Source: a virus. Taken from it: 38,962 bases of DNA. Of the stretch, positions 1-38,962 are shown piece after piece. The stretch is from positions 1-38,962 of the IMG/VR virus record IMGVR_UViG_3300034073_003727; one strand, written 5' to 3'. Each line of letters opens with the position of its first letter. The first letter of the stretch is position 1. The notes under the pieces were generated by a model. The model had not been told where the DNA came from. It did not search any database and worked only from the letters and a program-made list of their open reading frames with translations. The translations under genes were made by a program, and so were the position numbers.

Positions 1-452
1 CTTGTTCCAGATGAACCACTTGTTCCTGAAGATCCGCTAGTTCCTGAAGAACCGGGAGTTCCGGGAGTTCCTGCTGAACCATTTGCGCCAGAAGTTCCAG
101 AAGAACCGTTAGAACCATTTGTTCCAGAAGATCCGCTTGTACCCGAAGATCCGCTTATCCCTGAAGATCCGCTTGTGCCTGATGAACCACTTGTTCCAGA
201 TGAACCGTTTATTCCTGAAGAGCCACTGGTTCCAGATAAACCATTTCTGCCAGAAGATCCACTTGTACCAGAAGAACCATTTATTCCTGAAGAACCACTT
301 GTTCCAGATGAACCGTTTGTGCCCGGCGATCCTGCTGACCCGTTAACGCCTGATGTTCCAGAAGAACCGTTTGATCCAGTTGTCCCAGAAGATCCGCTGG
401 TTCCAGAAGAACCATTGCTTGATCCAGAAGAGCCGCTTGTTCCACTACTTGT
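1..452 (-). repeat. Collagen-like G-S/T-S repeat region of the left-edge fibre
   Basis: The minus-strand frame encodes a run of Gly-X-Y triplets in which X and Y are mainly Ser, Thr or Asn, with occasional Ala, Ile or Pro. Glycine repeats every 9 bases. The run continues past the left edge. On the plus strand this makes spurious Pro/Glu/Leu-rich open frames. Confidence 0.85.
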
Positions 453-2699
453 TTGACCACCATTATTAGAAGTTATTTCAAATCCTCTATATATTATAAA
501 ATTAGCTTCAGTAGGTGAAAGAGCAAACAGCACAGGTTTTGTTACTTGCCCTACAAATGTCGGCTCAGTATCTGTATATGCACCTGAAGTATAGGGTGAA
601 AGAAAATAAACATCACCTTCATTTAATGAGCTTAAACCTGTTACTCTCCCATTATAAACTAAATCAAAATCATCACCATTTATATTTTGCACAATACCTA
701 CAACTTCTGATGTTGCTACTGAATCTGCCTTTGCTTCAAACCATCCTGTAACATCATTAAAACCCAACAAATCTCCAGTTACAAAAGTATGACCAGGTTG
801 AGTAAAAGTTCTAATTAATCTTTCGGCATCTGTACTTAAATCTCCTGATTGAATTTTAAGTATATTGTTTTCTAAAACTAAAAATTGAGAAGCAGTAGTT
901 GTTGTATTTGGCGCTTGATTAAATACTAACTGATTATTACCGCTATATCTAATTGTCCCTGTTGTTATTGTGTCTTTATCATTAAATACAGCTAAATAAC
1001 CACTAGTTCCTGAACCGTCGATTACAAATTTACCTCTTGTTATACCCGTGACAACATTGGTTATTTGCCCCGAGGTAAATCTTAAAACATCTGAAAAATC
1101 AGAAAAGCTACCATCTTGATATGATGCTCTTACTTTTATTTCATAATTTTTATTTGGCTTTATTGGAAATTTAACTTTCGGCTCAAATTCAGATAAAATA
1201 AAATCTGCATTTCCAGTTATTCTTTTCGCAAACAGTATACCTGTTTCATAATTATTAATCAATGGTCCACTACCAGCAGAACCCGCCGAACCTGCGGATC
1301 CTGCATTTGCTCCTGTATATCTAACTCCAGTATAAGTTCCTGTATAAATTGATCCTGTAAAAAGTCCACCTGTAGGCAAAAAGATAAAACTGTTCTGCCC
1401 AGTATCGTATGTTGAAACGAAATACAATTCAGATGAATCTATAAAACCAGAAGGAATTCTTACTTCAGTAATATATTTTAAATCTGCATTTGAATTATAA
1501 ACACCTAACGGTAATGAATTATAATTATCTATAAATAATGTATGATCAACCCATTGTATTCCCGAAGCATCGTACTTCTTAAAAATTGGATCTAAACCAG
1601 AATAATATGATGAACCGGTTGCATTTTTTACTATCCCACTCCCAGTGCCGTAAAAAATTTGTTTTATTGATTGAACTTGAGGATTATTCGAAGTATATAC
1701 ATAGTTGGCGTTATCAACGCCATCCTCATAAACATAAGTTTCAAAAGATAAAGCATTATCCGTTTTAATAGCATTCCATTTTACAATAGCCTGTGTATCT
1801 AAATTTTTATCATATTCGTTTTGCGAACAAGAAATGTAACCAGTTACGTTTGATATCTTTAACGGTACTAGCGATGTATCATAATATGAGGTTTTTATGC
1901 CAGAACTTAAAAACCAAGATCCAGTGCTAAAATAGTCTCTAGGTATAAAAACAAAATTAGTTGGCAACACGATTTCTAAATTCTCGTCAATAAAAGACGG
2001 CGCATCTAACAGCAAATTTTGTACGTATCTATCATTTTCATAATCAAAAGATGTTTTATAATATCCACTGACAAGATCAAAAAAACCTGTAGTATTAGGT
2101 AGTATATTTTTGTTGTATACGGAATATACGTCAACAGATTTCAGATAACCAAAATTATTAACCAAAGGAGCAATATTTATAGGATTAGTATTTCTTATTT
2201 GCAAACCTGTAATTTCAACTTTTGGGTAATTTAAAAGAAAATGATAAACATCTTGATTACCAGCGCGATCATATGTTTTAAAATCAAGAAAAACCTCTCT
2301 AACCTGATTTAAATTTAAAGAACCTGTTATATTTTGTAAATAAGAAGCTAAAACGCTAGAATCAATTGTAAAATCCGTTTCCTTAGAACCTAAAAAATAA
2401 GAACCAAGAAAAGATCTATTTTTAGAATATATATCAACATTTAAACCAGAAAATGTTTCTGCCAATACGGTAGCATTTGTTAAAACTTTATCATCTTCTG
2501 GATTTTTTATCGATAAAGCAACATCTAAAGATGATTGATTTATTGTGCCAGAAACTAATTTAGCGGATGGAGAAAGACCAAAAAGTGTTGGATTTATTGT
2601 ATAATCCAAACTAGAAAAAGCATTTAGATTAGGAACTTTTAAGTCTAAAACTTCATAAATCCCATAGCTATTTGTATTTGATCCTGTAATTATAGGCAT
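1..2699 (-). CDS. Large tail fibre / tip extension protein, 3' end off the window
   Basis: An open frame starts at the ATG at 2697-2699 and stays open to the left edge, giving about 899 codons with the C-terminus missing. It begins 9 bases after the gpJ stop codon, so it is probably translated with gpJ and extends the tail tip. Residues 1 to about 610 are beta-rich, with many SG, TG and SGY turns. One stretch (NYEIKVRASYQDGSFSDFSD) looks like an FN3-type strand pair. Residues about 617-742 form a module that recurs at the end of the fibre at the right edge of the window. From about residue 749 it becomes a collagen-like run with Gly every third residue and mostly Ser or Thr between. A receptor-binding or central fibre role is inferred from position and composition; no enzymatic motif was seen. 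Confidence 0.75.
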   Translation of the reverse strand, partial: MPIITGSNTNSYGIYEVLDLKVPNLNAFSSLDYTINPTLFGLSPSAKLVSGTINQSSLDVALSIKNPEDDKVLTNATVLAETFSGLNVDIYSKNRSFLGSYFLGSKETDFTIDSSVLASYLQNITGSLNLNQVREVFLDFKTYDRAGNQDVYHFLLNYPKVEITGLQIRNTNPINIAPLVNNFGYLKSVDVYSVYNKNILPNTTGFFDLVSGYYKTSFDYENDRYVQNLLLDAPSFIDENLEIVLPTNFVFIPRDYFSTGSWFLSSGIKTSYYDTSLVPLKISNVTGYISCSQNEYDKNLDTQAIVKWNAIKTDNALSFETYVYEDGVDNANYVYTSNNPQVQSIKQIFYGTGSGIVKNATGSSYYSGLDPIFKKYDASGIQWVDHTLFIDNYNSLPLGVYNSNADLKYITEVRIPSGFIDSSELYFVSTYDTGQNSFIFLPTGGLFTGSIYTGTYTGVRYTGANAGSAGSAGSAGSGPLINNYETGILFAKRITGNADFILSEFEPKVKFPIKPNKNYEIKVRASYQDGSFSDFSDVLRFTSGQITNVVTGITRGKFVIDGSGTSGYLAVFNDKDTITTGTIRYSGNNQLVFNQAPNTTTTASQFLVLENNILKIQSGDLSTDAERLIRTFTQPGHTFVTGDLLGFNDVTGWFEAKADSVATSEVVGIVQNINGDDFDLVYNGRVTGLSSLNEGDVYFLSPYTSGAYTDTEPTFVGQVTKPVLFALSPTEANFIIYRGFEITSNNGGQTSSGTSGSSGSSNGSSGTSGSSGTTGSNGSSGTSGVNGSAGSPGTNGSSGTSGSSGINGSSGTSGSSGRNGLSGTSGSSGINGSSGTSGSSGTSGSSGISGSSGTSGSSGTNGSNGSSGTSGANGSAGTPGTPGSSGTSGSSGTSGSSGT

Positions 2700-2708
2700 A
2701 TTTATAAA

Positions 2709-5700
2709 TTACACGTCAATTATTTTATTATTTTTATCAAACAAATAAAGTTTCACTTCAGCGCTCGCATAAAAAGATACTGCCGAATTTCCATATTTAC
2801 CTAAAAAAACTGATTTATTGGATATGGACGAGCTTTTAACATAAAATTTTACATTTTGATTTCTTAATCCAATCTTAAAAAGTATACCACCACCATCGTT
2901 CAATGTTGTTAAAATATTTTTATAATAAGGATCAGATGCGCCTTGAATGGATATTTGGTTAAAAAGATTAACACAATCTAAATTTAAAACCGAATAATCT
3001 TTAGACAACTGAGATGACTTTATTAAAGATGTTCTCGGTTCGTTGAAATAAAAATCAATATTCAGACCGCTTAATTGATTCAAAGAATAGTTAACAGTCG
3101 AATAAAAACTTATACCATCGACTTTTATTTCAGATAATATATCTGACATCGCATAAGATATAGAATTATCTGAAAAATTTACCGCGCTTTGAAAAGAGTT
3201 TTTCGTCAAAGCTTCGTATTTTTCTTGCACATACCGAATACAAAAAATCTGATATTCGTTATTGTCGATTTCAGAAATAGTTACTATTTTATATAAATTA
3301 CTAATCTGATTACTATCATTATCTTCTATAACAAACGGAGTTGTTCTTAAAATAGAATTGAAAAAATTATAATTGTAAGAAGAATCAAAATATATTCTAT
3401 TTGTATTGTTTTCTATTCTAGCTATTTTTAACTCAATAACATTATTAACGTTTAAAGAATCTAAATCAGAATCGCTAACACTTTCTAAATTATTAATTTC
3501 GGCAATCGATTTTATTTTTTTATCGTAAATAAATTTAATTTTTTGTCCAGTTAAATTTAAATTCAATTGACGATCTATAGTTATAAATTTGTTATCGTAA
3601 TCAACGTCAACGACTCTTCCTTGTAAAACATTATTATTTTTATACTGATCCTCAATCTGAATTACATCGCTAGGTCTTAGAGAAATACCCTGTAAATCTG
3701 TAGAAAACGTTACAGTTTGATTTTCAAATCTATTTGTAAGCAACAACCATTGACCAATTCTTCTTGCTTGATCTTTAGAAGTAATTCCGAAACCTAAAAT
3801 TTCTTTAATAATTATACCATAGTTTTTAATTAAATCATAATCTTCAACTATTTCTACCTGCTCAGTAAAATTTTCGTATCTATCTTTATATAAAACTTTT
3901 GCAACAGTATGATTGCCATCTAAAGAAGCGGAAGAATATGAAAAAGCTCCATTTTTTATATTTGAATTATTGAATATATAAGATATTGGCTTCGCAACAT
4001 CTATTGTTGAAGTTACAAAGTTATTTTTATAATAAGTAATCCCTCTAAAAATTGACGCCAAATCATTTAATATTTTCAAAGCTTCTGTATCATTATCTAT
4101 TACAACATTACAAGAAAATCTATTCTCAAATGGATCTCTATAACCAAAAACTCTAGGCATACATTTCCCTCTTAACAAAATTGGATTTTCATCAGATTTA
4201 TCGTAATAATAATCGTCTGAGAATATCTGAGTTTCTATATATGAAGTATAATTAAAAATAGAATTAGACATACACTCCAAAACAAAAGACTTGGCACCCC
4301 CTTCAGTATTTTTTAATCCCTCATTGATTCTATCCTTCAAAGATTTTTTTGTATCGACTGTCGGTATATATTGATCACAAAATAATTGCATTAAATTTGT
4401 ATTATCATTCTCAAAAAATTTTCTAACCCCAAAATCGTTTATTAATTTTATTTTAAAATTTCCACCATCCTCTTCAATTGACCAAATTAATTTTTTATGA
4501 GCAAGATCAAATTTTGCACTATCATTTTCTAAATCATATAAATAAATTATAGAATTTTGATAACCTCCGTTTGCATAAGCAAACTGTTTATTTAAATCAG
4601 AAACTGGAGGATATTGACTTTTAAACGATTCAATAGATCTATCCCCTTTAGGAACATAAATTATATTTTTATTTTGACTATCAATATAAAAAGAATCAGG
4701 ATCATATTTACTTGGTGTTGCAACTTTAATCAATTCATCACAATATTTTCCTATTTTATATAAATCCCATTTATTTAAATCTCTCTCTAATACAAGACCA
4801 TTTCCAACACCATACCTAGAATTAGTACAAATATCATAAAAAATCCAAGCTGGATTATCAGTCCACTTCAGAAAACTTTCAAATTTACCATTCCAATTGC
4901 CAGAATACTCTCTTATTTCTGGATCATAGTTGTTTGGAACTTTTATTTTAAGAAGTTTTAAATCAAACGTTCTTTCAGGGTCTTCATTAAAATGTCTAGA
5001 ACTAACTGCTGATTTTACAATCGCTGTAAAAGGATAAGAAAAATTCCCTTTATCTTTAATTCTTTCCACAACAGCTGATACGCTAAAATCTTTAAAAGTT
5101 GTTCCGTTAGTCGGAGAAATTTTAGAAGATAAACAATATACTTTTATATAATAATTATTATAAACGACTGAATTCATTCTTAGGCCAATAGGAACATCAA
5201 TTGTAAAACCCGATTTAGATATACCTATCATCTTAACTAAAACAAAATAACGAAAAGCAGAATTATCTTGACTAAATTCAACAGCTATAACCCCAGAAGT
5301 AGAAATTGTATTTCCGGTATTGTCTGTTTGGAAAAGCTGATTAGCTCTTAGCTGAACTGAAATTTGATCAGCGTATTTATTAACTATTTTATGATTAAAT
5401 TCTTGACAATTTCTTTTTGCCTCATCTAATGTTTGAACTAAATTCGAACCGATAAAAACACCGTTTATATTATAATTTGAATTGCTTCTTATCCATCCTT
5501 TCAAAGGATTATCGACAATACTATCCGAATCATCGAAAAACTCATTATTATCAGATTGGAAAAAAGCAAAAATGCCAGCTCCAGCTAAATTAAATGCATT
5601 ATCAAATGCATTTGATTCATTTAAATATAGTTTTTGATTATATTTGTGAACTGTTGAAGCATATTGATTTTTATAATCATTAAATTCATTGCCATATGAA

Positions 5701-5981
5701 ATATTGAATCCAGCAGTAACAAAATTTAACTTATTTAATTTAGAATCAATAAGCGGTATATTATTATAATAAACTCCCTTGCCTAAAATGAGACTATCAA
5801 CTTGGGTATTTGTTTCATCTGTAATGAATTTCAACAATTCGCCATCTCTATCAACTAAACCTTCAATCGGACCCTCACAGATTAGATCCGCACAACTCAA
5901 CCGTTCATCAGATTCTAACGCCCTACCTGCATTATTGATAAAATTCTGATCTGGATTTAAAATATATGCTGTTTGAGACAT
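2709..5981 (-). CDS. J: Tail tip / host specificity protein, gpJ-like
   Basis: At 1090 residues it is close to lambda gpJ in length and lies in the J position directly after a gpI-like gene. The N-terminus has the gpJ hallmark CADLICEGPIEGLVD at about residues 30-44. Around residues 350-400 is the family's NYDPEIREY...W.G.F then DNPAW..YD...N.RYG.G pattern. Residues about 605-800 match the gpJ tail-protein domain (CMPRVFGYRDPFE, then alternating strands, ending near SLRPSDVIQIED). The C-terminal 300 residues are beta-rich and diverged, as expected for a host-contacting end. gpJ-type proteins form the tip hub and contact the receptor. The start lies 5 bases after the gpI stop codon, with an A/T-rich leader and no Shine-Dalgarno sequence. 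Confidence 0.88.
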   Translation of the reverse strand: MSQTAYILNPDQNFINNAGRALESDERLSCADLICEGPIEGLVDRDGELLKFITDETNTQVDSLILGKGVYYNNIPLIDSKLNKLNFVTAGFNISYGNEFNDYKNQYASTVHKYNQKLYLNESNAFDNAFNLAGAGIFAFFQSDNNEFFDDSDSIVDNPLKGWIRSNSNYNINGVFIGSNLVQTLDEAKRNCQEFNHKIVNKYADQISVQLRANQLFQTDNTGNTISTSGVIAVEFSQDNSAFRYFVLVKMIGISKSGFTIDVPIGLRMNSVVYNNYYIKVYCLSSKISPTNGTTFKDFSVSAVVERIKDKGNFSYPFTAIVKSAVSSRHFNEDPERTFDLKLLKIKVPNNYDPEIREYSGNWNGKFESFLKWTDNPAWIFYDICTNSRYGVGNGLVLERDLNKWDLYKIGKYCDELIKVATPSKYDPDSFYIDSQNKNIIYVPKGDRSIESFKSQYPPVSDLNKQFAYANGGYQNSIIYLYDLENDSAKFDLAHKKLIWSIEEDGGNFKIKLINDFGVRKFFENDNTNLMQLFCDQYIPTVDTKKSLKDRINEGLKNTEGGAKSFVLECMSNSIFNYTSYIETQIFSDDYYYDKSDENPILLRGKCMPRVFGYRDPFENRFSCNVVIDNDTEALKILNDLASIFRGITYYKNNFVTSTIDVAKPISYIFNNSNIKNGAFSYSSASLDGNHTVAKVLYKDRYENFTEQVEIVEDYDLIKNYGIIIKEILGFGITSKDQARRIGQWLLLTNRFENQTVTFSTDLQGISLRPSDVIQIEDQYKNNNVLQGRVVDVDYDNKFITIDRQLNLNLTGQKIKFIYDKKIKSIAEINNLESVSDSDLDSLNVNNVIELKIARIENNTNRIYFDSSYNYNFFNSILRTTPFVIEDNDSNQISNLYKIVTISEIDNNEYQIFCIRYVQEKYEALTKNSFQSAVNFSDNSISYAMSDILSEIKVDGISFYSTVNYSLNQLSGLNIDFYFNEPRTSLIKSSQLSKDYSVLNLDCVNLFNQISIQGASDPYYKNILTTLNDGGGILFKIGLRNQNVKFYVKSSSISNKSVFLGKYGNSAVSFYASAEVKLYLFDKNNKIIDV

Positions 5982-5986
5982 TTGAA

Positions 5987-6511
5987 TTATAACGTTAATG
6001 AACCATAAGCATTTTCAAAATTATTCTTATCAGGGTCTACAGAAGTTATTATTATATCATTTGATATAACAGCACTACCCAATCTCATTCTTCCATAACC
6101 GATAGGAATAGGAATATTTCTATTTAAAACATTTCTTACTCCACCTAAAATTGTTGAATTAGTTTTTACATCTTTAGGAGCTTTAGGGCTTAACAAAACA
6201 GCCAGCACAATAGATAAAACAATTAACACAACACCGACAAGAATAAACCAACCCCCTTGAACAACAGGAACTATTTCAACCTTACTATCAGGTTTTAAAA
6301 TTTTACTTTTGATTAAATGAGCTGGCATCATTTTTCCATCAATATATACTACGAAGTGAGTAAAAAATTTATTAAAATCATTAAAATATTTATTTACTTG
6401 ATAGCAATTTGCCTCAACAGCCTCAAAAACTTCCATAATAGACTCTACTTCTAGCTCCCAAAATTTTCCTAGTTTTTTTCCTAAAATTCCATGTAATGTA
6501 ACATTAATCAT
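5987..6511 (-). CDS. I: Tail tip assembly protein, gpI-like
   Basis: From the preferred ATG at 6509-6511 the product has 174 residues. It opens with a ubiquitin-like beta-grasp stretch (INVTLHGILGKKLGKFWELE), as gpI proteins do. A hydrophobic segment follows (GGWFILVGVVLIVLSIVLAV), then the typical C-terminal pattern of GG..N...RNIPIPIGYGR...GS..IS. An in-frame ATG at 6538 would add nine mostly hydrophobic residues overlapping gpK. The shorter start overlaps the gpK stop by 8 bases, which suits translational coupling. The gene lies between K and J equivalents exactly as in lambda. In lambda, gpI is needed for tail tip assembly; its detailed role here is inferred from the family. Confidence 0.82.
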   Translation of the reverse strand: MINVTLHGILGKKLGKFWELEVESIMEVFEAVEANCYQVNKYFNDFNKFFTHFVVYIDGKMMPAHLIKSKILKPDSKVEIVPVVQGGWFILVGVVLIVLSIVLAVLLSPKAPKDVKTNSTILGGVRNVLNRNIPIPIGYGRMRLGSAVISNDIIITSVDPDKNNFENAYGSLTL

Positions 6512-6845
6512 AATAACTATAATAAAACTTATCATCATTTACACTATATAACAACATTGTCAGTGCAAAATATTTTTGATTTTCTAAATCCCATTCGCTA
6601 AAACCTTTTGTTTTACAATGACCGGGGTGACTATGAAATAATATAGATTCTTCATTATCAATATATTCTCTTGGCGATATTAAAAAAAAATTAGCCGGAT
6701 CTGGATGTAAATTTTTAGATTCAATAAACCAAGAATATGTATTATTTTTTTTCTTAATAAAACCGCATATTTCTATATCTGATTCAATACATTTTTTCTT
6801 TAGAAATTGCAAAAGATCAGCTTCCACTTGGTAATTTATAATCAT
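6504..6845 (-). CDS. K: Tail protein with JAMM/Mov34 metalloprotease domain, gpK-like, short
   Basis: This 113-residue protein has a complete JAMM signature: Glu25, His71-Ser-His73-Pro74, Ser83 and Asp86 (HSHP followed by SEWD), which coordinate zinc in the family. It lies between gpL- and gpI-like genes, the K position. Lambda gpK joins a JAMM domain to an NlpC/P60 peptidase domain. Here the protein ends after the JAMM domain, so the cell-wall peptidase half is missing. The start overlaps the end of gpL by 29 bases, and there is no other Met near the N-terminus. The substrate is unknown. In tail tips this domain is thought to act in assembly or processing. Confidence 0.82.
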   Translation of the reverse strand: MIINYQVEADLLQFLKKKCIESDIEICGFIKKKNNTYSWFIESKNLHPDPANFFLISPREYIDNEESILFHSHPGHCKTKGFSEWDLENQKYFALTMLLYSVNDDKFYYSYYD

Positions 6846-8766
6846 AACCTACTGTACCCGGAAATCCACCAAATGGAATATTCACGTTTGGATCATTAAA
6901 TCTCATTAAACACCCATTTAAATTTCTCGAACATTTATCTTCTTTCCAAACATCTGTATAATTTAATGGATATTGATTGAAAGAGCCATTAGGATCAACA
7001 CATATGAAAAATCTAGAAGGAAATTCATTATTTTGCAGCACTGATTTTTCATTAAAATCGTAATCGATATTTGCATCGATTTTGACAAAATCACCCTGCT
7101 TATAATGATAATTAGGATTATATCCAGATTTATATTCCATACTTAAAAGATTATAAGATTGATAATTCGTATAACTTTCTGCTTCTTGACTTGTGTCTTT
7201 TAAAAAAACTTTATTGTTCTCGTCTGCGACAGGAACCCCTAAATTACCATCAGAGCTTGAAAAATAAGAAGAGCCAAATTTATTTTCTATTCTTCTTATT
7301 TGTTTGGGAATCATTATATTGTATTTTGCCGATAAATAACTATTTACTTTAGCTATACTCTGTTCATCTAAAACCTTATTATATACTATTATTTCATAAA
7401 TTATAATTTCGCTCGCTCCAGCTGAATTAATATTTAAAACTAAATTACCAGGCCCACCTGCTGTATACGCAAATGTTTTAGCGATTATATCACCATTTTT
7501 CATCCAAATCGTAGGCAGAGAAGTGGATGTGGAACATGTTAAAGCGTATATTCTTGGAACATTCAAGTGTTGATGCGCATCAGCATTATTACCAAACATT
7601 AAAAAACCATTTATCAAACAAACGTCTTGTCTTTTTTCACTAGCGCCTGAATTTCTTACCTCCCAACCTATCCAAGTATTAGTTACGTCTGAAGTTAAAC
7701 CTCTTCTAGTTACACCTCCCTGACCCCAACCAAAAAATCCACCTTCTGTACCTTTTCTATATAATAAATTTGTCATTTCAGCAACATAAAATATAGTGGC
7801 TTCTGATGAATAAAAGCTTTCATTAATTTTCAGTTTATCAAATATATTAGTATCTACATTATGAGAAAAATATACACCTGACTGATCATTCATTCTGCCA
7901 ACATTAGAATAATAATTTTCTTGATTCGCTGTGCCAATAATTTTTTTAGGTGATGTAGATAAAAAATCAGGCTGAACAACTGTTGGAGACGAAGAAGTCC
8001 CTTCGTTTGTCCAAGCAACAACCTTTTGGAATTTTAAAAATTCTTCGGGACCTGGACCTAAACGTTTCATAGTAATATCGCCTGAAGTTTGTATACCTTC
8101 TGGACGCAGCCAAACTCTTAAATAATTAGTTAAATCATTATTGGGATCTTCTTGATTGATTTGTTGCAAACTCAAATAATTAACTGTATTACTTTGTACA
8201 ACTGGTCCTTTATATCCATTAATTTTTCCATAATTACAACCACAACCCCTATATTGCCATGAACAAAAATCATGATATACTTTTCTTGCAGGAATTGTAA
8301 TATTTTCAATATCTAAAATATTAGCAAGCGTAAACTCAACTTTTTCCTTAGATTCGTAATTTTTTTTATTTATTATAAAAGTATCTGAAGCAATATATGA
8401 AGTGAAAGAACCTTGACCCAAAGGATTTTTATTTTCACCACCAAAATTAACAGCATCCAAATCTCTAGCTAGTATTTTCTTTCTAAAAAACCTTTTACCC
8501 AATAAATCATTTCTATCTTTTATGAAATTAGTTATAAAATTATTTATATTTGCAATAGTTAGAGTGGGTCTATTCTGTTGCGATTGAGAACTATATTCTA
8601 AATTAGATATTTCTGAAGGAATATAAATATATGAATAGCCTTGAAAAACTATATCTTTGTTGAAATTTTTCGAGCCATGAAACCTGAAATACCCTTCATA
8701 ATCATTGATTTTTATTTCAAAAAGATCGAGAACTTCAGAATTTTTTAATAAAAATAAATCAGACAT
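6817..8766 (-). CDS. L: Minor tail tip protein gpL-like with a LamG-like insertion
   Basis: The product has 649 residues, against about 230 for lambda gpL. Residues 1-185 and 490-649 carry the gpL body. Cys168, Cys175 and Cys177 lie in the CSWQYRGCGCNYG motif, and Cys612 and Cys619 lie in the C-terminal DKCSRNLNGCLMRF motif, followed by FGGFPG. Conserved gpL cysteines bind an iron-sulfur cluster in lambda, and a set of four can still be chosen here. Between the two halves, at about residues 206-485, is a LamG/concanavalin-like segment that ends in the usual IIVYNKVLDEQSIAKVNSYL pattern. The gene starts one base after the stop of the preceding gene, and gpK overlaps its end. Confidence 0.82.
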   Translation of the reverse strand: MSDLFLLKNSEVLDLFEIKINDYEGYFRFHGSKNFNKDIVFQGYSYIYIPSEISNLEYSSQSQQNRPTLTIANINNFITNFIKDRNDLLGKRFFRKKILARDLDAVNFGGENKNPLGQGSFTSYIASDTFIINKKNYESKEKVEFTLANILDIENITIPARKVYHDFCSWQYRGCGCNYGKINGYKGPVVQSNTVNYLSLQQINQEDPNNDLTNYLRVWLRPEGIQTSGDITMKRLGPGPEEFLKFQKVVAWTNEGTSSSPTVVQPDFLSTSPKKIIGTANQENYYSNVGRMNDQSGVYFSHNVDTNIFDKLKINESFYSSEATIFYVAEMTNLLYRKGTEGGFFGWGQGGVTRRGLTSDVTNTWIGWEVRNSGASEKRQDVCLINGFLMFGNNADAHQHLNVPRIYALTCSTSTSLPTIWMKNGDIIAKTFAYTAGGPGNLVLNINSAGASEIIIYEIIVYNKVLDEQSIAKVNSYLSAKYNIMIPKQIRRIENKFGSSYFSSSDGNLGVPVADENNKVFLKDTSQEAESYTNYQSYNLLSMEYKSGYNPNYHYKQGDFVKIDANIDYDFNEKSVLQNNEFPSRFFICVDPNGSFNQYPLNYTDVWKEDKCSRNLNGCLMRFNDPNVNIPFGGFPGTVGYDYKLPSGS

Positions 8767-8767
8767 A

Positions 8768-10207
8768 TTATACAGTTTTTGATGATAAAAATAAATTCAA
8801 AAAAGGATGGGAGAATTTAACTGGAAACGCCAAACTTTTAGATGAATCCGCAATCTGTAAATCAGATGTGCTTTTTATTAATAAATTTCTATATTTAGAA
8901 ACTAAACTAGTAATAGTATTTCTACATTGAAGTTCCATTTCATTTTTATTATAAGTAGTAGCATATAAATAATCAAATAAAAATAACTTATTATTTGGAT
9001 TAGTAACTCCAGCCATGGTTTTATTAGAAAGACTTATAATATAATTTTTCAATGTAGAACCATCTAATGTTTTGGGAACATTAATAAATGCACTAGAAGT
9101 AAGAATTCCATTCACATATGTTTCAAAAATTGCTTGTCTTGAATATACATTTGGATAAGTCGGAGACATATAACATCTCATTTCCACAAAAAATAAAGAA
9201 AAGTTTTTATAACTTACAGTAGATCCTCCTTGAGTTATCTGAAAATCTACCGGATCATTTGGATTATTTAAATCTGTCGGCAAATTATAACCATTAAAAG
9301 GAAATAAATCATATAAATTTAATTGTGCATTTGTTATTGTGGTTCTGCCAGATGTATAACTTTCAACAAAAGTTCTGTCAGGATTTATACTAAGTATATT
9401 GATTTTATTTCCATATCTATCAAAAGAATTTGCAGGTAAAGAACTTATAAATTGTGATGAATTAAGTGTTCCTCCTGTAAATATAGCTTTTACAATATCC
9501 TGTTGACTAATTGTACTATTTTCTGATATAGTTTTTTTAAAGGAATTAAAATTAAAAACATCATTGCTAGCATTAGTACTATCTGCCGCAATAAATTTAT
9601 GAATATTTGAAGTTTTAGTTAAATTTGCAAAATCTTGATACATAGAACCGGAAGTGTTTGTATTAGCGATAGCAAAAACTAAAACAGCATAACTAGGCGA
9701 AAAAGATGGAGTTAATAAAAAGGTTGAATTAGTTATACTTGTATTATAAGCAAGTTCATAAAAATATTTTCCATAAGCATATGCTGGCGTTAAACATCCT
9801 GCTGGACCAACAAGATTAGCATTACCCGCTTTTATAGATGGATCACATTGCCACGTATCAGTCGCAGAGCTTCCTGAGTTCAAAGAATCCGTTGAAAATT
9901 TAAATTTTAAACTTAAATTATTATATGAAAAATTTTTGAAATTAAAATATATATTTGGTAAATTATTACTCGTAGAGACACCTCCTGCTTGACCGGCTTG
10001 ACCCTGAAGTTGTGAAGTTGTATTTCCCGAACCTTGACTACTGCTAGCAGAAGAACCGGTTGTTACCGCAGGGGTTACAGCTCCTGATTGATTATCCTTT
10101 GGAGGTTCAAACGTTGTAACAGGAACGATAGGCACAGGATTATTGTTTACTACAGCAACAGAAGTCGGTAGAGATCGAAGATATAATAAATAACCGTAGC
10201 CTTTCAT
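8768..10207 (-). CDS. Uncharacterised tail tip protein with low-complexity linker
   Basis: I do not recognise the family of this 479-residue protein. Residues about 25-85 are a low-complexity Pro/Val then Ser/Gln/Gly/Thr linker (for example SSASSSQGSGNTTSQLQGQ). The rest is rich in Asn, Ser, Tyr and Phe with beta-strand-like alternation, as in structural adhesins. There is no signal peptide, membrane segment or catalytic motif. It lies between the FN3/Gly-rich gene and gpL, ends one base before the gpL start, and starts 5 bases after its upstream neighbour. It is therefore part of the tip operon. It could be a tip accessory or receptor-binding protein; this rests on position only. Confidence 0.6.
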   Translation of the reverse strand: MKGYGYLLYLRSLPTSVAVVNNNPVPIVPVTTFEPPKDNQSGAVTPAVTTGSSASSSQGSGNTTSQLQGQAGQAGGVSTSNNLPNIYFNFKNFSYNNLSLKFKFSTDSLNSGSSATDTWQCDPSIKAGNANLVGPAGCLTPAYAYGKYFYELAYNTSITNSTFLLTPSFSPSYAVLVFAIANTNTSGSMYQDFANLTKTSNIHKFIAADSTNASNDVFNFNSFKKTISENSTISQQDIVKAIFTGGTLNSSQFISSLPANSFDRYGNKINILSINPDRTFVESYTSGRTTITNAQLNLYDLFPFNGYNLPTDLNNPNDPVDFQITQGGSTVSYKNFSLFFVEMRCYMSPTYPNVYSRQAIFETYVNGILTSSAFINVPKTLDGSTLKNYIISLSNKTMAGVTNPNNKLFLFDYLYATTYNKNEMELQCRNTITSLVSKYRNLLIKSTSDLQIADSSKSLAFPVKFSHPFLNLFLSSKTV

Positions 10208-10212
10208 AATAA

Positions 10213-11640
10213 TTAAGGTATAAATTGTCTTAAATCAAAACCATCAAAAGATTCAATTTCAGCGCCATCTAATTTTAATTGATTAATATCAGTTGTACTT
10301 GTATCCGTTATCGCCCACCCTTGACCTCCTCCCGGTCCTCCATAAAACAAACTATTTAAATCTTTATACAGCCTGAATTCAATCGGTTTTGAATCATAAA
10401 AATATGAATCAAAATTAATACATGGGCCTCCGTTTTTAGCATTAATAAAAGTGCCATTTGTCTGCCATTTAACGCCTTCCCCGCCTCTTCCTAAAACCGC
10501 AATATTATTAAATTCTAATTCAATAGTAAAAATGTTATTCGCATTAACAGCATATTTAAAATCATCTGAATTAGGAACCACAAAATTAATTCCACCGCTA
10601 TTTACAGTAGTAGCTATATATTTCGCTAAAGAATTAGAAGAAGAGTTAAATTTTATATTAACTCCAGAATAAAATCTAAAATCAGACGAATTATTATTAT
10701 TTTGTTTTATAAAATCATAAATATTAAAGTTTTCTTCATAATCATCTGTTTTGGTTAAATATAATATGGAAGCGTCAGATTTGAGATTAGCTCCAGGAGC
10801 TTCAAATAAACCAGAAATTCCTGTTGGATTTAAAATTGGATTATTATAAGAATAACCCGTAGGATAAGAATAGGGACCCGGCTCATTATCAAAATTAATT
10901 CCTTGGATTCTAGCATAATAATCTTGACCAACAGATAATTGATTTATTTTTACAGAAAAATTATCATTTATAAAACCATTATAATCACCGAATCTCGGCT
11001 TGTCTGAATCATTTTGTAAAACAATGTCTCCAGTATATGAATAAATAATAGAGGTAAAGCCCGTATCACTAGATATATCAATAACAAATCTTTTTACATA
11101 ATTTGTTGGAGATAAAGTATTCCAAAAAAATTCTAGCTGATAAGATGTAGCTTCAGAATAACTTTTAACAGCATAAAATTTACCTATTCTTGACGGCGTT
11201 GGATTATCATAAACTCTTTGACCACTAATATCTACCAAAATTGGATTATCTGTATCACCAGCACTAGAGACTGTATTTATTGTAATCCTAGCTACTTCGT
11301 ATCCTGTTGACTCATTCCCAGCGGTAAATTCACTAAAAGGTCTATGCAAAACATAGAACACACCAGAACTACTTGGATCAACGGTTAATGATAATGAAGA
11401 ATCATTAATATTGTTAGATAAAATATCTTCAGCAATAAATATTGTATTTGTGTTAGCCCCATTTTCAATATCGCTTGAAGGAACAATAGTTGTATCACCA
11501 TTTTTATATAATGTTGTATCTCCAATAACAGCATTATACGTAACAGTAAAATTTCCAGAATTAGTAAGAACCAAACCCGTATATCCGCCTAAACCAGTAG
11601 GCGTCTGATCCAATATTTTTCCTGTATAATAAACATTCAT
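10213..11640 (-). CDS. Tail tip protein with FN3-like domain and Gly-rich C-terminus
   Basis: The preferred ATG at 11638-11640 overlaps the upstream stop in an ATGA arrangement and gives 475 residues. A longer frame from a TTG at 11649 is less likely. Residues about 170-260 have an FN3-like pattern (strands around YQLEFFWNT, KRFVIDISSD and GQDYYARIQGIN). The C-terminal 100 residues contain IELEFNNIAVLGRGGEGV, NAKNGGPCINF and FYGGPGGGQGW. These Gly-rich loops resemble those at the ends of tail adhesins and gpJ-like proteins. Its place between gpM and gpL is not occupied in lambda. The role is inferred as a tip decoration or receptor-contact protein. Confidence 0.62.
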   Translation of the reverse strand: MNVYYTGKILDQTPTGLGGYTGLVLTNSGNFTVTYNAVIGDTTLYKNGDTTIVPSSDIENGANTNTIFIAEDILSNNINDSSLSLTVDPSSSGVFYVLHRPFSEFTAGNESTGYEVARITINTVSSAGDTDNPILVDISGQRVYDNPTPSRIGKFYAVKSYSEATSYQLEFFWNTLSPTNYVKRFVIDISSDTGFTSIIYSYTGDIVLQNDSDKPRFGDYNGFINDNFSVKINQLSVGQDYYARIQGINFDNEPGPYSYPTGYSYNNPILNPTGISGLFEAPGANLKSDASILYLTKTDDYEENFNIYDFIKQNNNNSSDFRFYSGVNIKFNSSSNSLAKYIATTVNSGGINFVVPNSDDFKYAVNANNIFTIELEFNNIAVLGRGGEGVKWQTNGTFINAKNGGPCINFDSYFYDSKPIEFRLYKDLNSLFYGGPGGGQGWAITDTSTTDINQLKLDGAEIESFDGFDLRQFIP

Positions 11641-13505
11641 AACGACCAAGAAATAACTGTATTAAACACGCTAGCTGCACTAACTGGCGATTTAACTTCG
11701 ATTAATTTTATATTAATGTCATTATTGTCATAAAAATTGTAAGTGTGACTCCATTCAGGACAATAAACATTTATAGTTTTATTATAAGGTTGCGGTAAAA
11801 TATATTCAAATATTTTAAAACCAGCTTTTTCATCTAAAAATTTTAATAAAGCCCTTGTCTCTTTATTTGATCTTTTATTGAAAACAACATTAAACTGCAT
11901 CAAATTATAGTTAATACCATCTTTTTCATATTCAATAGTTGAATTTTTTTGATCATTAACGACTAATCTAATCTCAGAATCAATACCATAATCTATATCA
12001 CCTTTAAAATAGAAATCTTTAGTGAACCATGAATCTGCTCCAGTAGGACTATTATTTGGTCCTATAATTAATGGACCGGTTACACCGCTTGATCCTTGAT
12101 TAAAACCGCTTCCAGTGTAATAATAATATCCTCTTAAATTAAAAGAATCAGAATTATAATAAAACACATCATTATAATTTATATCATAAACAGTGCTATT
12201 ATAAGTTTTGATAAAAACTTCATCTAATTGTACCAACATGCCTTTGTAATCCAAAGAACTATCATACAATGATTCGGCATTTATTTTTATATTGTTTATA
12301 TTATTATATGGCGTTGTATGGCTAATCGTTTTAAAATATAGTTCAGCGTTATTTTTATAAGGATTAAATAAATCTATATTAACTCCTTTAAAACCTTCGT
12401 ACAAACTTTTATTTTGCGCTTCAGGAGTATTCTCAAAATAAGTAATTAAACATTTAGCCTGAGTATCAGTTAAACCGTCAAAATTTAGTTGAAACGTTGT
12501 TTGCAATGTATTTACATTCTTAGCAACATTACTTCTATAACCATCACCCATTTCAAGTGTTGACAAATTCGAAGAAAAATTGACACTTGAACCATAAGAC
12601 AATTTAAATAATTCGTCTATATCTTGAGTCCAATAAAGCTTACCAGAAAATGTTATTGGAGAATATTCTTCTCCAGCTGGAACATTATTTTTAGCAAAGT
12701 ATAAACGAGTATTATCAAAATATTTTTCATATAAATACTTTTCATAATAATCGATTTCTGTTTCCGACAAAACTCCAGTAAAATGTATTAGTTCGTAATA
12801 TTTTACGCCGTTAGTTTGAGGATTATCTCCTATTATTAATACTCCACTCTTCCAATTAGAATGAAAAGAGCTATAAGTTCCAATTTCATAACCGTTTTGT
12901 CTGACTTTTATAGAGTTTGAATTACTATCTTGTACAATTGTGAAAATATTCTTTGTATCGTATAAAGGACCAACCGCATTATACTCTTGAGTATCAAGAA
13001 GCATTTTTGCTGTACCTGAATTACTAACACCGCTAACTATAAATTTACCTGAGCTTTCTCCATAACTAGAACAAAATTGAAATATCTTTCTAGAATCAGT
13101 TGGTAATATTATTTCTGCAACATCAACTAAAGTAATAAATGTTCTTGAGTCAGAAGTGAATCCAGAACCGCTCAAAAATTGATCGCCATAGATATTTAGA
13201 TAATATTCATTAAAATCTACAAAAGGTTTAGTATTTTCATCATTACTGATTTGGATTAAATTTCCACTACCACTTACCGAATTTAGCCATCCTGTGACAT
13301 TAAATCTAGAATCAGTAACAAAACTATTTAAAAAATCATTATTAAACCATGTCGTTAATCCAGTGTTTCCAAAGCCTGTATACGCAGGATAAACAGATAT
13401 TCCCGTTACAAGTTGATAATCTACAATATCATATTTAGAATATGATTGTGTGCCATCATACTCATAAATATTTTTTATGTTTAACCCTGATAATATTGCG
13501 CTCAT
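11637..13505 (-). CDS. gpM-like minor tail protein with N-terminal LamG-like domain
   Basis: This 622-residue protein seems built from three parts. Residues about 50-262 look like a LamG/concanavalin fold, ending FTGVLSETEIDYYEKYLYEKY. Residues about 303-440 contain a gpM-like pattern (SVNFSSNLSTLEMGDGYRS, then a long strand and an ITYFEN helix). Residues about 485-605 look like a second gpM-type copy, with a RALLKFLDEKAGFKIFEY helix and a YCPEWSHTYNF strand. Lambda gpM is only about 109 residues, so both doubling and insertion are inferred. The position after the tape measure and before gpL suits M. The start shares one base with the upstream stop (TAATG). Confidence 0.65.
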   Translation of the reverse strand: MSAILSGLNIKNIYEYDGTQSYSKYDIVDYQLVTGISVYPAYTGFGNTGLTTWFNNDFLNSFVTDSRFNVTGWLNSVSGSGNLIQISNDENTKPFVDFNEYYLNIYGDQFLSGSGFTSDSRTFITLVDVAEIILPTDSRKIFQFCSSYGESSGKFIVSGVSNSGTAKMLLDTQEYNAVGPLYDTKNIFTIVQDSNSNSIKVRQNGYEIGTYSSFHSNWKSGVLIIGDNPQTNGVKYYELIHFTGVLSETEIDYYEKYLYEKYFDNTRLYFAKNNVPAGEEYSPITFSGKLYWTQDIDELFKLSYGSSVNFSSNLSTLEMGDGYRSNVAKNVNTLQTTFQLNFDGLTDTQAKCLITYFENTPEAQNKSLYEGFKGVNIDLFNPYKNNAELYFKTISHTTPYNNINNIKINAESLYDSSLDYKGMLVQLDEVFIKTYNSTVYDINYNDVFYYNSDSFNLRGYYYYTGSGFNQGSSGVTGPLIIGPNNSPTGADSWFTKDFYFKGDIDYGIDSEIRLVVNDQKNSTIEYEKDGINYNLMQFNVVFNKRSNKETRALLKFLDEKAGFKIFEYILPQPYNKTINVYCPEWSHTYNFYDNNDINIKLIEVKSPVSAASVFNTVISWSL

Positions 13506-14299
13506 TATATTAAAGTCTTCTTCTCAACGACTACTTGATCTATTTTAGCAGAAGCTAAAAGATATTGACCTTCTGAAACTTGATAATTCTGACTATTTAA
13601 TACACCACTAACAGCGAAAGTATTTAATGTTGTTCCGTATAAATCTTTTAAGACTACATCACACACAGCATTTTTGCCTGTTATGGTCAATAAATTACCC
13701 AATTCATTAGAAGAAAGCTCGCAAGATACATTTTTATTTAATTTAGCAACTCTAAAAGGAATCTTATCTTCTACATTAAAGAAAGCGGGTCTTTCACAAG
13801 ATGCGCTATAAGAAAACTGAACTATATTATCAATACCTTCTAAATCTTTTTTATTTACATATGATTTATAACCATTGGCAAAATAATCTGGAATAGGAAT
13901 ATTTGCTTTTTGATCATCTGTATTTTCATCGAAACTCTGTACAGATACATTTCCATACCAATCAAAATCTGTAGAAATAGCTATAGGCTGAAACGGTTCA
14001 ACTGAAAAATTAACAGATTTCGGATATAAACCAGTAATTAATACATTTGCGAATCTAGCAGTTATTGCAGATTCAGACGTTCCTGTTATATTTAAGTAAG
14101 ACGGAAACGATCCTGTCAGATAAAAATTGACACTTAAACTTCCAACAACAGCGCCTTCTGGTGCATAATTTAATAATGTTCCATCATTTAATATTACCGC
14201 AGAAGTCGAAGCTTGAGCAGACAAAGAAATCTCTGAAGCATAATATCTTTCGTTTTCTATCGTAAAAGATATATTTCTGTAATTTAAAAATTTAGCCAT
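13505..14299 (-). CDS. Tail-tube-like protein of the tail tip
   Basis: This 264-residue protein is predicted to be nearly all beta strand. It shares landmarks with the 301-residue gene downstream of the tape measure and, more weakly, with the major tail protein. These are a VNFSVEPFQPIAISTDFDWYGN stretch (about residues 96-117) and a later FRVAKLNKNVSCELSSNELG stretch (about 181-200). It lies one base after the stop of the fibre-like gene and couples to the gpM-like gene by a TAATG junction. A distal tube or hub ring is the likely role; this is inferred from similarity seen by eye. Confidence 0.6.
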   Translation of the reverse strand: MAKFLNYRNISFTIENERYYASEISLSAQASTSAVILNDGTLLNYAPEGAVVGSLSVNFYLTGSFPSYLNITGTSESAITARFANVLITGLYPKSVNFSVEPFQPIAISTDFDWYGNVSVQSFDENTDDQKANIPIPDYFANGYKSYVNKKDLEGIDNIVQFSYSASCERPAFFNVEDKIPFRVAKLNKNVSCELSSNELGNLLTITGKNAVCDVVLKDLYGTTLNTFAVSGVLNSQNYQVSEGQYLLASAKIDQVVVEKKTLI

Positions 14300-14300
14300 A

Positions 14301-16040
14301 TTAAACTACAGTATATGATATAGTAGATACAACAGTAAAATCTACGTCAAATGTTTTAGTTCCATCTTGTTCTGCAATTCTAAATTGAAGCAATCGGCCT
14401 GATTGAAAATTCGTAGTACCATTAAATTGATTTTTTGATATTGTTATTAATTGATTTGGAGATATAGACCCTAAACCAACATATCCAATAATACCACTAA
14501 TTGGAACAGATGATGGATTACTTGGTGGACTTATTGAAAATCCTGAAACAAATCCATCTGGAATAGAAGCATCATAAGTGGGAGTTATACTAACAATTTC
14601 AAATCTAGGACCATTAGTTAAATTGGCACAGTCTGTATCTGATGTTAAAATTTGAATCTTCTCTATAGAACCATTAAAAGAAGTGATTCCAAAAGGAGCG
14701 TGATTATCATTATGACCACTTGGATTTGTATTTGAATCTGGAGTAAATGGATTAAAATATATACAATTACCAGTTACTCTTGTTTCATAAACTTGAACAA
14801 ATTTGCCATGAGTATAATCAGAATTGGTAGTCAAACCACCCTTAATATCTAAATCGCCATCTCTATTAAGTGAAGCTTTAACTGCCGAAGTACTTGTACT
14901 TCCATCTATTAAAAATGCAAGTGCATCACTATATGGAGACACATTATATAAACCGACCGACCATTTTTTACTTGGCGAACTAATATTGCCACTTGCAAAT
15001 GTATATAAAGATGAAGTTGCTGCTGGACCAGAACTTGCAGTATTTACTTGTAATATTTCGCATTTAGCATTTGATTCCGCTTGGAAAGTGGCTAGTATTT
15101 CATCGCTTGATTTGACGTGAAGTTTTGCGTTTGGAGAAGTTGTTCCTAAACCTAAATATCTATTTGAGCAATCATATATCAAATTTAATGCAGTGTTTCC
15201 TGCATTTCCTCCAATTGATAAATTATTATTAACCAAAGAAAAATAAGCGCTCCTAGTTGTATTTGTAAATAACAAACTTGAAGTTGAGCTTAATGTATTA
15301 TTAAATCTCGTAAAAACACCTGACCCGTAAACATCAAGAGCATAAGCCGGTGAAGTGGTATTAATTCCTACATAAGAATTTGTTCCGTTTTCGACATATA
15401 AAACATCATTCCCTAAAACAATATCATCATCATTAGATTTGTTTATATATAAAATGTCTCCAGCAACAGTTGATTTCATTTCACAAACACCTGGATCAAA
15501 CATAATACCAGAAGTTCCGCTTTGAAATTTTACACTACCATCTTTAACAAAAAATTTATCTGTTAAGGCAGATGTACCATCAGAAATACCAAAATTTCCA
15601 TTTGTATCTATATTAACAATATCTGTAAAAGTACTACCATCAGTTGAAGCTTGTATATAAAAATCAGTATCACTTGCTTTTTTTGTATTTCTCCATATAA
15701 CAGCGCTATCTTTCAAAGAGAATGAAGCTTGTCTTCCAGCGGTTCTCGAAGCCAATCGAACTTCAGCAAGAGTTGCAGAACCTATATCTCCAATATCTAA
15801 AGCAACTTGAGGATTTGTATTATCAATACCTACGTATCCATTAGAACCAACCGTTATACCGCTAGGCACAGTACTACCAACTATACTAATAGAAGATGAA
15901 CTTGGCGCAGTCAAACCAGTAAAACATTTTTGCAATTCACCTAGTGTTATTTGTTCTGTTGCTGATACTGTTGAAGTTGCAAATACATGACTTTGAGTAA
16001 TCGTGCTTGCTGTTACTACTGGTAAATCTGTAAATTTCAT
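14301..16040 (-). CDS. Fibre-like protein with VGI(G/N)TTSP-type repeats
   Basis: This 579-residue, Ser/Thr/Asn-rich beta protein opens with a fibre-anchor-like start (KFTDLPVVTASTITQSHVF, then ITLGELQ). It contains three copies of a motif typical of phage fibres and endosialidase-type adhesins: GYVGIDNTNP at about residue 68, SYVGINTTSP at about 222 and RYLGLGTTSP at about 294. The same motif occurs in the 915-residue fibre at 35,374. I see no autoproteolytic chaperone domain at the C-terminus. It is unusual that a fibre gene lies inside the tip operon between two tube-like genes. A side fibre attached near the tip is the likeliest role. Confidence 0.65.
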   Translation of the reverse strand: MKFTDLPVVTASTITQSHVFATSTVSATEQITLGELQKCFTGLTAPSSSSISIVGSTVPSGITVGSNGYVGIDNTNPQVALDIGDIGSATLAEVRLASRTAGRQASFSLKDSAVIWRNTKKASDTDFYIQASTDGSTFTDIVNIDTNGNFGISDGTSALTDKFFVKDGSVKFQSGTSGIMFDPGVCEMKSTVAGDILYINKSNDDDIVLGNDVLYVENGTNSYVGINTTSPAYALDVYGSGVFTRFNNTLSSTSSLLFTNTTRSAYFSLVNNNLSIGGNAGNTALNLIYDCSNRYLGLGTTSPNAKLHVKSSDEILATFQAESNAKCEILQVNTASSGPAATSSLYTFASGNISSPSKKWSVGLYNVSPYSDALAFLIDGSTSTSAVKASLNRDGDLDIKGGLTTNSDYTHGKFVQVYETRVTGNCIYFNPFTPDSNTNPSGHNDNHAPFGITSFNGSIEKIQILTSDTDCANLTNGPRFEIVSITPTYDASIPDGFVSGFSISPPSNPSSVPISGIIGYVGLGSISPNQLITISKNQFNGTTNFQSGRLLQFRIAEQDGTKTFDVDFTVVSTISYTVV

Positions 16041-16044
16041 TAAA

Positions 16045-16950
16045 TTAGTTTAAATAAGTTTTATATGATAATTTTACACCTAATAAATCATCAGCAGATG
16101 AATTTACTTGCTCCGATACTATTTTAGCTCCAGAACCGCTGAAGTTAAAAATCTCTGTTGTTTCTTGACTTTTAGTAAAAGCAAATAAAACAATATCATC
16201 CCAAGTGGTTAATTCGTCACCATCAGCAGTTGTTAAAGGTTCGTCTTTCAAAATTGTGCCACTGACACTAATTATAAAAGTTGCATCGCCATTTGCTGTT
16301 AAGTCATCAAATACTTTTTTTGTTTCGTAATTATCGATATCAAGGCTAAAAGAACTAACAACTTCTATTGGAAAAACATTTTGTACTTCAATTGGTATTT
16401 CTGCATTTCCACTTGATAAACCATAAATTGGTAATTTAGGACAATTAAAATCAATATTAAAATCTTTTACTCTATTAGTAGTTGAATTACGACAAGTTAC
16501 CGAAATATGTTTAACTTGAGGAACGAATACACCACCAGCAATTCCACTTCCTGTTGGATTTGAAACTGGCCCAATATTGCCATATACATTAAAACTTGTA
16601 GAAATCTGCGGCACTTCACCAACGGCACAACTAATCCCAAAAGAGTTTAAATAAGCATCAGCAAAAGAAAAATATTTATTTTTATAATAAAGACCGCCGC
16701 TTATGCTTTTTGCAATATAATTATTACCATCTCCAGTTAAAGAAAACGCTGGATCATTATTTATTAAATATCTGTCAATAGATAAACTTGCTGTCGGTAC
16801 TGACGCAATTATTTGTTTTGTGTATCCTTTACCAATTACATTTATTGGTTTATAATCAATAGAATAAGAACCATCAACAGATGTAATACCAGAAAGCGCA
16901 ACACCATTTAAATAAAATGTATTCTCATAATTGGTTATAGCATTTTTCAT
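16045..16950 (-). CDS. Tail-tube-like protein next to the tape measure
   Basis: This is a 301-residue beta-rich protein directly downstream of the tape measure, with 6 bases between them. Residues about 122-143 (NSFGISCAVGEVPQIS, then FNVYGN) correspond to a stretch in the major tail protein (SFEAAVGAIPTASVTVEGFN). Residues about 185-217 (IEVQNVFPIEVVSSFSLDI, then KKVFDDL) resemble its VDVPINVDVTINAIVSEL...IFDNL region. This suggests a paralogue of the tube protein used as a distal tail or tube-end ring. A lambda-type siphovirus does not have this gene here, but other long-tailed phages have distal tail proteins in this position. Confidence 0.6.
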   Translation of the reverse strand: MKNAITNYENTFYLNGVALSGITSVDGSYSIDYKPINVIGKGYTKQIIASVPTASLSIDRYLINNDPAFSLTGDGNNYIAKSISGGLYYKNKYFSFADAYLNSFGISCAVGEVPQISTSFNVYGNIGPVSNPTGSGIAGGVFVPQVKHISVTCRNSTTNRVKDFNIDFNCPKLPIYGLSSGNAEIPIEVQNVFPIEVVSSFSLDIDNYETKKVFDDLTANGDATFIISVSGTILKDEPLTTADGDELTTWDDIVLFAFTKSQETTEIFNFSGSGAKIVSEQVNSSADDLLGVKLSYKTYLN

Positions 16951-16956
16951 TTATTA

Positions 16957-19900
16957 TTATACATAAGATTGTTTATTAAATCCACCATATCGATTTGCTT
17001 TTTGTATTTGATTGTCAGCAACTTTTGCGATATTACGGGCTAAATTTTGACTGAATATCATTTCATTTGAATCGTAATTATTTCCAGATTGACCTAATAC
17101 AAACTGGCCAGATTTATTATAACTACCAACATTAGCGACAATATTAATATTGCTGTTATTTGTATTGTTAGTATTATTTGTGGTGCTATTGCTGCCGCCA
17201 CCTTGCATCCTAGAGCTATTTGCAGAAATATATTTATTATTTGCGGCATTTGATATAGCATTCATTCCGCCAGACATATATCTAGGAACATTATCAGAAA
17301 TACGAGATCCATATGGAATAAAACCACCAGATTGATAACCAATCAAACCTCCTCTTTGATTTTTGATTACTAAATCTTCAGGACTACCAAACTCTGAAAC
17401 AGATCTTTCTAAAACCCTACTACCGATTTTACTGGTGCTTTGAACAGCCTTTCCAGCTGTTCCGGCGGCTGATGATAAATTTCCCAAGCCTACGCCTAGA
17501 AACGCAGCACCAGCTGCTCCAACAATACTGCTTATTAATTGAGCACGTTTTTGTTTTGCTTGAAATTCTTTATTAACTCTTTCTTTTTCTGCTTCAATTG
17601 ATTTTTGACGCATATTTTTAAAGAAAGGATCGTTTTCAAAAGCGTACGCACTATAATCATCTAAACTTACAGGTCTAGTGTCCATACCGCTGCCAATTAA
17701 ATTACCTGAATAATTTAATTCATCTCCGATTAAAGATTGTTGAGCGGCAAAACCAAAACCGCCACCACTTTGAAAACGAGGTGCCATCCCATAATTCAAA
17801 CCATCTAAATTATTAACACCAATTGCCGCGACCGCTTCTCTATTTAATACATATTCGCCATCTTCTAACAATGCTAAATTTCTATCTCCAGTTCTGTTGC
17901 CGGGTATATATGTACCATTTTCGGCACGAATAATACCGCCTCTTTGTTTACCAACGATTCCTCCGTTTTGAAATAAACCGCTACCAATAGAACCAATAGC
18001 TCTATACATAGCTGCTCTCATAACTTCTTGCATCAACATTTGACCAAAATTAATCACCATATCTTGCAATGCATCGCCAATTGATTTTGTTCCTTTTGCG
18101 ACTTCCATTAAAGCATTTGTCATACCATCTGCAAAAGCAGAAGGCGCTTTTTCTGCTAAATCCAATATAATTTGATCTGATTGTTTAGCCATATTACCAA
18201 AACCCTTTTCAAGTCTACCCATTATTGTTGTGTTTAATCTTTCGTTTTCTTGTTTAATTCTAATATCTTCATCTACAGTTTGTCTTTGTATGCCTAATAT
18301 TTTTTCTCTTGTTTCGTATTGTTTTTTCAATAATTCAACTTGAGATTCTAATACTGGATTTCCTTTTGCTAATTCAGAAAGCTGAGTGAAATCAAGTACT
18401 GGTGCATTTGCACCTAATGCGCCAGCTGAACCAAGTTTTGATTGATTTTTTTGAGCGGCTAAGTAAGCTTGATATTTTCTATAAGTACCTTTACCATATA
18501 ATGTATCAATATCATTTTCAGCGGATGGACCCATTTCATTAGAAGCAAATTGTATTTTTTGCATTTTTTCGCTTCCTACTCCACCTAATTCTTCAGCTAA
18601 TCTATCAGTTATCCATTCATTCATTACCTGTGTCAATTTTTCCAATGCATTTGTATTTTGAATTTCAGCAGCAAGTTGTAATTGAGCTTGAGCCATTTCT
18701 GTGGCTAAATTTTGATCTTCCATTCTTCTTTGTTCCTCAAGAACTTTATTTTCTATACCTATTCTTCTTTCCAAACTTTCCCTAACACCCATTCCATATT
18801 CTTGACGAGGATCTTCTAATCCTCTTCTTAAAGCGGCAATATATGATTCAGAATTAGCTTTTGCAATGTCGATGGCGAAACCTAAATTTTTAGCAGTAAT
18901 TTCTGCTTCTTTTATTCTAGTAAAATTTTCTTTTTGAATTCTATTACTCTCAACTGAATATTGTAATTCAGCTGCAATTTTTAATCTATTTAAATCTTGT
19001 TTTATTTGCAATTCTTTTTCTGCGTTTTGTTGTTCTAATTCTAAAGAAGTTTTATTTCTTTCTCTTTCAGCAATTGCTCTAGCTATTTCATCTTTTGCAA
19101 ATTGATTTTTAGCAAATTCACTTGCTTTTAACGCGTTATTTAAAGCGTCTAATATAAGTGTAAATTCATTAACAATTTTTTCTCTTTGTTCTTCTGGAGC
19201 CATAGCAGCTTTAGCTTCCATAGCAGCTGTAGTTGCATTTCTAAATCCTTCCACGTCTTGTGATTTTGTTAAATCTAAAGTGGCTGGTAAACCTAATGTA
19301 TTAGATTTTATTAAATCATTAAATTGTTTTGTTCTTTCTGTTTGAATTTCTTTTGCTACATTTCCAACATTTATTTCATTATATTTTCCGCTTTGAAGTT
19401 GATTGAATACTTTATCTCTAAAAAATTGAGCATTTTCTTGAGAAGTTAACATGGAATCTTTAAATACTTTTGTTAACTCTTCAGCGTTTCTTTGTAAGAA
19501 TTTAGATTTTTCTTTATCTTGTTGAATTTGAAATGCAGCATAATCATCATTTAATTTAACTAAAGAATCTTCAGCTTTTGTTTTAGCGGCAATGTTTGCG
19601 TATTCAAATTTTTTGATTTCTGGCAAATTACTCATCATATAAGACGATATTTGCTCATTTAATGAAGAAGTGAAGTCAGAAATTATAGATTGTATTCTTT
19701 GTGCGCTAGACTGTTTTTCAAAACTCATTGCCGCTTCAAATGCGGCTTGCTCAAGAGAATCTTGAATTTTTTGAAAAATAGAAGCTACGCTTTCTGTAGC
19801 TTTATTTCTGTAGTTTTGAATATATTTAGATAAATCTAACCTCTGAGCATCTTTATCTAAAATATCAAGAACTTCAAGCGGTTTATCTAATAATGACTCA

Positions 19901-22900
19901 TAATAAGTCTGTACAGCAGAAGCTCTATCTTTTTCATCTTGTGGAACCATTTTTTCTGCAAAAGCCATTAAAGATTTATTATATGCTTTTTCATATTCTC
20001 CAGAAGCGCTAGTTGGCCTCATGCCTCTTTCATAACCAAGTCCTGCTGTTCTAGCATTTTCTCTTGCAACAGAACCTGCTTTCTGAGCTTCTTTTATAGC
20101 ATCTCTAACTTGTTTAGAATAAGTTTTAGCATCCGCTCCAAATCCCATAGCTAAAGCGCCAGCTCTTTCTTTTGATGTAAGAGTTTTTGGTCCATACATT
20201 CCAGTTCTTTTTGCGCTTTGTTTAGCAACTTCAGTAGTGTATTGTTGCAATTTTTTAATCATTTCAGTAACATCACCACCAGCAGCAATAAATGCATCTT
20301 GTAATTTAACGTCTTTAATTTGACTGAAATTATCTGATAGTTTTTTAGTAGCATTTTCTATTTCTGTAGAAGAAGCTCCTTTTGCAATCATATCTGTTAA
20401 GTTCTTTTGAGCATCAATATAAGATGAAGCCGATTGAATACTTTCTTGAGCTTTTTGAGTTTGTTTTTCATTTAATTGCATCAACTCATCTGCTGATAAT
20501 GTGGCAGCGCTTAATGAACTCGTAAACGCAACTAAACCACCAACCGCTGCGCCAACAGCCCCACCTAAACCTGGAAATATCATATTTCCTATTGATGCGC
20601 CTGTGCTTATAGATGTTAAACCAGTACTTAAAAATGATTTACCCATTCTTTCAGTTGCGCTTAAATCAGTTCTTTCTTTATTGCCAAAATAAGCTGATTC
20701 AAATTGAGCAGCAATCATTGGCACAGCAAACATTGCAGTATTAGTAAATTTATCTAATCTTTCTTGCGAAGGCAAACTTTTCATCATTTTTTGATAAAAA
20801 GACTTTACAGAATTACTTAAGCCTCCTGATGAAGCAGCAACCATACTATTCGTTTTTGCAAAAGTAGATTGTATATTATTTTTTAATGCTTTATAACCAT
20901 TCTCAATCGGATCAAGTAAATAATACGCTGGATACGCTTGAATACTTAAAAATGTATTTCTAATATCATTTAAAGTTTTAGCGGCCAAAGCGTTTATTTC
21001 AGCTTCTAGTCTAGCTGGATCAAAACCACTTTGTGTAGCAGATGGTTGAGGTTGATTTCTCGCTCTTTGCCTTTGTTGCCTTCTCATACCAGCAAAATTA
21101 GGTACAAATCCTTTGTTCATCAAACCAGCATCTTTTTGATTTTTTATAGAATCAGATAAAGCATTATTTAATCCACCATGATCAGAAATAGCTGCTGCAA
21201 AATTAGGCTGAGAACTATTACGTATAAATGGAAAAGGTCCGCTTTTTGTATCTAATACAGCTTTATTGCCGCTCATATTAGATTCAAGATTCATTACTTG
21301 ATTTATATAATCAGCAGCAAAATTAGGTATAAAACCTTTAGATTTAGCAATATTATCTAAATTAGATTTCTTAAATTGATAAGCATGTTGAAGAGACCAA
21401 ATGGGATCGTTTATAGAAGGCCATGTAGATTTATTTTTCAAAAAATCTTTTTCTGGATTCATTGAAAATTCATTACTACCTCCATTAAAAGCTGGGTTTA
21501 AATTCCAATATTTCATCGGCAATTTTTTATTTATTACATCAGCTGTTCTTAATTTTCTATAACCATCCCAAATTCTAATAGCTTTATCGGTAACTGTTAA
21601 TCTATCGGATGTTAACCATGCTCCCTTTTTTGACACTTCAGCTAAGACTGAATCATATAAAGGAACTCCAAATCCAGCACCAGTGATACTTACTTGAGAA
21701 GTTCCAACCGAATATAAATCTCCAGCTCCATCCACAGGATAAGCAGAAACTGTACCGAATAATTTTTTATCTCCGACTTTCGCATCTCTATTATAAAAAG
21801 ATGAAATTGAATTTTTGCCAGCAATTGTATTAATCTTTAAATCAGCAAAATTTGGTATAAAACCTTTACTTAGACCATTTGGATAAATATCTTCTAAATG
21901 TACAGAACTTGTTTGCTTTTCATTAACACCCATTGTTTGAAAAGCAAATCGTAATTTATTTAAATCATTAGATGTATAACTTTGGTATCCGCCAAGTCTT
22001 TTCCCACCAACCATTTTTCCACGTTCTTTAATTAAAGTTTTAATTAATTCTTGAGGAACAAATGAACCAAATATAGGAATTCTATCAGCTATTTTTTCAC
22101 CACCTTTATCTAATTTATCTAAAATAGGCAACAATAAACCTTTATGTGTAAAAGACAATTTAGGAGAATTTAAATCCGAATAAAATTTAGGAGCCAAGGC
22201 GTCTTTTTCCAAATCATAAGAAATCTTTTTACTTCCTAGATTTTTAAAAGCATTATATGATTCATTTTTTGCAGCAAGAATTTCTTTTTTAACGTTTTCA
22301 TCTAATGGTTTGCCATTATACCTTAAACTTGCATTTACTAATTCGTTGTATTTTACATATAATTCATTCAATTTAAAAATTGAATTTATAAATTCTGTTT
22401 TCTTTAATGGATCTATATTATTTTTTGATAAACTAGCCGCTTGTTTTTTTCTAATAAATGGTAACAAAGTTTTTAAATTAACAATCAGATTTGGTATTCT
22501 AGGGCCAACAACTTCACCGGCATTGATTTTTTTCACTTGGCCGGATTCGAATAATGATTTTAATTCATACAAAGGATTACCAAATTCACTGCTCATAAAT
22601 CCAACATTTAAAACGCCTGATGAATCTATGCCTAATTGCGATCCCGTTTTTCTAGCAATCGCATCACCTAATTCGCTTTCCTCATCATCATAAAAATTAG
22701 GTATAAAACCTCTACTTGCTTGTATAATTTGTTCTATCCCTCTTTTTACTTCTTTATCAGCATTATAGAATAAATATTCTGGTCTACCTCCAATACTACG
22801 TACAATATTATCAATATTTTCTAAAGGCTTTTCACTATGCCACATTTCAATTAATTCGTTTTTAGCTTGTGTAAATTTTGTTCTTAATGTGGCATCAGGC

Positions 22901-25884
22901 GTAGTATCACCAGACTTCATTTCAATAACAGGACCAGTCAAATTATCTTCTAATGCATCAATTCTGGTATTACCTGGAGCCCCATGAAATCTTTTACCAC
23001 CTTTTTCATAATTTGATGCAAAAACAATATTATTTGTTGCAAACATTTGTTTTGCTTTTTCAAGCGCCAAACGTTCGAAATTTTTTGCGAATGGATTTGA
23101 TTGAGAAGTTGTTGTATTACTAGGTAATGTACCTATACCAGCAATACCTATTCTTTTAAATCCCGAACTCAATACTCTTTGTAATACTCCTTGTTTTCTT
23201 TCTTGTATAGCTTCGCTAGAAGGTCTCCAACCAGCTGCTCTAGCTTGAGCTTCAGTAAAAGGCGCGTCTTGTTCTTTCAATTGCCCGGCTGTAATTCTAT
23301 CTACGACAGATCTAATTTTTCTATTATTTAATTTTTTATATTGTCCAAAACCTATATAATAATCAGTAGGCAGTTCTGCTGCTGCAAAATTTGGAATATA
23401 ACCAGAAGAATATGCTTCTCTAGAACCAAAATAAGTAAGAGAATCAAATAAATCTTTATTTTTTAAAACGGTTTTTCCTGGTTCTTGTTTAGATTTATAA
23501 ATAGATTTTTTATCTTGAGCTTTTTTAAATGACCTGAAAAAGACTTCTTTTTGATATTCATATTGTCTAGCTTTAGGATGGAAAGGAAATTCAGATCCGT
23601 CTCTAAAAACAGTATAATCACCCCAAATTCCTTCTCTACTTTTTTTAGCTTTCTCTGTCAAAGTTAATAAACTTGTATCTCTAGTATATCTGAAATCAGG
23701 GACAGCTAAACCTTGTTGAACTAAAGTTCTTGAAATATCAGGATCATTAAAAATAGATCTAAAGTAAGCAGATTTCCCCTTAACAATATTATTATTTAAA
23801 ATATTTACTCCTGCCGGATTTAAATATTTATTTGCTAATAAATTTTTAGCTTCATTATAAAATTTTTGATTATTTTCAGGCGCATCTACGCTAGCTAAAC
23901 GATAATCAATTGAATTTGGATTAATAGGTAGAGCCTCAATAGTATCTCCATCTTTAACTTCTTTAATGGATGATAATATTTTTTCTGCAAAATTAGGTAT
24001 AAATCCATTATTCATGTATGGATCAACACCTGTTCTATTTATTGAATTACGTCTATGAGTTCTTCCAGCTTGTGAATTTGCAGGAGGATTAATAAATGGT
24101 TGAGCAAAACCCGGCATATATTTCACCTGTTCAGCAGTATTCATTACTCCACCAACAGGAGATTCAACAACTCTACCCGGCACATAACCACCTGCAATTG
24201 CGCCGATAGTTTCTTGTAGTTTTGCTTCTTTTGGAATATATCCACCGCTTCTTGTAACTCTTAAACCTCCTGAGCCTTTAACAGTTACCCCTTGTGCAGA
24301 CAATGCTGGAGCCAAAGCAGCAACTAATGCTTGTTGTCTTTGATATTCTGCTGTTTGTTGTCTTGCTAACTGTAATAATAACTGAGCTTGTGCAGCTTGA
24401 TTACCCATTTGACCTGCTAAAGCCTGTGAAATAGGACCCTGTTGCTGCATGATTTGCAAAATAGCTTGTTCAATATTTTTTCTGTTTTGTGTTTCTGTTG
24501 TTATACCAACAATCTGAGGCAATGCTTGAGAAAGATACGTGAAAGAATTTTGTATTAATTTAAACAATACAAAAAACGCACCAATTGCTCCGGGACCAGC
24601 CAATACATTTCGTATACCTTTTAATAAACCATTTGCAAAAGTAGAGCCTACACCTTCACCTTCAAGAATCTCATTTAAATTCTCAAACAACGACTTAAAA
24701 GATTCTGCTGTATATTTAGCTAAAGGTTCAAATGTCACTTTACCAACATTATTGGCGAACTGTTGAGCAACTGTGCTAGTTTGGCTTAATAAAGCATCTA
24801 ATGTTTGATTTAATTGAGCAGCAGCAATTTGAGCTTCATTTGTTGCAGTTGTTCCTTTTTGCAAAGCACCAGCATAAGCACCTTGCTTATTATTTAAATC
24901 TCCTATGATTGCTTTTAATATGTTAACCTGATAAACACCTGCAACTTGTTCAGATAGTTGTGCTCTTTGTGAATCAGCTAAATTATTGTAAGCGCCTGCA
25001 AAATTTTGTAATATTTGTACGGCGGGTAAAATATTACCTTGAATATCGCGAACTCCGATATTAAAAGCTTCTAACTGATCAAGTGTTTCAGTACGCTGCA
25101 ATCTTGTAAAAATTGTTTTTAATGCGTTACCAATAACAGCACCACCACGCGCAGTTTTTTCCTGTGCAGCTGTAACGAGCGCATTTAATTGATCAATATT
25201 AACACCAGCTTCTTGCGCCGCTAAACCTGTTCTAGAAAGAGCTTCAGCTAAATCACCGGCACTTACAGCATAGCTTTGTTCGACAGCGACTAATTTATTT
25301 AAAACTTGTGTTGTTGTTATTCCTGTAGCTTGAAAACCATTTACAGTAGCTGTCAATGCTTCAATAGCATTATTGACATTCATGCCAGCTAATCTGGCCA
25401 ACGTCATTGCATCAGTCGTTCTTTGTAAAACTTCTTCAGCCTTAACACCTTGACGTGAAAATTCTAGAGCAGCTTTAGCTGCATCACCAAAAGAACTCGC
25501 AGTCTGTTTACTAACATTAAATAGATCTGTGCTAAATTTTTGTAATTCTTTAGTAGTTAATCCGAAAACACGATTAATATCAGCTAAATTCTTTTCTACT
25601 TCAATGGTAACTTCAGCGATACTTCTGAAACTACGTAAAACACCACCTAATACAGCAGTTGACGCACCGAATGCAATAACACGCGCATTGGAAGCAGCTA
25701 ATGCAGCCTCGAAATCCTTAACATCACCTGTAATTCTACCAAGAGGTTGAGAAAAAGCTCTTGCATTTACTTGTAGATTGACCTGATTTTGATTTGCAAA
25801 TCGTTGATTGTAAGCTTGTACACCGGCTTGAATTGATTGAACCAAGGCGGCTTGATTTGCTGCTACATTGATTTGGACTGCCAT
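16957..25884 (-). CDS. Tape measure protein with embedded enzymatic cargo domains
   Basis: At 2975 residues this is the longest gene. Residues about 85-330 match the TP901/PhageMin tape measure domain (helical, Ala/Gln-rich, ending NALKTIFTRLQR). Residues 425-460 include a hydrophobic helix, and about 1755-1795 is a Gly/Ala-rich hydrophobic stretch. Residues about 1600-2570 are mostly helical and coiled-coil-like. Residues about 2555-2645 resemble the lambda gpH C-terminus. The end has Gly-rich D/N-IP motifs and an Asn/Thr tract. Between residues 627 and 1598 are six G-[FY]-[IV]-P-N-F motifs flanking nuclease-like and GNAT-like domains, listed separately. Tape measures set tail length, line the tail tube and are ejected with the DNA. 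The ATG follows an ATAAAT leader. Confidence 0.9.
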   Translation of the reverse strand: MAVQINVAANQAALVQSIQAGVQAYNQRFANQNQVNLQVNARAFSQPLGRITGDVKDFEAALAASNARVIAFGASTAVLGGVLRSFRSIAEVTIEVEKNLADINRVFGLTTKELQKFSTDLFNVSKQTASSFGDAAKAALEFSRQGVKAEEVLQRTTDAMTLARLAGMNVNNAIEALTATVNGFQATGITTTQVLNKLVAVEQSYAVSAGDLAEALSRTGLAAQEAGVNIDQLNALVTAAQEKTARGGAVIGNALKTIFTRLQRTETLDQLEAFNIGVRDIQGNILPAVQILQNFAGAYNNLADSQRAQLSEQVAGVYQVNILKAIIGDLNNKQGAYAGALQKGTTATNEAQIAAAQLNQTLDALLSQTSTVAQQFANNVGKVTFEPLAKYTAESFKSLFENLNEILEGEGVGSTFANGLLKGIRNVLAGPGAIGAFFVLFKLIQNSFTYLSQALPQIVGITTETQNRKNIEQAILQIMQQQGPISQALAGQMGNQAAQAQLLLQLARQQTAEYQRQQALVAALAPALSAQGVTVKGSGGLRVTRSGGYIPKEAKLQETIGAIAGGYVPGRVVESPVGGVMNTAEQVKYMPGFAQPFINPPANSQAGRTHRRNSINRTGVDPYMNNGFIPNFAEKILSSIKEVKDGDTIEALPINPNSIDYRLASVDAPENNQKFYNEAKNLLANKYLNPAGVNILNNNIVKGKSAYFRSIFNDPDISRTLVQQGLAVPDFRYTRDTSLLTLTEKAKKSREGIWGDYTVFRDGSEFPFHPKARQYEYQKEVFFRSFKKAQDKKSIYKSKQEPGKTVLKNKDLFDSLTYFGSREAYSSGYIPNFAAAELPTDYYIGFGQYKKLNNRKIRSVVDRITAGQLKEQDAPFTEAQARAAGWRPSSEAIQERKQGVLQRVLSSGFKRIGIAGIGTLPSNTTTSQSNPFAKNFERLALEKAKQMFATNNIVFASNYEKGGKRFHGAPGNTRIDALEDNLTGPVIEMKSGDTTPDATLRTKFTQAKNELIEMWHSEKPLENIDNIVRSIGGRPEYLFYNADKEVKRGIEQIIQASRGFIPNFYDDEESELGDAIARKTGSQLGIDSSGVLNVGFMSSEFGNPLYELKSLFESGQVKKINAGEVVGPRIPNLIVNLKTLLPFIRKKQAASLSKNNIDPLKKTEFINSIFKLNELYVKYNELVNASLRYNGKPLDENVKKEILAAKNESYNAFKNLGSKKISYDLEKDALAPKFYSDLNSPKLSFTHKGLLLPILDKLDKGGEKIADRIPIFGSFVPQELIKTLIKERGKMVGGKRLGGYQSYTSNDLNKLRFAFQTMGVNEKQTSSVHLEDIYPNGLSKGFIPNFADLKINTIAGKNSISSFYNRDAKVGDKKLFGTVSAYPVDGAGDLYSVGTSQVSITGAGFGVPLYDSVLAEVSKKGAWLTSDRLTVTDKAIRIWDGYRKLRTADVINKKLPMKYWNLNPAFNGGSNEFSMNPEKDFLKNKSTWPSINDPIWSLQHAYQFKKSNLDNIAKSKGFIPNFAADYINQVMNLESNMSGNKAVLDTKSGPFPFIRNSSQPNFAAAISDHGGLNNALSDSIKNQKDAGLMNKGFVPNFAGMRRQQRQRARNQPQPSATQSGFDPARLEAEINALAAKTLNDIRNTFLSIQAYPAYYLLDPIENGYKALKNNIQSTFAKTNSMVAASSGGLSNSVKSFYQKMMKSLPSQERLDKFTNTAMFAVPMIAAQFESAYFGNKERTDLSATERMGKSFLSTGLTSISTGASIGNMIFPGLGGAVGAAVGGLVAFTSSLSAATLSADELMQLNEKQTQKAQESIQSASSYIDAQKNLTDMIAKGASSTEIENATKKLSDNFSQIKDVKLQDAFIAAGGDVTEMIKKLQQYTTEVAKQSAKRTGMYGPKTLTSKERAGALAMGFGADAKTYSKQVRDAIKEAQKAGSVARENARTAGLGYERGMRPTSASGEYEKAYNKSLMAFAEKMVPQDEKDRASAVQTYYESLLDKPLEVLDILDKDAQRLDLSKYIQNYRNKATESVASIFQKIQDSLEQAAFEAAMSFEKQSSAQRIQSIISDFTSSLNEQISSYMMSNLPEIKKFEYANIAAKTKAEDSLVKLNDDYAAFQIQQDKEKSKFLQRNAEELTKVFKDSMLTSQENAQFFRDKVFNQLQSGKYNEINVGNVAKEIQTERTKQFNDLIKSNTLGLPATLDLTKSQDVEGFRNATTAAMEAKAAMAPEEQREKIVNEFTLILDALNNALKASEFAKNQFAKDEIARAIAERERNKTSLELEQQNAEKELQIKQDLNRLKIAAELQYSVESNRIQKENFTRIKEAEITAKNLGFAIDIAKANSESYIAALRRGLEDPRQEYGMGVRESLERRIGIENKVLEEQRRMEDQNLATEMAQAQLQLAAEIQNTNALEKLTQVMNEWITDRLAEELGGVGSEKMQKIQFASNEMGPSAENDIDTLYGKGTYRKYQAYLAAQKNQSKLGSAGALGANAPVLDFTQLSELAKGNPVLESQVELLKKQYETREKILGIQRQTVDEDIRIKQENERLNTTIMGRLEKGFGNMAKQSDQIILDLAEKAPSAFADGMTNALMEVAKGTKSIGDALQDMVINFGQMLMQEVMRAAMYRAIGSIGSGLFQNGGIVGKQRGGIIRAENGTYIPGNRTGDRNLALLEDGEYVLNREAVAAIGVNNLDGLNYGMAPRFQSGGGFGFAAQQSLIGDELNYSGNLIGSGMDTRPVSLDDYSAYAFENDPFFKNMRQKSIEAEKERVNKEFQAKQKRAQLISSIVGAAGAAFLGVGLGNLSSAAGTAGKAVQSTSKIGSRVLERSVSEFGSPEDLVIKNQRGGLIGYQSGGFIPYGSRISDNVPRYMSGGMNAISNAANNKYISANSSRMQGGGSNSTTNNTNNTNNSNINIVANVGSYNKSGQFVLGQSGNNYDSNEMIFSQNLARNIAKVADNQIQKANRYGGFNKQSYV
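21385..21843 (-). other. GNAT-like domain inside the tape measure
   Basis: Residues about 1348-1500 include a hydrophobic strand (DLYSVGTSQVSI), then GAGFGVPLYDSVLAEVSKKG (1402-1421), then AWLTSDRLTVTDKAIRIWD (1422-1440). A Gly-rich turn and helix followed by L.SD...T..A..IW resembles the acetyl-CoA-binding half of phage GNAT-fold proteins. The canonical Q/R-x-x-G-x-G/A loop is imperfect, so this is a tentative fold call. Confidence 0.42.
22717..23079 (-). other. PD-(D/E)XK nuclease-like domain inside the tape measure
   Basis: Residues about 936-1056 begin with a helix (FERLALEKAKQMF). Asp976 follows in NTRIDALED, then Glu988-Met-Lys990 in PVIEMKSG, then a helix with Gln1006 (TKFTQAKNELIEMW). 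The order helix, D, ExK, Q-containing helix is the core pattern of PD-(D/E)XK nucleases. The strand EYLFYNAD at 1036-1043 could be the next core strand. Identification is by motif only. Confidence 0.6.
23590..23967 (-). other. Staphylococcal-nuclease-like (TNase) domain inside the tape measure
   Basis: Residues about 640-765 contain DGDTI at 645-649, then RLASVDAPE at 662-670, spaced as in the thermonuclease signature. LVQQGLA (721-727) and EKAKKSREGIW (744-754) fit the rest of the fold. By analogy with staphylococcal nuclease, Asp647, Asp667 and Glu670 would be calcium or catalytic residues and Arg662 matches Arg35. The second catalytic arginine (Arg87) has no clear counterpart; Lys704 or Arg709 are candidates. 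Activity is therefore uncertain. Confidence 0.75.
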
Positions 25885-25910
25885 ATTTATTATTTACACA
25901 ATAAAATTCA

Positions 25911-26909
25911 TCAATTTCCAAATATTTTAAGCATGTCATCCATTGAAAGGCTGCCACCCTTCTTTTTTGCTTCATCTGCCAATGATAAAGTCTTCTGTCC
26001 CGGTTTGGTAATATTAAGATATTCTAGATCTTCTTTTGTAGCTCCAACAATAGATTCTGCTCTGTTTTCAGCATTTGCATTTTTATCTCTTAGTTTTTTA
26101 ACATTTTCATTTGCATTTATATAATCCATTATTTTATCAGGATCAGAACGAATTTCTGGTGGCATATTTTCATTCTGCTGAAATATATTTCTAAAAAATC
26201 TGGCATAAATAAGCAATTTCAATTGATTATATGTTAAATCACAAACAGGCTTATTGAAAAACTCAATAGGGTTTTCACAAAACGGCATATACAAATTAAA
26301 AAAATCTTGCAAAATGATTTTTTGTATACTGTTGTCGTTTATTTCTTTATAAACTTCATTATATTGTTTTATAATTGCAAATAAGCTTTCGGCGTCAATA
26401 TCGTCATATTCTTCTTTTTCATAAACTAAATGCTTTAATTGTCTATCTTTATAAAGACATTTAATAATATAATAATCATTAACTTTATCTTCAGCATAAG
26501 ATTCCGCTGTTCTATTAAATAAAGAAGCGCGAGTATTTTTTAAATCGTTTAATATATTAGAATTATCTTCAATTTCTTTATTAAGTCTTTCTATTTCTGA
26601 TTTGAGATAAGTATTTTTCTTTTGTTTAATAAAGTTTTCAATCATTTGTTCATATTGCAATATTTTATTTTCTTGGTTTTGAGTCCATTGTTTTTCTTCA
26701 ATCAATTGTTTCAATACTTCTTTGTGCGAAGGTACGCCTTTTGATTTAGCTTCTACTAAATATTCATTATAAATAAGCTCAATACCAACCTGATCATCAA
26801 AAGACAAATGCTTGAGATAAAAAAAATTCTCTAAGATTTTAACCTCAGAGAATCCGTTTTTAATATCTCTAAATATTTTTTTGTAGTTATTCTGTTGGAA
26901 TTTTTCCAT
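25911..26909 (-). CDS. Putative tail assembly chaperone, distal member of pair
   Basis: The preferred ATG at 26907-26909 gives 332 residues; a GTG at 26918 is also possible. The protein is strongly helical and charged, with a probable coiled coil at about residues 75-135. It ends with a Lys/Asp-rich tail (SLADEAKKKGGSLSMDDMLKIFG). The gene lies directly upstream of the tape measure and overlaps the preceding gene by 23-32 bases, in the +1 (or -2) frame. That is the usual place of the gpG/gpGT tail assembly chaperones, which bind the tape measure during tube assembly. No sequence motif proves it, and at this length it is larger than typical members. Confidence 0.5.
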   Translation of the reverse strand: MEKFQQNNYKKIFRDIKNGFSEVKILENFFYLKHLSFDDQVGIELIYNEYLVEAKSKGVPSHKEVLKQLIEEKQWTQNQENKILQYEQMIENFIKQKKNTYLKSEIERLNKEIEDNSNILNDLKNTRASLFNRTAESYAEDKVNDYYIIKCLYKDRQLKHLVYEKEEYDDIDAESLFAIIKQYNEVYKEINDNSIQKIILQDFFNLYMPFCENPIEFFNKPVCDLTYNQLKLLIYARFFRNIFQQNENMPPEIRSDPDKIMDYINANENVKKLRDKNANAENRAESIVGATKEDLEYLNITKPGQKTLSLADEAKKKGGSLSMDDMLKIFGN

Positions 26910-27666
26910 CGATTTCACCGATTATTCTATCAAATTCTTCCTTATCGACATTGCTTGTGAAAAACCAATAACTAATAATACTTGCTAGCTTACTATAACA
27001 CTTGGCATAAATCTCATTTTCATTTTCTTCATATTCATGCATTGAACCTTCCTTAGCTTCAAAAGACTTACCAGCAAATAACGGTTCGAATTCTGCATTC
27101 TTCTTTGATGTATCCTTAAAAAATGAAAGATTTAAAACATACCAAAGAATTGCGCGGTTCTGAGCTTTAATATCAGCAGTATGATTAAATAAAGTAATAT
27201 AACTAGTTTCCTTCTCAATCAAAGTCTTACGCTTTTGAAGAATCTGAGATGTAATATCTTCAATCTTCTTCTTTTCATCTTCATCTCGCTCTGATTCTGG
27301 TTTCAAATTAAGAATAGTAAGCTTTGCTTGTAATTCGCGTATTTCATCAGCTGAATTGATCATGATCTTAGCATCAGCTTCGCTAATTAAACCGCCCGTA
27401 TCATTATACTTATTCAATAACATTGCTTTAGTCAAAATACCATTACGAATACATTTGCTCATTTCAATACTGAATTCCATATCAGCTTCTTGAATTTGTT
27501 TGCGAGATGGTTGATTGATAAGAATTTCGACGGGTACTTCTTTCTTTGTTTTTTCCTTATAAGTTCTTGTTACTGATTCGCCCTGCTCATTTGTTGTCGT
27601 TTCGGATTTCTCTTCTTCGATTTCAGCGATTTTATTGATAGTAAACTGATATAAAACTTTGGCCAT
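26887..27666 (-). CDS. Putative tail assembly chaperone, proximal member of pair
   Basis: This 259-residue helical, Lys/Glu-rich protein starts 56 bases from the divergent plus-strand neck gene. Residues about 57-85 (KQIQEADMEFSIEMSKCIRN, then GILTKAMLLNKY) and a coiled stretch at about 108-150 are its clearest landmarks. It has no signal peptide or membrane segment. Tail tube protein and tape measure genes usually flank a pair of chaperone genes like this one, so gpG-like function is inferred from position. Its last codons are read in the +1 or -2 frame as the start of the next gene, so a frameshifted fusion cannot be excluded. Confidence 0.5.
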   Translation of the reverse strand: MAKVLYQFTINKIAEIEEEKSETTTNEQGESVTRTYKEKTKKEVPVEILINQPSRKQIQEADMEFSIEMSKCIRNGILTKAMLLNKYNDTGGLISEADAKIMINSADEIRELQAKLTILNLKPESERDEDEKKKIEDITSQILQKRKTLIEKETSYITLFNHTADIKAQNRAILWYVLNLSFFKDTSKKNAEFEPLFAGKSFEAKEGSMHEYEENENEIYAKCYSKLASIISYWFFTSNVDKEEFDRIIGEIDGKIPTE

Positions 27667-27722
27667 AGTTTAAATTATGATAATATATATTCTATAGTTT
27701 TTCAACCAGTGTAATTATAAAT
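27667..27722. promoter_or_regulatory. Divergent intergenic region, probable two-way promoter
   Basis: This 56-base, very AT-rich gap separates the minus-strand chaperone/tape measure/tip genes from the plus-strand neck/tube genes. As the only head-to-head junction in the window it should hold promoters for both operons. On the plus strand, GTGTAAT (27709-27715) and TATAAATA (27716-27723) abut the ATG. On the minus strand, TATAGAATATATATTAT precedes the start. I cannot assign -35/-10 boxes with confidence. Confidence 0.45.
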
Positions 27723-28178
27723 ATGGCAACAAGTTTATTAACAGCGGCTGAAAAATCAGCATTAAACGCCGTTATTGCAGATGTTCACGAAACATTTGCT
27801 CGCGAAATTACTGTATATAAAGATGCTTCAAAAGTTGTTATTATTACAGATCCAAATTTCAATCCACTTTATAATACAGCTGGTCAAACTACTTCAGTTA
27901 TAAATACACCAGTTTATAAAACATTTAAAGCAAGAATTTTATACGAAGATGATTTCAAAAAACAATATTGGAGCGAAGGTCAATTAAATACACAAATCAA
28001 ACTTGAAGCAGTTGTTGGTTCTGTAAGATTAAAAATTACTGCTGAAGATTATGAATATATAAAAGATGCTAGAAGAGTTGATTTAGACGGTAAACGATTT
28101 GTGTTGAATTCATCTTTCAGAGGTCACGGCTTATTTGATAGCCAATATTATACATTATATCTGAAACCTGATCCATGA
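27723..28178 (+). CDS. Neck protein, head-closure / connector type (putative)
   Basis: This 151-residue protein is the first gene of the plus-strand island. An N-terminal helix is followed by a beta barrel-like part. Its features are FKARILYEDDF, a SVRLKITAEDYEYIKDARRV stretch with the 'variable acid, hydrophobic, then D-G-K-R-F' turn (VDLDGKRFVL), and a final YYTLYLKP strand. Small neck or stopper proteins of long-tailed phages have this size and pattern and lie just before the tail completion and tube genes. The stop codon is one base before the next start. The assignment rests on position and general pattern, not on a diagnostic motif. Confidence 0.45.
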   Translation: MATSLLTAAEKSALNAVIADVHETFAREITVYKDASKVVIITDPNFNPLYNTAGQTTSVINTPVYKTFKARILYEDDFKKQYWSEGQLNTQIKLEAVVGSVRLKITAEDYEYIKDARRVDLDGKRFVLNSSFRGHGLFDSQYYTLYLKPDP

Positions 28179-28179
28179 T

Positions 28180-28767
28180 ATGGATAGAGACTTATTAAAA
28201 GCATTAGATCAATTGCATGATGATCCAACTTATACAAAATTTGAAGATAAATTAATAAACGATAAGTTTAATGAAATCAAAAGTGAAATCATTGCTGAAT
28301 TTAATAATCATCCTATAACAAGAGAAATTGATGACGGAATTGATGCGCCAAATTATTCTGGCACATTAAATGGTATCACTAATTTATATTCTTTTATTGG
28401 TTTTAATTCAGGAGATGATCCAATAGCACCAATAAGAATGATATTAAATAAATCTAATTTCAGAATAATAAGACAAAAAAAAGGTAGCGTATCAACTGTT
28501 GTATTTGAAATACCAACAGCCGCGCAAATATTTGCCGAAACACCTATGCCTTGGGCTGTTGGCAGAAGCTGGGCAAAAGGTATTGAAACAGGAATCTCTG
28601 GTCTCGGCTATTATTTAAAAAAAGCAAGAAATAGCCGATCTGGACTTGGCGTTCAATCTCAAAAACAAATTAGACAAGGTGTAGTATTTAGAAATACAAA
28701 ATATATTTCTGATCTAATAAATAGATATAATGTAAAAATTAAGAATTTAGAAAAATTAGTAATATGA
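28180..28767 (+). CDS. Tail completion / neck protein (putative)
   Basis: The product has 195 residues. The central pattern HPITREIDDGIDAPNYSGTL, followed directly by NGITNLYSFIGF, is the kind of F..HP.T.E...G..A.N.SGTL.G..NL.SFIGF signature I associate with small neck/tail completion proteins of marine-type phages. The C-terminal half is basic (KKARNSRSGLG and the RYNVKIKNLEKL end), in keeping with a ring next to DNA. It overlaps the next gene by 4 bases (ATGA), so the two are translationally coupled. The exact role (tail terminator or head-tail joining) cannot be settled from sequence alone. Confidence 0.5.
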   Translation: MDRDLLKALDQLHDDPTYTKFEDKLINDKFNEIKSEIIAEFNNHPITREIDDGIDAPNYSGTLNGITNLYSFIGFNSGDDPIAPIRMILNKSNFRIIRQKKGSVSTVVFEIPTAAQIFAETPMPWAVGRSWAKGIETGISGLGYYLKKARNSRSGLGVQSQKQIRQGVVFRNTKYISDLINRYNVKIKNLEKLVI

Positions 28768-29624
28768 AACCGGTATTTTCACATGACGTATTAAATAGTT
28801 TCTTTTTGTGGTTCGATAATTTTGCAATGAAAAAGGGAGACGCTTATGTAAGTTATACTACAAAATTGTATCCAATGACTGACGATAGAATTGGCGGAGG
28901 CAGAGTCATCTATTCGTCTCCATATAAACAATGGGTATATGATAAAAGCATAACAGGAGCAACTATACCATCTGGCTTTACTATAAATGGATCTTTTGTT
29001 CCAACAGGAACAAGCGGCATGTCAATTGATTTTGATAATGGTAGAATCTTATTTAATAGTGGAGTTTCAAATAAATTAGATATTTCGGGAACTTATACTG
29101 TTAAAGAGTTTAATAGTTATGTAACTGATCAACCAGAAGATAATTTGATCATTGAAGGTAAATTTGAATTAAATAGCAGATTCACTGTTACTGAAACAGG
29201 CATTGCCCCTTATAACCCTGTCACACCAGCAATATTTGCTTCAATTGAAAATACACATAATACTCCTTTCGCATTTGGTGGCGAAGATGAAACTAATTGT
29301 AATGTCAAATTAGTTGCTTTTTGCGAAAGTTTATATCAACTAGATGGTTTATTAAGTGTATTTTCTGATTCATTTAATGAGTGTTTTAGTTTGATACCAA
29401 TGACTAAACATCCATTGGGTGAGTTTGGCGCAATTAAAACTGGATTATATCCAACTGGATATGATTACAATTCTACAAGCACAGCTTATAATGCAAATAA
29501 ATTATTTATCTATCACGTCGAAACTTCAAAAATTCGTGATAGCGTTTTAAAAGAATTAAATCCAACAATACACATTGGTTTCTTGGATTTTGATATAAAA
29601 GCGTATCGTTATCCAAGATTATAA
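28764..29624 (+). CDS. Virion protein of the neck/tail-tube operon, function unknown
   Basis: This 286-residue protein is coupled to the preceding gene by an ATGA overlap and is followed by the tube gene after 58 bases. It is a soluble alpha/beta protein with no signal peptide. The most distinctive stretch is PAIFASIENTHNTPFAFGGE (about residues 151-170), followed by VKLVAFCESLYQLDGLLSVF. The conserved-looking interior helix and strand suggest a structural ring protein, possibly a tail terminator, but I recognise no diagnostic motif. The two segments NLIIEGKFELNSRF and IHIGFLDFDIKAYRYP look like edge strands of a beta sheet. Confidence 0.45.
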   Translation: MKPVFSHDVLNSFFLWFDNFAMKKGDAYVSYTTKLYPMTDDRIGGGRVIYSSPYKQWVYDKSITGATIPSGFTINGSFVPTGTSGMSIDFDNGRILFNSGVSNKLDISGTYTVKEFNSYVTDQPEDNLIIEGKFELNSRFTVTETGIAPYNPVTPAIFASIENTHNTPFAFGGEDETNCNVKLVAFCESLYQLDGLLSVFSDSFNECFSLIPMTKHPLGEFGAIKTGLYPTGYDYNSTSTAYNANKLFIYHVETSKIRDSVLKELNPTIHIGFLDFDIKAYRYPRL

Positions 29625-29682
29625 TTTCACATTATTATTTATCTACTGTAAAAAAGATTAACATTTTAACAAATAAAACTAT

Positions 29683-30939
29683 ATGGCAAGAAATCGTGTA
29701 ATATATCAAAGTCAAGCTTTATTTATCGCTCCAACTTCTACTGGAGCACAAGTTTCTGGTAAGTCTAACGCTGCCACTGGACCTTATGGCCCAACAACAA
29801 GTGCAGATTTAGTTGGTGGCTCGGGTTTACTTAAGAAATTAGATCGTGTACAAAGCTGCAATTTTAACTTTACAATTAATCGTCAAGACATAAATGAATT
29901 CGGTAAACTAGCTCGTTTAGATTCTATTGTTATGGAATCTCCAACAGTTGGTTTAGATTTCAGCTACTATGTAACTGACGGCTTGAATGAAAGATTACTT
30001 GGTTTTAATATTACAGGTGGTGGCAATGATACTTCTACAGTATTAAATGCCCAATCTGTTTCAGGATTATTAGCTGATCTAGAAGGCAACAATTATTATA
30101 TTCTTACCGTACAAGAAGGTGAAGACGTTGTAGGAACAGCTTCCTCAACACCACCCGCCAGCACAAATACAATTGTTGGTATCGGTAACGGATTTATCAG
30201 CGAATACTCTTTTGAAGCTGCTGTGGGTGCAATTCCTACAGCTTCAGTTACTGTTGAAGGTTTCAATATTAAAGCTGATGCTGGTGTTGGAAATGCCGCT
30301 GGAGCTATCACAGGAACATCACCAGCAATTGATATTACTGCATCTCCTGCTACAAAATTAACCAGCTTGGCAACTGCTTATGCTTTATCAGGCGCATTTT
30401 CAACTGGTTCTTCACAAGTTACAGCATTACGCCCCGGCGATATTGTACTATCATTACCTTCTACAAGCGATGGTTTTTCAGACATAAATGGTGCTGGTTC
30501 AGCACATATTCAGTCATTTTCATTCACACTACCACTAAGCAGAACAGTTCTACAAAGACTAGGAAATACATTCGGTTTCGCAAGAGTTGTCGATGTACCA
30601 ATAAATGTTGATGTTACAATCAATGCAATCGTTTCAGAATTAAGCACTAAAAATATATTTGATAATCTTTGTTCTGCTGACAAACGCAATATGCAAATCC
30701 TACTTAAAGATTGCAATAGCGCTAATAGACTTTGGTTTGGCATTTCTGGCGCTATATTCCAATCTGAAACTTATTCTCAGAACTTAGGAGATAATCAAAC
30801 TGTTGATTTAACTTATACAGTTCAAATCGGTGGTGCAAACGATATCGAAAATGGTATCTTTATGTCAGGTTCATTCACAGCGGACGAGATTGTAAATAAC
30901 TTCTTCAAGCTTGGTACAGCTAAAACTGGTATCATCTAA
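29683..30939 (+). CDS. Major tail tube protein
   Basis: The product has 418 residues. It starts MARNRVIYQSQALFIAPTST and is beta-rich throughout, with an NFTINRQDINEFGKLARLDS strand pair and the central YSFEAAVGAIPTASVTVEGF motif. The C-terminal half has TYSQNLGDNQTVDLTYTVQI and ends with a small Gly-containing tail. Its length, its place after the neck genes and its strong terminator (implying a highly expressed last gene) suit the major tail protein. Two minus-strand tip genes (16,045 and 13,505) share its landmark motifs. Residues about 155-285 (Ala/Thr/Gly-rich) may be an extra surface domain. Confidence 0.72.
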   Translation: MARNRVIYQSQALFIAPTSTGAQVSGKSNAATGPYGPTTSADLVGGSGLLKKLDRVQSCNFNFTINRQDINEFGKLARLDSIVMESPTVGLDFSYYVTDGLNERLLGFNITGGGNDTSTVLNAQSVSGLLADLEGNNYYILTVQEGEDVVGTASSTPPASTNTIVGIGNGFISEYSFEAAVGAIPTASVTVEGFNIKADAGVGNAAGAITGTSPAIDITASPATKLTSLATAYALSGAFSTGSSQVTALRPGDIVLSLPSTSDGFSDINGAGSAHIQSFSFTLPLSRTVLQRLGNTFGFARVVDVPINVDVTINAIVSELSTKNIFDNLCSADKRNMQILLKDCNSANRLWFGISGAIFQSETYSQNLGDNQTVDLTYTVQIGGANDIENGIFMSGSFTADEIVNNFFKLGTAKTGII

Positions 30940-30954
30940 AAAGTATAAACAAAG

Positions 30955-30983
30955 AAACCCCAGTCGAAAGACTGGGGTTTTTT
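30955..30983 (+). terminator. Rho-independent terminator after the tail tube gene
   Basis: A perfect 11-bp stem pairs 30955-30965 (AAACCCCAGTC) with 30970-30980 around a GAAA tetraloop, followed by a T run to 30983. It begins 16 bases after the tube-protein stop codon. The converging minus-strand gene ends at 31005. Read in that direction the hairpin is followed by a T-rich TTTCTTTGTTT, so it may terminate both operons. Confidence 0.93.
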
Positions 30984-31004
30984 ATTATCTATATTTAATT
31001 TATA

Positions 31005-31520
31005 TCAAAGATAATTTCCATATCCATAAGGATAATAGAAATAACCAGATCCAGTATATAATGGCGAACCATCTTCACCAGCAACTTGAACTGGTGCTGC
31101 TTGATAAATTGTATATGAAGTAATTAGCTTATCCAATTCTTGCATAGCATCATTAGCTAATGTACGATAAGTTTTAGCTAATTCGTTTTTATTTGTTCTA
31201 GTAATAGCTGTATCACCTTCGCGCAAAGAGATAAAATCAACAGCTGAATCAACACCACGTAACACTTGGCGTGTTTTTTTGGTATAAAACTCATACAAAT
31301 ACATTTGCTTATATATTGCGCGTTCTTCTTGTCTGAAAGCTCCAGATGGCATAAAGTTGCCATTCTCCACTTCAAAAGATGAATATATTCTATTATTTAA
31401 TTGACCAACATTATTGGCCAACCAGCCACTAATAAAATAAAATTGCGCATAACCGCTATCATATTCAAATTCATTAGCAAAAATTTCATCAGCCAAATCA
31501 TGTACACTATATGTTACCAT
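31005..31520 (-). CDS. Virion-type protein, unknown function
   Basis: This 171-residue protein ends just before the shared terminator, so it is the last gene of the right-hand minus operon. Its features are an N-terminal helix (SVHDLADEIFANEFE), ISGWLANNVGQLNNRIYSSF, helices with QEERAIYKQMYLYEFYTKK, and a Tyr/Gly-rich C-terminal tail (GYFYYPYGYGNYL). This helical core with a WL..N.G.LN..IY motif is reminiscent of small structural proteins found with fibre genes in marine phages, but I cannot assign a function. The leader (GTGTAATTATATGT) resembles those of other starts in the window. Confidence 0.5.
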   Translation of the reverse strand: MVTYSVHDLADEIFANEFEYDSGYAQFYFISGWLANNVGQLNNRIYSSFEVENGNFMPSGAFRQEERAIYKQMYLYEFYTKKTRQVLRGVDSAVDFISLREGDTAITRTNKNELAKTYRTLANDAMQELDKLITSYTIYQAAPVQVAGEDGSPLYTGSGYFYYPYGYGNYL

Positions 31521-31537
31521 ACATATAATTACACTTA

Positions 31538-32083
31538 TTAGATATAAACAGAACCAGATGTGTACAAATATCCATCTCCGGTAATAGTAAATTCGTTATT
31601 GCTTACGACTACTGAATAAACTCCAGTTTGTGATTCTACAGCGTTAGAAACAGTATAACTATCAGATGTTGCGCCGATTATTTCTATTCCATCTTTGTTC
31701 CATTGGTATGAAAAACTTCCTGTTGGGTACGATTCAACAGCACAACTAAATACATAATCGGCAACACCGGTATAAAGATTAAATTGAGGAGGCTGAGTAA
31801 ATTTTAAATAATGTCTCCAATCTAAACCAACTTTGCGCAATATAACATCTGAAAGATATTTATAATCTTGTTCATCTGTTTGATCGCACGGCCAATTTTG
31901 CCAGTCGTCACCGTCAATACGTACATATTGACCATCAAACGGTAAACCATTTGGATTAATCATTTCAACCCATAAACAAGGCCCACGAAGTGGACCCATA
32001 AAATCGAAATTTCCTAATATAGCTTTTAAACTTGCAACATTTTTTTCAGCTGTTGGCTGAGTTTCTATATAAACTGTCTCCAT
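31538..32083 (-). CDS. Virion protein with C-terminal Ig-like domain
   Basis: The product has 181 residues. Residues about 1-100 form a compact unknown domain with Trp-rich motifs (LWVEMINPNG and DGDDWQNWPCDQTDEQDYKY). Residues about 103-181 show an Ig-like fold: CAVESYPTGSFSYQWNKDG, an IIGATSDSYTVSN strand pair, then GVYSVVVSN. The cysteine, the W about 14 residues later and the G-x-Y-x-V-x-V strand are the usual landmarks. Ig-like domains on phage virion proteins are linked to weak carbohydrate or surface binding. An AT-rich gap of 41 bases with a TATATAGTGTAAT stretch precedes the start. Confidence 0.7.
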   Translation of the reverse strand: METVYIETQPTAEKNVASLKAILGNFDFMGPLRGPCLWVEMINPNGLPFDGQYVRIDGDDWQNWPCDQTDEQDYKYLSDVILRKVGLDWRHYLKFTQPPQFNLYTGVADYVFSCAVESYPTGSFSYQWNKDGIEIIGATSDSYTVSNAVESQTGVYSVVVSNNEFTITGDGYLYTSGSVYI

Positions 32084-32124
32084 ATTTATTTATTACACTA
32101 TATAAAAATAGATAGAAGTAAATA

Positions 32125-32838
32125 TTAAATACCAAATCTACCGCGAGTAGCATTGAAGTTTTGAAGAACTTCTGAAGAAGATAATGCTTTATTATATAAT
32201 CGCGCTATACTCACACTACCATCAACAGAGTAATTTGTGCCAGATCCACTAAATAAAAAATAATCAGCAGTATTATAAGTTCTTAAAGTTTTCGTCAATG
32301 TTGTTGAAACACCAAGTTGCGATCCATTATAATACATTAAAGCTATATTTTGAGCTTCATTAACAACAAGAACCAAATGAACAAATGTCTGAACGTTTGA
32401 CGCTATTGTATAAGCAGTATTTCCTGAAGCATTTCCCACATATTGAACAGTATTATCACTATACCATATAACTGGATTTATAATTGATAATCCTGATTGC
32501 TGAAAACCAGTATGATATCCCCTTCTACCAAACATGTATCCATTAGATGCACCCGGAACAGCGCCTAATGGTTTAAACCAACATTCATATGTATGGTTAT
32601 TACCGTCATTTGTTAAATTTTGCAAATAAGAATTAGAGCCGCCAAACCAAATATATTGGTTCAAAGAAGTCGCTGTAAAAGCATTATTATCATATGTAAC
32701 TAAGCTTGTATCTGTAGAGATTTTTGATGCTCCTGATAAATCATTCCAAGCTGTACCAGAACCTGAATAACTTTTTCTATCTGCCGCATCTAAATGTAAT
32801 ACTAATCCATCTCTTACTATTTTAGGTCCATATTGCAT
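32125..32838 (-). CDS. LamG-family (concanavalin-like) virion protein 1
   Basis: The product has 237 residues. It opens with the conserved GPKIVRDGLVLHLDAADRKS motif followed by YSGSGTAWNDLSG, and ends IARLYNKALSSSEVLQNFNA then RGRFGI. This beginning and end bracket a variable core of beta strands (such as TYECWFKP and FVHLVLVVNE), as in laminin-G/concanavalin-like lectin domains of phage adhesins. It stands alone, with no anchor or collagen part. It is one of four full-length members in tandem, probably binding surface glycans. It begins 6 bases after the end of member 2. Confidence 0.75.
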   Translation of the reverse strand: MQYGPKIVRDGLVLHLDAADRKSYSGSGTAWNDLSGASKISTDTSLVTYDNNAFTATSLNQYIWFGGSNSYLQNLTNDGNNHTYECWFKPLGAVPGASNGYMFGRRGYHTGFQQSGLSIINPVIWYSDNTVQYVGNASGNTAYTIASNVQTFVHLVLVVNEAQNIALMYYNGSQLGVSTTLTKTLRTYNTADYFLFSGSGTNYSVDGSVSIARLYNKALSSSEVLQNFNATRGRFGI

Positions 32839-32844
32839 AAAAAA

Positions 32845-33543
32845 TTAAATATTAAAACGTTTGCGAACAGCATTAAAATTTTGAGATATTTCAGAAGTAG
32901 ACAATGCTCTATTATACATTCTTACTATAGCTATATTTCCTGACCAATATAAATTAGCTCCAGCTGTATTTCTTCCTATGTTTAAATTTACACTAGCATT
33001 AGAAACGGAACCAGATGGAGCAGTTGTAGAGCCCGCTAAAACAGTATTTTTATAAGCCCTCATAGAAACTCCTCTTTCTATTAAGCCTACAACTTGAAAC
33101 CATTCTCCAACGCTATAACCAGCAGCACTCACAAAAGATCTAGCAGCAGTGGGATTTATAGTAAATGTTAAACCAGAATCAGCGCCAAAAAAAGCAAATC
33201 CAGCACTTCCGACAGCGTCGCTATCTCCTCCTTTACCTAATAATCTTAAATTTGTAGTCGCATTAGTAGAACGAGTTGCCCAGATTTCAATTGTAAAATT
33301 TCCAGTTCCAAAATTAATAGAACTACCATTACCACAATCTACATAATCATTTGAAGCATCTAAATTAAAATACCCCCCGTTAGAATTAGAAAAAGTTGGG
33401 CTACCACTTATTGTGCCATTATTTGCATTTGTAGTTAAATCGTTCCAAAACGTTCCACTCCCTAAATAACTTTTTCTATCCGCAGCGTCTAAGCATAAAA
33501 TTAATCCATCTCTTACTATTTTTGGTCCATTAATTCCTGCCAT
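32845..33543 (-). CDS. LamG-family virion protein 2
   Basis: The product has 232 residues. It shares the family's ends with its neighbours: NGPKIVRDGLILCLDAADRK, then SYLGSGTFWNDL, and at the C-terminus IVRMYNRALSTSEISQNFNA then RKRFNI. Its core differs: IEIWATRSTNATTNLRLLGK and FQVVGLIERGVSMRAYKN are strand-like and typical of LamG. The first 31 residues and the last four (RFNI) are closest to the deletion relic at 34,245. It starts 20 bases after the end of member 3, with a TATATAGTGTAATATA stretch in that gap. Confidence 0.75.
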   Translation of the reverse strand: MAGINGPKIVRDGLILCLDAADRKSYLGSGTFWNDLTTNANNGTISGSPTFSNSNGGYFNLDASNDYVDCGNGSSINFGTGNFTIEIWATRSTNATTNLRLLGKGGDSDAVGSAGFAFFGADSGLTFTINPTAARSFVSAAGYSVGEWFQVVGLIERGVSMRAYKNTVLAGSTTAPSGSVSNASVNLNIGRNTAGANLYWSGNIAIVRMYNRALSTSEISQNFNAVRKRFNI

Positions 33544-33563
33544 AAAATATATTATATATTACA

Positions 33564-34238
33564 CTATATACCAAAACGCCCACGTAAAGTATTAAAGTTT
33601 TGATCAAGTTCCGATGTCGATAAAACTCTATTGTAAGACGATACGTTTGCGATAAGACCTCTACATGGTCTAGGGGTATTTAAAACGCAAGATCCATTTC
33701 CAAGTACCCCTTGAGCAGCGATAGCAGTATTATAACCTACTGTCACTGAATTAGTGATGCTATTATTTAAAATAATTGTCAATGTTGTTCCATCATAAGT
33801 TGACACTACATTAAACCAAGTATTTAATGCTGGCGCTGTAACAGTAGCCGAAGGGCTTCTACCTAAATGAACTACGTTCAAATTTGTCGAACTAGTATTT
33901 ATTAAAAATCCTGTACTTGTTGCATTATCTGCTCTAGTAGACATAAAAGCATTATCAGCTGTGCTAGATCTTTGAGCCCACAAAGAGACAGTTCTTGGAC
34001 TATCTGCTCCAATCAAATAATTGAATAGAACACCTTGAGGCTGCGTTGCTGCTGTAAAAGATAAGGCTCCTCCATTTATAGAAGAAAAAGTAGCTGCTGT
34101 TATAGTTCCATTTTGAGATGTTCCTGATAATTCAGACCAAACAGTAGCTCCAGAACCTGATAAACTTTTTCGATCTGCTCCATCAACATAAAATATTAAT
34201 CCATTTCTTACTATTTTTGGGCCTCTTTGTGTTGCCAT
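33564..34238 (-). CDS. LamG-family virion protein 3
   Basis: The product has 224 residues. It starts with RGPKIVRNGLIFYVDGADRK, followed by SLSGSGATVWSELSG, and ends IANVSSYNRVLSTSELDQNF then RGRFGI. The middle (RTVSLWAQRSSTADNAFMST, then FNVVSTYDGTTLTIILNN) has the beta-strand rhythm of a LamG sandwich. The start lies six bases beyond the end of the internally deleted relic, which opens the possibility that relic and gene are read in succession. Confidence 0.75.
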   Translation of the reverse strand: MATQRGPKIVRNGLIFYVDGADRKSLSGSGATVWSELSGTSQNGTITAATFSSINGGALSFTAATQPQGVLFNYLIGADSPRTVSLWAQRSSTADNAFMSTRADNATSTGFLINTSSTNLNVVHLGRSPSATVTAPALNTWFNVVSTYDGTTLTIILNNSITNSVTVGYNTAIAAQGVLGNGSCVLNTPRPCRGLIANVSSYNRVLSTSELDQNFNTLRGRFGI

Positions 34239-34244
34239 AAATTT

Positions 34245-34355
34245 TTATATATTAAAACGAACAGTTCCGCTGCTTAAATAGCTTTTTCTATCGGCGGCAT
34301 CTAAACACAATACCAAACCATCAGTTATAATTTTTGGACCTCTATGAAGCGCCAT
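34245..34355 (-). pseudogene. Collapsed LamG gene: 36-codon remnant with both ends kept
   Basis: A short complete frame begins at the ATG at 34353-34355 and ends with TAA at 34245-34247. Its first 31 residues carry the LamG-family N-terminus (RGPKIITDGLVLCLDAADRK, then SYLSSGT). After one extra Val it runs straight into RFNI and the stop, the exact C-terminal end of LamG member 2. The whole core of about 190 residues is missing. Either an internal deletion removed it, or the remnant is an empty slot from which a cassette was lost. A functional peptide cannot be excluded. Confidence 0.75.
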
Positions 34356-34360
34356 AAGTT

Positions 34361-34630
34361 TTAATTAATTACAAAAGGTTTTGTCCATTCACTTGTTGCA
34401 AGAATTTCTATAATTTGATCATAATTGTATGGACCTTCTGCGGTTTTTAAATTGTTTATAAATTTAGGTTTTTTATCAAACCATTTTATAAATGTCTTTG
34501 TGCCGTCAAGACTTTTACGTAATGTTTCTGGAGAGTCTTCATAGACTTCATCGAAATCTATTAAATTAATTTCTGAAACATTGAAGATTAAATAATTTCG
34601 CGCTTTATAATCTGGTGAATTTGGCTTCAT
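34361..34630 (-). CDS. Small conserved-type protein between LamG genes, unknown function
   Basis: This 89-residue soluble protein has no signal peptide. Its features are NYLIFNVSEINLIDFDEVYE, SPETLRKSLDGTKTFIKWFD, then GPYNYDQIIEILATSEWTKP. I recall short proteins of this type (FNVSE..LIDF..V.E.S..T.R.S.DGT.TF.KW, then EGPY...I..IL.T.EWT) beside tail fibre genes in marine phages, but their function is not known to me. Fibre assembly or capping is conceivable. It starts 5 bases after member 4, and the relic follows its stop by 5 bases. Confidence 0.6.
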   Translation of the reverse strand: MKPNSPDYKARNYLIFNVSEINLIDFDEVYEDSPETLRKSLDGTKTFIKWFDKKPKFINNLKTAEGPYNYDQIIEILATSEWTKPFVIN

Positions 34631-34635
34631 ATTAA

Positions 34636-35367
34636 TTATAATCCGAATCTTGTTTTAGTAGCATTGTAATTTTGTAAAACTTCAGTTGCAGTTAATGCTC
34701 TATTATAAATTTTAGTTGAATATATTCTTCCATTCCAAGTATTATGATCACCACCAGAAGTACCAGAATCTCCTAGTTTCAAATAAAGATGTGAAATAAA
34801 TCTTATCGCTCCTGATAACGCAGATGTTGCTCTTTCAACACCGTTTAAATAAACACGGATTGTTGATTGATCATAAGTACCAACTACATATTGATTTGTA
34901 GAATAGTTAAAATAATTTGTTGCGGTTGCAGTACCCGTAGTACCGCTTGAGTTTTGCAAAGCAAACCTAAGATTAATGTTTCCTCCACCGGCATCAACAG
35001 ATAAAACAGGACCAAATGCTGCACCGCTAGTTGGATCTCCAATAAATACTATTGCTCTATTTCCTAAAAAGTAATTACTATAAACCCAAGCGGCTATTGT
35101 AATACCGGAGGTAGAATAAATATTTCCATCTGTGTTTACTGGCCCCACAAGTGCATAATCATCCGTAGCGTCAAAAGTAAATCCACCTCCTGAAGTTGAA
35201 GTCCAAACAGTGCCGTTATATAATGTTAAATTTTTGCCTCTTCCACTTACATCTGACCAAGTAGATGAACCGTCTCTAGGATAAGACCTCAATTGAGATG
35301 CATCCCAATATTCCAATAATCCATTTGTTACTATTTTTATATTACTATCTGTTGCTCCTCTATACAT
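34636..35367 (-). CDS. LamG-family virion protein 4
   Basis: The product has 243 residues and is the most divergent member. It starts with NIKIVTNGLLEYWDASQLRS, followed by YPRDGSSTWSDVSGRGKNL, and ends STKIYNRALTATEVLQNYNA then KTRFGL. The core includes ITIAAWVYSNYFLGNRAIVF and YVVGTYDQSTIRVYLNGVER, typical of a LamG sandwich. It lies 6 bases after the end of the collagen-like fibre gene, so it may act as a lectin partner of that fibre. Confidence 0.75.
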   Translation of the reverse strand: MYRGATDSNIKIVTNGLLEYWDASQLRSYPRDGSSTWSDVSGRGKNLTLYNGTVWTSTSGGGFTFDATDDYALVGPVNTDGNIYSTSGITIAAWVYSNYFLGNRAIVFIGDPTSGAAFGPVLSVDAGGGNINLRFALQNSSGTTGTATATNYFNYSTNQYVVGTYDQSTIRVYLNGVERATSALSGAIRFISHLYLKLGDSGTSGGDHNTWNGRIYSTKIYNRALTATEVLQNYNATKTRFGL

Positions 35368-35373
35368 ATAATA

Positions 35374-38121
35374 TTATGCGCTTAAATTACCGAATAAATA
35401 CCATTCATCTGTTGCCACTTTAACTAAACTTGCAACACCATAACGGGCATTAATTTTAGTCCAGTCGTTTGCTGTTCTTAAAGTTACACCAGCAGAACCA
35501 GTTATTGTTGTAACTCCTGATCCATATTGAACAATATCAATTTTTGTTCCTGTCTTAAATGCGACACTAGAGTTAAGTGGCACTGTTCCTGTATTAGCTG
35601 TCGCGACATTCATTTCAACAATTTTACCAGCGTCACCTAATACTAAAGTATAATTACTTGTTTGTCTATTGAAAGAGACATAATCAAGCATACCTACAAC
35701 ATTAGTTGGAGCAATTATTTCTACTTTAGCATTAGATGTTGGTGAGCTTGTTCCTATACCAACCCTATTTCCAGTAATTATAAAATCACCGCTACCATAT
35801 TGACCCATTGTAACAGTTGAATCAGCAAAAGCTTCAAATACAGGTAAACCTGCTATTGTATTTACAGACATTAAAGATGAAGTCAAATCATCATCAATAG
35901 AGAACAATTCTCCTCCAGTACCATGTATTTCCAACGGAGTCGCTGAACCAGTGTTTCCAGTAAAATTAATTCCAATCTGACCGCTCAAGTACATCAATCT
36001 TGTGCTAGCATTGAATTCATAATTTGTTTCAGCAATTAATGTTGTGCCAGCAGCGCCATCTCTTGTTACGATGCCATTATTTGGTCCACTTAAAGTAACG
36101 CTACTACCACCACCAGCAGGTGCAACACCGCTTGTTAAATTTCCTGTTGCATCAATATATAAAATAGCAGCACCAGTTCCAGAAGCAAGACCACTAAGTG
36201 CAACAGGACCTGATGTATGTAATTTAGCAGCAGGACTACTTGTACCTATACCTACATTACCATTTAAATTAATTCTTACTCTCTCGGTATTATTTGTCCC
36301 TAATACTAAATCGTCGTAATATTCATTTGTAATTTCTAGACTATTTCCTCCAGACGCATAACCCATTCTACCAACAACCAGCCCTCCATCTTGTTTTAAA
36401 ATAATTCTTGCGTTATCTGTTTCAGTTACATTATCGGTATCGGCTTCAATAGTTAATATTGTTGGTCCTGTTGAACTTAAATATAATATAGAAGATGGGC
36501 TTGTCGTACCTATACCAACATTACCATTTACATACAATACAGATCCATTAAAAGTCAAATTGCTTTCTACAGTAGCATTTGGCGCAGATCCATTTAATGT
36601 AATTACGCCATTATCTGTTGCGCCGGATAATGTGAGACTACCGCTAGTACCGCTGCTACCGCCGGTTCCACTTGTTCCTGAAGTCCCTGATGAACCGCTG
36701 CTTCCGCTTGTGCCAGAACTACCGCTTGTACCGGAAGTACCACTTGTGCCAGAAGTACCACTTGTTCCTGAAGTTCCCGATGAACCGCTGCTTCCGCTTG
36801 TACCAGAACTACCGCTTGTACCGGAAGTACCACTTGTGCCAGAAGTACCACTTGTTCCTGAAGTTCCTGATGAACCGCTGCTTCCGCTTGTGCCAGAACT
36901 ACCGCTTGTACCGGAAGTACCACTTGTACCAGAAGTACCGCTTGTTCCTGAAGTCCCTGATGAACCGCTGCTTCCGCTTGTACCAGAACTACCGCTTGTA
37001 CCGGAAGTACCACTTGTACCAGAAGTACCACTTGTTCCTGAAGTTCCCGATGAACCGCTGCTTCCACTTGTGCCAGAAGCACCACTTGCACCAGAAGTAC
37101 CACTTGTTCCTGAAGTTCCCGATGAACCGCTGCTTCCGCTTGTACCAGAACTACCGCTTGTACCGGAAGTACCACTTGTACCAGAAGTACCACTTGTTCC
37201 TGAAGTTCCCGATGAACCGCTGCTTCCGCTTGTTCCTGAAGTCCCTGATGAACCGCTGCTTCCACTTGTGCCAGAAGCACCACTTGCACCAGAAGTACCA
37301 CTTGTTCCTGAAGTTCCCGATGAACCGCTGCTTCCGCTTGTTCCTGAAGTCCCTGATGAACCGCTGCTTCCGCTTGTACCAGAACTACCGCTTGTACCGG
37401 AAGTACCACTTGTACCAGAAGTACCACTTGTTCCTGAAGTTCCCGATGAACCGCTGCTTCCACTTGTGCCAGAAGCACCACTTGCACCAGAAGTACCACT
37501 TGTTCCTGAAGTTCCTGATGAACCGCTGCTTCCGCTTGTACCAGAACTACCGCTTGTACCGGAAGTACCACTTGTGCCAGAACTACCACTTGTACCTGAA
37601 GTTCCTGATGAACCGCTGCTTCCGCTTGTACCAGATGATCCAGATGAACCATTGCTACCATCTATACCTGAAGTTCCCGATGAACCACTGCTTCCACTTG
37701 TGCCAGAACTACCACTTGTACCTGAAGTTCCTGATGAACCGCTGCTTCCGCTTGTACCAGATGATCCAGATGAACCATTGCTACCATCTATACCTGAAGT
37801 TCCCGATGAACCACTGGTTCCGCTTGTTCCAGAAGTACCACTTGTTCCTGAAGTACCTGTTGAACCACTGCTTCCACTTGATCCTGAAGTTCCGTTGATT
37901 CCTGAACTTCCGCTAGATCCATTAATACCACTAGATCCAGAACTGCCATTTATTCCGCTTGATCCTGAAGATCCTGTTGATCCACTTGATCCAGAACTTC
38001 CTGATGTACCATGAGATCCATCAATACCACTGATTCCGCTGGAGCCAGATGATCCATTAAGACCACTTGAACCTGACGTTCCGCTTGAACCGTTACTAAC
38101 TGAAAAAGTAGAATAACCCAT
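35374..38121 (-). CDS. Collagen-like tail fibre with VGIGTxSP adhesin domains
   Basis: The product has 915 residues. A 10-residue start (MGYSTFSVSN) leads into about 485 residues of Gly-X-Y repeats with X and Y mostly Ser or Thr, which should form a collagen-like trimeric stalk although Pro is almost absent. Residues about 495-820 carry three VGIGT(T/S)SP motifs typical of phage adhesins. The last 95 residues (from NYTLVLGDAGKIVEMNVATA to DEWYLFGNLSA) are a C-terminal beta domain common on phage fibres (LGDAGK...VPLNSSVAF..GT.I.I.QYG.G, then W.K...RYG). The DNA of the stalk is a minisatellite. Role: elongated receptor-binding fibre. Confidence 0.85.
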   Translation of the reverse strand: MGYSTFSVSNGSSGTSGSSGLNGSSGSSGISGIDGSHGTSGSSGSSGSTGSSGSSGINGSSGSSGINGSSGSSGINGTSGSSGSSGSTGTSGTSGTSGTSGTSGSSGTSGIDGSNGSSGSSGTSGSSGSSGTSGTSGSSGTSGSSGSSGTSGIDGSNGSSGSSGTSGSSGSSGTSGTSGSSGTSGTSGTSGSSGTSGSSGSSGTSGTSGTSGASGASGTSGSSGSSGTSGTSGTSGTSGTSGTSGSSGTSGSSGSSGTSGTSGSSGSSGTSGTSGTSGASGASGTSGSSGSSGTSGTSGSSGSSGTSGTSGTSGTSGTSGTSGSSGTSGSSGSSGTSGTSGTSGASGASGTSGSSGSSGTSGTSGTSGTSGTSGTSGSSGTSGSSGSSGTSGTSGTSGTSGTSGTSGSSGTSGSSGSSGTSGTSGTSGTSGTSGTSGSSGTSGSSGSSGTSGTSGTSGTSGTSGTSGSSGTSGSSGSSGTSGTSGTGGSSGTSGSLTLSGATDNGVITLNGSAPNATVESNLTFNGSVLYVNGNVGIGTTSPSSILYLSSTGPTILTIEADTDNVTETDNARIILKQDGGLVVGRMGYASGGNSLEITNEYYDDLVLGTNNTERVRINLNGNVGIGTSSPAAKLHTSGPVALSGLASGTGAAILYIDATGNLTSGVAPAGGGSSVTLSGPNNGIVTRDGAAGTTLIAETNYEFNASTRLMYLSGQIGINFTGNTGSATPLEIHGTGGELFSIDDDLTSSLMSVNTIAGLPVFEAFADSTVTMGQYGSGDFIITGNRVGIGTSSPTSNAKVEIIAPTNVVGMLDYVSFNRQTSNYTLVLGDAGKIVEMNVATANTGTVPLNSSVAFKTGTKIDIVQYGSGVTTITGSAGVTLRTANDWTKINARYGVASLVKVATDEWYLFGNLSA
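36640..38091 (-). repeat. Minisatellite encoding the Gly-Ser/Thr collagen-like stalk
   Basis: The coding strand repeats a 9-base Gly-X-Y unit, and higher-order copies of about 90 bases are visible. The 10-mer TGAACCGCTG on the plus strand recurs at 36691, 36781, 36871, 36961 and 37051, exactly 90 apart, then at steps of 72, 90 and 36. Local GC is clearly higher than in the rest of the window. The plus strand shows long false open frames rich in Pro, Glu, Val and Leu. Confidence 0.85.
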
Positions 38122-38199
38122 GATATTTATTATTTATTATACAATCTAAATATATTTATTTATATTACACCGAGTAATATTTTTATTATATAAATTTTG
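38122..38199. promoter_or_regulatory. AT-rich gap upstream of the collagen-like fibre
   Basis: This gap is almost pure A/T. On the minus strand it reads GTGTAATATAAATAAATATA, then a second TGTATAATAAATAATAAAT block just before the fibre ATG. It could hold a promoter or a translation leader; no clear -35/-10 pair or hairpin is visible. Confidence 0.3.
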
Positions 38200-38962
38200 C
38201 TAAGTTATTTCGTATCCTCTATACAATAACACTAAACCAATATTCGATGACAAAGATAACAAAACTGGTTTAGAAATCTGAAATTTGCCAGTTGGCTCAG
38301 TTTCAGTGATTGTTCCAGAAATATTTGGAGATAAAAAATAAAATCCGCCAGGATTTAATCCTGATAAACCAGTTATTTTTCCATAATATAACAAATCAAA
38401 AGTGTTAGTTGCAGTAGCTTGTACAAAACCCGCGACTTCAGCGTTTGCTTTACTATTCGCTATAGCTTTATACCAATCTGTTCCATCAAATCTAACAACA
38501 TCACCAACTATAAAATTATGACCAGTATAAGTTATAGTATCATATAACGATTGACCATTTGAAGTTGCATTATTATTGATCCACTGTGTGTTATAATCTG
38601 TTCCATCAATCTTAGCTAATATTTGATTTGTTGTTCCGCCAGCGGGTACTCCAACTCCACTTGTTCCAGAACTGCCAGATGATCCGCTATTTCCACTTGT
38701 ACCTGAAGATCCTGAAGTTCCACTTGAACCACTTGATCCTGATATTCCAGAACTTCCAGATGAACCTGAAGATCCTGATGTACCAGATAATCCACTAGAT
38801 CCTGATGTGCCAGATGATCCACTAGATCCAGAACTTCCAGATGAACCGTTTACACCTGAACTGCCTGAACTTCCTGAACTACCAGTTGAACCAGAAGATC
38901 CTGTGCTACCAGAACTACCAGCAGATCCACTGCTTCCTGATGATCCATTAATTCCTGAACTG
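38200..38962 (-). CDS. Collagen-like fibre, 5' end off the window
   Basis: The frame is open from the right edge to TAG at 38200-38202, giving 254 visible codons with the N-terminus missing. The visible part starts in a Gly-X-Y repeat (mostly GSS, GTS). It passes through VGVPAGGTTNQILAKIDG, then TDYNTQWI, a join seen in many phage fibres. The last 120 residues (QSLYDTITYTGHNF to YRGYEIT) form a small beta module. That module is a clear relative of residues about 617-742 of the left-edge fibre: the shared FDL-Y-G-TGLS-LN-G-YFLSP...TEPT...KPVL...YRG-EIT pattern runs throughout. Likely a receptor-binding or stalk-capping domain. Confidence 0.8.
   Translation of the reverse strand, partial: SSGINGSSGSSGSAGSSGSTGSSGSTGSSGSSGSSGVNGSSGSSGSSGSSGTSGSSGLSGTSGSSGSSGSSGISGSSGSSGTSGSSGTSGNSGSSGSSGTSGVGVPAGGTTNQILAKIDGTDYNTQWINNNATSNGQSLYDTITYTGHNFIVGDVVRFDGTDWYKAIANSKANAEVAGFVQATATNTFDLLYYGKITGLSGLNPGGFYFLSPNISGTITETEPTGKFQISKPVLLSLSSNIGLVLLYRGYEIT
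38654..38962 (-). repeat. Collagen-like G-S/T-S repeat of the right-edge fibre
   Basis: Gly-X-Y codons repeat every 9 bases up to the right edge, in the frame of the fibre ending at 38200. The codon mixture is more varied than in the 35,374 fibre, so the array looks older or less homogenised. Confidence 0.8.

Follow-up and report, generated by a model that had tools for sequence, protein, structure and literature searches.

A 36-codon LamG frame in a tandem phage gene array as a probable remnant of an internal deletion

Is a frame that keeps only the two ends of a LamG gene an empty slot in a cassette array, or what is left of a gene that lost its core? We examined this question in a 38,962-bp IMG/VR virus contig, analyzed over its whole length and referred to here as the window. 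The contig holds a siphovirus-like tail module, in which one gene encodes a central tail fibre J-like protein and another the tape measure (PhageMin_Tail, E 1e-27). Within the tape-measure protein (16957-25884, 2975 aa) lie a staphylococcal-nuclease-like domain (PF00565, E 1.4e-8) and the motif G[FY][IV]PNF[AY], which is present six times. An array flanked on one side by a collagen-like fibre gene and on the other by an Ig-like virion gene runs, in order of transcription, from a LamG gene through p89 and the short frame (the stub) to three further full LamG genes, of the MATQRG, MAGING, and MQYG slot types. The four full genes scored 42.6 to 71.3 bits against PF13385 (cut-off, 27.6). The features are as follows.

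35374..38121 (-), collagen-like fibre gene, 915 aa, SGT/SGS repeats, one array boundary
34636..35367 (-), full-length LamG gene, 243 aa, MYRGATDSN.. (PF13385, E 1.3e-19)
34361..34630 (-), p89, 89-aa conserved companion gene of LamG arrays (homologues in relatives)
34245..34355 (-), the stub, a 36-codon probable LamG remnant, N terminus joined to RFNI and a stop (family-end comparison)
34260..34262 (-), putative deletion junction in the codon of V32 (N-part ends ..GGAACTGTT, C-part starts CGTTTTAATATATAA)
33564..34238 (-), full-length LamG gene, slot type MATQRGPKI (PF13385, E 9.1e-11)
32845..33543 (-), full-length LamG gene, slot type MAGINGPKI (PF13385, E 3.4e-19; AlphaFold lectin-type jelly roll)
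32125..32838 (-), full-length LamG gene, slot type MQYGPKI (PF13385, E 5.4e-12)
31538..32083 (-), Ig-like virion protein gene (METVYIETQP..), opposite array boundary, conserved in relatives

Ends and junction of the stub

The stub translates as MALHRGPKIITDGLVLCLDAADRKSYLSSGTVRFNI*. Its first part is the N terminus of the LamG family and spans 31 or 32 residues, since V32 can also be read as the variable residue preceding the conserved Trp. Residues 1 to 32 or 4 to 32 were 53 to 76% identical to the N termini of three full LamG genes in the window, and positions 1 to 32 matched an HMM of the tandem phage LamG-array family (E 5.4e-15), whose N-terminal signature, GPKIVxDGLVLxLDAADxxSYxGSGT, is present. 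Of the family's C-terminal signature, YNRxLSxxEIxQNFNAxRGRF[GN]I, the stub has only the last four residues and the stop codon. The jelly-roll core of the family is missing, and no Pfam family matched, PF13385 included; having neither a LamG core nor a Pfam match, the stub is unlike the PF13385 ConA-like lectin domains of phage virion proteins. It is the only short one among the LamG-like frames of the window, with 39 codons from stop to stop against 226 to 245 in the four others.

The RFNI* tail is not a chance ending, because among the 4844 stop codons found outside the LamG genes in all frames of the window, none was preceded by RFNI and only 2 by RF[GNS][IL], and because no 15-mer outside these genes matched any of the four in-genome LamG ends with 0 to 1 mismatch. 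A single base separates the tail from that of the gene at 32845-33543. Further, the stub is separated from the next gene by 6 nt (TAA AAATTT ATG), the same spacing as at the 32845/32125 junction (TAA TTTTTT ATG). The N-terminal identities and the tail counts thus confirm the first-pass annotation in its description of a 36-codon frame that passes from the LamG N terminus to RFNI and a stop. That the reading frame is kept across the junction also held, though the odds of this by chance are 1 in 3.

The junction has no clear microhomology that would prove a mechanism. Its exact breakpoint is uncertain, as an IMG/VR scan for the intact parent gene with the peptide patterns ALHRGPKI and AADRKSYLSSGTV returned no match.

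The place behind p89 in related phages

An HMM search identified 23 p89 frames, the window's own and 22 in fetched loci, while a back-translated peptide search found no p89 relatives. The comparison with related phages that had been proposed for this locus was run, and full LamG genes occupy the place after p89 there: in the other viral contigs in which the gene directly after a p89 homologue is a LamG gene, it is full length everywhere. In the cultured Flavobacterium phage immuto, a comparable series of LamG genes likewise leads up to an adjacent p89 homologue. The immuto LamG homologues are annotated as structural proteins, and two of these (QQO92137.1 and QQO92138.1; LamG / Laminin_G_3, PF13385) carry the same N- and C-terminal signatures as the LamG family of the window. 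The p89 family itself (80 to 110 aa) is conserved alongside LamG arrays in phages that otherwise differ (immuto and S-SKS1). Our literature search found no paper on tandem phage LamG arrays and none on immuto virion proteins.

The nearest relatives are three contigs (L080, L081, and L082) whose connector protein is 99 to 100% identical to that of the window and which have two or three LamG genes matching those of the window in slot type and place. None of the three has the stub. A search for relatives in genome contigs found none. DNA similarity between the window and these relatives was ∼72 to 86% around the stop/start junctions and dropped away inside the cores. In same-slot pairs, identity at fourfold sites was 0.61 in the first 38 codons (n = 175) and 0.68 in the last 25 (n = 41), compared with 0.39 in the core (n = 333); the ends therefore share more recent ancestry than the cores. 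Many related contigs (L083, L084, L090, L091, L104, L110, and L112) stop in or close to the LamG region, no farther than ∼1.5 kb upstream of the connector gene, a pattern suggestive of assembly breaks where the locus is variable.

These relatives bear on the main rival to an internal deletion, in which the LamG gene at 34636, p89, and the N terminus of the next LamG gene were imported from another phage and fused by illegitimate joining to the tail of a gene already resident just upstream of MATQRG, so that the two parts of the stub derive from different LamG genes. L080, L081, and L082 do lack the p89 module here and have other genes upstream of their first LamG gene, and the 5' part of the stub is most similar to the slot-1 genes of L082 and L081 and to L005. 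However, the RFNI* tail would then require a resident LamG end right before MATQRG, which is absent in all three, and a single internal deletion is the simpler event. We consider such an import unlikely.

Core exchange and deletion in other contigs

Other contigs record several kinds of change in LamG genes. In L013 (1749-2945) and L030 (10705-11430), the same LamG gene has unrelated cores (frames of 407 and 250 codons), while 30-bp blocks are 83 to 100% identical upstream of the start codon and 93 to 100% identical from ∼90 bp before the stop onward. This is a clean core swap between related phages. Where L081 (7133-8666) has two LamG genes, L080 (3525-4295) has one, a chimera that resembles slot 1 of L081 over its first ∼30 bp and slot 2 over the remainder; this is an unequal crossover of one gene at the LamG 5' end, within the first ∼15 to 60 bp. 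Both pairs exhibit the core exchange with retained gene ends that characterizes a recombination cassette array.

Deletions were found as well. L046 and L047 (10706-10997) lack 390 bp of LamG core relative to the 97%-identical L044 (10706-11387). As in the stub, the core was lost and the ends were kept; unlike the stub, the deletion is out of frame, larger ends are retained, and the gene, near-complete in L044, was already frameshifted there. Compared with L034, L052 is missing 114 bp of a LamG core (overlap, 1 bp), and a neighboring gene is patched in L052; this case may be real or an assembly chimera. The first-pass proposal that LamG genes gain or lose cores but keep their ends is thus supported by the swap, the crossover, and the L046 deletion, but the empty slot that went with it is not, whether as a regular state of the array or as a slot with a function.

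Could the stub itself be an assembly artefact, with a full LamG gene in the true genome whose core was dropped by the assembler? In its favor are the metagenomic origin of the assembly, the variation of LamG arrays within populations, and the many related contigs that stop in or close to this part of the genome. Against it, a similar core deletion is present in two contigs (L046 and L047), and a k-mer collapse would have no obvious seed, because the stub region shares no exact word of at least 16 bases with the rest of the contig. An artefact is therefore very unlikely.

If empty slots were a regular state of the array, other stubs would be expected in relatives. Among 124 N-terminal matches from 50 whole viral records, the frames shorter than 200 codons were the stub (39 codons), a frame at a contig edge (28 codons), and two frames of L052 (87 and 61 codons), both of which are frame-broken genes of that one contig. 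No second two-ended stub was found among these matches or in 162 fetched loci searched by HMM. Scans of IMG/VR with degenerate patterns, which do match the stub of the window, gave no second stub either; the scanned collection excludes the window's own record and so offered no internal positive control. A cassette array with regular empty slots was accordingly not supported, as none of these searches turned up another stub in relatives. The reading of the stub as such a slot lacked support as well, given the absence of a second example in these searches, a frame kept at 1-in-3 odds, and an L046 deletion that is out of frame.

Fold and probable origin of the stub

To place the stub within the fold of a full gene, we used an AlphaFold model of gene 32845 (mean pLDDT, 84), whose first strand is at residues 14 to 19; more strands lie between 43 and 210, followed by a C-terminal helix at 216 to 230. 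Residues 1 to 31 contain only the strand at 14 to 19, and the last four lie at the end of the C-terminal helix or just past it. In the PDB, the model matches jelly rolls of the lectin type. Among them are domain 4 of an arabinanase (TM, 0.78 on target) and binding domains from sialidases and from clostridial proteins (12 to 17% identity). As judged from the model, this is a likeness of a widespread fold only, and a carbohydrate-binding role for the LamG genes of the array is presumed. With a single beta-strand and four terminal residues left, the stub, going by this model, cannot attain a LamG fold and is therefore probably non-functional.

Still, its N-terminal frame is undecayed and open, which would also be expected of a functional sequence. 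The two ends might be kept as a small protein or as a landing pad for recombination, to be refilled with a new core. Consistent with this, the frame is in phase, the 6-nt spacing to the next start recurs at one intact junction, and it is the gene ends that stay conserved around recombination events in the array. No second example was found in the loci, N-terminal matches, or pattern scans, however, and the C-terminal piece is only 15 bp, far below the ∼90-bp common end of the real swap. We give this possibility very little credence, and hardly more to an open cassette array in which the conserved LamG gene ends would serve as sites of exchange and the stub would be a viable empty slot, able to take up a new core through recombination at its ends.

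The lack of a second stub, a frame that chance could keep, and a C-terminal piece much shorter than the ends of a true swap instead lead us to read the stub as a deletion remnant. A single in-frame stub is within chance, because one-third of deletions keep the frame and the sister deletion did not. Most probably, then, the stub is what a recent internal deletion left of a full-length LamG gene behind p89. The ancestor would have been a full-length gene of the ConA-like jelly-roll type, within a tandem array of virion carbohydrate-binding genes. From the family length of 209 to 262 aa, compared with 36, a deletion of ∼0.5 to 0.7 kb (roughly 520 to 680 bp) may have joined codon 31/32 to the last four codons, presumably by illegitimate recombination with short or no homology and in frame by chance. 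The array would be a recombination hotspot in which conserved DNA at the gene ends lets neighboring or foreign LamG genes recombine; this would swap cores or whole genes and occasionally leave broken genes behind. Both ends of the stub, the array, and the core swaps and deletions in relatives are direct observations.

Domain shuffling has been described for phage receptor-binding and tail proteins (Nat Commun 2023, PMC10684548), in a main text that does not mention LamG or lectins. The likeness lies in recent exchange of variable parts beside conserved ones, in genes of the tail region with presumed roles in host recognition. Here, in contrast, exchange takes place among small single-domain genes lined up in tandem and keeps both gene ends. 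As a deletion remnant, the stub would capture an instance of gene loss within a tandem array of lectin-like virion genes. Together with the swaps and crossovers in sister contigs, it shows that such arrays diversify in uncultured phages by core exchange between conserved ends, and LamG arrays offer a tractable case of ongoing diversification in presumed host-recognition proteins.

The conserved intergenic motif TAGTGTAA precedes some genes and has 5 minus-strand sites in the window, some of them within genes. Directly ahead of two array genes, at 33566 and 32100 (-), stands ATAGTGTAAT, and relatives carry similar words in the corresponding intergenic places; it is possibly a regulatory motif.
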